DNA from: Gelidibacter gilvus
Lineage (GTDB): Bacteria > Bacteroidota > Bacteroidia > Flavobacteriales > Flavobacteriaceae
Reading direction: 5' to 3'
Assembly: GCF_004115975.1 (NCBI RefSeq)
Contig: NZ_SDDZ01000006.1
Location: forward strand, 186,001-250,000
DNA length: 64,000 bases
In this document: piece after piece, positions 1 through 64,000 of the stretch
Position numbering within the stretch: position 1 is the stretch's first letter
How the letters are laid out: each line of letters begins with the position of its first letter
Translations under genes and position numbers: made by a program
Notes under the pieces: model-generated
Databases searched by the model: none
Told to the model about the DNA's origin: nothing
Seen by the model: the letters and a program-made list of their open reading frames with translations, nothing else

Positions 1-175
1 GATGACGCGTTTGGTCACCGGTGGTCACCACTTCGTTTCGACCTTCAAACAAAACTTTTCCTTCTGCTGAAACAAGTACCGAACCAAACGGCTGATTCCC
101 TGCAGAGAGGGCTTCCTTTGCCAATTCTACACAGCGACGTAAATGCTGTAAATCTTTGTCATCTATCTTATTCAT
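1..175 (-). CDS. Nucleoside deaminase, N-terminal part (cut by window edge)
   Basis: Reading left from the ATG at 175 gives 58 residues that start MNKIDDKDLQHLRRC and contain the stretches AGNQPFGSVLV and LFEGRNEVVTTGD, ending at TRH. This is the first helix and beta strands of the cytidine/deoxycytidylate deaminase fold as found in guanine deaminase-like and TadA-like nucleoside deaminases; the zinc-binding H-[AP]-E motif would begin just past the edge. The enzyme would hydrolytically deaminate a free base or nucleoside in the cytosol. It lies 10 nt after the ankyrin gene on the same strand, so the two may be co-transcribed. Substrate cannot be told from this part. Confidence 0.75.
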   Translation of the reverse strand, partial: MNKIDDKDLQHLRRCVELAKEALSAGNQPFGSVLVSAEGKVLFEGRNEVVTTGDQTRH

Positions 176-185
176 TTCTTTTGTT

Positions 186-887
186 TTAATGAGCGTTTGC
201 TGCGACTAGTATTTTGGCGATTTTGTCCATGTTTCTATTTTTAGCGTGTTGCAGTGGTGTCACGCCGTCGTTATCCGCAATATTGACATCAGCACCTGCA
301 TCTACAAGTACTTTTACGATAGCCACCTGTGTTTCGCCAGTTGCACCCAGAATGATCGCTTCCATTAAGGCCGTCCAGCCAAGATTGTTAACATGATCAA
401 TGGGATAATCTGGTATTTCTGTAAGAATTTTGACAACTTCCAAATGCCTTTTTTCTGCGGCCGGAATCAGGGCTGTCCCTCCATAACGATTATAAATATC
501 AAATTTGGCACCATGGTTCAAGCTCATTTTTAAAATTGACAAATCGCCACTTGCACCGGCATACAAATGCGGACTGTTTAACAGGTCGTCCTGCGCGTTC
601 ACGTCGGCGCCTGCAGAAATCAACAGTTCAGCAATTTTGCCATCGGCATTGTAAGTGGCAACCATTAAGGGCGTTCGTCCTTTGTTATCTCTTATTTCTA
701 AATCTGGATTGGAACTTAAAATTTTAGCCACGAGGGTGGCATCCTTTTCAGAAACAGCCTTTAACAAGCTGGAAATGGAATCTTGAGTTGATAGTTTCAT
801 GTTTTTGTTTCCATTTGGGTGGCCACAACTTTGCAACGGCAAACAGGCAATCCATAGTGTTGTAATAATTTTGGACAAAGATTTCAT
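186..887 (-). CDS. Ankyrin-repeat lipoprotein
   Basis: 233 residues from the ATG at 887, chosen because MKSLSKIITTLWIACLPLQSC is a clean lipoprotein signal with lipobox LQSC; an in-frame ATG 24 nt upstream would put extra residues before the signal. After a short linker come about five ankyrin repeats, visible as GRTPLMVATYNADGKIAELL, GGTALIPAAEKRHLEVVKIL, GWTALMEAI and GVTPLQHAKNRNMDKIAKIL, with the typical AGADVN turns. Ankyrin repeats bind other proteins, so this is probably a membrane-anchored binding protein of the periplasm or outer membrane. Partner unknown. It precedes the deaminase gene by 10 nt. Confidence 0.85.
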   Translation of the reverse strand: MKSLSKIITTLWIACLPLQSCGHPNGNKNMKLSTQDSISSLLKAVSEKDATLVAKILSSNPDLEIRDNKGRTPLMVATYNADGKIAELLISAGADVNAQDDLLNSPHLYAGASGDLSILKMSLNHGAKFDIYNRYGGTALIPAAEKRHLEVVKILTEIPDYPIDHVNNLGWTALMEAIILGATGETQVAIVKVLVDAGADVNIADNDGVTPLQHAKNRNMDKIAKILVAANAH

Positions 888-1043
888 TGGGATGTCGTTT
901 AAGATTATCACAAAGTAAAATACGAAAAGAAGAATAGATAGACGTAGGTATCTTAAAGATTGTTTTTAAATTGGACATAAAACCAATGTATTTCCTAATG
1001 GAATGGATAAATTTTCAATATCCATCCCATTTCGGAAATAATA

Positions 1044-1670
1044 CTATTTCAAACTTCTTAGAAATTTCTTGAAGCCTTCATCGCTGTAATCGGCCATTCC
1101 TTTATGCGTCAATGCCAAGTTACCTTTCGCATCAATAACATAAGTTGTAGGAATTGCTGAAGATTGATACATGGGTGGCAAATTGCTCGCGGGGGCATAA
1201 ATTGGCATATTGTACCCTTTACGCTTATCAAAAGCTTTGGCCAATTCAAAATCCTGATCCAAAGAAAGCATTACAAACGCCACTTCGTCGCCCATCTCTT
1301 TGTGCAACTTGTCAATACTTGGCATTTCTGCAATACAAGGTGGACACCATGTAGCCCAAAAGTTCATAAAAATAACCTTGCCTTTCAAAGCTTCCAATGA
1401 GGTGATATTGCCATCCCTATCCATCAACTTTAAACTAAAATCTGCTTTCTCAAACTCTGGAAGGCTTGCCATTGCATTATCATTTTCACGCACTTGGGTA
1501 ATCTCTTTGACATTAGGATTCATCAATCCGGTGGCAAGAATACCACGTTGGGCAAAACCAATAACTTCAGTATGTAATCCTGTGGCGTAAAGGGTAATAG
1601 CTACCACGGCGAAAACTCCGTATTGGATCCACGTTTTCTTTGAGTTTTTTTCTTTTTTATCGTTTTTCAT
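1044..1670 (-). CDS. TlpA-like periplasmic thioredoxin (disulfide reductase)
   Basis: 208 residues: a charged N-terminus, one membrane anchor (about residues 16-34), then a TlpA/ResA-type thioredoxin domain with NFWATWCPPCIAEMP as the active site and the cis-proline loop SAIPTTYVID. Such proteins face the periplasm and reduce disulfides or cysteine-bound sulfur on partner proteins; in sulfur-oxidation gene sets the equivalent is SoxW. It is the last gene of a leftward operon, 14 nt after the SoxB-like gene, so it probably keeps the cysteine sites of that module reduced. The family assignment is firm; the partner is inferred from position. Confidence 0.88.
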   Translation of the reverse strand: MKNDKKEKNSKKTWIQYGVFAVVAITLYATGLHTEVIGFAQRGILATGLMNPNVKEITQVRENDNAMASLPEFEKADFSLKLMDRDGNITSLEALKGKVIFMNFWATWCPPCIAEMPSIDKLHKEMGDEVAFVMLSLDQDFELAKAFDKRKGYNMPIYAPASNLPPMYQSSAIPTTYVIDAKGNLALTHKGMADYSDEGFKKFLRSLK

Positions 1671-1684
1671 AATTCTTAAATTTT

Positions 1685-3346
1685 TTATTGAAATTCATAA
1701 TTGGTTCCAGGTACTGTAGAAAAAGAATACGTGCCCAAATAATCGCAGTACGCACGTCCATCTAATTTTGGTGATACTGGCGAATGCTTTTGAAGATATT
1801 CTTCTATGGCCTCGTGAATGGTATAATCCATTTCCTTTACGTCCTCAACATCCGACATTCTACATAAGTTATCAATAGGATCGCCTGGGCGCACACAAGC
1901 AGAAATTGTATAATATTGATCATCCTGCATTTCCTCACCTTTTACGATAACACTGGTTATCCGCTCACCTCTTGGGTTTTGACTTTTAAAATCCACTTCC
2001 ATTCCAGAGAATCGCACTAACCATCCACCAAAACGTTCGGTTGGGTTTTGTGCAAAGGCGTTATGCATCTCTCTTTCCAACCAGTCTTTAATCTGCTTCC
2101 CAGTAGCTTTTCCAGTCTTGACATTTTCATTAACAGGAAGTAGATTCCATAAATTGGCGCGTGTAATTGGTGCCGGTTTGCCATTTTCAGGCACAATAGG
2201 ATTACCAAAACGGAATCCGTTTGAGATGGCGATATCTGCTCCTGTTTTCCAACGTGCTGCATCTGTGAATAGATTATCCATTGGATTTTCCACGGTCAAA
2301 TACCGATAAATTGGCGTGTTTGTATAGCCAATTATTGTTTCGAGATGCTCTTGGTACGGTGCTTTTTCTTTGTTCACAAGGGCTTGCATCGCTTTATCGG
2401 CAGGATACACTTCTGGATCCACATCAATAAGCTCATAATCATCACCCACCAATTTTCCATCTACAAAATGAAGGGTCAGTTTTCCAACAAAAGAACCAAA
2501 GGCACCAGGTTCGGTAACCTTCGCATATTTACCTTGAATCATTTCTCTTACACGTTCGTGTGTATCATTTCCTAAGATGTAATCGGCATGCTCTGCTATT
2601 GGGCTATTGGCCAATTCAACCTGTTTGAAAATTCCAATATGGGTAAGCAAAAAAATAATATCTGCTTTTTCATTAAATTTAATATCATCCACTAATTGCT
2701 TTACACTATTATCCAAGCCGCTAAAAGCAATTCCTTTACTGAAAATAGGATTTTGTCTCACTGGAACATCGGGATCATTAATCCCAATAAAAGCCAATCG
2801 AACGCCTTCAATTTCTTTTATGGTATAGGCTGGAAATAAAGGGTCTTTTCCGTCTTCATGGTACATATTCTGAACAATAACTTCCGTATCAAAATCCTGC
2901 ATCACCTCCATCATGATGTCTTTCCCGTAAACCACTTCCCAGTTTCCTGGAATAATTACATCATATCCCATGTTTTTCACGATGTTGGACATCACTCTCC
3001 CCTCAGATAAAGCGGCGTAGCCACTACCCTGAATCAAATCGCCGCCATCAACGATAAGTGTCCGATTTGGATTTTTTCCACGTTCCTGATCAAAGATTGT
3101 TTTGATGTGCGCCATACCGCCACGTTCCTTAAAGACAATTTCACCATTTTCCCAAAACAGTTCAGGATGTGGATCCAATTGGCCATGAATGTCAGCCGTT
3201 TGAAGGATGGTGATACTCATGGTGTCTTTTGTATTACTGTTATTTTCTGCCACTGTATTCGTTTTTTCAGATTTACAAGAAACTGATACTATCAATATTC
3301 CTAAAAAGCCAAAAACTGTCAAAAAAGTTGTTTTAAAATTTCTCAT
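1685..3346 (-). CDS. SoxB-like / 5'-nucleotidase-family metallohydrolase, lipoprotein
   Basis: 553 residues with a lipobox (VSVSCKS, about residue 24). The N-terminal metallophosphatase domain has QTADIHGQLDPH, DGGDLIQGSG, PGNWEVVYG, LLTHIGIF and ILGNDTHERV; the C-terminal domain has AISNGFRFG and NLLPVNENVKTGKATG. The DGGDxxQGSG and GxWExxYG blocks are closer to SoxB (sulfate thiohydrolase, which has GHWEFTYG) than to UshA-type nucleotidases (GNHEFD). Two metal-site positions differ from both families: GNWE instead of GHWE, and GNDTH where a GGHTH-type HxH is expected. It is flanked by DsrE, DoxX and TlpA genes, which supports a sulfur role, but thiosulfohydrolase activity is not proven and no soxXA or soxYZ is in the window. 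Confidence 0.75.
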   Translation of the reverse strand: MRNFKTTFLTVFGFLGILIVSVSCKSEKTNTVAENNSNTKDTMSITILQTADIHGQLDPHPELFWENGEIVFKERGGMAHIKTIFDQERGKNPNRTLIVDGGDLIQGSGYAALSEGRVMSNIVKNMGYDVIIPGNWEVVYGKDIMMEVMQDFDTEVIVQNMYHEDGKDPLFPAYTIKEIEGVRLAFIGINDPDVPVRQNPIFSKGIAFSGLDNSVKQLVDDIKFNEKADIIFLLTHIGIFKQVELANSPIAEHADYILGNDTHERVREMIQGKYAKVTEPGAFGSFVGKLTLHFVDGKLVGDDYELIDVDPEVYPADKAMQALVNKEKAPYQEHLETIIGYTNTPIYRYLTVENPMDNLFTDAARWKTGADIAISNGFRFGNPIVPENGKPAPITRANLWNLLPVNENVKTGKATGKQIKDWLEREMHNAFAQNPTERFGGWLVRFSGMEVDFKSQNPRGERITSVIVKGEEMQDDQYYTISACVRPGDPIDNLCRMSDVEDVKEMDYTIHEAIEEYLQKHSPVSPKLDGRAYCDYLGTYSFSTVPGTNYEFQ

Positions 3347-3349
3347 GAT

Positions 3350-3772
3350 TTATAGACTTAAGCTTTTATATCCTTTTTTTTGAAGTTGGAAATTATACAA
3401 GATGCCGTTTTCCACAATGTCCATGCTCGTTGGAACTTTTGTTTTATCGACTTTAAATTTGTTGAGGGAAAAACCACAGGCTATAATCTGAACCCCAGCT
3501 TTCTCGGCTTTTTGAATAAATGTATTTATTATTTCAGGATCGGTAATTTGTCCAATGTCCTTACCGCAGATGATGACCTGAAAGTCGCCAAACGCCTCTC
3601 CCTCTTCTGCCTTTAGGGCTTCTGCAGTTAGGATGATGGGTTGTAGCTGCGGTACTTTTGTGGTGAGCACGACGTAATTATTTTTACTGTTGTCCACCTG
3701 TTGCGCTTGTAATTTTGCGTTGCCAAATAGGGTGAGCATTAGAAATAGTGAACTAAAAATGTATGTTTTCAT
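3350..3772 (-). CDS. DsrE-family sulfur-transfer protein, secreted
   Basis: 140 residues with an N-terminal signal peptide ending near LQAQQ, so it is exported. The rest fits the small DsrE/DsrF alpha/beta fold: EAFGDFQVIICGKDIGQI followed by KAGVQIIACGFSLNKFKV. The two cysteines in VIICGK and IIACGF sit where DsrE proteins carry reactive sulfur. It lies 6 nt after doxX and 3 nt before the SoxB-like gene, clearly one transcript. Likely role: carrying persulfide sulfur in the periplasm between the neighbouring oxidoreductases. The family is recognised from pattern only. Confidence 0.75.
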   Translation of the reverse strand: MKTYIFSSLFLMLTLFGNAKLQAQQVDNSKNNYVVLTTKVPQLQPIILTAEALKAEEGEAFGDFQVIICGKDIGQITDPEIINTFIQKAEKAGVQIIACGFSLNKFKVDKTKVPTSMDIVENGILYNFQLQKKGYKSLSL

Positions 3773-3778
3773 ATCGTT

Positions 3779-4177
3779 TTATTTTAAGGGTTGATTGGTA
3801 TCATTCAGTATAAAAAAAAGAAGTCCACCTAAAATTGCAATGTTTTTAAATAAAGGGCCCAGCGTGGTCATCTGTCCGACTTGAACCGTTAGTGTGATTG
3901 GAATTAAAACCGCCACTAAAATAATAGCTGCCCATTTGGTCTTATAACCAATTAAAAATAGAAAGCCTGCTACTAGCATGACAATCCCAGATAGGATGAT
4001 GAGCCACTGAGGATCGCCGAAATAAATGGCTAACCCCTTAAAACTCGCCTGTTCTATACGTTGGGCTGTTTTTTCTACATTGAGCAAGTGACTAAGGCCA
4101 GCTACTAAAAATATGCCGCTTACCAAAATGCGCAATAGCTGTATGGATCGGCGACTGATTAAAATTTTGCTCGTCAT
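3779..4177 (-). CDS. DoxX-family membrane protein
   Basis: 132 residues from the ATG at 4177 (MTSKILISRRSIQLL). A longer reading from 4255 adds a cysteine-rich, non-conserved leader and is less likely. Four membrane helices: about 13-32, 55-75, 80-100 and 108-127, with the DoxX pattern RILVSGIFLVAGLSHL. DoxX/DoxD relatives are quinone-linked subunits of thiosulfate or sulfur oxidoreductases, though many family members have no known role. It heads the compact block doxX-dsrE-soxB-like-tlpA, so electrons from sulfur chemistry could enter the quinone pool here (inference). Confidence 0.8.
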   Translation of the reverse strand: MTSKILISRRSIQLLRILVSGIFLVAGLSHLLNVEKTAQRIEQASFKGLAIYFGDPQWLIILSGIVMLVAGFLFLIGYKTKWAAIILVAVLIPITLTVQVGQMTTLGPLFKNIAILGGLLFFILNDTNQPLK

Positions 4178-4301
4178 AATAAAAAATGTGAATAAAGAGT
4201 GTTTGAATTTGTATGGTCTCTGTGCGTAACAGATCATCCAACAGCATCTCTTCAAAAGAAATACTATGGAAACACCAACTTTAAAAGGTCAAAAAGAGAG
4301 C

Positions 4302-4664
4302 TTAGGCCACGCGAGGTGGAGGAGATATGCTATCGAGATAGCGATAACTTAATTTGGAAGTAAAGTGTTCGTTGATCACAACTACGGGATCGGTATAGTC
4401 CGCTTCCCAAGAAAACAATTCAAAGTGAAACGGCGTGGTACAATTGCCACTTAAAATAATTACTTGTGTTTCAACATGATCTTGAGCCGAAAAACTGGTC
4501 GATTCATTCGATTTTTCGTTGGAAGAATTTTTCTTACAATATGGATTTACGAAAGAAGTCTTGCTGCCACTGAATATAATATTCAAGCCATTGGCATCTA
4601 TCGCGGCAAATTTCGCCAGAAAGATAGCTATCAGAACTACTGCTATGTAAGATTTAGTTTTCAC
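4302..4664 (-). CDS. Hypothetical secreted protein, first gene of the sulfur/redox operon (GTG start)
   Basis: 120 residues if it starts at the GTG at 4664 (MKTKSYIAVVLIAIFLAKF, a good signal peptide). An in-frame ATG at 4679 is rejected because it lies inside the -7 element TATGTTTG of the promoter, upstream of the expected transcript start. The mature part is Ser/Asn-rich with two cysteines (NPYCKKNSS and LSGNCTTPF) and ends in DSISPPPRVA. Small exported proteins with a Pro-Pro-Arg tail occur in flavobacteria beside metal or redox genes, but I do not recognise a function. It is separated from doxX by 124 nt on the same strand. Confidence 0.55.
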   Translation of the reverse strand: MKTKSYIAVVLIAIFLAKFAAIDANGLNIIFSGSKTSFVNPYCKKNSSNEKSNESTSFSAQDHVETQVIILSGNCTTPFHFELFSWEADYTDPVVVINEHFTSKLSYRYLDSISPPPRVA

Positions 4665-4672
4665 GATAGGTA

Positions 4673-4717
4673 CAAACATAAGACAAAGGAGAGGATCCTT
4701 ATGTAACCTTTGTTACC
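4673..4717 (-). promoter_or_regulatory. Crp/Fnr-like palindrome plus -7 promoter element (sulfur/redox operon)
   Basis: On the minus strand GGTAACAAAGGTTACA (4717-4702) is an inverted repeat GTAAC-N4-GTTAC. After 21 bp follows TATGTTTG (4680-4673), a perfect Bacteroidota -7 element TAnnTTTG. The spacing puts the palindrome near -41, the usual place of a class II Crp/Fnr activator. The same layout recurs at three other places in the window. The transcript would start only a few nt before the GTG at 4664. Confidence 0.7.
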
Positions 4718-4856
4718 ATAGCGTGTTAAAGTCTTATTAAAATAAAAGAAAATGGCTGGCAAATAAGTCGTTAGGATGCCAAGTCAAATTTAAGATGCAA
4801 TACCTAACAACACAGTTTTACATGTATTAGGTCAGTAAAATGGTGAAGTCAAGATG

Positions 4857-6881
4857 TTATTGAGGATAAATAACCATTTTACTAATAGCAGGAAAATGTT
4901 TTTCCAGCTTTAAAGGGATTCTATCCAAGTGTCCAAAATAAGAGATATAACCTTTTCTAGCGGATACCAAAATAATCAAATCGGTATCATGAATCTCTCT
5001 GGAAATAATTAGGAAATCATCCCAATCCTTGAACTTTTTATACCCCATGGTCAAGTTAACCTTATTGTCTTTTGCAAACTTCACTATTGATTGATGCGTT
5101 GCCTCGTTGCAATTCAGATGTATCGGAATGGATAATTCCACTGAAAGTTTTGCTATTTTATTGACCCAATGTGCAAAACCTTCTTCAAGTTCGGCATTTG
5201 GGGGAACCACAACAAATAATCGCTTATGATTGACCAAAGGAATTTCAAAATCACAAATAAAAAGTGTTTTATTGGTATTTTGTAAAATACTTTCCATTTT
5301 ATCCCCGATCAATTTATCCAAAAACCCGGTTTTTTGAGGCCATCCCAATAAAATGATATCGGCCATAATTTCCTTCGCGGTTCGTGAAATTCCACTCGCT
5401 GCATTATGGTCTATTGTTGCCATAACCGTAGCATTGGTATCAGATGCGGTAGTTTCCTTTAGATAATTCTCCAATCCCTGTTTAGCTTTGTGAATAGTTT
5501 TCTCTGCTTCATTGGTATTGGGCACAACCGTTAAAATGGATAAAGGGTTGATCGATTTTTTATCCTTTATTAATACTGCAAAATCCAAAATTTTCTCAAT
5601 ATTCACCAAATTCGCGATGGGTATTAAAATGGTCTCTTGAAGCGAAGGACTGCTCAATGCGATATCTTCATCCTCATCAGAATTACGGATGATGGTTTTG
5701 GCTGCACTTTCGGTGACAAATGATGCAATGATACAGGTCACGAGAATCAAGACGACCGTCCCGTTAAGAATATTGTCATCTAAGATTCCAGCTTTGTATC
5801 CTACTAAAATTACCGCTAAAGTAGCTGCAGCATGCGCACTACTCAATCCGAAAATCAAGTTACGTTGACCTTTTGAGAATTTAAAAATTATCTGAGTTAA
5901 AAATGCCGCTGTCCATTTTCCAAAAATCGCCACAACCGTTAGGGTTCCGGCTATAATCAGTGCCATCGGACCGCTCATAATGACACTAATGTCAACAATC
6001 ATCCCGACACTAATTAGGAAAAAAGGAATAAAAAGCGAGTTGCCTATAAATTCAATCCGGTTCATTAACGCAGAAGAGTGTGGAATGAGCTTATTAAGGG
6101 CCAACCCTGCAACGAACGCACCGATAATTGATTCCAATCCTGCAATCTCAGCCAAGAATGCAGAGAAAAAAACTACGGACAATACAAAAATATAATGCGA
6201 ATGTTTTTCGCTTTCCAGTTTACTAAAGAACCATTTGGCAATTCTTGGGATCACCAAAAACATAAACGCTGAAAACAATACTAATGATATCCCCAAACGG
6301 ATCCAAAATTCCTGTGTAAGTCCGCCATCATGAGAGCCTAAAATGACCGCCAACATAATAAGAACGGCGGTGTCTGTTAGAATTGTACCTCCAACGGTAA
6401 TGGCCACAGCCACGTTTTTTGAAACCCCGAGCTTACTGACTATTGGGTAGGTTACCAACGTATGGGTGGCAAACATACTGGATGTAAGAAGACTGGCATT
6501 AAAATCAAAGCCCAATATATAATGACAGACCGGAAATCCAATAGCGATTGGAATCGTGAAGGTTAAAAAACCAAATAATAAGCTCTTATTTCTTGTTGCC
6601 CTGAACTCGTTCAAATCGAGCTCCAATCCCGCAATAAACATGATGTATAAAAGTCCGATAGTTGAAAAAACATCCACAAAAAGACTTTTCTCCAAGATGT
6701 TCAACCCAGCAGGACCAATGATAATTCCCGATACAATCAATCCAATAATTCCAGGAATCCGTATTCTGTGCAACACGACCGGGGCCAACAGAATAATAAA
6801 GAGGATCAAAGAGAAAATCAACACGGGATTTTGGAGCGGTAACTGGAACTCTTCTATAAGTTGATTGATAATGACATCCAT
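4857..6881 (-). CDS. CPA2-family cation:proton antiporter with C-terminal USP-like domain
   Basis: 674 residues from the ATG at 6881 (MDVIINQLIEEFQLPLQNP). Longer readings start inside or very near the promoter element at 6958-6965. Residues 1-400 form about 12 membrane helices of the Kef/NapA type (HRIRIPGIIGLIVSGIIIGPAGL, FIAGLELDLNEF, LSSAHAAATLAVILVGY). The soluble remainder has two universal-stress-like halves (ETILIPIANLVNIEKIL; NTKIL-type and KRLFVVVPPNAE). It exchanges Na+ or K+ for H+ across the inner membrane; the soluble part may sense nucleotides. It is single and divergent from cydA. Which cation it carries cannot be told from sequence. Confidence 0.85.
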   Translation of the reverse strand: MDVIINQLIEEFQLPLQNPVLIFSLILFIILLAPVVLHRIRIPGIIGLIVSGIIIGPAGLNILEKSLFVDVFSTIGLLYIMFIAGLELDLNEFRATRNKSLLFGFLTFTIPIAIGFPVCHYILGFDFNASLLTSSMFATHTLVTYPIVSKLGVSKNVAVAITVGGTILTDTAVLIMLAVILGSHDGGLTQEFWIRLGISLVLFSAFMFLVIPRIAKWFFSKLESEKHSHYIFVLSVVFFSAFLAEIAGLESIIGAFVAGLALNKLIPHSSALMNRIEFIGNSLFIPFFLISVGMIVDISVIMSGPMALIIAGTLTVVAIFGKWTAAFLTQIIFKFSKGQRNLIFGLSSAHAAATLAVILVGYKAGILDDNILNGTVVLILVTCIIASFVTESAAKTIIRNSDEDEDIALSSPSLQETILIPIANLVNIEKILDFAVLIKDKKSINPLSILTVVPNTNEAEKTIHKAKQGLENYLKETTASDTNATVMATIDHNAASGISRTAKEIMADIILLGWPQKTGFLDKLIGDKMESILQNTNKTLFICDFEIPLVNHKRLFVVVPPNAELEEGFAHWVNKIAKLSVELSIPIHLNCNEATHQSIVKFAKDNKVNLTMGYKKFKDWDDFLIISREIHDTDLIILVSARKGYISYFGHLDRIPLKLEKHFPAISKMVIYPQ

Positions 6882-6957
6882 AGTTGACGAATAAGAGAAA
6901 AAATTAAACTGAATTAATTGGTGAATTAAAACAGTCTTGTTCATTACAATTATACAA

Positions 6958-6965
6958 CAAACATA
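6958..6965 (-). promoter_or_regulatory. -7 promoter element for the CPA2 antiporter
   Basis: TATGTTTG on the minus strand fits TAnnTTTG. It lies 77 nt before the ATG at 6881 and shows that an upstream in-frame ATG at 6980 cannot be the start. Confidence 0.5.
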
Positions 6966-7087
6966 GGAAAAGAACAGCATTAATATCTTACCTTTATTAC
7001 GCTTACGTGTTAAAATTTGATAAAAAACTGAATTTCAAGGAATTTGGGAGAAGTGAACTAACGGTCTCAAAAAACAAAAGAGGATTC

Positions 7088-7131
7088 TGTTACTTGTGTT
7101 ACACATTTCAAACGGGATTCTCATATATTTA
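7088..7131 (+). promoter_or_regulatory. Crp/Fnr-like palindrome plus -7 element upstream of cydA
   Basis: TGTTACTTGTGTTACA (7088-7103) is a near-perfect inverted repeat (TGTWAC-N4-GTWACA). It is followed after 20 bp by TATATTTA (7124-7131), a -7 element with one change from TAnnTTTG. The cydA ATG is 34 nt further on. Placement matches the other three sites of this type; control of cytochrome bd by an oxygen- or redox-sensing Crp/Fnr protein would be expected from other bacteria. Confidence 0.65.
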
Positions 7132-7165
7132 TATAATAAATTTATCACTCAAAAGCTTTCTATAT

Positions 7166-8500
7166 ATGGAAGACATGCTCTTTTACGATCGGATGCAGTT
7201 TGCGTTCACGATCACTTTCCATTACCTATTTCCACAATTGACCATGGGATTATCTTTAATGATTGTCTATTTTAAATGGCGATTTTTAAGAACCAAGATT
7301 GATAAGTATAACGATGCCGCCAAATTTTGGATGAAAATTTTCGCGCTCAATTTTGCAATGGGCGTCGTCACCGGGATTCCAATGGAATTTCAGTTTGGTA
7401 CCAATTGGGCAAAATTCTCTGAACTTACGGGAGGAATTATCGGTCAAACCCTAGCCATGGAAGGGATGTTTTCTTTTTTCTTGGAATCTTCATTTTTGGG
7501 ATTATTCCTGTTTGGAGAGAAATTAATGGGTCAAAAGCTCCATTTCTTAACTGGTTTTCTGGTGTTTTTAGGATCTTGGGCAAGTGGCTATTTGATTATA
7601 GCCACACATTCATGGATGCAATACCCTGTTGGCTATGAAATTTTAGAAAATGGAAAATTTGTGCTTAACAATTTTGGAGCATTATTCTCTAATCCGTGGT
7701 TAATGCCTGCGTTTTTACACAATCAAATGGGATCTGTAATTACATCTTCTTTTGTGGTGGCATCTATTGGAGCTTTCTATCTCTTAAATAATAAGCATAG
7801 CGAATTTGGAAAACTCTTTGTAAAAACCGGTGTTATTTTCGGATTGATTTCTAGTATTTTGGTTGCTTTTCCAACTGGAGATTGGGCTGCAAAAAATGTA
7901 GCAACCCACCAACCTGTCACCTTTGCTGCAATGGAAGGCATTTTTGAAACCGAAGATGGTGGCGCTGAGATTATCTTAATTGGGCAGCCGGACGTCGGAA
8001 ACAAAAAACTCGACAATAAAATTGCGGTGCCAAATGTATTGAGCTTTTTAACTTACCAAAGATGGGATGCTGAGATTAAAGGCCTCAATGAATTTGATGA
8101 AAGTGTCTATCCAACCAATATTCCTGGATTGTATTACTCCTATCATATTATGGTGGGCTTAGGCACTATTTTTATAGGATTGTTGCTTATTGCAAGCATC
8201 CAATTGTTTCGAAAAAAACTCTATGCCACCAAATGGGTGTTGTGGGCGTTGATGTTCATGCTGCCGTTTCCATATATCGCCAATACCGCGGGATGGTACA
8301 CTGCCGAATTGGGTAGGCAACCTTGGTTGGTCTATAATCTGTTGCGGACTGCAGATGGGATTTCACCAACAGTTTCTTCAGGAAACACCCTGTTCACCTT
8401 GCTTGGCTTTATTGGACTTTATGCCTTATTAGGGTTATTGTTCATTATGCTAGCAGTCAAAATCATCAATAAAGGTCCTGAAACCTCAAAACACATCTAA
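7166..8500 (+). CDS. cydA: Cytochrome bd ubiquinol oxidase subunit I
   Basis: 444 residues from the ATG at 7166 (MEDMLFYDRMQFAFTITFHYLF). This start places the heme-ligand histidine at position 19, as in E. coli CydA; a 53-codon upstream extension runs through the promoter and is rejected. Conserved blocks: GIPMEFQFGTNWAKF, MEGMFSFFLESSFLGLF, FLHNQM (second heme ligand region) and GWYTAELGRQPW. The Q-loop is short compared with the 522-residue E. coli protein, as in CIO-type enzymes. The complex oxidises quinol and reduces O2 to water with high affinity in the inner membrane. It ends 2 nt before cydB. Confidence 0.97.
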   Translation: MEDMLFYDRMQFAFTITFHYLFPQLTMGLSLMIVYFKWRFLRTKIDKYNDAAKFWMKIFALNFAMGVVTGIPMEFQFGTNWAKFSELTGGIIGQTLAMEGMFSFFLESSFLGLFLFGEKLMGQKLHFLTGFLVFLGSWASGYLIIATHSWMQYPVGYEILENGKFVLNNFGALFSNPWLMPAFLHNQMGSVITSSFVVASIGAFYLLNNKHSEFGKLFVKTGVIFGLISSILVAFPTGDWAAKNVATHQPVTFAAMEGIFETEDGGAEIILIGQPDVGNKKLDNKIAVPNVLSFLTYQRWDAEIKGLNEFDESVYPTNIPGLYYSYHIMVGLGTIFIGLLLIASIQLFRKKLYATKWVLWALMFMLPFPYIANTAGWYTAELGRQPWLVYNLLRTADGISPTVSSGNTLFTLLGFIGLYALLGLLFIMLAVKIINKGPETSKHI

Positions 8501-8502
8501 CT

Positions 8503-9579
8503 ATGGAATTATTCTGGTATATCGTATTAATGACTATGCTAACCATTTATGTCATTTTGGATGGTTATGATTTTGGTGCAGGAATCATTCATTTATTTTT
8601 TGCCAAAACCGAAAAAGATAAGAAAGCTATCACAAACGCCATTGGTCCATTTTGGGATGCCAATGAGGTTTGGCTCATAGCTGTTGGCGGTGTTTTGTTT
8701 TTTGCGTTTCCCACGTTGTACGCCTCGTCATTCAGTGGGTTTTACTTGCCATTGATGATGATTTTATGGTTACTTATTTTCAGGGCGATTGGTCTCGAAT
8801 TACGAGGACAAATCAAGAACAGAATGTGGGAGGCTATTTGGGATAAAGCATTCGGGATTGCAAGTTTACTGCTGGCTCTATTCTTCGGAATCGCCTTGGG
8901 AAATATTGTAAGAGGCGTGAATTTGGGTATGGTTACCGATGGTGTTTCCACACATGAGCCCCATTTTTTCTTTTTGCCTTTATGGAATTCGAGTTTTAGT
9001 CCGCATGCCGAACATTTGGGAGTGATTGATTGGTTTACCTTAATTTTAGGCCTTGTTGGTGTGGTATCCTTAGCAATTCATGGTGCCAATTGGATTATTT
9101 TCAAAACCAATTCTGACTTGAACCCAAAACTAAAAAAAGTGATTTTTAATTTGAATTTTGTACTGTTGGCATTGGTCATAATATCCTTGTCCACATGGCA
9201 TATCATTGATCCAAATCCATTTCGCAACTTTATGGAGCATCCTTGGTTAATTATTTTTCCGCTGATGACATTTACGGGACTTTTGGGTTTGTTTAAAGTA
9301 AAAGCATTCAAAAGAGACGGATTAGGTTTTCTTTTCTCAACGTTGTTTCTGCTGGGCGGATTAGCATCTACTGTGGCCTCCATATTTCCGAAAGTGTTGC
9401 CCTCTACAAACAACGTCAACCCATCTTTAACATTATATAATGTTGCAGCCCACGAGTATGGGTTATCCGTTGGCGTATATTGGTTTGTAATTGCGGCACT
9501 TTTAGTTGGGATTTATATGTTTGTGCAATACCGCGTTTTCCGAGGTAAATTGGACGATGTTGGCTATGGCGAACATTAA
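8503..9579 (+). CDS. cydB: Cytochrome bd ubiquinol oxidase subunit II
   Basis: 358 residues with eight to nine membrane helices. The N-terminus MELFWYIVLMTMLTIYVILDGYDFGAG carries the family signature (LDGYDFGAGI). FWDANEVWL, a loop conserved in CydB, follows at about residue 50. It stabilises heme insertion into CydA and forms the second half of the oxidase. The start codon is 2 nt after the cydA stop, so the pair is translated from one mRNA. Length is normal for Bacteroidota CydB. Confidence 0.97.
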   Translation: MELFWYIVLMTMLTIYVILDGYDFGAGIIHLFFAKTEKDKKAITNAIGPFWDANEVWLIAVGGVLFFAFPTLYASSFSGFYLPLMMILWLLIFRAIGLELRGQIKNRMWEAIWDKAFGIASLLLALFFGIALGNIVRGVNLGMVTDGVSTHEPHFFFLPLWNSSFSPHAEHLGVIDWFTLILGLVGVVSLAIHGANWIIFKTNSDLNPKLKKVIFNLNFVLLALVIISLSTWHIIDPNPFRNFMEHPWLIIFPLMTFTGLLGLFKVKAFKRDGLGFLFSTLFLLGGLASTVASIFPKVLPSTNNVNPSLTLYNVAAHEYGLSVGVYWFVIAALLVGIYMFVQYRVFRGKLDDVGYGEH

Positions 9580-9599
9580 TTTATTAGAAAATCCTTGGC

Positions 9600-9896
9600 A
9601 TGACGGACACACTTATTGCACTCATCAGTATTTTTATGGGGATTATTGGCGCACATGTTTTTGCTGCGATAAACAAAAAACACACCTTAGGATTAATTGG
9701 AAACACCATGGCAGGTGTTTTTGGCAGTATTTTTTTCATAAAAACCTTTGGACGACTTGGTTTTGATCCGATGTCGATTATGGAAATTGGCGAAACAAAT
9801 CGTGTGTTATTTACAATAAACATATTGGTATCTATTGTTGGTGGCGCCATTGGTGTGATTGCAATTAAGCTGATAAAAAACAAATTGAATGCTTAG
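9600..9896 (+). CDS. Small membrane protein downstream of cydB
   Basis: 98 residues, start 20 nt after the cydB stop. Three hydrophobic helices: about 5-22, 30-50 (GLIGNTMAGVFGSIFFI) and 70-90 (VLFTINILVSIVGGAIGVIAI), rich in glycine-zipper spacing and with a lysine-rich C-terminus (KLIKNKLNA). It is not CydX, which is a single helix of under 40 residues. The pattern is reminiscent of the GlsB/YeaQ (transglycosylase-associated) proteins but is not a clear match. Being in the cyd transcript, it may assist oxidase assembly or respond to the same signal; function unknown. Confidence 0.7.
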   Translation: MTDTLIALISIFMGIIGAHVFAAINKKHTLGLIGNTMAGVFGSIFFIKTFGRLGFDPMSIMEIGETNRVLFTINILVSIVGGAIGVIAIKLIKNKLNA

Positions 9897-9954
9897 ATTC
9901 GAAAAGAATATAATTTTAATATAATCGAATTATTTAGCTTTCGATTATTTTTTG

Positions 9955-9978
9955 TACATTTGTTAACCATATGGTTAA
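9955..9978 (+). promoter_or_regulatory. Promoter and operator of the TetR/ABC-exporter operon
   Basis: TACATTTG (9955-9962) is a perfect TAnnTTTG element. It abuts TTAACCATATGGTTAA (9963-9978), a perfect 16-bp palindrome, exactly where transcription should start. A further half-site TTGGTTAA lies at 9984-9991, just before the TetR ATG. A TetR dimer bound here would block initiation, so autorepression is the likely control of the whole operon. Confidence 0.75.
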
Positions 9979-9991
9979 ACTTATTGGTTAA

Positions 9992-10600
9992 ATGAAAAAA
10001 GAAGAAACGACGGAACATCAAATATTGGACGCTGCCAAAGATGTCTTTCAATCTAAAGGCATGGATGGTGCAAGAATGCAAGAAATAGCTGATAAAGCAG
10101 GAATTAATAAGGCGATGCTTCACTATTATTATCGAAGCAAGCAATTGCTCTTTGAAGCCGTCTTCAAGAATGCCTTTTCGCTTTTGGCACCACAGTTAAA
10201 TACCATATTAAACGATGACTCAACCATTGAAGATAAAATAAGAAACTTTACAAATGACTATACAACGTTCATGATGAAGCATCCGTATCTGCCAAATTTC
10301 ATCATCAATGAACTTCACAGAAATGAAGATTTCATTCTAAAGTTAAAAGAAAACACAGGTTTTCCAAATCTCGAAAAATTTAAATCGAGCGTGGATGCAG
10401 AAATTAATAAAGGAATTTTAAAACCTATAGATGCCGACCAATTATTCGTCAATATCCTCGCCCTGAATATCTTTCCATTTTTAGGAAAGCCATTGGTTAA
10501 AGCGCTTACAAAGAAAGATGAAAAAGCTTACAAGGCATTTATAGAAAGCAGAAAGACAGAAGTTGCCAACTTTATTATCAATTCAATAAAGCAACACTAA
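9992..10600 (+). CDS. TetR-family repressor of the adjacent ABC exporter
   Basis: 202 residues. The N-terminal helix-turn-helix is typical of TetR: ILDAAKDVFQSKGMDGARMQEIADKAGINKAMLHYYYRSKQLLFEAVF. The C-terminal 140 residues are helical and variable, as expected for the ligand pocket. The stop codon is one nt before the tolC start. Genes of this type control YbhGFSR-like exporters (the E. coli counterpart is CecR/YbiH) and release the operator when the exported compound binds. The operator is visible directly upstream. Confidence 0.92.
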   Translation: MKKEETTEHQILDAAKDVFQSKGMDGARMQEIADKAGINKAMLHYYYRSKQLLFEAVFKNAFSLLAPQLNTILNDDSTIEDKIRNFTNDYTTFMMKHPYLPNFIINELHRNEDFILKLKENTGFPNLEKFKSSVDAEINKGILKPIDADQLFVNILALNIFPFLGKPLVKALTKKDEKAYKAFIESRKTEVANFIINSIKQH

Positions 10601-10601
10601 A

Positions 10602-11852
10602 ATGAGACGATCGCTAATTATTTTGATAGGATTATTTACAAGCACCATGGTTTCGCAACAATCGATAACCCTGCAGGAATGTTATGACCTAGCAACTGTC
10701 AATTACCCTTTGGCCAAACAATCTGGCTTACTTGACATGCAAAATCAATTAGAAAAAGAAGTCGTTTCAAACGCTAAACTGCCGCAGTTGAGTTTTGATG
10801 CCCAAGCCACCTATCAATCTGATGTGATTGAAGTTCCCATCCCAAATTCGAACATTGAACCCCTAAATAAAGACCAGTACCGTGCAACACTTTCGGTCAA
10901 TCAACTTATTTATAATGGCGGTGCAACAGATGCCTCTTTGGATGTGAAATCATCCCAACTTAAAACGAAGCAAAAACAGGTTGAAGTCAACCTATATCAA
11001 CTAAAACAAAAAATCAATCAGCTCTATTTTCCTGTTTTATTAGCTCAGGAAACGCATTTATTATTAATAGCAAAACAAGAACAGTTACAAGCCAAATTGA
11101 GCGAAGTGACCTCAGGGATAAAGTACGGTGTGATTTTGCCTGCATCAGATAAGGTTCTGGAAGCCGAACTGCTTAAACTCAATCAACAGCTTATTGAAGT
11201 TAAAAGCAATAAAACCTCTCTCATTGAAACACTTTCCAGCGTTATTGGACAACCATTGAATGCCTCAGCCATCTTTCAAAACACGTTGGTGGAAACCGCA
11301 TCAAAAACAGAATTAAACCGACCAGAACTGGAATTATTTCAACTTAAAAAAGATGAAATTGAAAGCAATGAAGCTTTGATCGCCAAACAAAATGCGCCCA
11401 AATTACTCGGATTTGCAACCGGTGGCTATGGAAATCCCGGATTGAATATGCTCGACAATTCCTTTCAAACCTTTTATACGGTTGGGGTTAAATTGAATTG
11501 GAATGTATTCGACTGGAATTCCAATAAGAAACAGCGTGAATCCCTGTCCATCAATAAAGACATTATCGATACTGAAACCGAAACGTTCAAATTGAACACC
11601 AATACAGAACTGAATCAGCAACAAAACGAAATCGAAAAGATTGAAGCGTTTATCACTTCTGATTTGGAGATTATCAACCTTCGAAAGGAGGTCCTTAAAT
11701 CGGCAGATTCCCAGCTCAAAAACGGTGTCATCACCTCATCGGCATATATCACGGAACTCACCAATTTATTTGAAGACGAAAACACCTTGGTCAAACATAA
11801 AATTCAGTTACAACTGGCAAAAGCAAATTATAACATCATTAAAGGACAGTAA
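10602..11852 (+). CDS. TolC-family outer membrane efflux protein (ABC exporter)
   Basis: 416 residues with a signal peptide (MRRSLIILIGLFTSTMVSQQ). Two TolC-type repeats of coiled-coil helices and beta strands are seen: ITLQECYDLATVNYPLAKQS at the start of the mature protein, and the second-half strands FYTVGVKLNWNVFDWNSNKKQRES. C-terminal helix: ADSQLKNGVITSSAYITELTNLFEDE. It forms the outer-membrane channel for the HlyD adaptor and ABC pump encoded downstream. It begins one nt after the tetR stop. Confidence 0.9.
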   Translation: MRRSLIILIGLFTSTMVSQQSITLQECYDLATVNYPLAKQSGLLDMQNQLEKEVVSNAKLPQLSFDAQATYQSDVIEVPIPNSNIEPLNKDQYRATLSVNQLIYNGGATDASLDVKSSQLKTKQKQVEVNLYQLKQKINQLYFPVLLAQETHLLLIAKQEQLQAKLSEVTSGIKYGVILPASDKVLEAELLKLNQQLIEVKSNKTSLIETLSSVIGQPLNASAIFQNTLVETASKTELNRPELELFQLKKDEIESNEALIAKQNAPKLLGFATGGYGNPGLNMLDNSFQTFYTVGVKLNWNVFDWNSNKKQRESLSINKDIIDTETETFKLNTNTELNQQQNEIEKIEAFITSDLEIINLRKEVLKSADSQLKNGVITSSAYITELTNLFEDENTLVKHKIQLQLAKANYNIIKGQ

Positions 11853-11867
11853 TATTTTCCCATAATA

Positions 11868-11940
11868 ATTGTCCCGCAGACGGACGCAGAAAGGATAGCA
11901 CAAAAAATCAACGGAAATCAGCGAAATCTGACGGAAACTA
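11868..11940 (+). repeat. Repeat-like intergenic sequence (CGCAG / CGGAAA motif)
   Basis: Between tolC and hlyD lies non-coding sequence with recurring short words (CGCAGACGGACGCAGAAAGG, then CAACGGAAATCAGCGAAATCTGACGGAAA). It resembles dispersed intergenic repeats of flavobacterial genomes; only a genome search can confirm copies. Confidence 0.35.
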
Positions 11941-11952
11941 AAAAGATAAATC

Positions 11953-12852
11953 ATGAACTATTACAATTATATACTAGGTTTAAGCATAGTGGCCACTTCC
12001 CTCTTCTCCTGTAGTAATTCCAATGGAAAAGCAGACGGCTACGGTAATTTTGAAGCCACAGAAATAACTGTTTCAGCTGAAAATACCGGAAAACTGATGC
12101 AGTTTGAGGTTTCTGAAGGTGATCAACTTTTAAAAGATAAATTCATTGGATATATCGACACCATTCCTTTGGCCTTAAAACGAGAACAATTGGAGGTTTC
12201 AAAAGCAGTTATCAGTTCTAAATCGAAAGGGGTACTATCTCAAATTAATGTGTTGAATGCCCAATTAAAAACAGCCAACACCAATAAAGCACGAACCGAA
12301 AACCTGATAAAGGACAATGCAGGAACTCAAAAACAACTGGATGATGTTCATGGTCAAATTGAAGTGATCAAAAATCAAATCCGCAGTGTGGAAATCCAAA
12401 ATGCTCCTGTAGTCAACGAACTAAAAAGCATTGATGTCCAATTAAAACAAATTGACGATCAGATTGAAAAAAGTAAAATCATAAATCCGATAAATGGGAC
12501 CGTTTTAACCAAATACGCAGAACCAAATGAAATCACTGCCTTTGGGAAACCGCTGTATAAAATTGCCGATTTAGGCACCATGCAATTACGAGTGTATATC
12601 AGCGAAACCCAATTGGCAAACATTAAAATAGGACAAGACGTCACCGTTAAAATTGATGATGCAGACACGATGAAATCCTACGAAGGCAAAATTAGCTGGA
12701 TCGCTTCAGAAGCTGAATTCACACCAAAAATCATTCAAACCAAAGAAGAACGTGTAGCATTGGTATATGCCGTAAAAGTGGATGTCGTTAACGATGGCAG
12801 CCTGAAAATAGGCATGCCTGCTGAACTATGGATCCAATCCCCAACCCTTTAG
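11953..12852 (+). CDS. HlyD/YbhG-type periplasmic adaptor, lipoprotein
   Basis: 299 residues with lipobox LFSCSNS (about residue 20). A first biotinyl-lipoyl half (AENTGKLMQFEVSEGDQLLKDKFIGYID) is followed by a long coiled-coil hairpin (about 75-165), then the second lipoyl half (IINPINGTVLTKYAEPNEITAFGKPLYKIAD) and a beta-barrel part (ISETQLANIKIGQDVTVKID). It bridges the inner-membrane ABC pump and the TolC channel. Closest described relative by layout is E. coli YbhG. It lies 100 nt after tolC across repeat-like DNA. Confidence 0.9.
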   Translation: MNYYNYILGLSIVATSLFSCSNSNGKADGYGNFEATEITVSAENTGKLMQFEVSEGDQLLKDKFIGYIDTIPLALKREQLEVSKAVISSKSKGVLSQINVLNAQLKTANTNKARTENLIKDNAGTQKQLDDVHGQIEVIKNQIRSVEIQNAPVVNELKSIDVQLKQIDDQIEKSKIINPINGTVLTKYAEPNEITAFGKPLYKIADLGTMQLRVYISETQLANIKIGQDVTVKIDDADTMKSYEGKISWIASEAEFTPKIIQTKEERVALVYAVKVDVVNDGSLKIGMPAELWIQSPTL

Positions 12853-12928
12853 AAATGAGAGAAAAATCCAATTTTTTTAAACCAAAAACAAACAATTCAA
12901 ATATTATTAACCACTAAATTCAAAAACA

Positions 12929-13423
12929 ATGAAACATTTAATTTTTACCATCGGCCTATTGGCATTAGTAAGTTGTAAAGACAACAAAAATCAAGAAACC
13001 ATCACGCACTCAGATGAAATTGAAAATCGCGATGCACACTTAAATGAGCATCACGTTGAAGCAGCGGCAAATGTGTACGATAATTCTTGGACCGAAGAGA
13101 TAGAGATGGACAATGGCGAAAAATGGCAATCCGATCTCCCAACCAATGAAGGCGTTAAGAAATTGCAGCACACCATAAATACACATAGCACAAGCACATT
13201 GGCGGACTATCATAAACTGGCTGAACTGCTCAATGAGGACAAGAATTACGTCATAAAAAACTGTACAATGCAAGGTCCCGCACATGATAATTTACACGTT
13301 TGGTTACACCCATTGATTGAAAAAATTGCTGCGCTTACACAAACTGAAACTGTTGAAGACGCTTCAAAGCTTAAAAGCACGATTGATGAAAACATCAACG
13401 CTTATTACGATTATTTTAAATAA
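12929..13423 (+). CDS. Hypothetical lipoprotein inside the ABC-exporter operon
   Basis: 164 residues with lipobox ALVSCKD. The mature part begins with a His/Glu-rich stretch (DAHLNEHHVEAAANVYDN) and ends in a helical domain with the notable motif KNCTMQGPAHDNLHVWLHPLIEKI, where Cys, Met and several His could bind a metal or heme. I do not recognise the family. The stop codon is directly followed by the ATG of the first ABC ATPase, so the two are translationally linked. Such a gene is not part of the E. coli ybh operon. It might sense or bind the exported substrate. Confidence 0.75.
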   Translation: MKHLIFTIGLLALVSCKDNKNQETITHSDEIENRDAHLNEHHVEAAANVYDNSWTEEIEMDNGEKWQSDLPTNEGVKKLQHTINTHSTSTLADYHKLAELLNEDKNYVIKNCTMQGPAHDNLHVWLHPLIEKIAALTQTETVEDASKLKSTIDENINAYYDYFK

Positions 13424-14326
13424 ATGGGGATTTCAATTTCCAACATATCAAAATCCTATAAAAACGTAAAAGCCTTACAGGACATTTCATTTGACGTAAA
13501 GCCAAATGAACTCTTTGGGCTTATCGGTCCTGACGGTGCTGGTAAAACAACATTGTTCAGGATCTTGACAACGCTTTTATTTCCAGATGAAGGCACTGCA
13601 ACCGTTGCCGGTTTTAATGTGGTTGGAGATTATAAAGAAATTCGGAAGAATGTTGGGTATATGCCAGGGAAATTCTCGCTCTATCAGGATTTAACGGTGG
13701 AGGAGAATCTAAATTTCTTCGCTACTATATTCGGAACGACCATCGATGAAAATTACGATTTGATAAAGGATATCTATGTTCAAATTGAGCCTTTTAAAGA
13801 CCGTCGTGCCGGAAAATTATCTGGCGGAATGAAACAAAAACTGGCATTGAGCTGTGCATTAATCCACAAACCAAAAGTTTTGTTTTTGGACGAACCCACC
13901 ACAGGAGTGGATCCTGTTTCAAGAAAAGAATTTTGGGAAATGCTGAAACGTCTGCAACAAAAAGGGATTACGATCTTGGTCTCCACCCCTTATATGGATG
14001 AAGCCGCTCTTTGTGATAGAGTGGCTTTGATCCAAGACGGGAAAATCTTGGAAATTGATACCCCAGAAGCTATTGTGAAACACTATCCGAAACCCATTTA
14101 TAACGTTCGTGCAAATAATATGTACCAATTGATCATAAGTTTAAAAGACTATGAGTTTAACCATAGTGTCTATCCTTTTGGCGAGTTTGTGCATTATACA
14201 GATAGTAGAACCGATTTTAATCCGAAGGAATTGCGGCACTATCTGGAAACTAAAAACCTTTCTGATATAGAAATTCAAGAAACTGAAGCCACTATTGAAG
14301 ACACCTTTATGGAGTTGGCAAAATAA
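13424..14326 (+). CDS. ABC transporter ATP-binding protein 1 (YbhF N-half type)
   Basis: 300 residues. Walker A GPDGAGKTT (about 35-43), signature LSGGMKQKLALSCAL, Walker B KVLFLDEPTTGVD and the switch region ILVSTPYMDEA are intact. The C-terminal 70 residues after the ATPase core are family-typical. In E. coli the YbhF protein carries two ATPase domains in one chain; here the matching halves are separate genes, this one and the next. It powers the export by the two permeases downstream. It starts immediately after the lipoprotein stop. Confidence 0.93.
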   Translation: MGISISNISKSYKNVKALQDISFDVKPNELFGLIGPDGAGKTTLFRILTTLLFPDEGTATVAGFNVVGDYKEIRKNVGYMPGKFSLYQDLTVEENLNFFATIFGTTIDENYDLIKDIYVQIEPFKDRRAGKLSGGMKQKLALSCALIHKPKVLFLDEPTTGVDPVSRKEFWEMLKRLQQKGITILVSTPYMDEAALCDRVALIQDGKILEIDTPEAIVKHYPKPIYNVRANNMYQLIISLKDYEFNHSVYPFGEFVHYTDSRTDFNPKELRHYLETKNLSDIEIQETEATIEDTFMELAK

Positions 14327-14395
14327 CCTGCAAAGTTTACATAACCTTATTCTGCAAGGCTTCCACCTGTCCGCCGAAGGAGGAAAACCTTGTAG
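14327..14395. repeat. Degenerate CCTGCAAGG palindromic repeat, apparently with an insertion
   Basis: The spacer between the two ATPase genes begins CCTGCAAAGTTT and later has TCTGCAAGG...AAAACCTTGTAGA. The arms match the repeat seen intact at 16454 and 37015, but about 20 bp containing GTCCGCCGAAGGAGG separate them, as if a second small palindrome had entered the first. Confidence 0.5.
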
Positions 14396-14411
14396 ATATA
14401 AATCCTAAAAA

Positions 14412-15134
14412 ATGAACAATGTCATACAAGTAGAAGGATTGACCAAAATGTTTGGTGATTTTACAGCGGTTAACGCCATCACTTTCGAAGTTGAAAAGGG
14501 TGAGATCTTTGGTTTTTTGGGAGCCAATGGTGCAGGAAAAACCACAGCGATCAAAATGCTGATTGGAATTTCAAATCCAACTTCTGGAAAGGCTACTGTT
14601 GCAGGATTTGATGTCTTAACCAATCCAGAGGACATCAAAAAAAACATTGGCTATATGAGCCAAAAATTTGCTTTGTATGACGATTTAACTGTTAAAGAGA
14701 ACATCACTTTTTTTGGCGGAATATATGGATTATCACGAAAAAAAATTAAAGAAAAATCAGAAGCACTAATTAAAGAACTGGGACTTGAAAACGTTGCCAG
14801 CCAATTAGTAGGATCGCTACCATTGGGCTGGAAACAGAAACTATCATTTTCAGTGTCTTTGATTCATGATCCTAAAATCGTGTTTTTGGATGAACCAACA
14901 GGAGGCGTTGACCCAATTACCCGACGTCAGTTTTGGGAGATGATCTATAAAGCAGCCAATCAGGGCACCACTGTTTTTGTGACCACACATTATATGGATG
15001 AAGCAGAATATTGCGATCGGGTGTCCATTATGGTAAACGGTAAAATTGAAGCTTTAGATACTCCAAAGAAGCTTAAAGAGCAGTTTCAGGCAGAAAGTAT
15101 GAATGATGTGTTTTTGAAGTTGGCGCGAGGGTAG
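14412..15134 (+). CDS. ABC transporter ATP-binding protein 2 (YbhF C-half type)
   Basis: 240 residues. Walker A GANGAGKTTA and Walker B KIVFLDEPTGGVD are intact, as is the switch histidine (VFVTTHYMDEAEYCD). The signature is GSLPLGWKQKLSF rather than LSGGQ; this LPLGW-type variant is typical of the second ATPase of YbhF-like exporters, so it probably reflects the family and not damage. It should pair with the ATPase encoded upstream. It lies 85 nt after it, across a palindromic repeat. Confidence 0.93.
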   Translation: MNNVIQVEGLTKMFGDFTAVNAITFEVEKGEIFGFLGANGAGKTTAIKMLIGISNPTSGKATVAGFDVLTNPEDIKKNIGYMSQKFALYDDLTVKENITFFGGIYGLSRKKIKEKSEALIKELGLENVASQLVGSLPLGWKQKLSFSVSLIHDPKIVFLDEPTGGVDPITRRQFWEMIYKAANQGTTVFVTTHYMDEAEYCDRVSIMVNGKIEALDTPKKLKEQFQAESMNDVFLKLARG

Positions 15135-15175
15135 AAAGGAGTTTTAAGTCGCAGTTGCGGTTTACAGTTTAAAAA

Positions 15176-15216
15176 CTCTGTGCAGCTCTGTGATTTCTGT
15201 GTGGCGCTCTGTGTAA
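15176..15216. repeat. Short CTCTGTG repeats
   Basis: CTCTGTG occurs three times, with a related TTCTGTG between, in about 40 bp of non-coding DNA between the second ATPase and the first permease. This looks like dispersed intergenic repeat sequence. Confidence 0.4.
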
Positions 15217-15242
15217 CAATTAAAATAATTAACTAAAAAGAG

Positions 15243-15286
15243 ATTCCTGCCTACGCAGGAATAAGAGATCCCTGCCTTCGCAGGGA
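15243..15286. repeat. Two tandem CTGCCTWCGCAG hairpins before permease 1
   Basis: ATTCCTGCCTACGCAGGAAT (15243-15262) and CCCTGCCTTCGCAGGG (15270-15285) are two palindromes in tandem. The second ends 7 nt before the permease ATG at 15293. Both would form stable hairpins in the mRNA next to the start codon. A variant (CCCGCCTTCGCGGG) stands in the same place before the next permease. Confidence 0.75.
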
Positions 15287-15292
15287 CTAAAC

Positions 15293-16399
15293 ATGAAAAG
15301 ATTCATAGGTTTTATAAAAAAGGAATTCTACCATATTTTTAGGGATAGACGCTCATTGTTTATTCTCTTCGGAATGCCGATTGCCCAAATTTTATTGTTT
15401 GGATTTGCTATTACCAATGAAATCAATAATGTAGATATCGCCATTTTAGACCATTCAAAAGACACCACTACAGAAGAAATTATCAATAAGATAGCAGCAT
15501 CAAAGTATTTCAGCATCAAACAAATGGTCACTCGCGAAGCGGATATTGCTTCAGTTTTTCAAAAAGGACAAGTCAAGGCTGTTTTAAACTTTGAAAAAGA
15601 TTTCAGTAAAAACCTTATCAAAGACCACAAGGCAACCATTCAAATAATTACGGATGCCACAGATCCAAATACAGCTAATACGATTACCAATTACATCAGT
15701 GCCATCCTTCAACAATATCAAAAGGAACTGAACAAGGACATCACCATTGCCTACCAAATAATTCCTCAAACCCGCATGGTTTATAATCCAGAATTAAAAA
15801 GCGTGTACATGTTTGTTCCTGGAGTGATGACCATCATTTTGATGCTGGTTTCGGCAATGATGACCTCCATCTCCATTACCAGAGAAAAAGAATTGGGTAC
15901 GATGGAGATTCTTTTAGTATCCCCATTAAAACCATTTCAAGTAATAATAGGAAAAGTGTTTCCTTATATATTTCTGTCCATAATAAATGCCGTTGTCATT
16001 GTAATGTTGAGCATTTTTATTTTTAATATGCCAGTTCAAGGAAGTCTGTTTTTATTAGGTTTGGAAAGTGTATTGTTCATTATTACCTCATTGGCTCTGG
16101 GTATTTTAATTTCAACCATTTCGGCCACCCAACAAACCGCAATGATGATTTCTTTAATGGGGTTGATGCTGCCAGTAATCTTGTTATCCGGATTCATTTT
16201 TCCTATTTCAAGCATGCCAATGCCGCTCCAAATCATCAGTAATATCATTCCTGCCAAATGGTTTATCATTATTTTAAAAGCCATTATGCTCAAAGGTGTC
16301 GGACTGCAATTTATATGGAAAGAAACCTTGATTTTATTGGGGATGACCGTGTTTTTTATCGCATTGAGTGTGAAGAAGTATAAGATTAGGTTGGAGTGA
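15293..16399 (+). CDS. ABC-2 type permease 1 (YbhS/YbhR type)
   Basis: 368 residues. One helix near the N-terminus (about 22-42), a large periplasmic domain (about 45-170), then five helices from residue 172 on. The cytoplasmic motif ITREKELGTMEILLVSPLKPFQVIIGK is the family hallmark that contacts the ATPases. It should form a heterodimer with the next permease and export a hydrophobic or cationic drug-like compound; the substrate is not visible. Two hairpins stand directly before its start codon. Confidence 0.93.
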   Translation: MKRFIGFIKKEFYHIFRDRRSLFILFGMPIAQILLFGFAITNEINNVDIAILDHSKDTTTEEIINKIAASKYFSIKQMVTREADIASVFQKGQVKAVLNFEKDFSKNLIKDHKATIQIITDATDPNTANTITNYISAILQQYQKELNKDITIAYQIIPQTRMVYNPELKSVYMFVPGVMTIILMLVSAMMTSISITREKELGTMEILLVSPLKPFQVIIGKVFPYIFLSIINAVVIVMLSIFIFNMPVQGSLFLLGLESVLFIITSLALGILISTISATQQTAMMISLMGLMLPVILLSGFIFPISSMPMPLQIISNIIPAKWFIIILKAIMLKGVGLQFIWKETLILLGMTVFFIALSVKKYKIRLE

Positions 16400-16453
16400 G
16401 TTAGTGGGTAGAGGTGAGTGGGTAGAGATAAGTGAACAGAAAAGAATAACCAT

Positions 16454-16480
16454 CCTGCAAGGTTTTAATAACCTTGTAGG
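16454..16480. repeat. CCTGCAAGG palindromic repeat
   Basis: Arms CCTGCAAGGTT and AACCTTGTAGG form an imperfect inverted repeat of 27 bp in the spacer between the two permease genes. Matching copies are at 21277 and 37015, with a broken one at 14327. Confidence 0.8.
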
Positions 16481-16502
16481 TATTTAGAAATTAAAAAAGA
16501 GA

Positions 16503-16520
16503 TTCCCGCCTTCGCGGGAA
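16503..16520. repeat. CCCGCCTTCGCGGG hairpin before permease 2
   Basis: TTCCCGCCTTCGCGGGAA has 7-bp arms around CTTC. It ends 5 nt before the ATG at 16526 and is preceded by the same AAAGAGATTCC context as the hairpins before permease 1. Confidence 0.75.
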
Positions 16521-16525
16521 CTAAG

Positions 16526-17647
16526 ATGAAAACAATACTTTACATCATACAAAAAGAGTTCAAGCAAATCTTTAGAAATAAAGGCATGCTTCCAATTATT
16601 TTTGTCCTACCACTACTCCAATTGGTTATTCTTTCCAATGCCGCTACTTTTGAGGTTAAGAATATCAAATTCGCTTATATTGATAATGATAAGTCGCCAA
16701 CATCAAGAGCATTGATAGAAAAATTTAATGCCTCAACCTATTTTGATGTATTGACCGATTTTCCATCCGAAGCTATAGCCAGTTCAGCTATGTTAAAGGG
16801 AGAAATTGATGTCGTTTTAGAAATTCCAAGACATTTTGAACGCAATCTTCAAAAAGAAAAACATGGAACTTTAGGAGTTACCATTAATGCCATTGACGGT
16901 GCAGCCGCGGGTGTTGAAAATGTCTATATCACACAAATCATACAGAGCTATAACAAGAATATCAGAACAGCTTTGGCACAAATTTCGGATGTTCAAATAC
17001 AACCGATAAACATTGAAACCATTCCCCTATTTTGGTACAATGAAACCTTAAACTACAAAACGTTTATGGTTCCGGGAATCTTGGTTTTGTTAGTTACAAT
17101 GATCACCCTTTTCCTTTCAGGGATGAACATTGTCCGCGAAAAGGAAATCGGCACCTTGGAGCAAATTAACGTGACGCCTATTAAGAAAAGTCAATTCATC
17201 ATCGGGAAACTCTTTCCTTTTTGGGTTATTGGAATGGGCCTGCTAACCGTTGGATTAATATTGGCAAGATTGATTTTTAACGTTCCGATGGTGGGCAGCT
17301 TGGCGCTCATGTATTTCTACACGTCCATTTATATTTTAGTGGTATTGGGAATTGGATTATTCATTTCAAATTTCACGGACACCCAACAACAAGCCATGTT
17401 TATTGCTTGGTTCTTTATGGTGATATTTATCTTGATGAGCGGATTGTTTACGCCCATAGAAAGTATGCCAAAATGGGCCCAAATCATTACCGAGTTCAAT
17501 CCCATAAAATACTATGTTGAAGTGATGCGAATGGTCATGCTGAAAGGATCGGGTTTTACGGACATTTTGCCTCAGCTCATTAAAACTTCGGTTTACGCTA
17601 TTGTCATGAACGGATTAGCGGTTTGGAGTTATAGAAAAACAACCTAA
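16526..17647 (+). CDS. ABC-2 type permease 2 (YbhR type)
   Basis: 373 residues. Same plan as permease 1: an N-terminal helix (about 20-38), an extracytoplasmic domain, and five helices from about 180. The motif NIVREKEIGTLEQINVTPIKKSQFIIGKLFPFW marks the ATPase contact. It is the last gene of the exporter proper; the LOG gene starts 10 nt later. Both permeases are complete. Confidence 0.93.
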   Translation: MKTILYIIQKEFKQIFRNKGMLPIIFVLPLLQLVILSNAATFEVKNIKFAYIDNDKSPTSRALIEKFNASTYFDVLTDFPSEAIASSAMLKGEIDVVLEIPRHFERNLQKEKHGTLGVTINAIDGAAAGVENVYITQIIQSYNKNIRTALAQISDVQIQPINIETIPLFWYNETLNYKTFMVPGILVLLVTMITLFLSGMNIVREKEIGTLEQINVTPIKKSQFIIGKLFPFWVIGMGLLTVGLILARLIFNVPMVGSLALMYFYTSIYILVVLGIGLFISNFTDTQQQAMFIAWFFMVIFILMSGLFTPIESMPKWAQIITEFNPIKYYVEVMRMVMLKGSGFTDILPQLIKTSVYAIVMNGLAVWSYRKTT

Positions 17648-17657
17648 AAATTGATGT

Positions 17658-18422
17658 ATGGAGATTGATAAAAAAATAATGCTATCTAAAGATGAATCTT
17701 TGTTTGTTAGAGGTCCCCTATCGCGTTTTAAGGAATTTACCTTCGCAGTTAAAGTGTTTATCAATTTCCTAAAGGCCTTTAGAAAAATGCATTTTATTGG
17801 CCCTTGCGTCACTGTTTTTGGATCTGCCCGATTTACAAACGATTCAGAGCATTATAAAAATGCCGAAAAGATTGGTGCCGCTTTGGCAAAAACAGGATTT
17901 ACAGTCATGACAGGTGGTGGTCCGGGAATTATGGAGGCCGCCAATAAAGGAGCTTTTGAAGCTGGAGGCAATTCTGTGGGCTACAATATAATTCTGCCTT
18001 TCGAGCAAAAACCCAACCCCTACCTCCATAAATGGATCGACATCCCCTACTTCTTTATAAGAAAAGTGATTCTCATAAAATATTCTTATGCCTTTGTAGT
18101 CATGCCAGGTGGTATTGGTACTTTAGATGAGTTGTTTGAAGCTTTGACACTGATTCAAAACAAAGTTATCAGCGATTTTCCGATAGTCATTTTCGATTCC
18201 GTTTACCATAATGAATTGTGGGAACACATTCAATTAATGGCTGAAAACGAAAGCATCAGTCCAGAAGATATGGAACTCTTATTTGTAACCGATTCTGTGG
18301 AAGATTTAATGGCCCATATTGAATCTCATACCATCAAAAAATTTGGATTAATAAGGAAACCCGTCAAACCAAAATGGTGGCTTGGAGAGCCAGCCGATAA
18401 GCCCATTTCAAATGAAACATAG
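17658..18422 (+). CDS. LOG-family nucleotide 5'-monophosphate phosphoribohydrolase
   Basis: 254 residues with both hallmarks of the TIGR00730/LOG family: TGGGPGIMEAANKGAFEAGG and PGGIGTLDELFEALTLIQ. The family cleaves ribose 5-phosphate from nucleoside monophosphates (cytokinin activation in plants, AMP or purine nucleotide turnover in bacteria). The extra N-terminal 50 residues and the IFRK-like core (FFIRKVILIKYSYAFVVMPGG) place it with the larger bacterial forms. It starts 10 nt after permease 2 and may ride on that transcript without a functional link. Confidence 0.88.
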   Translation: MEIDKKIMLSKDESLFVRGPLSRFKEFTFAVKVFINFLKAFRKMHFIGPCVTVFGSARFTNDSEHYKNAEKIGAALAKTGFTVMTGGGPGIMEAANKGAFEAGGNSVGYNIILPFEQKPNPYLHKWIDIPYFFIRKVILIKYSYAFVVMPGGIGTLDELFEALTLIQNKVISDFPIVIFDSVYHNELWEHIQLMAENESISPEDMELLFVTDSVEDLMAHIESHTIKKFGLIRKPVKPKWWLGEPADKPISNET

Positions 18423-18831
18423 AAAGATCATCACTACGGTAAGTGCTATTGTTTTAGCAGTATTTGCATTACTCACTCTGTTTTTGAGTAGTTCTGTAAT
18501 TTTTGATTGGTTCGGAATCAGAGCCAAAGAAGGACACTATGTTTCGTTTATAGTGTGGGCCAACTTTATGAGCAGCATTTTATATTTAGTTGCTGTTTAT
18601 GGTTTCTTAAAAATAAAAAAGTGGACCTTTAGGGTTTTGATCGCTGCTTTAATTATCCTAATTATTGCTTTTATTGCATTGCAATTTTATATTTATAATG
18701 GCGGAATTCACGAAACAAAAACGATAAAAGCCATGATTTTCAGAATATTGATGACTTTAGGTTTTTCACTCATCGCTTATTTCTATACGAAAAACAACAA
18801 ATTAAGTACTGAAACAAAAGCAGGCCTTTAA
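18412..18831 (+). CDS. Hypothetical four-helix membrane protein
   Basis: 139 residues from the ATG at 18412 (MKHRKIITTVSAIVLAVFALL), which overlaps the LOG stop by 11 nt; the overlap supports this start. Four predicted membrane helices at about 6-26, 46-68, 73-95 and 108-127. No motif is recognised. It is translationally coupled to LOG and followed 34 nt later by the cytochrome b gene. It may belong with either; function unknown. Confidence 0.75.
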   Translation: MKHRKIITTVSAIVLAVFALLTLFLSSSVIFDWFGIRAKEGHYVSFIVWANFMSSILYLVAVYGFLKIKKWTFRVLIAALIILIIAFIALQFYIYNGGIHETKTIKAMIFRILMTLGFSLIAYFYTKNNKLSTETKAGL

Positions 18832-18865
18832 CACAAAGCTATGCTTCAACATAAAAACAGATATC

Positions 18866-19444
18866 ATGAAAAAAATACAATATTCTAAAACATACCGCAT
18901 CGTTCATTGGGCGATAGCCATTTCATTTCTGCTCTTATTAATTACAATTTTATTGCGATTAACTTGGATGAATAAATACAATATGGCGGCTATTATACAA
19001 GATTATCTAAAAGATACTGGTCAGATTTTATCAGAAGATCAAGGCATTGCCTTAGCTAAAAAAATAAGACAACCCATGTGGGATTGGCATATTTACCTCG
19101 GCTATATATTGGTTGGTTTATTTAGTATTCGCTTTATACTTCCTGGGTTCGGACAAATGAAGATCCAAAATCCTTTAGGTAAAAACCTCACCATAAAAGC
19201 GAAATTTCAGAAATGGACCTATATTATTTTTTATGTCTGTGTGCTTGTTTCATTAGTTACCGGACTTATCATAGAATTAGGACCAAAAGAATTGAAAAAG
19301 CCAATGGAAGACATCCATGTTCTTGGTATTTATTATTTGGTCGCATTTATAGTAATCCATTTGATAGGCGTATTGATAGCTGAGTTCACGGAGCATCGAG
19401 GAATTATTTCAAGAATAGTTAGTGGTCCAAAAAAGAACAAGTAA
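18866..19444 (+). CDS. Cytochrome b561-type membrane protein (hydrogenase cytochrome b-like)
   Basis: 192 residues with four membrane helices. Histidines lie in the positions used to bind two b-type hemes: YRIVHWAIAISF (helix 1), WHIYLGYILVG (helix 2), and EDIHVLGIYYLVAFIVIHLIGV (two in helix 4). This is the prokaryotic cytochrome b561 / Ni-Fe hydrogenase cytochrome b fold, which passes electrons between quinones and a periplasmic or membrane partner. No partner enzyme is encoded next to it. It is the last gene before a 470-bp gap. Confidence 0.82.
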   Translation: MKKIQYSKTYRIVHWAIAISFLLLLITILLRLTWMNKYNMAAIIQDYLKDTGQILSEDQGIALAKKIRQPMWDWHIYLGYILVGLFSIRFILPGFGQMKIQNPLGKNLTIKAKFQKWTYIIFYVCVLVSLVTGLIIELGPKELKKPMEDIHVLGIYYLVAFIVIHLIGVLIAEFTEHRGIISRIVSGPKKNK

Positions 19445-19581
19445 CATCTAGAAAAAATACTTTTACCTAATTACTTAGCAATTACATAACGCTTAATTGA
19501 GTCAATAACCTCAAGTATTTTCTCTCTCACTTCTTCTAATATAATAAATTTTAGCGCTTTGAATGACACTATGTTGTTATG

Positions 19582-19626
19582 TGTAACTCAGGTTACATTA
19601 CAACAATTAGAAGCAGACTATCTTTA
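19582..19626 (+). promoter_or_regulatory. Crp/Fnr-like palindrome plus -7 element of candidate sRNA
   Basis: TGTAACTCAGGTTACA (19582-19597) is a perfect TGTAAC-N4-GTTACA palindrome, the best of the four in the window. After 21 bp comes TATCTTTA (19619-19626), TAnnTTTG with one change. Transcription would start near 19632 and run into DNA with no ORF. Confidence 0.65.
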
Positions 19627-19631
19627 ATAAA

Positions 19632-19848
19632 ATTAAAATTAAGGCTATAAGGGTCATTCTAGTGAGGCATCATAGATCATGTAGTTGCACATTTATTCAG
19701 AGAATTATCTAATGAAAATGAGGTTTTGATGGTTTGACCTAACAGGTTACTAGTGTAAATGGAGGCACGAGAAAAGTAAATTGATGTGGTTATCAGTTTT
19801 TATTGGTTGAAAGTGGAAAAGCACCCTTGAAAAAGGGTGTTTTTTTTT
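19632..19848 (+). ncRNA. Candidate redox-controlled small RNA
   Basis: A stretch of about 215 nt with its own promoter (Crp/Fnr-like site and -7 element ending at 19626) and its own intrinsic terminator (19822-19848). Every ATG in it on the plus strand is followed within about 10 codons by a stop, so it does not code for a protein. The genes on either side are 190 and 70 nt away. By layout it parallels FNR-activated sRNAs such as E. coli FnrS, though no sequence similarity is claimed. It could instead be an untranslated leader of the RND operon if the terminator is leaky. The 5' end is estimated. Confidence 0.5.
19822..19848 (+). terminator. Intrinsic terminator of candidate sRNA
   Basis: CACCCTT and AAGGGTG arms around a short A-rich loop are followed by a run of nine T (19840-19848). 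This is the strongest intrinsic terminator in the first third of the window. It lies 380 nt past the cytochrome b stop, too far to be its natural terminator. Confidence 0.8.
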
Positions 19849-19851
19849 GTG

Positions 19852-19896
19852 GGTAACATAGGTTACTGACCATGAGCTTTATCACACGTATGTTTG
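19852..19896 (+). promoter_or_regulatory. Crp/Fnr-like palindrome plus -7 element of the RND operon
   Basis: GGTAACATAGGTTACT (19852-19867), an inverted repeat GTAAC-N4-GTTAC, is followed after 21 bp by TATGTTTG (19889-19896), a perfect TAnnTTTG. The centre of the palindrome is about 42 bp before the expected start site, the class II activator position. It immediately follows the sRNA terminator. Confidence 0.7.
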
Positions 19897-19916
19897 TGGC
19901 ATAAATGATTGTAAAC

Positions 19917-21227
19917 ATGAAAAACAACGTATTCGTATTGATTTTTGCTTTCTTAGGTTTCACTTTAATGCTTCAGGCACAGGAAATTGTGCCGATTACA
20001 AAATCTGAAGTTTTGAACAAGGTGAGTGAAGATAATACTTCAATAAAAATATCTGAGCAGGAATTTATTGAAGCCAGAGCAGACTACCGACAAACCAACG
20101 CCGTCTATCTGCCAAACATCACGGCCAGTCATACCGGAATTGCAACCACTAACCCTTTAATGGCATTTGGCTCTAAATTGAACCAGGGTATATTAACCCA
20201 GAATGATTTTGATCCAGCCTTGCTAAATGATCCGTCGCAAGTTCAGAGTTTTGCAACCAAGTTTGAAATCCAACAACCTCTAATCAATTTGGATGGGATG
20301 TACCAACGCAAAGCAGCAAAATCCAAAATGGATGCCATGGCTTTAAAAACCGAAAGAACTTCTGACTATTTGGCTTTTGAAGTCGACAAGGCTTATATGC
20401 AGTTGCAATTGGCATACAAAGGTGTGGACGTTTTACAGCAAGCGTTAAATGCTGCCAATGCCAATAAAAAATTAGCCGACAATAGCTTTAAACAAGGTTA
20501 CCTACAACGCGCCGATGTCCTTAATGTTGAAGTGCGCGTCACTGAAGTCCTCAACCAACTACAAACTGCAAAAAGTAATGTGCAGAATGCTTCCAATTAT
20601 CTGTCTTTTTTAATGAATGACGAGGCTTACGTGGTTTACATTCCAACCGATAGTTTAACAATTTCTGTTTCAACTATGGAAAACAAAACCATTTCAGAAA
20701 ACCGTTCTGACATTAAGGCCATGCTCTTGGCTACAGATGCCTACGAAGCTATGAACAAAGCCGATAAAATGTCCTTCCTTCCACGATTAAACGCCTTTGG
20801 TAGTTATGAGTTGTACGATGATAAAATATTTCAAGCGGATGCCAGTGGCTATTTGTTTGGCGCACAATTATCTTGGGATCTTTTTCAAGGTTCCAAAAGA
20901 ATTGGGAAGGCACAAAAGAGTAAGGCAGAATTTGAAAAGTCGAAATTGGAATACTCGCAATATGTATCTCAAAGCAATTTAGAATTAAATAAAGCCAGAC
21001 GTGCGTATTTAGATGCCGAAAATAAACTAAGGCTCACCAGTCTCTCAATGGAACAATCTGAAGAATCTTTAAGGATCAGAACCAACAGATTTGAAGAAGG
21101 TTTAGAAAAAACATCCGATTTATTAATCGCCGAAACCCAATTCGCCCAAAAGCAATTGGAATATTATCAAACCATTTTTGAATACAATTATGCGCAAGCG
21201 TATTTAGAATATTTAACCAAGGATTAA
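19917..21227 (+). CDS. TolC-family outer membrane efflux protein (RND system)
   Basis: 436 residues from the ATG at 19917 (MKNNVFVLIFAFLGFTLMLQAQ, a clear signal peptide). An ATG four codons earlier (19905) is also possible and would give a nearly leaderless mRNA. TolC repeats: KSEVLNKVSEDNTSIKISEQEF at the start, long coiled-coil stretches, second-half strand YLFGAQLSWDLFQGSKRIGKAQ, and C-terminal RTNRFEEGLEKTSDLLIAETQFAQ. It forms the outer-membrane exit of the RND pump encoded downstream. Confidence 0.9.
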   Translation: MKNNVFVLIFAFLGFTLMLQAQEIVPITKSEVLNKVSEDNTSIKISEQEFIEARADYRQTNAVYLPNITASHTGIATTNPLMAFGSKLNQGILTQNDFDPALLNDPSQVQSFATKFEIQQPLINLDGMYQRKAAKSKMDAMALKTERTSDYLAFEVDKAYMQLQLAYKGVDVLQQALNAANANKKLADNSFKQGYLQRADVLNVEVRVTEVLNQLQTAKSNVQNASNYLSFLMNDEAYVVYIPTDSLTISVSTMENKTISENRSDIKAMLLATDAYEAMNKADKMSFLPRLNAFGSYELYDDKIFQADASGYLFGAQLSWDLFQGSKRIGKAQKSKAEFEKSKLEYSQYVSQSNLELNKARRAYLDAENKLRLTSLSMEQSEESLRIRTNRFEEGLEKTSDLLIAETQFAQKQLEYYQTIFEYNYAQAYLEYLTKD

Positions 21228-21276
21228 TAATAGTCTGCAGTAGGCAGTCGCAGTTTTCAGTCAGTAACCAACTTAT

Positions 21277-21303
21277 CCTGCAAGGTTTTAAAAATCGTGT
21301 AGG
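21277..21303. repeat. CCTGCAAGG palindromic repeat, decayed right arm
   Basis: Left arm CCTGCAAGGTTTT is intact; the right arm reads AAAATCGTGTAGG with mismatches. It lies in the tolC-adaptor spacer, just after a stretch of CAGT/CAGTC words (21229-21262) that also looks repeat-derived. Confidence 0.7.
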
Positions 21304-21329
21304 TATCGAATAAAAATAAATTAAAAAAA

Positions 21330-22421
21330 ATGAAAAAATACATATACCTCCTAGGCGTCATTACAGCCTCCCTATTTTTCACGAATTGCGGTAGCAAAGA
21401 CCAGAAAGCAGTTGCTGATACCACTCCAGCAATTCCAGTAGTTGTCAATCAAGTTACAGCTAATGGCAGTAATCCGTTTTTATCTGTAAGTGGAAAAATT
21501 CAAGCCACAAACAGTGCCGATTTGAGCACCAGAATGATGGGTTATGTCAATAAAGTCCACGTGAATGTTGGCGATAAAGTCACTAAAGGCCAATTATTGG
21601 TCTCTATAAATAATGCCGATATCCAAGCGAAACAAGCACAAGTTAACGCAGGTATTACAGAAGCTACGGTCGCGTTTAACAATGCCAAAAAAGATTATAA
21701 TCGTTTTCAAAGTTTGTTTGCGAGCGCCAGTGCCTCACAAAAAGAAATGGATGATATGACGGCCAATTATGAAATGGCAAAAGCACGTTTGGAATCTGCC
21801 AATCAAATGAAAAATGAAATCAATGCCCAATTTGCTTACACCAATATTACCGCACCATTTAGCGGAACTGTGACAAGCAAGAATATTGAAACAGGCGATA
21901 TGGCCAATCCGGGAGTTCCATTAATCAGTATTGAAACCCCAGGAGATTTTGAAGTTATGGCCAGTGTTCCTGAAACAGAAATTTCGCAAATAAAAAAGAA
22001 TACCCAAGTGGATGTGTTGGTGAAATCTATTAATCAAACGCTGAAAGGTAAAGTGATTGAAGTGAGTTCATCTGCCAAAAATACAGGTGGTCAATATTTA
22101 GTAAAGATTGCTTTAGATAAAACGGAAGCCCATATTCTTTCTGGAATGTTTGTAAGCGTTCAATTCCCAATTGAAAAACAAGCATCTACGGAACTGGTTC
22201 TAATTCCAACCGAAGCTATCATCACAAACGGTCAATTATCAGGGGTTTATTCGGTAAGCCAAAGTAACACCGCCATCTTACGATGGTTACGTTTAGGTAG
22301 AAATTTTGGTGATCACGTAGAAGTATTATCCGGATTATCAGCAGACGAATCCTATATCGTTTCATCTGAAGGGAAATTGTTTAATGGGGCTAAGATAATC
22401 CCATCCTCAGTCCTTCCCTAA
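21330..22421 (+). CDS. RND efflux periplasmic adaptor (membrane fusion lipoprotein)
   Basis: 363 residues with lipobox FFTNCGS (about residue 20). Domains in order: lipoyl half (LSTRMMGYVNKVHVNVGDKVTKGQLL), alpha hairpin (about 95-165), second lipoyl half (FAYTNITAPFSGTVTSKNIETGDMANPG), beta-barrel and membrane-proximal domain (LVLIPTEAIITNGQLSGVYSV). It links the RND permease to TolC. The stop codon overlaps a small palindrome (22413-22427). Confidence 0.92.
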   Translation: MKKYIYLLGVITASLFFTNCGSKDQKAVADTTPAIPVVVNQVTANGSNPFLSVSGKIQATNSADLSTRMMGYVNKVHVNVGDKVTKGQLLVSINNADIQAKQAQVNAGITEATVAFNNAKKDYNRFQSLFASASASQKEMDDMTANYEMAKARLESANQMKNEINAQFAYTNITAPFSGTVTSKNIETGDMANPGVPLISIETPGDFEVMASVPETEISQIKKNTQVDVLVKSINQTLKGKVIEVSSSAKNTGGQYLVKIALDKTEAHILSGMFVSVQFPIEKQASTELVLIPTEAIITNGQLSGVYSVSQSNTAILRWLRLGRNFGDHVEVLSGLSADESYIVSSEGKLFNGAKIIPSSVLP

Positions 22422-22427
22422 GGGAAG
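22413..22427. repeat. Small palindrome at the adaptor stop codon
   Basis: CTTCCCTAAGGGAAG has 7-bp arms and spans the TAA at 22419-22421. It is the first of two unrelated palindromes in the adaptor-permease spacer. Confidence 0.5.
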
Positions 22428-22526
22428 AAAGCCACTACAGGCACAAACTAAATAATAAATCCACTAAGGTTTAAAAGCCTTATAGCTATCAAAAAAAATA
22501 TTAACTAAAAATAACCCGTAACAGTT

Positions 22527-22545
22527 CCCTTTCCTTTGGAAAGGG
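22527..22545. repeat. CCCTTTCC palindrome before the RND permease
   Basis: CCCTTTCCTTTGGAAAGGG has 8-bp arms around TTT and ends 14 nt before the permease ATG at 22560. It would form a hairpin in the region where ribosomes load, as at the ABC permease genes. Confidence 0.65.
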
Positions 22546-22559
22546 CTAGGGATAGGATT

Positions 22560-25500
22560 ATGAAAGAAGGTATCGCAGGTAAAATTGCAAAAGTGTTTAT
22601 ACAATCGAAGCTCACAGTGCTTTTGATGATCGTATTTACCGTGGTTGGTGTGTACAGTTCGTTTCTAATTCCGCGTGAGGAAGAACCACAAATTGATGTG
22701 CCAATGGCCGATATTTTTGTGGGCTACCCAGGTGCAAGTCCAACGGAAGTAGAATCGCGTGTCATCAAGCCTTTAGAGCAACTGATTTCGAATATTAAAG
22801 GCGTGGAATATGTGTATTCTTCGTCAATGAAAGAACAAGGCATGGTTACCGTGCAGTTTTATGTGGGTGAAGATATTGAACGTTCGTTTGTAAAATTATA
22901 CAACGAAATCAATAAGCACATGGATCAAATGCCGGTTGGTGTCACATTTCCATTGGTAAAAACCCGGGCTATTGATGATGTCCCAATGTTAGGTTTAACC
23001 TTGTGGAGTGAAAATTACGACGATTACCAGTTAAGCCAAATCGCACAAGAACTGGAAGGCGAAATTAAAAAGGTCAACGATGTTGCTATCACCCATAAAA
23101 TTGGTGGTAGAGCTCGTCAATTGCGCGTCGTGTTGGATAAAGATAAACTAGCAGCAAGCGGATTGGATTTCCTTTCGGTTTCTGAAATGATCAAAGCCAA
23201 TAACAGTCAACTAAGCTCTGGAAGTTTCGATAAAAACGACACAGAGTTTCTTGTAAACACAGGAAAATTTTTAGAATCGGCTACCGATGTTGAAAACCTT
23301 GTCGTTGGCGTACAACAAAATCAGCCAATTTATTTAAAGCAAATTGCCGACATCGTCGATGGCCCAGAAGTCCCACAAAACTATGTGAGTTTAGGATTTG
23401 GTCAAGGCAGTAACAAAGCTTCCGATTTTAAATCGGAGTATCCAGCAGTCACCATTGCCGTCGCAAAGCGAAAAGGTGCTGACGCCATGAAGATTGCCGA
23501 AGTTATCATCGATAAAGTAGCGCATTTACGCAGTACTTTAATTCCTGATGATGTGCATGTTGAAATCACCAGAAACTACGGGGAAACAGCGTCACAAAAG
23601 GTTTCAGAGCTTTTATGGCATCTGATAGGCTCTATTTTTGCCGTCACACTTGTCGTAATGCTTGCCATGGGCTGGCGCGGTGGATTGGTCGTGTTTTTAT
23701 CTGTACCAATCACCTTCGCACTGACCTTGTTGAGCTATTATATGATGGATTATACCCTCAACCGAATTACACTATTTGCTTTGGTGTTTGTAACGGGAAT
23801 TGTCGTGGATGACTCCATTATTATTGCAGAAAACATGCATAGGCATTTCAAAATGAAGCGCCTACCATTTAAACAGGCCGCTTTATATGCCATTAACGAA
23901 GTTGGAAACCCTACGATCTTAGCAACCTTAACCGTCATTGCCTCTGTTTTACCAATGGCCTTTGTATCCGGATTAATGGGACCTTATATGGCACCTATGC
24001 CAATTGGCGCCTCTATTGCCATGATCTTATCGCTTTTTGTGGCATTGACCATTACGCCTTATTTGGGTTATATTTTCTTGAGAGAAAAAGATGTAAAAGG
24101 GAAAGCTAAAAAAGTAGAAAAACCGTTGGAAGAGACCTTCATTTACAGACTTTACAACAAACTGGAAGGACCTTTATTGGAAAGCACAGGAAAACGTTGG
24201 TTGTTTTTAGGGTTGACTTTTGCAGTTCTAATGGGAACAATGGTCCTGTTTTTTACGAATTCAGTAGCTGTAAAAATGCTGCCTTTTGATAATAAAAATG
24301 AATTTCAAGTAGTCATTGACATGCCCGAAGGTACCACCTTGGAACGTACTGGAATGGTAGCGCAAGAGATCTCTCAATATTTAACAACACGACCAGAAGT
24401 TGTCAATTATCAAAATTATATCGGCACCTCCGCTCCTATTACTTTTAATGGATTGGTACGTCACTACGATTTACGTGGTGGCAGCAATATGGCAGATATT
24501 CAAGTGAATTTAATTGATAAAAACGAACGTAAAGCCCAAAGTCACGATATTGCTAAATTGTTGCGACCTGATATTCAGAAAATCGCCGCAAAATTTAATG
24601 CCAATGTGAAATTAGTGGAAGTTCCACCAGGACCTCCTGTAATGTCTACGATTGTTGCTGAAGTTTATGGCCCGGATTATGACGAGCAAATAAAGATCGC
24701 AGATCATATTCAAGACATCCTGAGAAACACCGATGATGTTGTCGATATCGATTGGATGGTTGAAGATGATCAAATTGAATATCAGTTTGTCATTAACAAG
24801 GAGAAAGCCATGCTCTACGGCGTAGCGCCACAGCAAATTACATATACCATGAATATGGCCTTGTCAAACAACGCCATTACCACCTTATATGATGAAGATG
24901 CCAGCAATCAAGTGGGCTTGATATTGGCTTTGGATGAAAAAGAAAAATCCACTATTTCGGATATTTCACAGTTGAAAGTCAAATCCATCCAAGGAAATAT
25001 GATCCCGATTGCCGATTTGGTGACTATAAATAAAACCATCTCAGCCAAGAGTATTTTCCGTAAAAACCAAAAACGTGTGGTCTATGTGTTAGCCGATATG
25101 GCTGGCGATCTGGAAAGTCCTGCCTACGCTATTTTAGGCATGGAGGATCGATTAAAAGAGATTCCGTTACCAACAGGCTATGAACTTAATGAATTGTATT
25201 TGGACCAGCCAGATTTTGAAGATAATTATACGGTGAAATGGGATGGCGAATGGCAAATTACCTTAGAAGTATTTAGAGATTTAGGAATTGCCTTTTTAGG
25301 TGCCATTATTTTGATCTACATCTTAATTGTAGGCTGGTTCCAAAACTTTAAAGCACCAATTGTCATGATGGTGGCCATTCCGTTATCCTTAATAGGAATT
25401 ATTCTGGGTCACTGGATCATGGGTGCGTTTTTCACGGCAACTTCTTTTATTGGAATGATTGCTTTGGCTGGAATTATGGTGCGGAACTCGGTATTATTAA

Positions 25501-25754
25501 TTGACTTTATCAATTTACGGACCGCCGATGGTGTCCCACTGAAACAAGCCGTTATTGAAGCTGGTGCCGTAAGAACGACACCAATCCTCTTAACTGCAGG
25601 AACCGTGGTGATAGGTGCCTTTGTGATCTTGTTCGACCCTATTTTTCAAGGCTTGGCCATTTCATTAATGGGTGGAACAATCGTGTCCACCGTGTTGACC
25701 TTATTGGTTGTGCCATTAGTGTATTATATGATCGAAAAGAAAAATTATAAATAA
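22560..25754 (+). CDS. RND-family efflux permease
   Basis: 1064 residues from the ATG at 22560 (MKEGIAGKIAKVFIQSKLTVLL); the eight codons before it lie in a palindromic repeat. Twelve membrane helices in two sets with large periplasmic loops. TM4 reads GIVVDDSIIIAENMHRHF, with the paired aspartates of drug-type (HAE) pumps rather than the DGAVV of metal pumps. Other blocks: PREEEPQIDVP, GYPGASPTEVESRVIKPLE, and MVRNSVLLIDFINLR in the second half. It drives export by proton motive force across the whole envelope with the adaptor and TolC upstream. Substrate unknown. Confidence 0.94.
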   Translation: MKEGIAGKIAKVFIQSKLTVLLMIVFTVVGVYSSFLIPREEEPQIDVPMADIFVGYPGASPTEVESRVIKPLEQLISNIKGVEYVYSSSMKEQGMVTVQFYVGEDIERSFVKLYNEINKHMDQMPVGVTFPLVKTRAIDDVPMLGLTLWSENYDDYQLSQIAQELEGEIKKVNDVAITHKIGGRARQLRVVLDKDKLAASGLDFLSVSEMIKANNSQLSSGSFDKNDTEFLVNTGKFLESATDVENLVVGVQQNQPIYLKQIADIVDGPEVPQNYVSLGFGQGSNKASDFKSEYPAVTIAVAKRKGADAMKIAEVIIDKVAHLRSTLIPDDVHVEITRNYGETASQKVSELLWHLIGSIFAVTLVVMLAMGWRGGLVVFLSVPITFALTLLSYYMMDYTLNRITLFALVFVTGIVVDDSIIIAENMHRHFKMKRLPFKQAALYAINEVGNPTILATLTVIASVLPMAFVSGLMGPYMAPMPIGASIAMILSLFVALTITPYLGYIFLREKDVKGKAKKVEKPLEETFIYRLYNKLEGPLLESTGKRWLFLGLTFAVLMGTMVLFFTNSVAVKMLPFDNKNEFQVVIDMPEGTTLERTGMVAQEISQYLTTRPEVVNYQNYIGTSAPITFNGLVRHYDLRGGSNMADIQVNLIDKNERKAQSHDIAKLLRPDIQKIAAKFNANVKLVEVPPGPPVMSTIVAEVYGPDYDEQIKIADHIQDILRNTDDVVDIDWMVEDDQIEYQFVINKEKAMLYGVAPQQITYTMNMALSNNAITTLYDEDASNQVGLILALDEKEKSTISDISQLKVKSIQGNMIPIADLVTINKTISAKSIFRKNQKRVVYVLADMAGDLESPAYAILGMEDRLKEIPLPTGYELNELYLDQPDFEDNYTVKWDGEWQITLEVFRDLGIAFLGAIILIYILIVGWFQNFKAPIVMMVAIPLSLIGIILGHWIMGAFFTATSFIGMIALAGIMVRNSVLLIDFINLRTADGVPLKQAVIEAGAVRTTPILLTAGTVVIGAFVILFDPIFQGLAISLMGGTIVSTVLTLLVVPLVYYMIEKKNYK

Positions 25755-25757
25755 TTG

Positions 25758-25795
25758 ATTGCGTAGAGACAGCTTGCAAGCTGTCTCTACGCAAT
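25758..25795. repeat. Perfect 38-bp palindrome
   Basis: Arms of 19 bp without spacer, the left one ATTGCGTAGAGACAGCTTG, follow 3 nt after the RND permease stop. The GTAGAGAC...GTCTCTAC ends resemble a widespread type of dispersed palindrome. No T-run follows, so it is more likely a mobile-type repeat or mRNA processing hairpin than a terminator; the next gene starts 20 nt later. Confidence 0.85.
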
Positions 25796-25814
25796 ATAAT
25801 GTAAAATAAAAATC

Positions 25815-26120
25815 ATGAAATTAGTAATCGTTACCTCAGTCGAGGAGTTTAGAAAAGATGTTCTAAGGCTCTTCAAAAATGCAAATATTCACAACTTCAG
25901 CAGTTCTGATATTGACGGATACAAAAATGGATCGACCGTCGTAATGACTGCAAGTTGGTTTGCTAGCGAAAAGTTCAGCAATGAATCGCGGATGTTTTTC
26001 TCGTTTACGGATGATGAAAACATTGACGACTTATTCAACGCAATTGAAGAATTCAATTCGGGAGTAGAAACCAACAATGCGGTAAGAGCCGTAGTTGTTC
26101 CAATAGAAAGACAAATTTAA
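25815..26120 (+). CDS. PII-like small protein of the RND operon
   Basis: 101 residues beginning MKLVIVTSVEEFRKDVLRLFKNANIHNFSSSDIDGYK. The beta-alpha-beta start, the variable loop with a Ser/Thr stretch (NGSTVVMTASWF) and a second half NIDDLFNAIEEFNSG...AVRAVVVPIERQI fit a ferredoxin-like PII/DUF3240-type fold. Such proteins accompany RND pumps and may act as cytosolic sensors of the exported ligand. It follows the 38-bp palindrome and precedes DUF2892 by 19 nt. Assignment is by pattern only. Confidence 0.6.
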   Translation: MKLVIVTSVEEFRKDVLRLFKNANIHNFSSSDIDGYKNGSTVVMTASWFASEKFSNESRMFFSFTDDENIDDLFNAIEEFNSGVETNNAVRAVVVPIERQI

Positions 26121-26139
26121 ATTTAAAAAATAAAACAAA

Positions 26140-26346
26140 ATGCTAAATACATATTTTAGAGTTATCGTAGGTACAATGGTACTATTAAGTGTTGTTCTGA
26201 CCGTTTACGTCAATCCAAATTGGATGTGGTTGACCGTATTTATCGGCCTTAATTTAATTCAATCGGCATTTACAAAATGGTGCTTGTTGGAAACAATTTT
26301 AATGAAATTAGGCGTTAAGAAAACTGGTGCGGGTTGTTCTTTATAA
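26140..26346 (+). CDS. DUF2892-type small membrane protein
   Basis: 68 residues with two membrane helices (about 5-24 and 28-46) and the tail KWCLLETILMKLGVKKTGAGCSL, which matches the inner-membrane DUF2892/YgaP-type family (its cysteine-bearing end is typical). In other genomes these sit next to rhodanese or efflux genes. It is the last gene of the RND operon. Confidence 0.75.
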   Translation: MLNTYFRVIVGTMVLLSVVLTVYVNPNWMWLTVFIGLNLIQSAFTKWCLLETILMKLGVKKTGAGCSL

Positions 26347-26459
26347 TAAAAAAGAAGTTTACGATTCCAGATGGCAGACAATTTCCAACATCAAATAAAG
26401 TCATGCTTTGTTGATGAAAGGATGATGATTTAGTTTAGAATAGCTTTAGAGCTGTCATT

Positions 26460-27566
26460 TTAAATCTCAACCTTTGTCTGCTTCTCCGCGTCATTGTTCA
26501 CATAAATGGTTCTCGTCGGAAATGCCAGTTCAACACCCTCCTTATCATAGCGCTTTTTGGTGCTTTCCAAAACATCACATTTTAAGGAAAAAGAATCGCT
26601 ATAGTTGCGAGCCCAAGCCCATGCTCTGATGGTCAATGAAGAATCGTTGATTTTGGTTAGCGCCGTTCTTATTAAAGGTTTGCCATCTTTTTTCTCCTTT
26701 TTGGATCGGTTATCTAAAATTAACGGATGGCTTTCACATTCTTCGCGTAAGATCTGTTTTGCCAAATCGATATCGCTGTCGTAAGAAATATTCATTTCAA
26801 TATGCTCGCAGCACTTCATCTCTCCCAAATCGTAGTTGATCAACTTCTCTTTATTGATGACCGCATTCGGAATCACAATCATTTTATTTTCAAAGTTTCG
26901 GATAATGGTGTGGCGCAAGGTTATGTCTGTGACCGTTCCTACCATAGTATCGCTCACTTTTACAATATCTCCAATTTTAAATGGCTTAAATGAAATAATA
27001 AATAGACCGCCTACCAAGTTTGATAATGCTTCTTGAGATGCGACCCCTGCAATCAGGGCGATCACCCCAGCACCTCCCAAGGCTGTCTGCGCAACACCTC
27101 GCAGTGACGGGAATGCCATCAAACCGAAAAGAACTCCAATAAAGCAAATTATAAAAACGACTACATAACGCAAGAACTTAAAACTTGTGGGATCATAGCC
27201 AAGTAGCGTTTTTTCCTGAATCTTATGTTTAAACCATAAGTTACAGAGCGTTGCCGACACAATTGTGATCACTGCAACACCTCCCAAATAACCCACCAGT
27301 TTAAAATAACCAATTAAGGTGTCGTTTTTTTCCTTATCAACAAAGATAAAGCTCAAGGCAATAAGCCCTAAAACGATCCAAAGGATATTCAAGGTTCGTT
27401 TTAAAATGTGCATTGGTTTTTCTGGAGCTCCCAAAAACTTTTGAGCTTCCTTTTTCATCAACCACTTATTTAAGACGTTGGTGATGATATGAAGTACAAT
27501 CACTATCGCTATGACACTGGCTCCATAGATCAAATGTGACTTGTATGTTTCGAAAAATTCGGTCAT
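26460..27566 (-). CDS. Small-conductance mechanosensitive channel (MscS family)
   Basis: 368 residues. Four N-terminal helices up to about residue 155, the last being the pore helix region LRGVAQTALGGAGVIALIAGVASQEALSNLVGG. The MscS beta domain follows (FKPFKIGDIVKVSDTMVGTVTDITLRHTIIRNFENKMIVIPN), then the cytoplasmic alpha/beta cage. It opens on membrane tension to release solutes after osmotic downshock. It converges with the RND operon and is not linked to nhaA by close spacing. Confidence 0.93.
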   Translation of the reverse strand: MTEFFETYKSHLIYGASVIAIVIVLHIITNVLNKWLMKKEAQKFLGAPEKPMHILKRTLNILWIVLGLIALSFIFVDKEKNDTLIGYFKLVGYLGGVAVITIVSATLCNLWFKHKIQEKTLLGYDPTSFKFLRYVVVFIICFIGVLFGLMAFPSLRGVAQTALGGAGVIALIAGVASQEALSNLVGGLFIISFKPFKIGDIVKVSDTMVGTVTDITLRHTIIRNFENKMIVIPNAVINKEKLINYDLGEMKCCEHIEMNISYDSDIDLAKQILREECESHPLILDNRSKKEKKDGKPLIRTALTKINDSSLTIRAWAWARNYSDSFSLKCDVLESTKKRYDKEGVELAFPTRTIYVNNDAEKQTKVEI

Positions 27567-27720
27567 GAAAAGCGTGTTCTAAAATTGGAAGACATGATGA
27601 AGGGTCATTTAAAAAAATCCTATTTAATTCCTAAAGTATATTATTTACCCTTCATATTTGAAATTCTAAAAACTATTCTAAATCCTCAACGCTCTGCCTT
27701 CTTTTTCAACACTGATGATT

Positions 27721-29031
27721 TTAGGGCAACTGAGGCGGCTTTCTAGTCGCCATCTTTAGAAGTACATAGCCGATAATGGCAGATATAAATGATCCTATGA
27801 GAATCCCAATCTTGGCAGAATCTATATATTCTGGATGGGTTGCAAAAGCTAAACTTGCAATGAAGATTGCCATAGTAAATCCTATTCCTGCTAAAAATGA
27901 AACGCCAATAATCTGTTTGAAATTAATGTCCTTTGGCACTTCAATGATTTTAATCTTTTTAGCCAATAGTACAAATGATGTGACCCCAATGCTTTTACCT
28001 ACAATTAAAGCGAGGATAATGTTTATAACTATGGCTGTATCTAACTCTACTGAACTATCAATCATGACACCTGCATTGGCAAGCGCAAAAATTGGAATGA
28101 TAAAATAGGCTACCCAACCGTGTAAACTACGCTCCAAGTTTTGTAATGGCGATCTAAATTTTGCAGTCCAGTCTTGCAAGTCATTGATGTTTTCCAATTG
28201 CTCGTTTGAGAGTATCGGTTCTTGCAGAACAATCGAATTCTTGATATCCTTATAGACAATGTCCAAATGTTGCAAAAACGTAGAGGTATCTATCTTTTGT
28301 CTGATAGGCACAGAAAACGCTAACATAATACCTGCGACTGTAGGATGTATTCCAGCAAAGTAAAATAAGAACCATATAGCAATTCCTAAGATGAGCATGA
28401 CATACTTAGAATAATAACCCTTATAAGAAATTAGATATAGAACACCTAACAATGCAAGAGCTATCAATAAAAGCGTCATATTAATACTGCCGCTATAAAA
28501 CACGGCAATAACCAACACCGCACCAATATCATCTACGATGGCAAATGCTGTAAGGAATATTTTTAAGCTTAAGGGTACACGTTTACCAATAACATTTAAA
28601 ATGGCCAATGAAAAGGCAATATCTGTTGCCATGGGAATCCCCCATCCTTTTACCGTCTCCGGATTTTGATTCAGCAACAAAAACAAAGTAACCGGAATGA
28701 CCATGCCTCCCAAGGCACCAACGAGCGGAAAGGCTATCTTTTTGGTGGTATTCAGCTCCCCAATCACTAATTCTCGTTTAATTTCCAATCCAATCAGAAA
28801 GAAAAATATAGCCATTAAACCATCATTAATCCAAAGGATAGCTGGCAGTGTAAACTCAAAAGATTTGGTGATAATACCAATATCATATTGCCAAAGTTCT
28901 CGATAAGACTCTCCAAAAGGCGAATTTGCCCAGGCAAGCGCTATAACGGTAGCAAACATTAATAGGATACCACTAAAACTTTCAATTTTAACGAACTTTT
29001 GAAGTGGGGTAACGATCAGTTTTTTTATCAT
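27721..29031 (-). CDS. nhaA: Na+/H+ antiporter NhaA
   Basis: 436 residues from the ATG at 29031 (MIKKLIVTPLQKFVKIESFSG). A start 13 codons earlier (29070) lies in the -7 element at 29068-29075 and is rejected. Family blocks: WINDGLMAIFFFLIGLEIKRELVIGEL, VTLFLLLN...GWGIPMATDIAFSLAIL with the two transport aspartates in ATDIAF and AIVDDIGAV, and GIGFTMAIFIASLAF at the end. It expels Na+ for H+ in the inner membrane, useful in sea water and at alkaline pH. Confidence 0.96.
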   Translation of the reverse strand: MIKKLIVTPLQKFVKIESFSGILLMFATVIALAWANSPFGESYRELWQYDIGIITKSFEFTLPAILWINDGLMAIFFFLIGLEIKRELVIGELNTTKKIAFPLVGALGGMVIPVTLFLLLNQNPETVKGWGIPMATDIAFSLAILNVIGKRVPLSLKIFLTAFAIVDDIGAVLVIAVFYSGSINMTLLLIALALLGVLYLISYKGYYSKYVMLILGIAIWFLFYFAGIHPTVAGIMLAFSVPIRQKIDTSTFLQHLDIVYKDIKNSIVLQEPILSNEQLENINDLQDWTAKFRSPLQNLERSLHGWVAYFIIPIFALANAGVMIDSSVELDTAIVINIILALIVGKSIGVTSFVLLAKKIKIIEVPKDINFKQIIGVSFLAGIGFTMAIFIASLAFATHPEYIDSAKIGILIGSFISAIIGYVLLKMATRKPPQLP

Positions 29032-29067
29032 CGACGTGAAATAGACTTTGTAATGTGGATTGTGATT

Positions 29068-29075
29068 CAAAGATA
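29068..29075 (-). promoter_or_regulatory. -7 promoter element of nhaA
   Basis: TATCTTTG on the minus strand fits TAnnTTTG exactly. It gives a leader of about 30 nt to the ATG at 29031 and decides the start of NhaA. Confidence 0.6.
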
Positions 29076-29293
29076 CACTTTCAATGTAAAAAAGCTAAAG
29101 AACGGGAATCGATTTTTGTAAAAATTTTATTTTCGCCGAATTATTAACAAAAACATCAAACATTTCACACTTTTTGTTAGAAATTCACAAGTAAATATCA
29201 AGACATTTCAGAACGAAAGACTATTTTAAACCTGATAGCCACCACCCTCAACTGATGATTCGCCAAAACCATATCTAATGTGGCCATGGGAAT

Positions 29294-30589
29294 TTACACT
29301 TCATCTTTGTTGGACAAAGGAGCGTCTTTCGGGAATTTCCCTATCATAATCCCTTGAGATTGTCCTTTGCCCAAATAGGCATTAAACCAATTCCAAAATG
29401 TCCTAAACCGATTTCTGTAGCTTACCAAGAGAAATAAATGCACGAACAACCAGGAAAACCATGCCAGCCATCCGGTAAGAATTATTTTTGGAAAAGTCAT
29501 ATCCGCCACCGCCTTTTGATCGCCTATAATGGCCATGGCGCCTTTGTCCTTATATGTAAACGGTTTCGGTTGCGTATTTTTCAGAATCGCCACAAAATTA
29601 TCTGCCAAGGCTTTCCCTTGTTGTTGCGCCACACTTCCCAACTGCGGATGTCCCTCGGGAAAATTAGGATCTGTTTTTTGAATGCAGGTATCGCCAATGG
29701 CGTAGATATAATCGGAATTGACCACTTTATTATAGGCATCAACGCGAAGTCTATTACCCTTGTCATAACAACCTTCTGGGATACCCTCAACCTTCATTCC
29801 TGTTACACCTGCCGTCCAGATTAGAGTTCTCGTTTCTATGGTATCACCATCTTTAAAGAAAACTTTATCATCCGTATAATCGGAAACCATCTTGTCTAAC
29901 TTTACAATGACGCCCAGTTTCTTTAGGATTTTCAACGTGTATTTTTGTGATTTTTCACTCATTGATGACAAAACCGTTGGAGCACCATCTACCAAATAGA
30001 TATTTAAGCGTTCACTCTCTAATTCTGGATAGATCTCCTTAAGTTTTCGCTTGCGCATTTCCGCAATCATACCTGCAATTTCAACTCCAGAAGGTCCTGC
30101 GCCAGAAATCACGATATTTCGCATTTTGCGCTTTTCAGCTTCATCGGTACAAAACGTGTACTTTTCACCTTCCATAAGGAGATAGTTTCTCAATTTTATG
30201 GCATCATTGACCGTTTTCATTGGCAGAGCATTTTTTTCGATGTTCTTCATCCCAAAATAATTGCTCTCTGTACCGGTGGCAAGAACCAAAGTATCGTAAT
30301 GCACTTCTCCAGTAGAGAGTACGACTTTTTTTTGGTCTGGAACTATTGCTTCCAATTCGCCAATCCTAAAAAACAAATTATTATTGCCAATAAAAAGTGT
30401 CCGAAAAGGAATGGAGATACTTGAAATATCCAGCATTCCGGTAGAAACCTGATACAATAGAGGTGGGAAAAAATTGTAATTATTCCGATCCACCAAAGTG
30501 ACTTTCAACCCTTTTTTATTACCCAATTGCTTGGCCAGATTAACTCCGGCAAAACCACCTCCTATAATGACAATATGTTTTTCTTGCAT
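29294..30589 (-). CDS. ndh: Type II NADH:quinone oxidoreductase (NDH-2)
   Basis: 431 residues. FAD-binding GGGFAGVNLAKQL at the N-terminus, second Rossmann NIVISGAGPSGVEIAGMIAEM, FAD-contacting AIGDTCIQ, and the quinone-side motif GSVAQQQGKALADNF. The C-terminus has the amphipathic or membrane-inserting segment GWLAWFSWLFVHLFLLVSYRNRFRTFW. It oxidises NADH and reduces quinone at the inner face of the membrane without pumping protons, and could feed the cytochrome bd oxidase encoded at 7.2 kb. Single gene. Confidence 0.93.
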   Translation of the reverse strand: MQEKHIVIIGGGFAGVNLAKQLGNKKGLKVTLVDRNNYNFFPPLLYQVSTGMLDISSISIPFRTLFIGNNNLFFRIGELEAIVPDQKKVVLSTGEVHYDTLVLATGTESNYFGMKNIEKNALPMKTVNDAIKLRNYLLMEGEKYTFCTDEAEKRKMRNIVISGAGPSGVEIAGMIAEMRKRKLKEIYPELESERLNIYLVDGAPTVLSSMSEKSQKYTLKILKKLGVIVKLDKMVSDYTDDKVFFKDGDTIETRTLIWTAGVTGMKVEGIPEGCYDKGNRLRVDAYNKVVNSDYIYAIGDTCIQKTDPNFPEGHPQLGSVAQQQGKALADNFVAILKNTQPKPFTYKDKGAMAIIGDQKAVADMTFPKIILTGWLAWFSWLFVHLFLLVSYRNRFRTFWNWFNAYLGKGQSQGIMIGKFPKDAPLSNKDEV

Positions 30590-30691
30590 GTCTTTTGTTT
30601 TTTAATGCTTGATTTTAGAATCTTAAAGGCTTGAAAAACTGAACAAATCAAAGGACAAACACGCGTAAAAAATCTATTTGTCCATTGCTTA

Positions 30692-31438
30692 TTACGTCAA
30701 TTTAATGTCGCCACCATCTGCCATAAGTGTTTGCCCGGTCATATACTGACTGTCGGCACTTAATAGAAATGCAACTACAGGGGCAATATCCTTCTGTGGA
30801 TCGCCAAAACGGTTCATCGGATTTTTACCTGCTACTTCCTCATACTGTTCAGGATGGGCTTCTTTCCATTGGGCAACACCTTCTGTAAATGCTAACGGAC
30901 ATACAATATTAACCCGGATGCCATCTCCTGCCCACTCATTGGCGGCCACACGTGACAATCCGCGGATGGCTTCTTTGGCCGCTGCATAACTTGCTTGATT
31001 TTTTTGTCCGAGCAATGCGGCACCAGATCCAAAATTGACGATGGCGCCTTTCGATTTTTTAAGCTCAGGATAGGCGGCTTTCATAAAATTTAACGTGCCG
31101 TTCAATCCCGTGTTCATGGACAATGCCCAATCGGCTTCAGTGAGTTCCATCAAAGGCTTTTGTTTTGAGGCGTGCGCATTATTAACCAGCCCGGTCAACT
31201 TCCCGAATTTAGAAACAGCCAGTTTAACAGCTTCCTTAGCGACCGATTCTTTAGAGATATCGCCTTTTAAAAATGCAATCTGCTCTGGATTTGACGCTTC
31301 TTTTTCTTTACCTGCCTCTTCATTAAGGTCTACAGCCACAACGCTTGCACCTCTTTTTGTCAAAACCGTCGTGATGGCTCCTCCTATTCCTGCTGCTCCG
31401 CCGGTAACTATGACGACGTGATCTTTTAAGTTTTTCAT
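30692..31438 (-). CDS. SDR-family oxidoreductase
   Basis: 248 residues, classical SDR. Cofactor motif VTGGAAGIGG (about 10-19), VDLN after strand 2 (acidic, suggesting NAD), structural LVNNAHAS instead of NNAG, catalytic NFGSGAALLGQKNQASYAAAK with Ser and YxxxK. The C-terminal YMTGQTLMADGG is standard. Substrate is unknown. It is alone between ndh and the cardiolipin synthase gene. Confidence 0.88.
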   Translation of the reverse strand: MKNLKDHVVIVTGGAAGIGGAITTVLTKRGASVVAVDLNEEAGKEKEASNPEQIAFLKGDISKESVAKEAVKLAVSKFGKLTGLVNNAHASKQKPLMELTEADWALSMNTGLNGTLNFMKAAYPELKKSKGAIVNFGSGAALLGQKNQASYAAAKEAIRGLSRVAANEWAGDGIRVNIVCPLAFTEGVAQWKEAHPEQYEEVAGKNPMNRFGDPQKDIAPVVAFLLSADSQYMTGQTLMADGGDIKLT

Positions 31439-31529
31439 ATTTTCGATTTATTTCTTTTTAAAGATTCTATGCACTCTAAATTTTAAACACCTAATTCAAG
31501 GAATAATAATCATAAAAATTGACCAACTT

Positions 31530-32981
31530 TTAGAGAAACGGCGACAACAAACGCACCATTCTTTCCCACAATTTCATGTATTTAGGACGGTTGAGCCATT
31601 CTTCCGCATCGATAAGTTCTGAATCCTTCAAATCCTCCTCAAATACTGCGGTGAGTTGTTTTGTAATTTCCTTACTGTACACCATGGCATTGACTTCAAA
31701 ATTGAGGTCAAAACTTCTGTAATCCATATTTGCCGACCCAACGATTGCTAAATTATCATCAATAACCATAGTTTTTGCGTGAATAAAACCTTTGTTGTAT
31801 TTGTAGATTTTGGCGCCAAATTTCAGTAATTCGGTATAATAGGCTCTTGCAGCGGCATCGACCATTTTGGAATCGGATATCCCCGGAATTATAATTTTGA
31901 CGTCCAATCCGCTCTGAACAGCAATGATCAAAACATCCATTAAACTTTCACCAGGAATAAAATACGGACTTGCGATGTAAATCCTTTTCTTGGCAGAACC
32001 AATAGCCTCCAATAAAGAATAGAAAATAACGGGCTGTGGACTGTCTGGTCCTGAAGCAGCAATTTGTACAATGTCATTTTCTATAGTCTCATGACTGGTT
32101 TGATCAGGAAAATAAACTTTACTATAATCAAATCGGTTGGGGCTGGAAAAATTCCAATCGCATAAGAATAAATACTGTAAGTAAGCTGTCGCGGGACCTT
32201 CAATCACCAAGTGAGTGTCGCGCCAATATAAGTGATTTTCTTTCTTAAAATCATTCCGGTATTTATCGCTCATATTGATGCCTCCAACAAATCCGATCGT
32301 GCCATCAATAATTATAATTTTTCGGTGATTTCGATAATTGAGCCGGTTGGCAAAAGCGTACCAGATAATTTTGTAAAAAGGGATGGTTTGAACACCAGCA
32401 TCTTCCAGTCTTTTGATGAATGACCTACCGAAGCGACTACCAAAATCGTCGTACATAAATCGGACCTCAACGCCTTCTTGAGCTTTTCTAATCAAAACAT
32501 CTGCCACGGAATTTCCCGTGATATCGTCCTCATAGATATAATACTCTATATGAATGTGCGATTTGGCGCTTTCTAAAGCTTTTAATAGTTCTGGAAATTT
32601 TTCTTCGCCATTGACAAGTAATTTCACCTTATTGTTTGCCGTTAACGGACTGAATCCCGAACGAAGGATAAACTCTGATAGATTCTGATATTCTGAAGCT
32701 ACCAACCCGGAATTGCTTATCGATTCGGAATAGATGTTCATTCTCTCCTTAATGCTTTTCCGAAAAGGCTCGTCGTCAACAATCTTTTTGGAATAGAGTT
32801 TTCGTTTTCGGTAATTGATTCCTACCGTAAAATAGAAAATCATTCCAATAAACGGAACGAATATAATAAAAAGGATATATGCCAATGCTTTTGTGCTACT
32901 CCGGGTATCAAGCAGCACTCTTAAAATAACGAAAACCACCAAAAGTGCGTAGGCAATTTCTGCGAGTATAATCCAATTCAT
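31530..32981 (-). CDS. cls: Cardiolipin synthase (phospholipase D family)
   Basis: 483 residues. Two N-terminal helices (about 4-25 and 33-53), then two phospholipase D HKD motifs: NHRKIIIIDGTIGFVGGINMSDKY and IHAKTMVIDDNLAIVGSANMDYRSF. The C-terminal ends KYMKLWERMVRLLSPFL as usual. It joins two phosphatidylglycerol molecules to cardiolipin in the inner membrane. Length and layout are normal for ClsA-type enzymes. Confidence 0.94.
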   Translation of the reverse strand: MNWIILAEIAYALLVVFVILRVLLDTRSSTKALAYILFIIFVPFIGMIFYFTVGINYRKRKLYSKKIVDDEPFRKSIKERMNIYSESISNSGLVASEYQNLSEFILRSGFSPLTANNKVKLLVNGEEKFPELLKALESAKSHIHIEYYIYEDDITGNSVADVLIRKAQEGVEVRFMYDDFGSRFGRSFIKRLEDAGVQTIPFYKIIWYAFANRLNYRNHRKIIIIDGTIGFVGGINMSDKYRNDFKKENHLYWRDTHLVIEGPATAYLQYLFLCDWNFSSPNRFDYSKVYFPDQTSHETIENDIVQIAASGPDSPQPVIFYSLLEAIGSAKKRIYIASPYFIPGESLMDVLIIAVQSGLDVKIIIPGISDSKMVDAAARAYYTELLKFGAKIYKYNKGFIHAKTMVIDDNLAIVGSANMDYRSFDLNFEVNAMVYSKEITKQLTAVFEEDLKDSELIDAEEWLNRPKYMKLWERMVRLLSPFL

Positions 32982-33053
32982 ATTAAAAGACAGCGTTTAT
33001 TTGGTTAAATTAAGACATTTTTTCAATCCTAAAGTGGATTCACTGTAAAAAAA

Positions 33054-33094
33054 AGACCTCACAGTTCCGAAATATTCGGCAGCCTGTGAGGTCT
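33054..33094 (-). terminator. Intrinsic terminator of the tmm gene
   Basis: Inverted repeat AGACCTCACAG / CTGTGAGGTCT with a loop that itself contains CCGAAATATTCGG-type pairing, followed on the minus strand by a T-run (33054-33047). It lies 38 nt after the Tmm stop. Confidence 0.85.
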
Positions 33095-33131
33095 ATATTT
33101 TATAAATTTGACCTCTTAAAAATCAGTGAAC

Positions 33132-34839
<1,708 letters not shown>

Positions 34840-35742
34840 TTATTTGGGAGGCGGCAAATAGGGATTTATTTTCTTTTCACGAATGAGATAGATGCCTATA
34901 GCGATGAGAACAGCGCCAATGAGATACCAAAATGTAAATTTTTCGCCATCCAAAACGCCCCAGATCACGGCTACAATAGGCAAAACATAACTCACGGAAC
35001 TCGCAAAAACAGGAGTTGTATTTTGAATGAGTTTGTAGTATAAAGACATAGCAACAGCTGTGCCGAAAATGCTTAAAAATCCGAGATAACTCATGGCTTC
35101 TGTCCTTTCAGGAGTCCATTCAAAATTTTGGAACAGGTCCGTAAAAAATAATATAACCAAAGAAGGAATAGCCCAAAACGTAAATACTGCGGCAGTTAAT
35201 TTGATGGAAGAGAGATTGGGGATTTTCTCCTTTATCACCAAAGCATTGATTCCATAAGAGGCACCTGCCAGGACGACAATCATGGCGTACCAAAATTGGG
35301 AACTATCGGTATTGACCTCGGAAAAATAAATAAGGCTTGCTGCTCCCAAAAATCCGATGACCGCACCCAATACTTGAGACCATCTGCTTTTTATTCCGAA
35401 AAACAGAAACCCAAAGGCTAAGACAAACATAGGAAACAACGCGTCTAATATTCCAGCTAATGAGCTGCTCACTTTCTGTTGCGCTATGGGAAATAGAAAC
35501 ATAGGTAAAAAATTTCCGAAGAACCCTGCAACAATCACCCAAAACAATGTTTTGCGAGGCATTTTAAAAATAGCGGGAAGACCAATAAAACCAAGTAAAA
35601 GACCTGAAATTGCCACACGAATAGCGCCAATCTCATAAGGCGAAAATCCGAGTAAAGACTTTTTAACCAAGATGAACGAGCTTCCCCAGGTGAGGGAAAT
35701 TACGATGAATAAAAACCATCGGTTGTTTAATAATTTAGCCAT
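34840..35742 (-). CDS. DMT-superfamily transporter (EamA family)
   Basis: 300 residues with ten membrane helices in two EamA repeats. The start FLFIVISLTWGSSFILVKKSLLGFSPYEIGAIR is the family signature; the second repeat starts FWYAMIVVLAGASYGINALVIKEKI. It exports or imports small metabolites (amino acids, nucleobases and others in the family); substrate not visible. It has a long leader of about 180 nt with a 5' hairpin. Confidence 0.9.
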   Translation of the reverse strand: MAKLLNNRWFLFIVISLTWGSSFILVKKSLLGFSPYEIGAIRVAISGLLLGFIGLPAIFKMPRKTLFWVIVAGFFGNFLPMFLFPIAQQKVSSSLAGILDALFPMFVLAFGFLFFGIKSRWSQVLGAVIGFLGAASLIYFSEVNTDSSQFWYAMIVVLAGASYGINALVIKEKIPNLSSIKLTAAVFTFWAIPSLVILFFTDLFQNFEWTPERTEAMSYLGFLSIFGTAVAMSLYYKLIQNTTPVFASSVSYVLPIVAVIWGVLDGEKFTFWYLIGAVLIAIGIYLIREKKINPYLPPPK

Positions 35743-35881
35743 TGGTTGCGAAGTTTTATATCTGCTATTTGAAATCTCACATTAATCGTGGTACGTGGTG
35801 TAGTTTTTCTTTGGTTCACTGATAAAAATGCCCATCCATTGCGAACCAGTTACTAAGAAAATAGATTATTACTAAAAATAA

Positions 35882-35924
35882 CAGTCGAAAATCATAAAGC
35901 AGAAATCTCTACAATTTTCGACTG
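35882..35924 (-). promoter_or_regulatory. Hairpin at the 5' end of the EamA transporter mRNA
   Basis: Arms CAGTCGAAAAT and ATTTTCGACTG, 11 bp perfect, loop 21 nt. On the minus strand it begins 3 nt after the -7 element at 35935-35928, so the expected transcript starts with this hairpin. It is followed by TTATTTTT, so it may act as an attenuator or, alternatively, as an unrelated terminator. Confidence 0.5.
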
Positions 35925-35927
35925 CGA

Positions 35928-35935
35928 CAAATATA
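35928..35935 (-). promoter_or_regulatory. -7 promoter element for the EamA transporter
   Basis: TATATTTG on the minus strand fits TAnnTTTG. It is 186 nt from the start codon and predicts a structured leader. Confidence 0.5.
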
Positions 35936-36031
35936 AGTATGTTTTAAAATTGACTGTGCATCAATCTTATTTAAATTAGTGAAACTCAATTTTTAAATGT
36001 TGCGAAGCAATGCATTAAAAACTGATAGTTG

Positions 36032-36094
36032 TCCCGATAGTTATCGGGATAATCCCGCTTTCCTGTGGCGCTGCTTAGCGTTATTCAACGGGAT
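36032..36094. repeat. Composite palindromic element (TCCCGATA / ATCCCG stems)
   Basis: TCCCGATAGTTATCGGGA (36032-36049) is an 8-bp-arm palindrome. It is followed by a larger stem ATCCCG (36052-36057) with CGGGAT (36089-36094) that encloses CGCT-GCTT-AGCG. The rest of the gap 35936-36187 holds no gene. It resembles a dispersed flavobacterial intergenic repeat. Confidence 0.55.
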
Positions 36095-36187
36095 CTTTGG
36101 GTTTTATTCCCCGACGGTCTGCATCGAAGTAAAAAAAGTAATTCTAATTTGATACCTCGTACCCTTGGTTCGAGGTAGTTCATTTGT

Positions 36188-36961
36188 TTATTCTAAAGTT
36201 TGTTCTCCTCCTCCATTTACAAACAGTGTTTGACCACTCACCCATTCCGAAATTGGCGCTGCAAAATACAACATCGCACCAGCAATATCATCGGCAGTTC
36301 CCAAACGTTTGATTGGCGTATGCTTTAGCATGGTGGCTTCAATTTCTGGGGTCAGCACACTTTCTAAAGCCGCTGTCCGAGTTGCTCCTGGACCAACGGC
36401 ATTTATGCGTACTTCGGGTCCAAAATCGTGCGCTAAGTTGGCAACAGTATGGTTCACGGCTGCTTTTGATCCGCCATAGCCACTCATGTTCGGACTTCTA
36501 TTGATACTCGACATTGATGTTGTAAATACAATAGAACCATAACCTTCTTTTTTCATGTGTGGCACTGCCAATTGACACAACCTCCAACCACTAAACACAT
36601 TCAGTTCATAATCGCGCTTGATATCGTCAACAGAGATTTTAGACGGATTTTCTCGTCCGCCTCCGCCACCGCCAGCGTTATTTATCAAAATATGAATGCC
36701 ACCCAATTCTTTTACCGTAGTATCTATTAGATTGACTAAATCGTCGTCCTTTAAAACATTACAAGACACTGCAATCGCTTTGACTCCAAGTGCTTCAATT
36801 TCTTTAGCTGTTTTTTTAGCATCTTCCAAATTGAAATCGCCGATGGATATATTAGCTCCGTGTTTTGCTAACAACATCGCTGTTGCTTTCCCAATTCCGT
36901 TTGCTCCGCCTGTGACTATGGCAGTTTTTCCTTTTAAGTCAAATAGTTTTGATATTTCCAT
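36188..36961 (-). CDS. SDR-family oxidoreductase (7-alpha-hydroxysteroid dehydrogenase-like)
   Basis: 257 residues. VTGGANGIGKATAMLLAKHGANISIGDFN with acidic Asp after strand 2 (NAD preference), LINNAGGGGGGRENP with an unusual run of six glycines, catalytic Ser in TTSMSSIN and YGGSK, and WVSGQTLFVNGGGEQTLE at the end. The glycine-rich NNAGGGG loop and overall pattern are like HdhA-type 7-alpha-HSDH and glucose dehydrogenases. Substrate not determinable here. Confidence 0.88.
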   Translation of the reverse strand: MEISKLFDLKGKTAIVTGGANGIGKATAMLLAKHGANISIGDFNLEDAKKTAKEIEALGVKAIAVSCNVLKDDDLVNLIDTTVKELGGIHILINNAGGGGGGRENPSKISVDDIKRDYELNVFSGWRLCQLAVPHMKKEGYGSIVFTTSMSSINRSPNMSGYGGSKAAVNHTVANLAHDFGPEVRINAVGPGATRTAALESVLTPEIEATMLKHTPIKRLGTADDIAGAMLYFAAPISEWVSGQTLFVNGGGEQTLE

Positions 36962-37014
36962 AATGTATGATTGATTATTTATTATTTATTGGGATAACAA
37001 TATTGATTTTCCAT

Positions 37015-37041
37015 CCTGCAAGGTTTTCAAAACCTTGTAGG
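37015..37041. repeat. CCTGCAAGG palindromic repeat, intact copy
   Basis: Arms CCTGCAAGGTTTT and AAAACCTTGTAGG around one C, one mismatch. It lies between the SDR and amidohydrolase genes, the only copy outside the efflux operons. Confidence 0.8.
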
Positions 37042-37132
37042 TCTGTTTTTGGATCTTTATTATTCTTGTTTACCGATTGTTTCAATGAAAAAAACTAAGA
37101 ACATTATTGAAAAGCTTCTTTCAAACCTTATC

Positions 37133-38860
37133 CTATTCCTTTTTAAATACCGTCTTTCCTTCTTTTATCGTTTCTAAAACTTGAATGTTTTTGATGTTCA
37201 TAGGTTCCACTTTTAAAGGATTTTTATCTAAAATCACGAAATCCGCCAATTTACCTTCAGATATAGAACCTTTTAAGTCCTCTTCAAAATACTCATAAGC
37301 AGCGTTGCTGGTAATGGCTTGTATTGCCAAGTATGGCGTCGTTCTCTCGGTGTCGCCAATTACGGCACCAGAACGTGACACGCGATTTACCGCAGACCAA
37401 ATCGTAAAAAGCGGATCGATTGGCGTTACCGTAGCATCAGAATGATTTGTGGGATTTAAGCCTAATTTCTTGGCAGAAACCATCGGACTTAAAAAATGTG
37501 CTCTTTCCTTTCCTAAATTTTCTACGTGGAGATCGCCCCAAAAGAAAGCGTGATTGGTGAAAAACGAAGGTTCCATATTGTATTTCACAAATGTTTCCAA
37601 CTGGTCCATACGCGCAAACTGAGAATGAATGATAATCGTTCTTCGGTCTTTATCCAAAGCTTGGTTTAATTGCTTACAGGCATTTTCATGTGCTTCAATA
37701 ATCATATCCACAGTAGCATCGCCATTGCAATGAATAAACAATTGATTTTCATTTTCATAAGCGGTAAGAAACAAGGCGTTTATAGTTTCTTGAGTTAAAC
37801 TTGGCAAACCTCTACAGTCGTTTATGCAACCCGGAACTTCGGTTAAAAAGGGCTTGGTAAAAAATGCCGTCTTTCCTTGGGGAGAACCGTCGGCTACAAT
37901 TTTTGTGCCCTGAACTTTAAATCCGTTTTTGTAGTTTTTAAAATGCAGCGTACTGTCTTTGACATTGCTATCCAATTCGGCATAACCTGCCAGTGAAACC
38001 AAATCTATTTTTAATTTTCCTGCATCGGCTTGCGATTGAAAAAACCGAATGGTATTTCTATCGGTCATTCCGTCTTGTGCCGTAGTGATCCCATTGGACG
38101 CATAATACTCTTGTGTCGTATCAAAATAGGTTGCCTGATCCTTCGCCAGAATCTCAAGCATATTGCCTACAAAAGGATACATGGCGGTCTCTTGCACCAA
38201 TCCTGTCGGTTCTTTTGAATTGGGAAAACGCTCGATGTTGCCACCTTCCGGACTCTTACTTTCTGCATTGACATTCAATTTCTCAAGCGCCAAAGTGTTC
38301 GCAACACCCATGTGTCCGCTGGTATGTTGTAAATACACCGGATTGTTTGGCAGTACTTTATCGATGTCTCTTTTGGTAGGATGGCGTTTTTCGGCTAACT
38401 CTCCATCATCGTAACCCCAACCAAAAATCCATTCGCCGTCTGGAATATTGCGATCTTCTTTGAACGTTTCTAATTTCTTTAGAATATCATCAATATTGAC
38501 CACCGTTCCTACGGGTTCTGGATTAAGATCAACCTGCCCCATCGTATTGGAAACCATCCCAAAATGACTGTGCGGATCGATAAATCCTGGCAATAAAGTT
38601 TTTCCGTTAAGGTCTATTTTTCTGGCATTTGCATATTTTGATTCGGCATCTTTCTGACTTCCAACAAAAACAATCTTGCCATTTTCCTCAACAACTGCCT
38701 CTGCATATTCTACCTGATCTGAAGCCACTGTGATGATATCGCCATTATAGAATAGTTGAGAAATCTCAGAGGATTTTTTATCGTTCATAGCTGCTTTTTC
38801 ACCGTCTTTACAACTAAAAAACAAGGTCAGCACTAAAATAATGCAAATGGATGTTTTCAT
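37133..38860 (-). CDS. YtcJ-type amidohydrolase, lipoprotein
   Basis: 575 residues with lipobox LFFSCKD. Metal-binding HxH is in LLPGFIDPHSHFGMV; YtcJ family stretches follow: GEWIFGWGYDDGELAEKRHPTKRDIDKVLPNNPVYLQHTSGHMGVANT and IVADGSPQGKTAFFTKPF; late motifs NHSDATVTPIDPLFTIWSAVNR and LKGSISEGKLADFVILDKNP. It hydrolyses an amide or related bond of an unknown substrate in the periplasm. Length matches the family. The GNAT gene lies 12 nt upstream, so they are one transcript. Confidence 0.88.
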   Translation of the reverse strand: MKTSICIILVLTLFFSCKDGEKAAMNDKKSSEISQLFYNGDIITVASDQVEYAEAVVEENGKIVFVGSQKDAESKYANARKIDLNGKTLLPGFIDPHSHFGMVSNTMGQVDLNPEPVGTVVNIDDILKKLETFKEDRNIPDGEWIFGWGYDDGELAEKRHPTKRDIDKVLPNNPVYLQHTSGHMGVANTLALEKLNVNAESKSPEGGNIERFPNSKEPTGLVQETAMYPFVGNMLEILAKDQATYFDTTQEYYASNGITTAQDGMTDRNTIRFFQSQADAGKLKIDLVSLAGYAELDSNVKDSTLHFKNYKNGFKVQGTKIVADGSPQGKTAFFTKPFLTEVPGCINDCRGLPSLTQETINALFLTAYENENQLFIHCNGDATVDMIIEAHENACKQLNQALDKDRRTIIIHSQFARMDQLETFVKYNMEPSFFTNHAFFWGDLHVENLGKERAHFLSPMVSAKKLGLNPTNHSDATVTPIDPLFTIWSAVNRVSRSGAVIGDTERTTPYLAIQAITSNAAYEYFEEDLKGSISEGKLADFVILDKNPLKVEPMNIKNIQVLETIKEGKTVFKKE

Positions 38861-38872
38861 ATATTATGTCTC

Positions 38873-39334
38873 TTAAGCATTAAATCTTAAAGTGATGAGC
38901 TGCTTCTTCATTAATAACCGTGCCTCAAGATCATTATAATAATTATCGTAAGTCCGCACGGGTTTAAATCCGAGATCCTCATATATTTTTTTGGCAGATG
39001 CATTATCGGGGTGAACGGTCAAACAGATTTCTGTACTCAAATCGTTTTCAAGGAGTTCTACAAGTTTTTCTGTGAGTAGTTTTCCCATTTTTTTTCCACG
39101 TGCTTCAGGGTGAACGCCTAATGACAACACCCAACCCTGACTTGTGTTTTTATTGATATTACCCAACACATAGGCGATAACCTTTCCCTCCTCTTCAGCG
39201 ACCAAGAAATACTCATGGGAAATATCAAACAACTGCCTTAAAACAAATGGCGGATAACTTCCGTCGTTAAAACTTAAAGTTTCGATTTGGTAAACAGATT
39301 CAAGATCTTCTAAAGTTGCTCTTCTTATGTTCAT
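38873..39334 (-). CDS. GNAT-family N-acetyltransferase (RimI-like)
   Basis: 153 residues. MNIRRATLEDLESVYQIETLSFNDGSYPPFVLRQL is a RimI-like start; acetyl-CoA motif A is LSLGVHPEARGKKMGKLLTEKLVELL, and motif B LTVHPDNASAKKIYEDLGFKPVRTYDNYY closes the domain. It acetylates an amine, possibly a protein N-terminus. It is 12 nt before the amidohydrolase gene. The acceptor is unknown. Confidence 0.87.
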   Translation of the reverse strand: MNIRRATLEDLESVYQIETLSFNDGSYPPFVLRQLFDISHEYFLVAEEEGKVIAYVLGNINKNTSQGWVLSLGVHPEARGKKMGKLLTEKLVELLENDLSTEICLTVHPDNASAKKIYEDLGFKPVRTYDNYYNDLEARLLMKKQLITLRFNA

Positions 39335-39447
39335 GTCTGATTTTTTAAGGTTTACACAAGCTATTAAAGTCAGGGAATTAAGAATTTTTTAATAATATTA
39401 GTGATAACGGCACTTTAAATAAATTTATTTTTAATGGACATCACGAA

Positions 39448-40086
39448 TTATGAGTTCCACTCCCTATCCATATCCTTCATGACTTCCTCGTAACGTTTTC
39501 TTAGTCCTTCAGATATCTTTTTAGACGATTTATGCAATCTTTTAAGCTGAAATGCTAAAGCAATACTGAAGAGTCCTGCAAACATGAAACTCAACGCTAT
39601 CAAGACCACAATACTCATACCTGCAAAAAGTGGATTCCAAATTAATATGAAGGAAAAAATAGTTCCTAAAATTCCTAATACCAATAATACGCCCCAATTT
39701 TTATCGCCATATCTTTTGACATCCATAGCAAATCCAATGGCAGAAACCGATCGGAAGAGGATGACAAAACCAATATAGAACGCCATGACAGTGATAGTAA
39801 GCGCTGGATGGCTCATAAGAGAAATACCTACAATAAAAGTGATAATTCCGAATGCCAAAGACCAGCCCCAATTTTCCAATTGGTGTCTATTGACTATTGA
39901 AAAAACCGTCTCTGAAATGCCGCCAAATAAAAACGACAATGCAAAAAGAAAGGACAAGGTGAGCAATGAACTTCCTGGCGAAGTAAATGCCACAATACTG
40001 ACAATGATAAAAAATATACCTACAAGCAAAGGAATATACCAATGTTTGATGGCGCTTTTGATTGATTTTAAGAAAGTTGGTTCCAT
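39448..40086 (-). CDS. HdeD-family (DUF308) membrane protein
   Basis: 212 residues with six membrane helices in pairs, typical of HdeD/DUF308: WYIPLLVGIFFIIVSIVAF, FGGISETVFSIVNR, NWGWSLAFGIITFIVGISL and so on. The C-terminus is a charged coiled-coil-like tail (KKISEGLRKRYEEVMKDMDREW) not found in short family members. In enterobacteria HdeD helps acid stress survival; the role here is unknown. Single gene. Confidence 0.85.
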   Translation of the reverse strand: MEPTFLKSIKSAIKHWYIPLLVGIFFIIVSIVAFTSPGSSLLTLSFLFALSFLFGGISETVFSIVNRHQLENWGWSLAFGIITFIVGISLMSHPALTITVMAFYIGFVILFRSVSAIGFAMDVKRYGDKNWGVLLVLGILGTIFSFILIWNPLFAGMSIVVLIALSFMFAGLFSIALAFQLKRLHKSSKKISEGLRKRYEEVMKDMDREWNS

Positions 40087-40214
40087 AATTTGAATTTTTA
40101 ATGTATTAATTTAAACTTCTAAGACGTTGATTATTACAAGCTAAGTTAAATCGAATAACAGATAATATCAATGACATGAATCAGCTTAGCAATAATTATA
40201 GGATTACTGTATGA

Positions 40215-40631
40215 TTAGTGCAGTAATACAATGTCTAAGACCTTATTTTCTACCAATGTAAACTTACAATCCTTATAGGACGGTGCCGAGAATTTTGGTT
40301 TGACATTGTTTGAAAAGCCATAACCTTCCTTTGGAATTCCAAGGAAATTACGGTTGCATTCGTTATCAGAATTTTCATCATGATATAACGATATGGCATA
40401 ATCACCTTTTGGTAAATCTTTGATCACGATAGTTTCAGTGCCTTTATCAACAGCGATTTTATAATTTTTGATAGCCACACCGTCTTTCAAAAAGTCCTTA
40501 TCCGTATTAAAGACGCCAATAATTATTTCGCCTTTGAGAGATTTAATGTTCTGAACGTTAATGGTCAACTCCGGATTGTCGTTACCGAAAAAGCTGGTTA
40601 AAAATGATAGATATAGAATTAATATTTTCAT
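40215..40631 (-). CDS. DUF2141-type secreted protein
   Basis: 138 residues with an N-terminal signal (MKILILYLSFLTSFFGN). The core ELTINVQNIKSLKGEIIIGVFNTDKDFLKDG ... LPKGDYAISLYHDENSDNECNRNFLGIPKEGYGFSNN is the DUF2141 signature; function of the family is unknown, with a beta-sandwich exposed to the periplasm or outside. Its ATG overlaps the TGA of the epimerase gene (ATGA), so the two are translationally coupled. Confidence 0.88.
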   Translation of the reverse strand: MKILILYLSFLTSFFGNDNPELTINVQNIKSLKGEIIIGVFNTDKDFLKDGVAIKNYKIAVDKGTETIVIKDLPKGDYAISLYHDENSDNECNRNFLGIPKEGYGFSNNVKPKFSAPSYKDCKFTLVENKVLDIVLLH

Positions 40632-41650
40632 GATTTAGGTTTTAGATTAAAATAATGGTGCATTTGTTTCGCATCTTTTGTTTTAAAGGCTTGATAAGGT
40701 TCTGACTTTTTTAGCAAAAACCATTTTATGGGCTTCTTAAAAAGTGATGCGGCAGTTTTTTTAAGTGAGGACACTTTTTTAGCCTCCATTTCAAAATGAT
40801 CCTGCAAACTATCCCTTCTAAACTGAACGATATTTTCTAAATCATCACCATCGGCATAAAACCCACAGTGAAAATTTTTATCCGCAAACGCATGTTCCGG
40901 AAAATCGACCGCTCCCAATCCGAAAACTGCGAAAGATCGTTCCAAAAAATGTTCATAACTGATCCTGCAACTTTCGCCTCCTCCTAAATTAAAAATCCTT
41001 TTAGACAGCTCCTGTTGCTTCTCAATGCCATTTACAAACGCGCGGGCGGTATCTCGTGGCGTAGCAATTTCCAAAGCCGTATTTAAAGGCTGATGGAACA
41101 TCAACTTGCTCATTTTGTGATTGCCCATTATGGCTGCCAATCTGAAAATTGTCCAGTCCAAATGGCTTTCTTGGAGTAACTTTTCAGCGGCAATCTTTGT
41201 CTCGCCGTAGGCATCTCCTTCACTCGGAGTAAGTGCATCACCAACTTTAATATACGGATTTTCGACACGATCGCCATATATAGAAATGCTGGAGCTGTAC
41301 ATGAAAAATGCGTTTGGAGAATGCGCTTCCAATTGTTTAATAAGATGACGGGTACCTTCAGTATTTACTGCTTTCGCAAGCTCTGGATGCTCATCTGCCA
41401 ATGGCGGAATGATGGCAGCCAAATGAATTACCGCATCGATGTTTTTAATAGACTCTAAGTCTTTCGGATTTGAAATATCCCCATAAATAAGATTAATTTG
41501 ATTGGCGAATGGTTCTAATTTCTTTTCTGAAAGCTTCGTCTTTTTATCAAAAACTGAAATAGTGTATGTGCCTTTTTCGATAAGCTGTTTCAAGGCTTCA
41601 AAACCCACCGTTCCGGAGGCTCCTGTAAGTAAAATATTTTTCTTTGTCAT
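40628..41650 (-). CDS. NAD-dependent epimerase/dehydratase (extended SDR)
   Basis: 340 residues from the ATG at 41650 (MTKKNILLTGASGTVGFEALKQLIEKG); a longer reading to 41821 runs into the DUF488 gene and is rejected. NAD site TGASGTVG, VIHLAAIIPP, active site SSSISIYG and YGETK, and RIFNLGGGESCRISYEHF. A nucleotide-sugar or related substrate is usual for this family. It starts 23 nt after the DUF488 stop and is coupled to DUF2141 by ATGA overlap. Confidence 0.88.
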   Translation of the reverse strand: MTKKNILLTGASGTVGFEALKQLIEKGTYTISVFDKKTKLSEKKLEPFANQINLIYGDISNPKDLESIKNIDAVIHLAAIIPPLADEHPELAKAVNTEGTRHLIKQLEAHSPNAFFMYSSSISIYGDRVENPYIKVGDALTPSEGDAYGETKIAAEKLLQESHLDWTIFRLAAIMGNHKMSKLMFHQPLNTALEIATPRDTARAFVNGIEKQQELSKRIFNLGGGESCRISYEHFLERSFAVFGLGAVDFPEHAFADKNFHCGFYADGDDLENIVQFRRDSLQDHFEMEAKKVSSLKKTAASLFKKPIKWFLLKKSEPYQAFKTKDAKQMHHYFNLKPKS

Positions 41651-41673
41651 GAGGCGTTTATTGACATTAGTAT

Positions 41674-42195
41674 TTAATGATAGGACAAATGTCCATCTTT
41701 TACATTTGCCGGTTTTGTATATGGGTGTTCTTGATGCTGGTTTTCTCCCATAATATGAATGACTTTCCAACCATTTGCTTTCAATTGATCTGAAATCATG
41801 GAGCGATGACAACGCCACCAAACGGCTTCAGAACACATGATGGCACATCTTTTTTCTGAAGCCAAAGACTCTAATGTTTTGAATGCATTCTTAAAATCAG
41901 AAGTTTCCATATAATCGGCATAACCTCTGAAAGATGGGTGATTCCATACGGTATTTTTAGAATCTTGGGAAGCTTTGCGTCTTCCGCCCAAAGCTTCTAT
42001 ATGTTTGTAATCAATTCCATTTTTAAGTAAAGCGGATTCGAGAGTTTCTGTATTAAACTGCGGAAATTTTCGTGAACCTGGAAAGCGTCGTACATCGATG
42101 AGCAATGCTATCTCATCATTCGTGAGCAACTCCAAAAACTCTTCAAAAGTTCTGGTTGAATGTCCAATAGTCCATACCGATGTATTGTGTTCCAT
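41674..42195 (-). CDS. DUF488-family protein
   Basis: 173 residues from the ATG at 42195; a GTG just before it is possible. Family motifs: VWTIGHSTRTFEEFLELL, LLIDVRRFPGSRKFPQFN and IMCSEAVWWRCHRSMISDQL with the conserved Cys-Glu...Cys-His-Arg. DUF488 proteins are small cytosolic proteins of unknown biochemistry. It lies 26 nt after the SDR gene and before the epimerase, so the four genes 43034-40215 may form one operon. Confidence 0.9.
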   Translation of the reverse strand: MEHNTSVWTIGHSTRTFEEFLELLTNDEIALLIDVRRFPGSRKFPQFNTETLESALLKNGIDYKHIEALGGRRKASQDSKNTVWNHPSFRGYADYMETSDFKNAFKTLESLASEKRCAIMCSEAVWWRCHRSMISDQLKANGWKVIHIMGENQHQEHPYTKPANVKDGHLSYH

Positions 42196-42221
42196 CACGA
42201 TGTTTTTTAATCACACAGAAT

Positions 42222-43034
42222 CTATCCCATTTTTTTAATGTTCTGAATAACTCCACCATCCACTAAAATATCAGTCCCCGTAATAAAACTGGCGGCATCA
42301 GTGGTTAAAAAATGAACAACTCCAGCAACGTCCTCAGGTTGACCGTTACGTTTTAAAGGTGTCGCCTGTTTTATCTTTTCCATTCTTTCAGGATGTTCTG
42401 CGGCTGCTTTCAATGCCATTGGGGTTTCAATTACTCCAGGAGAAACGGTTACGATTCGCGCACCTTTCCCACCCCACTTACTCGCGTTTTTTTGGGTGAG
42501 CAAATGAACACCTCGTTTAGCGAAATTGTACATCGTGTCTGATGAACCATCCACAAACTTACTTACAATATCAAAGGATTCTGTTGCTTGCGGATTGATA
42601 AGCGCTTCATCATATTCTGGGTTTGCAGGAACGGCGTGCGCCATCATGGACGAAAGCAATACCGCTACCGAATCTTTTTCGGCAAGCTCATAAAAGGCAT
42701 CGACCAAAAGTTCTGTTGCAATCAAATCAATAGTAAACACTCTTTTTAGGTCTTTAACGGTGCCACTGACTCCAGCAGTGTGTATTAATGCTTTTAGTGC
42801 ACCCTTCTCAGAGACAAATTTGGCAAGCTTATCTATATCTTTTTTATCTGTAATATCACAAGAAACTCCTGACACATCAAACCCATCTTTTAACAAAGAT
42901 TCGACTGCTTTATCAACTTGATCCTGTGAATAATCAGTTAGAATTATTGGTTGATCCTTAAAAACCTGAGCACATGCTTGCCCGATTCCACCAGCTCCTC
43001 CAGTAATTACTATATATTTTTTTTGAACATCCAT
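42222..43034 (-). CDS. SDR-family oxidoreductase (3-alpha-hydroxysteroid dehydrogenase-like)
   Basis: 270 residues from the ATG at 43034 (MDVQKKYIVITGGAGGIGQ). An upstream ATG at 43079 lies in low-complexity DNA. Rossmann TGGAGGIG, acidic LTDYS after strand 2, LIHTAGVSGT, catalytic LLSSMMAHA and YNFAKRGVHLL, and a long insertion between Ser and Tyr (about 40 residues), as in 3-alpha-HSDH-like SDRs. C-terminal FITGTDILVDGGVIQN. Substrate unknown. Confidence 0.88.
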   Translation of the reverse strand: MDVQKKYIVITGGAGGIGQACAQVFKDQPIILTDYSQDQVDKAVESLLKDGFDVSGVSCDITDKKDIDKLAKFVSEKGALKALIHTAGVSGTVKDLKRVFTIDLIATELLVDAFYELAEKDSVAVLLSSMMAHAVPANPEYDEALINPQATESFDIVSKFVDGSSDTMYNFAKRGVHLLTQKNASKWGGKGARIVTVSPGVIETPMALKAAAEHPERMEKIKQATPLKRNGQPEDVAGVVHFLTTDAASFITGTDILVDGGVIQNIKKMG

Positions 43035-43129
43035 TTTAAAATTATTTAAATATTTATATGAAATAAAATAAACAGGCATTAGTCAAAACTAATTTATTAA
43101 CCAATGCCTATTATAATATGCAAGAACTT

Positions 43130-44203
43130 TTAGTAGCGCGTTACGGCACCAAATCCGTTGAATTTATCTAATTCTCCTTTTGGAAGGAAAACAACATCAC
43201 CTCCAAAATCCATATTCATCTCAATCATCTCATCATAAATATCGTCTATGACATCTTTGTCTGTTCTATGATCTTCCGAAACATAAACAATTTTATCATC
43301 TTCTAAAATTGCCGGTTGAAATAAGCCTTGCTCAATAAAAAGTGTTTGTATTTTTCCTTGGGAAATAGCTCTCCAAATATCATTTGTGTCACTTAAGAAT
43401 TTATTTTCAGATACCGCTTTAAGCAATTCCGCTTTTCGATCATTGTTTCTTTTGGTGTTATAGGTTTCAATGATCTTGTAAGCTTCTGAAACGATGGCAT
43501 GATCTTTTTTAGCCATTCTATTTTTATTTAAATAGGTATCGTAAATGCTCTGCTTTTCGTCGGCGACTTTTAAATATTCTGAATAGTTTTCTTCAACAGT
43601 GGAAATTAAGACTGGAAGCGGATTTTGTTTCCTGATACTGTTCACTTCTTTGTCCACTTGATTGAAAAACTCACCAATCAAACTTGACTGCCGCGATGCT
43701 GTAGCTGCTTGAGTCTTGTTTTTGGTAAAGGATTGTTGGTTCTCCATAGGAAATGGCGATCCAAATTCTTTTACGACCTTATCATTTAGGGCCTCAATTA
43801 ACCGTGCTTTATCCTGACTCAAAACCAATAAGTAATAGTGGGATTCAGCGTGAATAGACCGCACTAAATCTCTTGTAGCAAACGTATTATCAATGATCAC
43901 ACGATCTACAACTTTTATTGGCAATCTTGAATACTCAGCAACATCATGGTTCACAAAAAGCAATAAGCTGTCCAAATTGCGACTGTGATCAATCTCTTTG
44001 GCAAGCGCATGCAGTTTGTCAATTAATTTTGCTGCATCCTTTTTGGTCGTATCTGCAAGAAGTCTTGTTTCAACTTCTTTGATATGATTTTTAAGGACTA
44101 ATTCGTCTTTAAGGTAATCAGGTTTAGTTCGGTGGGAATTCATGATGATGGTAATACAGTTTTCCGAACTGATGTCTTTAAGCTTTTTTAAGGTTGTGTT
44201 CAT
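43130..44203 (-). CDS. Bacterial eRF1-like protein (baeRF family), probable ribosome hibernation factor
   Basis: 357 residues. The start MNTTLKKLKDISSENCITIIMNSHRTKPDYLKDELVLKNHIKEVE, the central HYYLLVLSQDKARLIEAL stretch, and the end DVVFLPKGELDKFNGFGAVTRY follow the bacterial archaeo-eukaryotic release factor (baeRF, AOC03_06830/Balon-type) family. Its members resemble archaeal eRF1 and Pelota; Balon of Psychrobacter binds the ribosomal A site during cold or stress dormancy. By that, this protein would act on idle ribosomes. The GGQ release motif is not seen. Single gene, no translation genes nearby. Assignment from pattern memory. Confidence 0.72.
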   Translation of the reverse strand: MNTTLKKLKDISSENCITIIMNSHRTKPDYLKDELVLKNHIKEVETRLLADTTKKDAAKLIDKLHALAKEIDHSRNLDSLLLFVNHDVAEYSRLPIKVVDRVIIDNTFATRDLVRSIHAESHYYLLVLSQDKARLIEALNDKVVKEFGSPFPMENQQSFTKNKTQAATASRQSSLIGEFFNQVDKEVNSIRKQNPLPVLISTVEENYSEYLKVADEKQSIYDTYLNKNRMAKKDHAIVSEAYKIIETYNTKRNNDRKAELLKAVSENKFLSDTNDIWRAISQGKIQTLFIEQGLFQPAILEDDKIVYVSEDHRTDKDVIDDIYDEMIEMNMDFGGDVVFLPKGELDKFNGFGAVTRY

Positions 44204-44296
44204 TTTTCAAGTTTTAAATTGATTAATAAATATTATTTCAAATTGCCTTGGATGATTTATAGTCAAAAATCAGAGGCATTAATTCTATGCATAAAA

Positions 44297-45148
44297 TTAG
44301 TCGAAATACACGGCTTCAAAAACTGCCAAAGGCGCTCTTCTACCGACGTTTAAACTCAATACGTCATCTACAATGGTATAGTTGTCTGCTAGTTCAAAGA
44401 CTTTCAGAAACTCCGATTCATTAACATCTACATCCGGACAGGCTTTTAAAGTGGTCAACATCCCTTTAAAGCGAATACGATTTCCTTCTTCTAAAGTATA
44501 TTCTCCATTAACAGTGTTACAACCTGCAAATCCGGTCACTCGGTTCCCTTGAGACTGTAATCTGAAATAGATTTCCTGTTCTTGGTTATCTGCCATTTTA
44601 ACGTCCTTTCCTTCCAAGGTTTTCAACTTCCAATACTTCTCAACAATGGGCTCAAGTTCCATCTCTCCTTTTTTAAATTCTGCCAATGGCGCTCTCTTTG
44701 CTTTATTTAGAGACAATTTACCGCCGGAAATGGTGAAATTATCAGCATTTTCAAAAATGCTCAAAATCTGCGACTCATTAATTTTCTCATCTGGACAAAC
44801 CATTCGGGTTGATCCCAATTGAGAAAATGAAATCCGATTGCCTTCTTCTAAAGTATATGTTCCCATGAACGTGTTACATCCTGAAAACCCATGAACGGTA
44901 TTCTCTTCTGAATTTAATGTGAAGTAAATAATCTGTCCATTATTTTCTCGGTCTGACATATCTTGACCTTCCAAGGTGGTGATGATCCATCTGGTGTTTT
45001 CGATTGACTGCGCATCATTGGTATTTTCAGTGGCGGTCATTTCCGGATCAGTTTCTGAATTTTCAGAATTGGAATTTGACTTTTTACCTGTATTACAGCT
45101 CATGACCGTGAAAGCTATAAGAGCTAATGTGACGATTTTAATTTTCAT
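44297..45148 (-). CDS. Lipoprotein with two META domains
   Basis: 283 residues with lipobox VMSCNTG. Two META/HslJ domains in tandem: ENTRWIITTLEGQDM...VHGFSGCNTFMGTYTLEEGNRISFSQLGSTRMVCPDE and EKYWKLKTLEGKDV...VTGFAGCNTVNGEYTLEEGNRIRFKGMLTTLKACPD. The internal repeat is strong, so the second half is a duplicate of the first. META proteins are outer-membrane lipoproteins linked with heat or antibiotic stress; biochemical role unknown. Its promoter, 250 nt upstream, carries the GbsR-type operator. Confidence 0.9.
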   Translation of the reverse strand: MKIKIVTLALIAFTVMSCNTGKKSNSNSENSETDPEMTATENTNDAQSIENTRWIITTLEGQDMSDRENNGQIIYFTLNSEENTVHGFSGCNTFMGTYTLEEGNRISFSQLGSTRMVCPDEKINESQILSIFENADNFTISGGKLSLNKAKRAPLAEFKKGEMELEPIVEKYWKLKTLEGKDVKMADNQEQEIYFRLQSQGNRVTGFAGCNTVNGEYTLEEGNRIRFKGMLTTLKACPDVDVNESEFLKVFELADNYTIVDDVLSLNVGRRAPLAVFEAVYFD

Positions 45149-45396
45149 TATTTTGTTTTTAAGTTAATTCAATTTTGTTTTTTATTCTTTTGCGGCTACG
45201 CCAATTGGATATGTTTGTTATTCGCTTAGGCATAATCCGATACTTTTCAACTACTTTTCAACAATCATACCTCCTTGTAAATAACCATTAAATATTAAGA
45301 GTTATTTAACTTCATCGAAAAACACTGTATCTCTAAACAATTTCTTCGACCCAATGTCTGATTGATGATCCATAATTCAAATCCATAGCTCAACAA
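45149..45396 (-). other. Long leader of the META gene
   Basis: 248 nt from the promoter to the META start codon with no ORF of normal size. It holds a 17-codon ORF starting at 45386 (MDLNYGSSIRHWVEEIV) and later a GGAGG followed at once by a five-codon ORF. These may be leader peptides or chance; no terminator was found. Confidence 0.4.
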
Positions 45397-45431
45397 CAAA
45401 TATAAGGTTAGTTCATAACATTGCGAACTAA
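45397..45431 (-). promoter_or_regulatory. GbsR-type operator and promoter reading into the META gene
   Basis: Inverted repeat TTAGTTC / GAACTAA with 10-bp spacer (45408-45431). On the minus strand 3 bp later comes TATATTTG (45404-45397), a perfect -7 element. A leader of about 240 nt follows to the META ATG at 45148. The same 24-bp operator and 3-bp spacing recur at 45982-46016 before the regulator gene. Confidence 0.75.
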
Positions 45432-45481
45432 ATAATTGTAAACTATTGTTAAAGTTCCATCTTGAAATACTCAACTATAAA

Positions 45482-45967
45482 TCATTCTTCAGAAATTTGA
45501 TGTGTCTTGATTTTTTCGATAGTAATTGCAACAAGTGCTTGCATTTTTCTTAAGTAATCTGTCGTAATATCACCCAAGGATTTTTCATTCGTAAATTTCT
45601 CGGGAAAATGCACTTTATTGTAGGCATTGATTTTATCAACCAAGGTCATTTCATTCTCTAAAGATTGTAGATGCGCTTCTAAAGTTGTCAACTGAAAATA
45701 TTTAGAGACGCGGAAATAACGTTTCCTATCCCCTGACTTTGTATAATATTCAATATGCTTTAACTGTGTAAGCACATTCAAATTCACCGATGTCGAACTT
45801 TTACTCGAACCAATAATCTCACGAATCTCCTCAAAGGTCAAGCCATCATAAGATGACAAGGTCAATAAAGCATATATACGCGCTGCTAAAGGCGCAATTT
45901 GCAATCTTGTTTCCAAACGAAGACCTATCTCTTCAATCAATTTTAATTTTTCTTTTGAAAGTGCCAT
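45482..45967 (-). CDS. GbsR/MarR-family transcriptional regulator
   Basis: 161 residues. Winged helix in the first 100: LAARIYALLTLSSYDGLTFEEIREIIGSSKSSTSVNLNVLTQLKHIEYYTKSGDRKRYFRVSKYF. A helical dimerisation tail follows. The family contains GbsR/OpcR of Bacillus and many single-gene regulators of Bacteroidota. Operators are visible at both ends of the gene, so it very likely represses itself and the META gene. The ligand is unknown. Confidence 0.88.
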   Translation of the reverse strand: MALSKEKLKLIEEIGLRLETRLQIAPLAARIYALLTLSSYDGLTFEEIREIIGSSKSSTSVNLNVLTQLKHIEYYTKSGDRKRYFRVSKYFQLTTLEAHLQSLENEMTLVDKINAYNKVHFPEKFTNEKSLGDITTDYLRKMQALVAITIEKIKTHQISEE

Positions 45968-45981
45968 TTATAACTTTTTCT

Positions 45982-46016
45982 TAAATATACGCTTAGTTCA
46001 CAACATTACGAACTAG
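45982..46016 (-). promoter_or_regulatory. GbsR-type operator and promoter of the regulator gene itself
   Basis: TTAGTTC / GAACTAG with 10-bp spacer (45993-46016); on the minus strand 3 bp later comes TATATTTA (45989-45982). The start codon is 15 nt beyond. The 24 bp differ from the copy at 45408 at only about four positions, and the distance to the -7 element is identical. Confidence 0.75.
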
Positions 46017-46123
46017 TTTGTATTAAAGTTTTGTTATAATTTTCAAAATAATGAGCACGCAGAGTTGTGCAAACATGGTAACATCAGGGCTTAGGCAAGT
46101 TCTTTGACGTGTTTTAATGAACT

Positions 46124-46159
46124 ATTATAATGATGAGATTATAATGATGAGATTATAAT
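46124..46159. repeat. 14-bp tandem repeat
   Basis: ATTATAATGATGAG occurs twice in direct succession, followed by a partial third copy ATTATAAT. It lies in the 325-bp gap between the regulator gene and the TrkA-C membrane protein. The rest of the gap shows nothing else clear. Confidence 0.85.
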
Positions 46160-46292
46160 TAAATTAAGACCTATTCAAATGACAACAGTTGGAATAGCCA
46201 TTTACGCCTATTGATGCCTGATTACCCCCTCTCCTACTTTAAAGTTAAAAGTTTGCTCTTACAAACCTCACTATATTTTAAAGGGATTCCCA

Positions 46293-47060
46293 TTAATTGT
46301 CCTTTTTAGGATGTGCTTGCTCTTCAAGACGCTCTTCTTCTTTTTTCACAAATGCTTGATGTTCTATTTCAGCCTTAAAATCTTGCTTCCGATTAAAAAC
46401 ACTTTTAATCACCTCCGATTTGCCATACACAGTAATCACGTCTTCTGGCAAAATTATTGCGCTTCCATTTGGCGACCCCAAGTAATCAATCCCATGCCTA
46501 TCAATGCCTAAAATGGTAAGACCTTCCTCTCTTAAGTTGAGATCACTTATAGCTTTATTGGCCATCCAATCGGTCTGTAAAATTAACTTTTCACTAATTT
46601 TAAAGTCATCCTTCAAATGTAAAATCGCGGCAAAATCCTGTATATCAATATCCGTGTAACGTTTCAGCATTCTAGTGATCACTGCAGATAATGCCCGGTC
46701 AACCCACTTGCTTCTTATCGCCCAGAAAACCAAGGTCATTCCAACAACAACAATCAACAATCCATATAACTTAGATGCCAAGGTTTCTGGAAGTATGAAA
46801 GTTAATATCAGTGAGGACATTACGGTCACGATTCCTGCATTTCCAATTATCATTAAATTGAAAATAATTCGTCTTCTAACAGGATGGTTCAATATTTTTT
46901 CAGATTCTGACGTCGTAAACCCAACACCTGTATATGCTGAACGGGATTGAAATTTGGCACTATCGGTAGAGAGACCCGTATGGATCAATGCAATGGTGGC
47001 AATTTTAGTTATCAATGCTGAAATGGAAACGACTAAAAAAAGTGTGATGGCTGCAATCAT
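46293..47060 (-). CDS. Membrane protein with TrkA-C (RCK-C) domain
   Basis: 255 residues. Membrane helices at about 1-25, 65-90 and 92-113, with a conserved-looking loop SRSAYTGVGFTTSESEKILNHPVRRRI that recalls the selectivity loop of K+ translocating TrkH-like proteins. A TrkA-C domain follows (about 145-225: DFKISEKLILQTDWMANKAISDLNLREEGLTILGIDRHG...IILPEDVITVYG). The tail is charged. A role in K+ or Na+ transport control is likely but the exact family is not known to me. Confidence 0.78.
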   Translation of the reverse strand: MIAAITLFLVVSISALITKIATIALIHTGLSTDSAKFQSRSAYTGVGFTTSESEKILNHPVRRRIIFNLMIIGNAGIVTVMSSLILTFILPETLASKLYGLLIVVVGMTLVFWAIRSKWVDRALSAVITRMLKRYTDIDIQDFAAILHLKDDFKISEKLILQTDWMANKAISDLNLREEGLTILGIDRHGIDYLGSPNGSAIILPEDVITVYGKSEVIKSVFNRKQDFKAEIEHQAFVKKEEERLEEQAHPKKDN

Positions 47061-47286
47061 ATTGGATGATATTTAAACTTGTAAACTTAATGGTATCAAT
47101 TTGGATTATAGAACACTAAGAACGCGATCATATCTTATACAAAAGGTAACGTATTTCAATTAAAACACTTCTATAAATACGTAAAAATCGCATCACCTTT
47201 TAGGAGTAAATACACACATTGAATTAAATAATACAGAAATTAATTTAAACTATTTCGTTTTAGTATGCAATCCAATTTTGTAGTAG

Positions 47287-47294
47287 TATATTTG
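47287..47294 (+). promoter_or_regulatory. -7 promoter element of the GltS-like gene
   Basis: TATATTTG (47287-47294) fits TAnnTTTG, 21 nt before the start codon at 47316. Confidence 0.5.
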
Positions 47295-47315
47295 CATTTT
47301 AAATCCATTTAAGAG

Positions 47316-48905
47316 ATGAAAGTTCGCGAACAATTTATTTTAGTTTCGGTTATCGTTGTAGTAGCAATCGTTGGTTTTGCTCTAATTTGGAGCCCTATAT
47401 TATGGGCTTTTGTTATCGTACTCCCCTTAATAATGTTGGGTGTTTTTGACATCTTTCAAAAGAGCCATACCATCCGAAGAAACTTCCCTTTAATTGGTCG
47501 GGCCAGATATATTCTAGAATCCATTCGTCCAGAAATCATGCAGTATTTTGTGGAGACTGATACGGAAGGAAGACCATTAAATCGTATCCTAAGATCCTTG
47601 ATCTACAGAAGAGCCAAAGGTGAAACTGATACTGAACCTTTTGGAACACAAATGGATATTTACCATTCAGGTTATGAATGGTTGGAACATTCAATGTATG
47701 CAAAACACAATCCTAAAGAAATTGGAGAATTTCCAAGATTATTAATTGGTGGTAAGGAATGTAAACAACCTTATTCTTCAAGCCTTTTGAATATATCAGC
47801 CATGAGCTTTGGTTCCTTGAGTAAGAATGCCGTTCTCGCAATGAACAAAGGTGCCAAAATGGGAAATTTCGCCCACAATACTGGTGAAGGTGGAATTAGC
47901 GATTACCATCTTGAAAATGGCGGGGATCTTATCTGGCAAATTGGAACAGGTTATTTTGGCTGTAGAAATGACGATGGTACCTTTAACGACGTTACCTTTA
48001 GAGAGAACGCTACAAGGCCTCAAGTAAAAATGATTGAAATAAAACTATCACAAGGTGCAAAACCTGGTCATGGTGGTATATTGCCTGCTGCAAAAAACAC
48101 AGAAGAAATTGCACGTATCAGACACGTAAAACCTGGTATTGCAGTTCATTCGCCACCATCTCATAATGCTTTTGCAGATCCTATACAGTTTATGCATTTC
48201 ATCAAAAGGTTGAGAGATCTTTCTGATGGAAAACCAATTGGATTCAAATTATGTTTAGGAAGAAAACAGGAATTCATGGATTTCTGTGAGGCGATGATTT
48301 ATACCGGAATTACTCCTGACTTTATTACCATTGATGGTGGTGAAGGTGGTACGGGTGCGGCTCCAGTTGAGTTTTCAAACTCTATGGGAATGCCGCTTCG
48401 CGAAGGTTTGGTTTTTGTCCATGACACGTTGGTTGGTTTTGGGTTAAGAGAAGATATTAAACTTATTGTAGCAGGAAAAATCATCACAGGATTCCACATG
48501 GCTAGAGCCCTCGCTCTTGGTGCTGACGGTTGTAACAGTGCACGCGCCATGATGTTAGCTGTTGGTTGCATCCAAGCTTTACAATGTAACTTGAACACCT
48601 GCCCAACTGGAGTTGCCACACAGAATCCCTCTTTAGTAAAAGGATTGGTAGTTGAGGATAAATGGCCTAGAGCTAAAAGATATCACGAGGCAACAATACA
48701 CAGCTTTTTAGAACTTGTTGCTGCAGCTGGTTTAAATGATCCTAGCGAATTGACCCGTAGTCATATCAGTAAAAGAATTGGACTTTATAACGTGCAAACT
48801 TTTGAAGAGATTTATCCATATATGGAACCTAATTCTCTTTTGGATATCAATACGATTCCAGATAGCTACCAGAAGTTTTTCCAATTGACACGTATCATGA
48901 AATAA
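47316..48905 (+). CDS. FMN-binding glutamate synthase-like protein, membrane-anchored
   Basis: 529 residues. Two N-terminal membrane helices (about 6-45), then the FMN and iron-sulfur core of the glutamate synthase large subunit: SAMSFGSLSKNAVLAMNKGA, HNTGEGGISDYH, GAKPGHGGILPA, DGGEGGTGAAPVEF, and ARAMMLAVGCIQALQCNLNTCPTGVATQ. The cysteines in the last block have the C-x5-C-x4-C spacing of the [3Fe-4S] site. The glutaminase domain and the GltD subunit are missing, so it is an archaeal-type or stand-alone GltS-like oxidoreductase; glutamate synthesis is not certain. Confidence 0.9.
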   Translation: MKVREQFILVSVIVVVAIVGFALIWSPILWAFVIVLPLIMLGVFDIFQKSHTIRRNFPLIGRARYILESIRPEIMQYFVETDTEGRPLNRILRSLIYRRAKGETDTEPFGTQMDIYHSGYEWLEHSMYAKHNPKEIGEFPRLLIGGKECKQPYSSSLLNISAMSFGSLSKNAVLAMNKGAKMGNFAHNTGEGGISDYHLENGGDLIWQIGTGYFGCRNDDGTFNDVTFRENATRPQVKMIEIKLSQGAKPGHGGILPAAKNTEEIARIRHVKPGIAVHSPPSHNAFADPIQFMHFIKRLRDLSDGKPIGFKLCLGRKQEFMDFCEAMIYTGITPDFITIDGGEGGTGAAPVEFSNSMGMPLREGLVFVHDTLVGFGLREDIKLIVAGKIITGFHMARALALGADGCNSARAMMLAVGCIQALQCNLNTCPTGVATQNPSLVKGLVVEDKWPRAKRYHEATIHSFLELVAAAGLNDPSELTRSHISKRIGLYNVQTFEEIYPYMEPNSLLDINTIPDSYQKFFQLTRIMK

Positions 48906-49226
48906 TTTAAGAGCCTATATCATCACAACAGATGATACAACGCTCTGAGATATAAAAGTGTAGAAATTCTAAAAAAGTTTATTGAGGTCAAATTCAATAA
49001 ACTTTTTTTTGTGGTACGACGCCCAAAAACTATAAGCTTCATAGACATAAAGCTTTGCCGAAAAAAGAAAAAGAACTTCCAAAGAAGCCCTTTTTTTATA
49101 TAATATAAGAAGTGATCTTAAAGTACTAAGGTAACATCACAGAATTGGAGTTCGTCCTAAGATCATGAGACACCTATAAAACCCTGGTGTTTATCCTTAA
49201 AAAAAGAAAACATAGAATTTTAAGAC
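48906..49226. other. Intergenic region after the GltS-like gene
   Basis: 321 bp without gene. It holds a 3'-UTR hairpin (AGAGC...TATCATC / GATGATA...GCTCT, 48910-48946), the terminator at 48971-49010, and AT-rich DNA beyond. Confidence 0.6.
48971..49010 (+). terminator. Intrinsic terminator of the GltS-like gene
   Basis: AAAGTTTATTGA and TCAATAAACTTT arms, 8-nt loop, then eight T (49003-49010). Confidence 0.85.
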
Positions 49227-49682
49227 TTAGTCCCTTCTCATCTTACCTGTGATCTCTTCAACTTTAATGACAAAAATCATAGGGATATTCTCGTTGATGG
49301 CCTTACTGGAAAACTCACTAATAAAGCTCAACTCTTTCAATTCTTTTTCAGCGATCAGCGTTTTGATCCCTAATGAAAAAACGTGGAGATACGATTTAGC
49401 ATCACTGCCAAAGAGTTGCTCAAATTTACCGTGGACCATTACTGATTTCCACTTGGTGAGATGATCTACATCGACAATGCTAAGTGCTACCTCATTATTT
49501 TTTCGCATGGCATTCATTTTATGACCTTCAGCAGAATAGCAAATGATGACATTTCTTTCTGCATCATAATAATAAGTGATGGGAACAACAAACGGTCTGT
49601 TAAGATAGATATAGGACAAATGTCCTAAGTAATCGTTTTTGAGAACTGCCAAGCTGGTCTTTTCGTCTAAATTAGTATACAT
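49227..49682 (-). CDS. Pyridoxamine 5'-phosphate oxidase-family flavoprotein (NimA-like)
   Basis: 151 residues in a split beta-barrel: LKNDYLGHLSYIYLNRPFVVPITYYYDAERNVIICYSAEGHKMNAMRKNNEVALSIVDVDHLTKWKSVMVHGKFEQL. This is the PPOX-like group that binds FMN or F420/heme, including NimA and many stress-induced proteins. The C-terminal half is helical. Reductase activity on nitro or related compounds is possible but not shown. Single gene. Confidence 0.85.
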   Translation of the reverse strand: MYTNLDEKTSLAVLKNDYLGHLSYIYLNRPFVVPITYYYDAERNVIICYSAEGHKMNAMRKNNEVALSIVDVDHLTKWKSVMVHGKFEQLFGSDAKSYLHVFSLGIKTLIAEKELKELSFISEFSSKAINENIPMIFVIKVEEITGKMRRD

Positions 49683-49780
49683 GATGGAATTTGTTTTATT
49701 TGACCAATATACGGCAATACAAGACTGGCAACAATGATATTGGTCAGTTTATTTAGATTGAGAAGAAGCGTCGAAATAAA

Positions 49781-50077
49781 TCAATGAGATTGTAACACCT
49801 TGATCAACTCGTTTTTAGAAAGCACTCCAGATTGCCGCCAAATTTGAATCCCCTCTTTAAACAGCATTAGCGTAGGCACACCCTAAACTTGATAATTGGC
49901 CGCTAACAAGTGGTTTTTATCAACATCTATTTTTATGACTTTTATGGCATCACCTAGTTCCGATTTCACCTGTTCCAAAATAGGCATCAAAGTTTTACAG
50001 GGACCGCACCATTCTGCATAAAAATCTACTAAAACAGGTGTCGGTGTATCAATAATTGCATTAAAATTACTTTTCAT
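49781..50077 (-). pseudogene. Thioredoxin interrupted by an in-frame TAG
   Basis: From the ATG at 50077 the frame gives MKSNFNAIIDTPTPVLVDFYAEWCGPCKTLMP...NHLLAANYQV, a normal thioredoxin first half with the WCGPC site. Then comes TAG (49885-49883), followed without frame change by GVPTLMLFKEGIQIWRQSGVLSKNELIKVL and a proper stop at 49781. The cis-proline loop GVPTLM and the last strands and helix lie after the stop codon. One base change at a position usually Arg, Gln or Lys explains it. Total length (98 sense codons) is normal. It is either a fresh pseudogene, a sequencing error or a readthrough gene. Confidence 0.88.
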
Positions 50078-50267
50078 TTTGGTTTGAATTTTTGGGAGTT
50101 CTAACACCTTTAAGATTTTTCAACTTTTCTTCATCCGTAATATCCTGTTCAATATCCCGATTGGGATCCCATTCTTTTTCTTTGGATGGTGCGTTTTTTT
50201 CTGAATCGGGATTCCTTTTGATATCCTCTTTTCTATTGTTCTGTTTTCTTTCTTCTAGATTTTCCAT
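50067..50267 (-). CDS. Small charged hypothetical protein overlapping the thioredoxin gene
   Basis: 66 residues from the ATG at 50267 (MENLEERKQNNRKEDIKRNPDSEK); an ATG 10 codons earlier is possible. Very rich in Glu, Lys, Asn and Asp, no hydrophobic core, so probably disordered. The stop lies 11 nt inside the thioredoxin start, so they share an mRNA. No family recognised. Confidence 0.55.
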   Translation of the reverse strand: MENLEERKQNNRKEDIKRNPDSEKNAPSKEKEWDPNRDIEQDITDEEKLKNLKGVRTPKNSNQNEK

Positions 50268-50437
50268 GATTTTATATTTCTGTATGGTTCCTTCCAATCA
50301 AGTTGCAAGAACACAATCTTCTTGAGCGAATTTTTACAAGGTTCCAATTGTTCTCCACTTGTTGTCACAATGCTATTAAACAGGAAAGTTCTCAAACAAT
50401 TTGCTTGAGAACTTTCCTTTAAATCAATAATGGCATT

Positions 50438-50623
50438 CTACCAACTATCGATTTCCTTTTTTAAATCTTCTTTCGATTTACCGTAGCGTTCTTGCACTTT
50501 TCCTGCTAACTTATCGAAGTTGCCTTCGGCTTCAGTATATTCATCATTGGTGATTTTTCCGTATTTCTTTTTAAATTCACCTTTAATTTGTTTCCATTTA
50601 CCTTCAAATTGATCTGAGTTCAT
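50438..50623 (-). CDS. CsbD-family stress protein
   Basis: 61 residues: MNSDQFEGKWKQIKGEFKKKYGKITNDEYTEAEGNFDKLAGKVQERYGKSKEDLKKEIDSW. Residues match the CsbD/YjbJ pattern (GKWKQxKGxxKxKxGKITxD...GxxDxLxGKVQxxYGxSKE), a small helical protein strongly induced in general stress; molecular role unknown. Confidence 0.93.
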   Translation of the reverse strand: MNSDQFEGKWKQIKGEFKKKYGKITNDEYTEAEGNFDKLAGKVQERYGKSKEDLKKEIDSW

Positions 50624-50821
50624 AATATTTAAATTTTATAGTTATTATTAATTCTACCATAAAACTACATCTATCATTCCTTAATGGCTGTCTCAAAAGA
50701 TCTAATCATTGATGCGTTTGCCAATTTAGGTTTTATTTAACAATTCCCATCACTGTTGGGCTGTACGAAGAAATTCATAAAACCTTATATATAAAATGAG
50801 TATTATTAATGTTTATATAAA

Positions 50822-50829
50822 TATCTTTG
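50822..50829 (+). promoter_or_regulatory. -7 promoter element of the DUF3108 gene
   Basis: TATCTTTG (50822-50829) fits TAnnTTTG, 17 nt before the ATG at 50847. Confidence 0.55.
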
Positions 50830-50846
50830 ACACCTGATATTTATAA

Positions 50847-51629
50847 ATGAAACACTTCTTTTTCCTTCTGGTTTTGATGTTCAGTACAATGTTATGGTCT
50901 CAAAACAACACCATTGGAATGGGTGAAAAACTAAGCTTTACAGCTTCTTATAATATGTCTGGGTTAATGACGGAAATTGCGCAGGTAACGATGGAAACTG
51001 GACAGGTGAAAACATCAAACGCCACACTTTTACACCTCAAGTGTACAGCAGCGACCTATACCAAGTGGGATGGTTTTTTTAAAATCCGCGATCTTTATGA
51101 AAGTTATGTCAGTCCAACAAGTTTAACGCCATACTTATATAAACGTTACATAAATGAAGGTGGTTACTATAAATTTATGCAGTATACGTTCAGCCATAAG
51201 ACCAACTCCGTTAAAAGTTTAATGCGCAAAAAGAATGGTGAAGGTCAAACTTATGATAAAACTGCCACTGTCAAAATCAATGGTGACACCAAAGATATTG
51301 TATCGACCATTTACCATATCCGAAACTTAGACCTCAACAAGGCCACACCGGGCGATGTTCAAAGTTTTAAAGTTATTTTTGACAATGAAGAAATGGTCAT
51401 CAACGTAAAATTTCTAAGTAAAGAAACTATTAACACTGCCATCGGCAAAAAAGAATGTTACAAATTGGCATTGTCCCTTAAAAATAGGAACGTTCTTAAA
51501 GGGGGTTCAAATGACAATTTATTGTACCTCACGGCAGATGCCAATAAAGTTCCGGTATATGCGAAATTTAAAATCCCAGTGGGTAACGGCGAGCTTAGAA
51601 TTAAATCAGCAACAGGGTTAAAAAATTAA
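50847..51629 (+). CDS. DUF3108-type secreted protein
   Basis: 260 residues with signal peptide (MKHFFFLLVLMFSTMLWSQ). The mature beta-rich protein has GEKLSFTASYNMSGLMTEIAQVTME, YESYVSPTSLTPYLYKRYINEGGYYKFMQY, KKECYKLALSL and KVPVYAKFKIPVGNGELRI, the DUF3108 pattern. The function of the family is unknown; it is periplasmic and found next to small membrane proteins as here (next gene 3 nt later). Confidence 0.85.
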   Translation: MKHFFFLLVLMFSTMLWSQNNTIGMGEKLSFTASYNMSGLMTEIAQVTMETGQVKTSNATLLHLKCTAATYTKWDGFFKIRDLYESYVSPTSLTPYLYKRYINEGGYYKFMQYTFSHKTNSVKSLMRKKNGEGQTYDKTATVKINGDTKDIVSTIYHIRNLDLNKATPGDVQSFKVIFDNEEMVINVKFLSKETINTAIGKKECYKLALSLKNRNVLKGGSNDNLLYLTADANKVPVYAKFKIPVGNGELRIKSATGLKN

Positions 51630-51632
51630 ACT

Positions 51633-52043
51633 ATGAGAAAGCTTTTAATTGTTTTAGGACTTATCGCTGCAGTTTTAGCAATGATCTTGGCAGTAACACC
51701 TTTATCACAAATAGCCTATTTACCGGCCGTTGCAGCACTAGTTTTCGGGTTTGTGGCCTTTTATATTTCGAAACGGAAGCAGGCACCTAAAAAGACCATA
51801 CAACTGATCTTTCTATTGACGATTATTTCGTTGGTTTTAACCACCTATAAATCCATTTTTAACACAGCAGAAGTTGGAAACCTTGAAGAGTTGGAGATAA
51901 AGCAAGAAGCATCTGTTGAAGATTCAAAAGAAATTTTGGAAGGATTGGATCTTGATGAAATTGATATGGATCCTGAAGCCTCCGAACAAGACCTGTTAGA
52001 AACCGAAGAATCCCGTGATTGGGAGGTTTTGGAAGAACAATAG
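51633..52043 (+). CDS. Hypothetical membrane protein with acidic tail
   Basis: 136 residues. Three hydrophobic stretches (about 4-24, 28-46, 57-73), then a C-terminal tail of about 60 residues full of Glu and Asp (LEELEIKQEASVEDSKEILEGLDLDEIDMDPEASEQDLLETEESRD). It starts 3 nt after the DUF3108 stop and is surely co-expressed. Pairing suggests a shared envelope role; no family recognised. The acidic tail is likely cytosolic and could bind a basic partner. Confidence 0.75.
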   Translation: MRKLLIVLGLIAAVLAMILAVTPLSQIAYLPAVAALVFGFVAFYISKRKQAPKKTIQLIFLLTIISLVLTTYKSIFNTAEVGNLEELEIKQEASVEDSKEILEGLDLDEIDMDPEASEQDLLETEESRDWEVLEEQ

Positions 52044-52088
52044 ACCCACTTGAACAAACCATTGAAATACATGACAAAAACGAGGGAT

Positions 52089-52096
52089 TACTTTTG
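52089..52096 (+). promoter_or_regulatory. -7 promoter element of the first M28 peptidase gene
   Basis: TACTTTTG (52089-52096) fits TAnnTTTG, 48 nt before the ATG at 52145. Confidence 0.45.
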
Positions 52097-52144
52097 TATT
52101 CCTTTTTTTTTGATTTTATTTGATTACTAATTAATCCTTGATAA

Positions 52145-53188
52145 ATGAAAGTACTCTTCATTGCTTCTGCATTAACACTCGTCGGTTCTTGCGCGAATAT
52201 TAGATACACCCAAAAAATTGAAAATCTAAAAGAAAGCATTGTTTTTGAGCACCCGGAAATGATTATAAAATACGGCAATACCATTACACCTGAAGAACTA
52301 AGTGCACACGTTTACACGCTATCCTCTACAGATTTTGAAGGTAGGGAAACTGGTCAAATGGGGTTTCATCGCGCTTCAAACTTTCTTAAGGACTTTTATG
52401 TAGATAACGATATTCAATCCCCATTGGGGTATGATAATTACTATCAAAGAATTTCAAAATCTTATTTTTCAAAGGACAGTCCAAGTTCCCAAAATGTAGT
52501 TGCTTATATTGAAGGTTCAGAATATCCTGAAGAAGTCATTGTGATTTCGGCACATTTAGATCATCTTGGAACCTCCAATGACGCAACGTACTTTGGCGCG
52601 GATGACAATGCTTCAGGAACCGCTGCGGTTATGGAGATGGCTCAAGCGTTTGCACTGGCCAAAAAAGATGGCCATGGGCCTAAACGCAGTATTTTATTTT
52701 TGCATTTGACAGCTGAAGAGATCGGACTTTTAGGCTCCAATTATTATGTGAAACACCCAATTTATTCTTTGGAAAACACTGTGGCAAACTTGAATATTGA
52801 CATGATAGGGCGGGTGGATAAAATACATGAAGAAAAACAACAAGAAAATTATGTCTATATCATTGGCGCGGACAGGTTGAGTACCAAGCTCCACTATATA
52901 TCTGAAGCCGCAAATAGCCAGTTTACAAATTTGATTCTCGATTATAAATATAATGCTGAAGGCGACTCCAACCGTTATTATTACCGCTCTGATCATTATA
53001 ATTTTGCCTCCAGAAACATTCCTGTGATATTTTATTTTAATGGCGAACATCAAGATTACCACCAACCGACAGATACGCCCGACAAAATCAACTATCCATT
53101 ATTACAAAAAAGAGCGCAACTTATATTTTCAACCGCTTGGTATCTCGCCAATAGTAAAGAGCGACTTGAAGTGGATGAAATAAAATGA
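52145..53188 (+). CDS. M28-family zinc aminopeptidase, lipoprotein, without PA domain
   Basis: 347 residues with lipobox LVGSCAN. Zinc ligands are in SAHLDHLG, FGADDNASG, LTAEEIGLLG and NLNIDMIG, plus the late His in HQDYHQPTDTPDKI. The propeptide-like first 90 residues include YTLSSTDFEGRETGQMG. It removes N-terminal amino acids from peptides in the periplasm or at the surface. It is followed 180 nt later by a longer paralogue that shares most blocks but has a PA insertion. Confidence 0.92.
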   Translation: MKVLFIASALTLVGSCANIRYTQKIENLKESIVFEHPEMIIKYGNTITPEELSAHVYTLSSTDFEGRETGQMGFHRASNFLKDFYVDNDIQSPLGYDNYYQRISKSYFSKDSPSSQNVVAYIEGSEYPEEVIVISAHLDHLGTSNDATYFGADDNASGTAAVMEMAQAFALAKKDGHGPKRSILFLHLTAEEIGLLGSNYYVKHPIYSLENTVANLNIDMIGRVDKIHEEKQQENYVYIIGADRLSTKLHYISEAANSQFTNLILDYKYNAEGDSNRYYYRSDHYNFASRNIPVIFYFNGEHQDYHQPTDTPDKINYPLLQKRAQLIFSTAWYLANSKERLEVDEIK

Positions 53189-53369
53189 ATAATTTAAGTG
53201 ATTTCTCATCAGAGAAGTGCTAAAAAATCTCTTGCTGATAATATTCCATGAAAATCAGCAATAATCTAATGGCACTTTGTTAAAGTTTGTTAAATGAACT
53301 GAGGTTTAAATCTTAAATTCTTGTGTTTTTCGTATTATCGCATTTCACTTACATATAATTCACATTTTA

Positions 53370-54938
53370 ATGAAAAAGTCACTTATTATTGCAAGTATTG
53401 CACTGAGCATTTTTGCTTGCGGATCAAGCCAACAACAGGCAACAAAGCCTGAAACCGTAGTTTCAGTTGATCCAACGGTATATGGAAACTCCATCACGTC
53501 TGATGAGTTAAAAGAGTTGTTATACACTTTTGCCTCAGATGAATTTGAAGGTCGTGATACAGGTTCAAAAGGTCAGAAAATGGCTGTCGAGTTTCTAAAG
53601 GAGCAATATATTGCACTTGGAGTTCCTTCGCCACTCTCAAATGGCAATTACTTTCAAAACGTACCCTTGCTCAATCAAAAATCTCCTGAAACAGACATCA
53701 CCGTCAATGGTGTAGCATTTGAAAACTATACCGATTTTGTAACTGCTGGCGCTGCTTCAACTCAAACCATAACGGCATCCGATATTGTATATGCGGGTTA
53801 TGGCATTGAAGCTGAGAATTACTCAAGCTATTCAGGTTTGGACGTTAAAGATAAAATTGTGTTGATCAAAGCAGGGGAACCAAAAAATGCTGATGGCACC
53901 TATGTTACTTCAGGTTCAAAAGAAGACACAAAATGGTCTGTTGGAAGACAGGCGCTTTCATCTAAAAGAGAAGTGGCGAAAACTAAAGGCGCCAAAGTCT
54001 TATTGGTTATGGACGAGGCATATTTAAAGATGGTTTCAAACTTTATGCAGGCTGCGGCCAAATCTGGTCGTGACAGTCGTATTGCACTTAAGGACAAACA
54101 AGAGGCCATGGTGCAAGTACTCATTAGTGATAAGGTAGGAAAAGCAATTTTAGCTGACATTGAAACAAATGAGACTTCAAAAGACCTTGCAGCCAAGATA
54201 GAAATTAAAGTGACCAGCAATTCTGAAGATGTGAATTCTGAAAATGTACTGGCGTTCATTAAAGGTTCTGAAAAACCAGATGAAATTTTAGTCCTTTCCG
54301 CACATTTAGATCACGAAGGTATTAAAGATGGCGAAATATATAACGGCGCTGATGATGATGGTTCAGGAACCGTGGCGCTATTGGAAATTGCCGAAGCTTT
54401 TAAATTGGCTCAGGATGCAGGTCATGGCCCAAAGCGTTCCATCTTATTTTTACATGTTACCGGTGAAGAAAAAGGACTTTTAGGTTCAAGCTATTATACC
54501 GATATTGATCCTATTTTTCCATTAGAAAATACAATTGCCAATCTTAATATTGACATGATTGGAAGAATAGATCCAAAACGTGAAGGAGATAGAAATTATG
54601 TGTATTTAATTGGTTCTGATAAATTGAGTACGGACCTCCACAATGTATCTGAGGAAGCGAATAAAAAATATACGAATGTTACTTTAGATTATACATTTAA
54701 TGATGAAAATGATCCGAATCGTTTTTACTTTAGATCAGACCATTATAATTTTGCCAAGAACAACGTCCCAGTCATTTTCTATTTTAACGGCACGCATGAC
54801 GACTATCACAGAGCGTCTGATACACCAGATAAGATTGAATATGATTTGTTGGAAAACAGAACAAAATTGGTGTTCTATACCGCTTGGAAATTGGCCAACA
54901 GAGAGGATCGGATTATCGTTGATAAAATCAGCGAGTAA
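53370..54938 (+). CDS. M28-family zinc aminopeptidase with PA domain, lipoprotein
   Basis: 522 residues with lipobox IFACGSS. The start LYTFASDEFEGRDTGSKGQK aligns to the paralogue upstream. A protease-associated (PA) insertion of about 130 residues (GYGIEAENYSSYSGLDVKDKIVLIKAGEPK...) is present here only. Zinc ligands: SAHLDHEG, GADDDGSG, VTGEEKGLLG, NIDMIGRID, DDYHRASDTPDKI. Extracytoplasmic aminopeptidase. Duplication of the pair is inferred from the close similarity of the catalytic blocks. Confidence 0.93.
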   Translation: MKKSLIIASIALSIFACGSSQQQATKPETVVSVDPTVYGNSITSDELKELLYTFASDEFEGRDTGSKGQKMAVEFLKEQYIALGVPSPLSNGNYFQNVPLLNQKSPETDITVNGVAFENYTDFVTAGAASTQTITASDIVYAGYGIEAENYSSYSGLDVKDKIVLIKAGEPKNADGTYVTSGSKEDTKWSVGRQALSSKREVAKTKGAKVLLVMDEAYLKMVSNFMQAAAKSGRDSRIALKDKQEAMVQVLISDKVGKAILADIETNETSKDLAAKIEIKVTSNSEDVNSENVLAFIKGSEKPDEILVLSAHLDHEGIKDGEIYNGADDDGSGTVALLEIAEAFKLAQDAGHGPKRSILFLHVTGEEKGLLGSSYYTDIDPIFPLENTIANLNIDMIGRIDPKREGDRNYVYLIGSDKLSTDLHNVSEEANKKYTNVTLDYTFNDENDPNRFYFRSDHYNFAKNNVPVIFYFNGTHDDYHRASDTPDKIEYDLLENRTKLVFYTAWKLANREDRIIVDKISE

Positions 54939-54966
54939 AACCAATTATATTCTATAAATACCGAAG

Positions 54967-54995
54967 GGCGAAACAAAACAGTTTCGCCTTTTTTT
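54967..54995 (+). terminator. Intrinsic terminator of the M28 genes
   Basis: GGCGAAAC / GTTTCGCC arms, 6-nt loop, then seven T (54989-54995), 28 nt after the M28 stop. Confidence 0.9.
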
Positions 54996-55162
54996 ATTCC
55001 TCAAAACCACTTTTAAATAGGGAAAATATCATAAAATTTACATTTCACCTGAAAAAACTTCCCTAAATCGTTCAAATGATGGGGTTTGGAAAATTTCATG
55101 TAGCTTTAAATAGAAATCAGATAAATTGATGTATTCATCTTTCACCTAAACACTTTATCGTC

Positions 55163-55753
55163 TTGAGAAATTATTTATATAATATTGTCCCAAACTTAGA
55201 GCCTTTTGATTATTCACTGCATCACGATAATCAGTTTATAAATCAAGAATGGATTTTGATCAATGGCATTGAAGATGCCAGGGCAATGTACGTTTTTAAA
55301 CCAAACAATGAATTGGTCATTTCTGAAAATGATGAAGTCACCAAAACACGATGGAGTTTTATAAATTCTAACTTTCTGTCCATTACCACTGAAGATGGTA
55401 TTGTGCTGATCAAGGCGTTTTATAAGGATAAAGATGTTCTGGTCCTAAACCAGAAAGCTTCAGAAGAATATTCGTTTTTTATAAACGCCAGCAATTATAG
55501 TGTCCCTATAAACAATAAGGCTGACGTTCAGAAATTCTTAAAAGCAAAATATTTAAAAAAGGCGTCAGAACTTATCGCTGAACATGAATTCTATTATATC
55601 CAACGCTCTAAGGAATATGGTCCCTGTACCATGAAAGAGCTCTTCAAAAAGGTTAAAGACAAAGCGGTTAACGCCTATTGTCTTATAAGAGACGTCAACG
55701 AAGTTGATTACAATAAGAAACTTCGAATTATAGATTTACTCCAAGAAGTATAA
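55163..55753 (+). CDS. Hypothetical cytosolic protein with GYF-like C-terminus (TTG start)
   Basis: 196 residues from the TTG at 55163; the frame upstream has no ATG or GTG before a TGA at 55127. The N-terminal part is PDLEPFDYSLHHDN-like, then an all-beta middle (WILINGIEDARAMYVFKPNNELVISENDEVTKTRWSF). The C-terminal end EFYYIQRSKEYGPCTMKELFKKVKDKAVNAYCLIRDVNEVDY looks like a GYF_2 domain (YGPxxxxELxxxxKxKxVxxxxLIRD). No signal peptide. Function unknown. Confidence 0.65.
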   Translation: MRNYLYNIVPNLEPFDYSLHHDNQFINQEWILINGIEDARAMYVFKPNNELVISENDEVTKTRWSFINSNFLSITTEDGIVLIKAFYKDKDVLVLNQKASEEYSFFINASNYSVPINNKADVQKFLKAKYLKKASELIAEHEFYYIQRSKEYGPCTMKELFKKVKDKAVNAYCLIRDVNEVDYNKKLRIIDLLQEV

Positions 55754-55787
55754 AAAAAAGACGAATGCAGCTGCATTCGTCTTTTTT
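55754..55787. terminator. Bidirectional terminator between the hypothetical gene and lpd
   Basis: Perfect palindrome with 17-bp arms (AAAAAAGACGAATGCAG and its complement). A-runs and T-runs at either end let it stop both the plus gene ending at 55753 and the minus lpd gene ending at 55817. Confidence 0.92.
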
Positions 55788-55816
55788 ATTTTTATTCTAT
55801 TTATATATTCTGATAC

Positions 55817-57217
55817 TTAGATATGCAAGGCCCTATCGTCCGTAGCCGCCAAAGCCGCTTCCTTAAATGCTTCTGTATAGGTTGGATGTGCATGTGAGAT
55901 ACGCGAAATATCTTCCGCAGACGCTCTAAATTCCATTCCAACAACTGCTTCAGCAATCATATCTGCCGCTCTAGCACCGATCATGTGAACTCCTAGAATT
56001 TCATCGGTTTCTTTATCCGCAAGAACCTTAACAAAACCATCCAGGTCCATACTTGCTCTACTTCTACCCAAAGCGCGCATTGGAAACTGTCCTGTTTTAT
56101 AGGCTACCCCTGCTTCTTTTAATTCTTCTTCCGTTTTGCCAACAGCGGCCACTTCTGGCCAAGTATAAACTACACCAGGAATTAAATTATAATTGATATG
56201 TGGTTTTTGTCCCGCTAAAGTTTCTGCAACAAAAACGCCCTCTTCTTCAGCTTTATGGGCCAACATAGCACCTTTTACCACATCTCCAATAGCATAAATA
56301 TTTTTGACGTTGGTTTGCAAATGCTCATTGACTTCAACCTGACCTCTATCTGTCAGTTTTACGCCTGCAGCCTCAGCATTCAGTCCGTCTGTATAAGGAC
56401 GACGACCTACTGAAACTAAGCAATAATCGCCTTTAAACTCAACTTCTTCACCTTTTTTATTATCTGCCTTCACAATGATTTCATCGCCTTTGCGTTCAAC
56501 CGATTTCACCTTGTGCGATACATTGATACTGAATTTGGCTTTCTTTAATACCTTGTTCAATTCTCTTGACAAACCAGAATCCATGGTAGGAATTATACGG
56601 TCCATGTACTCGATGACGGTGACCTCTGAACCCAATCTTCTGTAAACCTGACCAAGCTCCAAACCAATAGCACCACCTCCAATAACAATCAAATGCTTAG
56701 GGATTTCCTTAAGTTTCAATGCTTCTGTTGACGTAACAATGCGTTCTTTATCCAACTCAACAAAAGGCAAATTAGATGGTTTACTACCTGTGGCAATAAT
56801 GGTGTATTTTGCTTCAATCTCTTCTGTTTTCTCACCTTTGATGGTGATATGTGTGGCATCCTTAAAAGAACCCAAACCTTGATAGACATCAATTTTGTTC
56901 TTCTTCATCAAGAAATCAATACCACCAGTAGTCTGGTCAACAACCGCTTGTTTACGGGCGATCATTTGCTTTAGGTTCACTTTAATATCTCCAGGAATAT
57001 CGATGCCATGTTCTTCAAAATGCTTAACGGCATCTTCATAATGATGAGAAGAATCTAAAAGCGCTTTACTGGGAATACAGCCAACGTTGAGACAGGTGCC
57101 ACCAAGGGTTGCATATTTTTCAATAATTGCAGTTTTCATGCCTAATTGTGCACAACGGATTGCTGCTACATATCCTCCAGGACCAGAGCCAATAATGGCT
57201 ACATCATATGAATTCAT
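55817..57217 (-). CDS. lpdA: Dihydrolipoyl dehydrogenase (E3)
   Basis: 466 residues. N-terminal FAD site IGSGPGGYVAAIRCAQLG, redox-active disulfide GGTCLNVGCIPSKALL, NAD site VIGGGAIGLELGQVYRRLG, and the C-terminal catalytic dyad HAHPTYTEAFKEAAL. It reoxidises lipoate of 2-oxoacid dehydrogenases and the glycine cleavage system using NAD. No E1 or E2 gene is next to it, so it probably serves several complexes. Length normal. Confidence 0.97.
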   Translation of the reverse strand: MNSYDVAIIGSGPGGYVAAIRCAQLGMKTAIIEKYATLGGTCLNVGCIPSKALLDSSHHYEDAVKHFEEHGIDIPGDIKVNLKQMIARKQAVVDQTTGGIDFLMKKNKIDVYQGLGSFKDATHITIKGEKTEEIEAKYTIIATGSKPSNLPFVELDKERIVTSTEALKLKEIPKHLIVIGGGAIGLELGQVYRRLGSEVTVIEYMDRIIPTMDSGLSRELNKVLKKAKFSINVSHKVKSVERKGDEIIVKADNKKGEEVEFKGDYCLVSVGRRPYTDGLNAEAAGVKLTDRGQVEVNEHLQTNVKNIYAIGDVVKGAMLAHKAEEEGVFVAETLAGQKPHINYNLIPGVVYTWPEVAAVGKTEEELKEAGVAYKTGQFPMRALGRSRASMDLDGFVKVLADKETDEILGVHMIGARAADMIAEAVVGMEFRASAEDISRISHAHPTYTEAFKEAALAATDDRALHI

Positions 57218-57251
57218 AAAATTGTTTTTTGATGTTTGTTAAAATTGAGTA

Positions 57252-57259
57252 CAAAAATA
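57252..57259 (-). promoter_or_regulatory. -7 promoter element of lpdA
   Basis: TATTTTTG on the minus strand fits TAnnTTTG, 35 nt before the start codon. Confidence 0.5.
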
Positions 57260-57335
57260 CGATTTTGATTGACCTTTTCCGAATTACCACCTGCGATTTT
57301 ATCAATCTTAAATTTTAAGTTTTAAACTACTACCA

Positions 57336-57962
57336 TCATCCAGGAAATCCAAGCATTTGCCCCATCCCTACCGTAAATAGCCAACATCCATATATGGCGT
57401 GCTCAATGGACACTAAAAGTGTTGATTCGGTTTTCTGATAGGTCAAGGCAAAAAGAATACCTCCTAAAAAAGTCATCAACATTACTAAGGGATTTCTGTA
57501 GAAAATATGTCCCAATGAAAATACGATGGCATTGACGAAAATAAAAAGCCAGCGACTTTTAAAAAGAGAACCATATCTCTGAAAATACAAGGTGCGGTAA
57601 ATTAATTCTTGTGGATAGACTGAAAACATAGCGTATGCAAACAAAATGACTACCCAAAGTTTTGGTTTGCGGTAAAGCACATGAAACAGATCGGACTTTG
57701 CGGTGAGCAACATGTATCCTATAGTCAAAAAGGCAATGATCAACAGTTTAATGCCAACATGTTTCCAAAAGAATCGCCATTGCAGGTTTGGTGCAATTCT
57801 AAATTTTTTATCCTCCACCTTCAACAAGATATAGATGACATAGGCAAATCCAGAAATTGCGAGAAAAGCCTTGATATAAAAAGGATAATCTAAGGCAAAA
57901 CTTACTGGCAAGATTATAAAAATCAAGAAAAACTCAGTGAGCTTGTAGGTGACTGAATTCAT
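57336..57962 (-). CDS. CPBP-family intramembrane metalloprotease
   Basis: 208 residues with six or so membrane helices. Motif 1 is YPQELIYRTLYFQRY, where CPBP proteins have EExxxR; the first Glu is Gln here. Motif 2 VFSLGHIFYRNPLVMLMTFLGGILFAL supplies a His, and motif 3 LVSIEHAIYG another. Abi/CaaX-type proteases of this family cleave within membranes. One catalytic Glu of the EE pair is missing, so activity may be reduced. The start lies 5 nt after the Lrp stop. Confidence 0.8.
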   Translation of the reverse strand: MNSVTYKLTEFFLIFIILPVSFALDYPFYIKAFLAISGFAYVIYILLKVEDKKFRIAPNLQWRFFWKHVGIKLLIIAFLTIGYMLLTAKSDLFHVLYRKPKLWVVILFAYAMFSVYPQELIYRTLYFQRYGSLFKSRWLFIFVNAIVFSLGHIFYRNPLVMLMTFLGGILFALTYQKTESTLLVSIEHAIYGCWLFTVGMGQMLGFPG

Positions 57963-57967
57963 TTGGG

Positions 57968-58426
57968 TCAGATAGTTATAGCAGTCGTATGTTTGACTTC
58001 ATTGATCACAAACATGCTATGGGTACTGCCAATATGGTTGATGGACGTTAGTTTATTGACCATAAACTCCCTAAAGGCTTCCATGTCTGAAACAATAACC
58101 TTTAGAAGATAATCATAATCACCACTAATATGGTGACATTCCATCACTTCTGCAAGATTTGCAACCTCTTTTTCAAACTTAATAATATAGTCTTGAGTAT
58201 GTTGAACAAGTTTAACATGGCAAAATGCTATAAAATTTTTGTTCGCCTTTTCCTTTTGAACTAAGGCTACATATTTTGAGATGATGCCTTCTTTTTCCAA
58301 TTTCCTAATACGCTCATAAACCGCCGTTACGGATAGATTGAGTATACCGGAAAGTTCTTTATTGGTTCGTTTGCTATTGGCTTGGAGCAGCTTTAGGAGC
58401 TTTTTATCGATGGGATCAAAATTCAT
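57968..58426 (-). CDS. Lrp/AsnC-family regulator
   Basis: 152 residues. Helix-turn-helix IDKKLLKLLQANSKRTNKELSGILNLSVTAVYERIRKLEKEGIISKYVALV and the RAM ligand domain CHVKLVQHTQDYIIKFEKEVANLAEVMECHHISGDYDYLLKVIVSDMEAFREFMVNKL. It is divergent from the PLP enzyme gene across 167 bp holding an inverted repeat, so it probably controls that gene and itself in response to an amino acid. Confidence 0.93.
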   Translation of the reverse strand: MNFDPIDKKLLKLLQANSKRTNKELSGILNLSVTAVYERIRKLEKEGIISKYVALVQKEKANKNFIAFCHVKLVQHTQDYIIKFEKEVANLAEVMECHHISGDYDYLLKVIVSDMEAFREFMVNKLTSINHIGSTHSMFVINEVKHTTAITI

Positions 58427-58454
58427 AAAAGAAAATTTTTCAGTTGAACTAAAA

Positions 58455-58462
58455 CAAATGTA
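58455..58462 (-). promoter_or_regulatory. -7 promoter element of the lrp gene
   Basis: TACATTTG on the minus strand fits TAnnTTTG, 28 nt before the lrp start. Confidence 0.55.
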
Positions 58463-58495
58463 AAAAACGGTTTATAAAAATCTATAAAACAATAG

Positions 58496-58520
58496 ATATT
58501 TAGATAGAACATCTAAATAT
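58496..58520. promoter_or_regulatory. Candidate Lrp operator between lrp and the PLP enzyme gene
   Basis: Arms ATATTTAGAT and ATCTAAATAT, perfect 10 bp each, 5-bp spacer. A further half-site ATCTAAA lies 31 bp to the right (58542), about three helical turns on, as expected for cooperative Lrp binding. Confidence 0.65.
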
Positions 58521-58593
58521 ATCCATATACATTGATAAATCATCTAAAATTGAGGATATTTGAATCAATTAAAACTTTAATAAAAATTATATA

Positions 58594-59796
58594 ATGGCAT
58601 TTAAACCAGCAAATAACATACAAGATTTACAATACTTTGGAGAATTTGGAGGTGTTAACCCTTCAATTTCAGACTCCTCAACCTACACGTTCCTTTCGGC
58701 AAAAACCATGTTTGACACCTTTGAGGGAAATGCCGATGGTTGCTATTTATATTCACGCCACTCCACACCTTCCAACCTCTATTTAGGTCAAGCCTTAGCG
58801 GCAATGGAAGGTACGGAAACTGCTAATGTAACCGCTTCAGGAATGGGTGCCATTACCTCAGTTTTAATGCAACTTTGTGGGGCGGGAGATCATATCGTTT
58901 CAAGCCGGACAATTTATGGTGGCACCTATGCTTTTTTAAAGAATTTCACACCTCGGTTTAATATTGAGACCTCATTTGTTGACATCACCAAAATGGATGT
59001 GGTTGAAGCCGCCATCACACCAAAAACAAAAGTCCTGTATTGCGAGTCGGTTAGCAATCCTTTATTGGAGGTTGCAGATATTGTTGGATTGTCAGCACTG
59101 GCAAAAAAACATAATTTAAAACTCGTGGTTGACAACACGTTTTCACCTTTGTCCATTTCACCAGCACAGTTGGGAGCAGATGTCGTTATCCATAGCTTGA
59201 CTAAGTTTATCAACGGTTCCAGTGACACTGTAGGAGGTGTTATTTGTGGCAGTCAAGAGTTTATCGACGATTTAAGAAATGTCAACGATGGCGCCTGTAT
59301 GCTGTTGGGAGCTACAATGGATAGTTTAAGAGCAGCATCAATTTTAAAGAATTTACGAACCTTGCATATTCGGATGCAACAACACAGCCTAAATGGCATG
59401 TATTTGGCTGAAAAGTTTGAGAAAGACGGTTTGAAGACGGTATATCCTGGTTTGGCCTCACATCCTTCTCATGAGTTATTCAAAACTATGATGAACAAAA
59501 AATACGGCTTTGGAGGCATGTTGACCCTTGACGTGGGCTCTTTAGAGAAAGCCAATGCCTTAATGGAATTGATGCAAAAACAAAACCTGGGTTATCTTGC
59601 TGTGAGCCTCGGATTTTATAAGACTTTATTCTCTGCGCCTGGCAGTTCAACATCTTCGGAAATCCCTGTGGAAGAACAAAAAGCAATGGGGTTGAGCGAT
59701 GGTTTGATCCGTTTTTCTATTGGTTTGGATGCTGATATTGAAAGAACTTATACCATGATGAAAGCATGTATGAAGGAACTGAAGATTTTGGAATAA
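58594..59796 (+). CDS. PLP-dependent Cys/Met-metabolism enzyme (gamma-synthase/lyase family)
   Basis: 400 residues, fold type I transsulfuration family. SRHSTPSNLYLGQALAAMEGTETANVTASGMGAI near the start, active-site entrance SSRTIYGGTYAFLKNF, PLP-phosphate region VVDNTFSPLSISPAQLGADVVIHSLTKFINGSSDTVGG with the PLP lysine in SLTKF, and GSSTSSEIP at the end. The cysteine that methionine gamma-lyases carry after the YG of the substrate loop is Gly here (YGGTYAF), so MGL is less likely than a cystathionine or O-acylhomoserine enzyme. Divergent Lrp suggests amino-acid control. Confidence 0.85.
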   Translation: MAFKPANNIQDLQYFGEFGGVNPSISDSSTYTFLSAKTMFDTFEGNADGCYLYSRHSTPSNLYLGQALAAMEGTETANVTASGMGAITSVLMQLCGAGDHIVSSRTIYGGTYAFLKNFTPRFNIETSFVDITKMDVVEAAITPKTKVLYCESVSNPLLEVADIVGLSALAKKHNLKLVVDNTFSPLSISPAQLGADVVIHSLTKFINGSSDTVGGVICGSQEFIDDLRNVNDGACMLLGATMDSLRAASILKNLRTLHIRMQQHSLNGMYLAEKFEKDGLKTVYPGLASHPSHELFKTMMNKKYGFGGMLTLDVGSLEKANALMELMQKQNLGYLAVSLGFYKTLFSAPGSSTSSEIPVEEQKAMGLSDGLIRFSIGLDADIERTYTMMKACMKELKILE

Positions 59797-60008
59797 ATTT
59801 CAAGTAACTGATTTTTAAAGCACCAATTTCCAAATCCCAAAGTCCATGAAAGATAATTTGGGAGGTTTTATGTCTTAAACCAATCATCGTAAATCTGCTA
59901 AGATCAGCGTCATCCGTGTTCCTTAAAAGTAGTAATCCAAATTGATTTGCATAGGTTTGTCGAAAATCGTAACATTACGTACATTAATTTTTAACCGACT
60001 TTTCCCAT

Positions 60009-61496
60009 ATGCAGAGCAAAGACATTAAACCAAGAGAACCTCAGGATGAAATCATCGTTGAAAACAAGGAATTGAATATTTGGGAAGCTTTAATTCCAGT
60101 ATTTGCTCTGGTGGCTATGTTAGCGTATAACGTTTATGTCTATGGAAGTGATGCGTTGAGTGGTTCCAATCAGTTTGTATTGTTATTGGGAGGCGCTGTT
60201 GCTGCTGTTGTGGGTGTATTCAACAAGGTTACTTTCGGGCAAATGTTAGAAGAGGTTTCAGAAAACATTAAATCCACTGCCAGCGCTATTATTATCCTTC
60301 TTATGGTTGGGGCACTTGCCGGTACTTGGCTGATTAGCGGCATTATACCAACAATGATTTACTATGGACTACAGGTTCTAAACCCAACCATATTTTTGGC
60401 GGCCTGCGTGATCATCTGTGCCATCATTTCTGTAGCAACAGGAAGTAGCTGGACTACCTCGGCAACTGTGGGAATCGCGCTTATTGGAATTGGGCAAGCC
60501 TTAGGGGTCCATCTCGGGATGACTGCAGGAGCCATTCTTTCTGGAGCGTATTTTGGGGATAAGATTTCACCCATGAGCGACACTACAAACCTTGCTCCTG
60601 CCATGGCCGGAACAGATTTGTTTACACACATCAAATACATGCTTTATACCACTATACCCACGTTAATTGTAACGTTGATTGTTTTTGTGGTGATCGGCTT
60701 AAACATAGATACTACAGGATCAGCAAGTACCGAAGGAATCCTAACCGCACTAAATTCGGCAATCAACGTAAGCCCTTGGTTGTTTTTGGTTCCCGCCATA
60801 GTCATTATTTTAATTATTAAAAAAACACCGCCATTAGTAGCACTTTTGGCAGGCACTTTATTGGGCGCTTTAGCCGCGCTTATCTTTCAACCAACTGTCG
60901 TGGCAAGCATTGGTGGTGGCACTTCTTTAAATTTTACAACCGGTTATAAAGGTATTATGGATGCTATTACAGTTGAGACCGCAATTCCAACCGAAAATGA
61001 GGCGCTAAAAGGATTATTCTCATCTGGGGGAATGACCAGTATGTTAAATACTGTTTGGTTAATTCTTTGTGCCATGGTATTTGGAGGCATTATGGATGCC
61101 ATTGGAGCTTTGTCTGCCATCAGTAATGCCCTTTTGAAATTATTTCACACCACTTTCGGGCTTTTTGCAAGTACAGTCGCCAGTTGTTTGGCGCTGAACC
61201 TTACCGCAAGCGATCAATATTTAGCCATTGTGGTACCTGGAAAAATGTACGCGCAAGCCTATAAGGACAAAGGTTTAGCCCCTGAAAACCTGTCAAGAAC
61301 TCTAGAGGACAGTGGCACGGTAACCTCAGTTTTGGTGCCTTGGAATACCTGTGGGGCATATCACAGTGGTGTTTTGGGTGTCGACACAATGCATTATGCT
61401 GGGTATGCTGTTTTTAATTGGTTAAGTCCATTTATGACCTTATTGTTTGCTGCATTCAGAATAAAAATCAGGCAACTTACTACTGAAAACTCATAG
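60009..61496 (+). CDS. nhaC: Na+/H+ antiporter NhaC family
   Basis: 495 residues, about 12 membrane helices. Family signatures: GSSWTTSATVGIALIGIGQALGVH, YFGDKISPMSDTTNLAPAMAGTDLFTHIKYMLYTTIP, and SRTLEDSGTVTSVLVPWNTCGAYHSGVLGV. The N-terminal 25 residues are soluble and charged. It trades Na+ for H+. It is the third sodium-type antiporter in this window, consistent with salt habitat. Single gene. Confidence 0.94.
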   Translation: MQSKDIKPREPQDEIIVENKELNIWEALIPVFALVAMLAYNVYVYGSDALSGSNQFVLLLGGAVAAVVGVFNKVTFGQMLEEVSENIKSTASAIIILLMVGALAGTWLISGIIPTMIYYGLQVLNPTIFLAACVIICAIISVATGSSWTTSATVGIALIGIGQALGVHLGMTAGAILSGAYFGDKISPMSDTTNLAPAMAGTDLFTHIKYMLYTTIPTLIVTLIVFVVIGLNIDTTGSASTEGILTALNSAINVSPWLFLVPAIVIILIIKKTPPLVALLAGTLLGALAALIFQPTVVASIGGGTSLNFTTGYKGIMDAITVETAIPTENEALKGLFSSGGMTSMLNTVWLILCAMVFGGIMDAIGALSAISNALLKLFHTTFGLFASTVASCLALNLTASDQYLAIVVPGKMYAQAYKDKGLAPENLSRTLEDSGTVTSVLVPWNTCGAYHSGVLGVDTMHYAGYAVFNWLSPFMTLLFAAFRIKIRQLTTENS

Positions 61497-61637
61497 CTCC
61501 GAAGTTTATATCTCATTTAACGATGACAGTTTATTTTCTTTTTTGGATGAATAATTCAATCTTGAAATTTAAATTTTCGTACATCTACCATTCATAAAAC
61601 TTATGACAATATAATTTTATATAATCAATACCTATCG

Positions 61638-61665
61638 TTGATTTCCTAACTTTTCCATAGTTTTG
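61638..61665 (+). promoter_or_regulatory. Promoter of the peroxiredoxin operon
   Basis: TTG (61638-61640) at -33 and TAGTTTTG (61658-61665) at -7, spaced 17 bp, give the best complete Bacteroidota promoter seen here. The start codon is 36 nt downstream. Confidence 0.65.
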
Positions 61666-61700
61666 TTCTAGAAAATAATATTAATCTTAAATTATAAACT

Positions 61701-62345
61701 ATGGCATTTGTAGGAAAAAAATTTCCAAATTTAACTGTTAACGCAATGAACGAGATGGGCGAAACTTTCGGCATAAACGTTCTTGAAGAGGCAACAAAAA
61801 ACAACAAAAAAGTACTTTTATTTTGGTATCCAAAAGATTTCACTTTTGTATGTCCAACAGAATTACATGCTTTCCAAGCTGATTTAGCCGAATTTGAAAA
61901 ACGTAACACTATTGTTATTGGTGCTTCTTGTGATACTGCAGAAGTTCACTTTGCATGGTTAAGCACATCAAAAGACAACGGTGGTATTGAAGGCGTTACC
62001 TATCCAATTTTGGCTGATTCAAATAGAAACTTAGCTAATGCATTAGATATTTTAGATATCACAAGTGAAACTTATAACGAAGAAACTGGTCTTGTAACTG
62101 TTGAAGGTGATAATGTAACCTACAGAGCAACTTATATTATTGATGAAGAAGGAACTGTAGTTCATGAAAGCATCAACCATATGCCATTAGGAAGAAACGT
62201 TAAGGAATATCTTCGACTGATCGATGCTTACACGCACGTTCAAGAAAAAGGTGAAGTTTGTCCAGCAAACTGGGAAGAAGGAAAAGATGCTATGAAAGCG
62301 ACCTCAAAAGCCACTGCTGATTACTTAAGCACACTTTCAAACTAA
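61701..62345 (+). CDS. Typical 2-Cys peroxiredoxin (AhpC/TSA)
   Basis: 214 residues. Peroxidatic cysteine in FTFVCPTELHAFQ, conserved Arg in LADSNRNLANAL, and resolving cysteine in KGEVCPANWEEG. N-terminal MAFVGKKFPNLTVNAMNEMGETFG. It removes hydrogen peroxide and organic peroxides with thioredoxin as the reductant. The thioredoxin-like gene lies 105 nt downstream across a hairpin. Confidence 0.94.
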   Translation: MAFVGKKFPNLTVNAMNEMGETFGINVLEEATKNNKKVLLFWYPKDFTFVCPTELHAFQADLAEFEKRNTIVIGASCDTAEVHFAWLSTSKDNGGIEGVTYPILADSNRNLANALDILDITSETYNEETGLVTVEGDNVTYRATYIIDEEGTVVHESINHMPLGRNVKEYLRLIDAYTHVQEKGEVCPANWEEGKDAMKATSKATADYLSTLSN

Positions 62346-62401
62346 GCATTTAAAGGCATAGATTAAAATTCCACGCAATTATCAAATGGCATTGGAATTT
62401 G

Positions 62402-62425
62402 ACTTCCTGTCGTCCGACAGGAAGT
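62402..62425. repeat. Hairpin between peroxiredoxin and thioredoxin genes
   Basis: Arms CTTCCTGTCG and CGACAGGAAG around TC, one more A-T pair outside. It is followed by TTTT only, so it may act as a weak terminator that lowers thioredoxin expression, or be a dispersed palindrome. Confidence 0.75.
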
Positions 62426-62450
62426 TTTAATACTTATAAATTTAAAAATT

Positions 62451-62765
62451 ATGGTGAAGGAATTAGATCAAGATAATTTAGGACAACTAGTATCAGACAA
62501 TGAAACTGTAGTTGTTCAATATTCGGCGGGCTGGTGTGGTAATTGTAGAATTATGAAACCGAGATTTAAAAAGTTGGCAAGTGAAAATGAGAACATGACT
62601 TTTGTTATTGCCGATGCCGAAAAGTTTCCAGAGTCAAGAAAATTGGCAACTGTAGACAACTTACCTACGTTTGCGATTTTCAAGAATGGCGCTTTCGTAA
62701 ATCAGGTACAAACCAACAAATATGAAGTTTTAAAAGATTTAGTCAATGAAGTTACCAGTAATTAG
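62451..62765 (+). CDS. Thioredoxin-like protein (CGNC active site)
   Basis: 104 residues. Active site SAGWCGNCRIMKPRF with Asn-Cys instead of Pro-Cys, cis-proline loop VDNLPTFAIFKNGAFV. The variant CxxC suggests a higher redox potential than ordinary thioredoxin. It stands behind the peroxiredoxin gene and overlaps DUF6952 by 20 nt, so it probably reduces the peroxiredoxin or its own partner. Confidence 0.9.
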   Translation: MVKELDQDNLGQLVSDNETVVVQYSAGWCGNCRIMKPRFKKLASENENMTFVIADAEKFPESRKLATVDNLPTFAIFKNGAFVNQVQTNKYEVLKDLVNEVTSN

Positions 62766-63003
62766 GCACCTCACTCAATTTATTGAGGACAATGATGAAG
62801 ATTTTGTAATTGAGACCATTGAAACATTGGAAAACCTTACTGAAGTACCTTCGTTAAAGGACGAAGAACTCGATGTTATTGGAGAGCTTCTCTCTAATAT
62901 GTATGGCGCTTTGGAAGTTCATAAAATGATCAAAGAGGGCACTCCCAACAAGGAAGCACTAAATAAATTTATGTCTCGCGTCATGGGATCCATTGACACA
63001 TAA
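62746..63003 (+). CDS. DUF6952-type small protein
   Basis: 85 residues from the ATG at 62746 inside the thioredoxin gene (20-nt overlap). MKLPVIRHLTQFIEDNDEDFVIETIETLENLTEVPSLKDEELDVIGELLSNMYGALEVHKMIKEGTPNKEALNKFMSRVMGSIDT is a compact helical protein that I recall as DUF6952, found in flavobacteria after thioredoxin genes. Function unknown; the strict neighbourhood suggests it works with the thioredoxin. Confidence 0.8.
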   Translation: MKLPVIRHLTQFIEDNDEDFVIETIETLENLTEVPSLKDEELDVIGELLSNMYGALEVHKMIKEGTPNKEALNKFMSRVMGSIDT

Positions 63004-63019
63004 CATGCGAATATCATAT

Positions 63020-63051
63020 AAAAAACCACTTCAAAACGAAGTGGTTTTTTT
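63020..63051 (+). terminator. Intrinsic terminator of the peroxiredoxin operon
   Basis: AAAACCACTTC / GAAGTGGTTTT arms, 5-nt loop, followed by T-run (63045-63051). An A-run at the left end allows it to act on the minus-strand fasciclin gene too. Confidence 0.9.
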
Positions 63052-63138
63052 ATGTGTTATTTTTCTAACCTTTTTAAAAGTAAACCCCATCAAACATTGA
63101 TAACAAAGGAATTCTACTTTCCAAATGGAAAGAGTATT

Positions 63139-63744
63139 CTATTTCGCCATCCCAGGTAGGAGTACGGCATCAATAACGTGAATCACTCCGTTAGATTGGT
63201 TAACGTCAGCAATGGTTACTTTAGCTGAGTTTCCATTTTCATCAGTCACATAGACATCCGTCCCTTTCATCCAAGCGGTTATTGTTCCACCTGCTACAGT
63301 TTTTATAACTGCTTTTCCTTTACCATCCTTTATTAATTTTGCAATATCCTGAGCGCTCCATTTACCCGCAACAACATGATATGTCAAAATTTCTTGTAGT
63401 TTTTCTATGTTTTCTGGCATAACTAAGGTTATAACAGTTCCTTTTGGTAATTTATCAAAGGCAGCATTAGTAGGGGCGAATACTGTAAAAGGTCCTTCGC
63501 TCGAAAGTACATCTACTAAATCTGCAGCTTTGACCGCAGCCACCAAGGTTGTATGTTCTTTAGAGTTGACAGCATTTTCTACAATGTTTTTTGTCGGGTA
63601 CATTTCAGCACCACCAACCATTTTTGTTTCTTGTTTCATCAAATTCTCTGGTTTCTTCATCATCTTTTCTTGAGCAGAAACAGATGGTCCCAAGAAAACT
63701 GAACCCAATATGAGTGCGATGCTAAATAATTTTGTCGTTTTCAT
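63139..63744 (-). CDS. Fasciclin-domain secreted protein
   Basis: 201 residues with signal peptide (MKTTKLFSIALILGSVFLGPSVSAQ). The fasciclin domain is complete: HTTLVAAVKAADLVDVLSSEGPFTVFAPTNAAFDKLPKGTV, ILTYHVVAGKW, TAWMKGTDVYVTDENGNSAKVTIADVNQSNGVIHVIDAVLLPG. Such proteins take part in cell-surface adhesion. A Met/Lys-rich stretch (EKMMKKPENLMKQETKMV) lies before the domain. Single gene. Confidence 0.93.
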   Translation of the reverse strand: MKTTKLFSIALILGSVFLGPSVSAQEKMMKKPENLMKQETKMVGGAEMYPTKNIVENAVNSKEHTTLVAAVKAADLVDVLSSEGPFTVFAPTNAAFDKLPKGTVITLVMPENIEKLQEILTYHVVAGKWSAQDIAKLIKDGKGKAVIKTVAGGTITAWMKGTDVYVTDENGNSAKVTIADVNQSNGVIHVIDAVLLPGMAK

Positions 63745-63922
63745 AATATTATTTTTTTAGAATTAAATTGTGAATGTTATTTCATTCAGCATATCTACGT
63801 CATTTTTCAAATAACGGTTTTCATTATTTTTATTTAAGATACTTTCAGTTTAAAATTCCAAAATAAAACAGATAGCTTTATGAGGTTATTTTTTGTATCT
63901 TATATTTCTAATATTTGAAATT

Positions 63923-64000
63923 ATGCTAGACAATGATTATGTGAAAATTTTTTCAGGAACCTTCATTATAGTGCAGTTGGTTGTGGACCGTTTGGACAGT
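63923..64000 (+). CDS. DUF2007-like protein, N-terminus (cut by window edge)
   Basis: 26 residues from the ATG at 63923: MLDNDYVKIFSGTFIIVQLV then VDRLDS. This start fits the small DUF2007 (putative signal transducing) proteins, which begin with VKIYxGxxIxxxLIKxxLE. The rest is outside the window, so the call is weak. Confidence 0.5.
   Translation, partial: MLDNDYVKIFSGTFIIVQLVVDRLDS

Follow-up and report, generated by a model that had tools for sequence, protein, structure and literature searches.

FnrS is a small RNA of Escherichia coli that is activated by FNR. MalH and MicX originate from one genomic place, MalH being released from an mRNA by processing and MicX having its own promoter (PMC9438474), and 21 candidate small RNAs derived from untranslated regions have been described for Bacteroides thetaiotaomicron (PMC7366714). 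Rfp18 of Flavobacterium psychrophilum is described as a small RNA that is conserved across species and affects metalloprotease mRNAs, and the main text of the paper concerned contains the terms 'crp' and 'fnr' 0 times (PMC9723704). Among the open-access literature matches listed, neither a regulator-activated small RNA of this kind in Bacteroidota nor the RNA considered here is described.

The locus lies in a 64,000-nt stretch of the Gelidibacter gilvus contig NZ_SDDZ01000006.1 (positions 186,001 to 250,000; hereafter the window), where a sequence-only reading had proposed an FnrS-like, regulator-activated small RNA. This proposal still provides the best reading, but in an altered form, since the locus is a deletion scar in which conservation is confined to the last ~72 nt, and these form the 3' end of an mRNA in relatives. 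Judging from the comparisons described below, we consider it quite probable that the locus is a stand-alone small RNA gene that is activated by a Crp/Fnr-type regulator and was born from an mRNA 3' end. As in the case of FnrS, this would be a stand-alone small RNA with a Crp/Fnr-family promoter and an intrinsic terminator. Unlike FnrS, it has no Rfam hit, its palindrome is of the HcpR2 type, it originates from a deleted operon, and its targets and chaperone are only putative. As far as the published descriptions go, it resembles the 3' UTR-derived MalH and MicX, since it terminates a parent mRNA in some species but has its own promoter in others; it differs from them in that the parent coding genes have been deleted or have decayed at many loci, while the RNA keeps the promoter of its parent. 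Set against Rfp18 by description only, it is likewise a flavobacterial small RNA conserved across species.

Features of the locus and its neighbours. Positions are those of the window.
Feature	Position	Strand	Basis or remark
Cytochrome b561 gene	18866-19444		Upstream neighbour
Crp/Fnr-type palindrome TGTAACTCAGGTTACA (perfect)	19582..19597	+	Motif search
-7 box TATCTTTA	19619..19626	+	Matches TAnnTTTG at 5 of its 6 fixed letters; 22 nt downstream of palindrome core
Predicted small RNA, ~218 nt	19631..19848	+	Start inferred from -7 box
Decayed start of SQR-like gene (~41 codons, start codon lost)	19642..19745	+	Alignment and shuffles
Last codons of deleted 45-aa small ORF (..GGTRKVN; stop TGA 19782-19784)	19746..19784	+	Alignment
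Conserved RNA module (model R1), 72 nt: hairpin, linker, terminator	19777..19848	+	Covariance model
Module hairpin 1, CUGAU/AUCAG, overlapping the small-ORF stop codon	19781-19796	+	Alignment
Intrinsic terminator, stem-loop and nine T	19821..19848	+	Sequence and fold
Second palindrome GTAACATAGGTTAC, tolC/RND operon promoter	19853..19866	+	Motif search; core starts four bases beyond T-run
tolC promoter -7 box TATGTTTG	19889..19896	+	22 nt downstream of second palindrome, spacing as at 19582 promoter
tolC	Start 19905 or 19917		Downstream neighbour; name by eye and from earlier reading

The elements on which the proposal had been built were recovered largely as described: the location between the cytochrome b gene and the tolC/RND operon, the palindrome with a -7 element 22 nt downstream of it, the strong intrinsic terminator with its stem and nine T, and, beyond this terminator, a separate copy of the promoter for the RND operon. 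The statement that no ORF exceeds about ten codons was correct insofar as there is no real ORF, but the longest ORF on the plus strand of 19630-19848 has 16 codons (24 on the minus strand, with ATG, GTG or TTG starts). The predicted RNA is thus non-coding and ends at an intrinsic terminator, as judged from the nucleotide sequence. The fold of 19630-19848 has an energy of -49.6 kcal/mol (z -2.33), and 4 of 200 shuffles were as good. A generic promoter and terminator scan, the promoter rule of which is that for sigma-70, listed neither the 19582 promoter nor the 19821-19848 terminator. Rfam gave 0 matches in the window at gathering score, and the best sub-threshold match at the locus (E 0.071) was on the opposite strand. 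FnrS or another Rfam sequence family was rejected as an identity of the RNA, as a gathering-score match was absent from the window.

In flavobacteria, the sigma-A -7 box is TAnnTTTG and spans -12 to -5 (PMC9723704). Because the -7 box of the locus was taken to span -12 to -5, the start of the transcript would fall at ~19631 and the palindrome centre at -41.5. In E. coli, a centre at about -41.5 is the position of a class II activator. The spacing of 22 nt between palindrome and -7 box recurred in all 16 palindrome-bearing loci among the 17 examined. Within the window, the palindrome core GTAACNNNNGTTAC occurs exactly three times, at 4703, 19583 and 19853, and four palindromes are found when up to one mismatch is allowed, as compared to a shuffle mean of 0.98 (1 of 100 shuffles was as high). 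The whole 4.63-Mb genome contains 12 copies of the core versus 19 of a reversed control pattern and, since the reversed pattern is the commoner of the two, the number of palindromes alone amounts to no genome-wide excess. Seven of the 12 genomic palindromes are located on the 264-kb contig of the window (binomial p 1.2e-6). In the window, the palindromes at 4703-4716 (exact) and 7089-7102 (one mismatch) are located upstream of two ORFs at 7166-9579, which resemble cytochrome bd oxidase subunits (name by eye). Upstream of tolC, a palindrome with at most one mismatch is present in 78 of 79 named loci, and the best -7 box is at 22 nt in 72 of these 78.

A link to FNR itself would be no more than putative, as the palindrome corresponds to an HcpR2-type consensus and no regulator is tied to the site. 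According to Rodionov et al. (2005), the core GTAACNNNNGTTAC is the HcpR2 consensus, and the HcpR2 regulator has a Pro at the position of CRP Glu181 (PMC1274295). The HcpR2 operator GTAACnnnnGTTAC is found at the locus. The genome of the window encodes seven HTH_Crp_2 genes over the cut-off, and a Pro at the position of CRP Glu181 was seen in none of the six that were inspected by eye (the seventh being C15). The Crp/Fnr protein that adjoins two palindromes reads TSRVVISR at this place. Its gene is located on contig C40 at 158.8-159.4 kb, in the order Crp/Fnr gene, palindrome, TauE/SafE-like permease, palindrome, persulfide-dioxygenase/rhodanese-like gene (names by eye). This set, with two exact palindromes, corresponds to L152 1316-3976 and is perhaps the core of a sulfide or persulfide regulon. 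Rhodanese-, thioredoxin- and cytochrome-like genes are found beside other copies of the module (by eye). Together with the SQR-like gene described below, these neighbours and the C40 set hint at a sulfide or redox regulon.

The origin of the locus became apparent from a search with 19570-19904 against 98 genomes, which gave a match in 10 of them, the window's own included. The two halves of this query match ~1.5 kb apart in G004 and G045, and a 485-aa gene lies between them in these two genomes as well as in G008 (G. japonicus), G002 (G. algens) and G035 (Mangrovimonas spongiae). The encoded protein scores above the Pfam cut-off for pyridine-nucleotide-disulphide oxidoreductases. Since its score against the sulfide:quinone reductase NCBIfam is far below the cut-off (54.6 bits, with a cut-off of 525), we use 'SQR-like' as a label only. 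The order in the intact relatives is promoter, SQR-like gene, 45-aa small ORF and terminator, and the small ORF has no match in Pfam or NCBIfam. Window positions 19582-19755 align with the promoter and the first ~41 codons of the SQR-like gene of G004 (129 of 182 columns), and the part of this alignment downstream of the promoter scored 69, the maximum in 2000 shuffles being 37. Positions 19746-19916 align with a segment that runs from the end of the small ORF through the 3'UTR into the tolC promoter (160 of 171). Neither the SQR-like gene nor the small ORF was found anywhere in the genome of the window; both were found in 3 of the 9 Gelidibacter genomes, which doubles as a positive control for the genome searches. 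By these alignments, the window locus is the scar of a deleted SQR-like/small-ORF operon. The predicted RNA and the intact relatives have the 3' end of the parent mRNA and its terminator in common, as is typical of a 3' UTR-derived RNA, the parent having been lost in the window. The genome-wide check for loss covered Gelidibacter, and the other stand-alone loci were inspected for 5 kb upstream of tolC.

The 45-aa small ORF is present at L016 2624-2761 (minus strand) and about 20 other loci. The intact protein copies are mostly 84-93% identical to that of G004, and a few are 62-74% identical; they have a hydrophobic middle and a C-terminus that mostly reads GGHGGTRKVN. Some copies of the ORF occur away from any SQR-like gene or differ in their tail.

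The 3'UTR behind the small ORF is alike across genera. As judged from its alignments and from Rfam, the last 72 nt of the locus is a structured RNA module with compensatory changes, which is absent from Rfam and present in some genera of Flavobacteriaceae. All five pairs of helix 1 are formed in 24 of 24 aligned rows, with double-sided changes in three of the five. For both helices together, 0 of 500 shuffles equalled the alignment in paired cells, in double changes or in covariation score, and 30 of 500 did so in the number of pair types. The resulting model R1 gave 78 hits in total, of which the best 44, all below E 3e-4 in 81 sources, were used (18 own rows, 3 repeats and 23 new), together with 4 from G003, G004, G006 and G045. 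A second alignment comprised 17 rows, 16 of which had not been used for model R1 but had been fitted to it. Here, 98.8% of the helix-1 cells are paired and two of the five pairs show double changes; for both helices, four of five measures were reached by 0 of 500 shuffles and the fifth by 1 of 500. Compensatory examples are CUGAA/UUCAG and CUGGC/GCCAG, and one helix-1 pair is broken in L038. Conserved structure in relatives, which had been put forward as a check of the proposal, was thus found in the helix-1 covariation of both alignments (24 and 17 rows), and the 3' module is conserved in structure and sequence. Across the aligned copies the linker is U- and GGUU-rich, and repeated UGGUU motifs are present in the module; the linker of the window, AUUGGUUGAAAG, retains one GGUU of the usual two. 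Helix 1, its loop and the linker hardly differ between copies, whereas the terminator stem shows free variation.

In a search of 397 Flavobacteriaceae genomes, the module was detected in at least 16 at E 1e-5 or below, including the window's own and two model genomes, and in an order-wide sample in at least 1 of 296, which is again the window's own; the strict filters of these searches drop weak matches, so that the counts are lower bounds. Strong hits were obtained in 6 of the 9 Gelidibacter genomes, all of them rows of model R1. G001, G005 and G007 contain no strong copy and a second one was seen in none of the Gelidibacter genomes, and G. salicanalis (L026) has no module near tolC. The absences in the former three and near tolC in the latter indicate that the module can also be lost. 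The module is missing after some copies of the small ORF as well (e.g. L065, L052, L050, L049 and L090). Where present, it closes operons of several kinds, namely those with the SQR-like gene and small ORF, with a cytochrome-c-like lipoprotein gene and with a thioredoxin-like gene (by eye). It lies behind a thioredoxin-like gene at L095 568-641 and L096 3307-3382, and second copies of G045 and G306 are located in L150 and L151. In L034, L060, L038 and L069 the module is located 1.1 to 3.3 kb from tolC, for which reason a tolC leader was rejected.

The 48 module copies divide into 22 that overlap an intact small ORF and 26 without such an overlap. A palindrome with at most one mismatch occurs within 300 nt upstream in 14 of these 26 (11 exact), as compared to 6.5% of random windows in the same loci (1295/20000; 4.9% exact), and in 2 of the 22 copies with an intact small ORF, these two having no SQR-like gene in between. 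Eleven of the 26 were set aside post hoc, when the palindrome positions had already been seen, and none of the 11 has a palindrome. Another ORF is located beside the module in eight of them (L047, L039, L033, L056, L101, L059, L096 at 3307 and L095 at 568), L070 and L083 have an altered ORF and come from the same strain, and L053 at 2470 is weak. Among the remaining 15 stand-alone copies, 14 have the palindrome and L069 is the exception. The spacing was examined in 17 loci, being these 15 and two with a small ORF and no SQR-like gene nearby. The palindrome is present in 16 of them and, with 22 offsets tried, the best -7 box is exactly 22 nt away in all 16, matching 5 or 6 of the 6 letters in 15. 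The promoter of G006 is damaged, with one mismatch in the palindrome and a -7 box of 4/6. From the estimated start to the module there are 29 to 198 nt across the stand-alone loci, and because this distance varies so widely only the 3' module is shared among these copies. Remains of lost genes were recognized by eye in L096 (SQR start) and in L087, L097, L034 and L038 (small ORF), the shuffle test having been applied to the window only. L034, L087, L097 and L088 (4 of the 15) contain a second, intact small ORF in the same locus, and these copies may have arisen as duplicates that decayed, not as scars of a sole copy.

A tolC tree of 85 rows places the window as sister of the intact G004 (support 94) and the scar in G006 as sister of the intact G. 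japonicus (support 97). With 15 stand-alone and 20 coding rows, at least 11 switches between the coding and stand-alone forms are needed on this tree; the minimum is 8 when four mixed loci are omitted or scored as coding, and 7 when L069 is also left out. The 42 rows without a module within 5 kb were left out of the count. This is a gene tree made with a quick method, with many open forks and with G003 falling near Bizionia. The count is blind to gain versus loss, and the gene remnants point to loss. Two contigs titled Algicola (L067) and Chlorobiota (L098) have their tolC among those of Flavobacteriaceae and are perhaps misassigned MAG contigs.

The simplest rival would be a plain deletion scar, in which the promoter and terminator of the lost operon have not yet decayed and any transcript would be non-functional. 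The scar itself is real, the SQR-like gene and small ORF being absent from the whole genome, and the module has been lost in other Gelidibacter too. Moreover, the promoter and leader stretch of the window differs at 8 of 46 sites that are identical in G004 and G002. However, of the 85 sites of the SQR remnant that are identical in the intact G004 and G002, 26 have changed in the window, as compared to 12 of 85 in the intact G045 of another genus. For the module stretch 19756-19850 the changes in the window amount to 1 of 87 such sites (G004 and G008), 2 of 66 (G004 and G002) or 1 of 63 (all three). The contrast between 26/85 and 2/66 (Fisher p 5.5e-6) indicates that the module was kept while the adjoining dead gene decayed; for comparison, tolC is 91.6% identical between the window and G004, and 73% at four-fold sites. 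The conservation of the gap, which had been proposed as a second check, is therefore seen in the module stretch, and the promoter geometry is kept in relatives. The palindrome at fixed spacing in 14 of 15 stand-alone copies, the minimum of 8 to 11 changes of form and the compensatory changes seen in module copies that lack the small ORF also argue against a plain scar. Since the module and promoter core stay and the remnant decays, 'just a scar' was rejected as a full account; we regard a non-functional leftover as quite improbable, and the region is probably not mere debris. The retention of promoter and module in relatives without the coding part suggests that the RNA itself does a job.

This job might consist of ending transcription and shielding the tolC promoter from read-through, with the module acting as a composite terminator and insulator. 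It has a strong terminator inside and a T-rich stretch behind hairpin 1, and it directly precedes the tolC promoter in many loci, these loci having been chosen for tolC. Such a role is hard to reconcile with a terminator stem that is free to vary next to the near-constant helix 1, loop and linker, with the copies far from tolC, with those behind thioredoxin-like or cytochrome-c-like genes (by eye), or with the retention of their own promoter by the stand-alone copies, and we deem it very unlikely. The occurrence of the module at the end of several kinds of operon and its repeated UGGUU motifs would also suit a 3'UTR site for mRNA stability or an RNA-binding protein of one regulon, in which case the scars would retain the RNA to titrate the protein. 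However, such a binding protein is purely putative and base-pairing fits the same sequence data, so that this account, too, appears unlikely.

In the preferred reading of an activated stand-alone small RNA, a Crp/Fnr-family activator would bind the palindrome at ~-41.5 and drive a transcript of ~218 nt that ends at the intrinsic terminator. The 3' module derives from the promoter - SQR-like - small ORF - terminator operon, the coding part of which was deleted in the lineage of the window; in relatives with an intact operon it would be the mRNA 3' end, possibly released by processing. The GGUU-rich linker and the GUGGUU loop may base-pair with mRNAs as targets or be recognized by an RNA-binding protein, and the RNA would thereby adjust expression once a redox or sulfur regulon has been switched on. 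An RNA that acts in trans via linker and loop is most likely, with a protein-binding RNA as a reasonable alternative. In a wider version, for and against which we see the scales as level, one RNA would end several operons of Flavobacteriaceae under one Crp/Fnr-type promoter and would repeatedly have been turned into a stand-alone gene by deletion of the coding part, inheriting the promoter. If so, selection would act less on the proteins of the operon than on its RNA output, and the loci would represent a natural replicated experiment in the birth of small RNA genes. The system combines a defined core with a promoter arrangement that stays the same across genera, and it includes pairs of close species of which one has the parent genes and the other lacks them; together with the repeated switches between mRNA 3' end and stand-alone form, this makes the origin of small RNA genes testable by comparison.

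Candidate targets were sought with RNAduplex by pairing the first 42 nt of the module with the start regions of 60 ORFs of the window. Cytochrome b561 ranked first (-25.8 kcal/mol, z -3.3), and refolding of this pair with a second script gave -24.3, with 1 of 300 shuffles as low. The pairing was not kept in relatives (z -0.9 in G004 and +0.7 in G008) and cytochrome b561, although the best candidate of the window, was not retained as a target. A 12-nt perfect complement, AACCAACCAAAA, had 116 matches in 11 genomes versus 73 for the reversed pattern. We inspected 103 of the 116 in 100 stretches (99 with one match and one with four), leaving out 13 of G451. Twelve of the 103 resemble the module itself, and in 54 cases a search around the match gave no sense ORF of 60 codons. 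Three gene families recurred in two of the 11 genomes, and none did so in three or more.

Another RNA family, Flavo-1 RNA (Rfam RF01705), occurs in the same neighbourhoods (L055, L087 and L088). It differs from the window RNA in its position downstream of tolC, and it has no match at the window locus up to E 10. It was found in three of the six loci scanned, at L055 7557-7643, L087 7399-7486 and L088 7443-7534.
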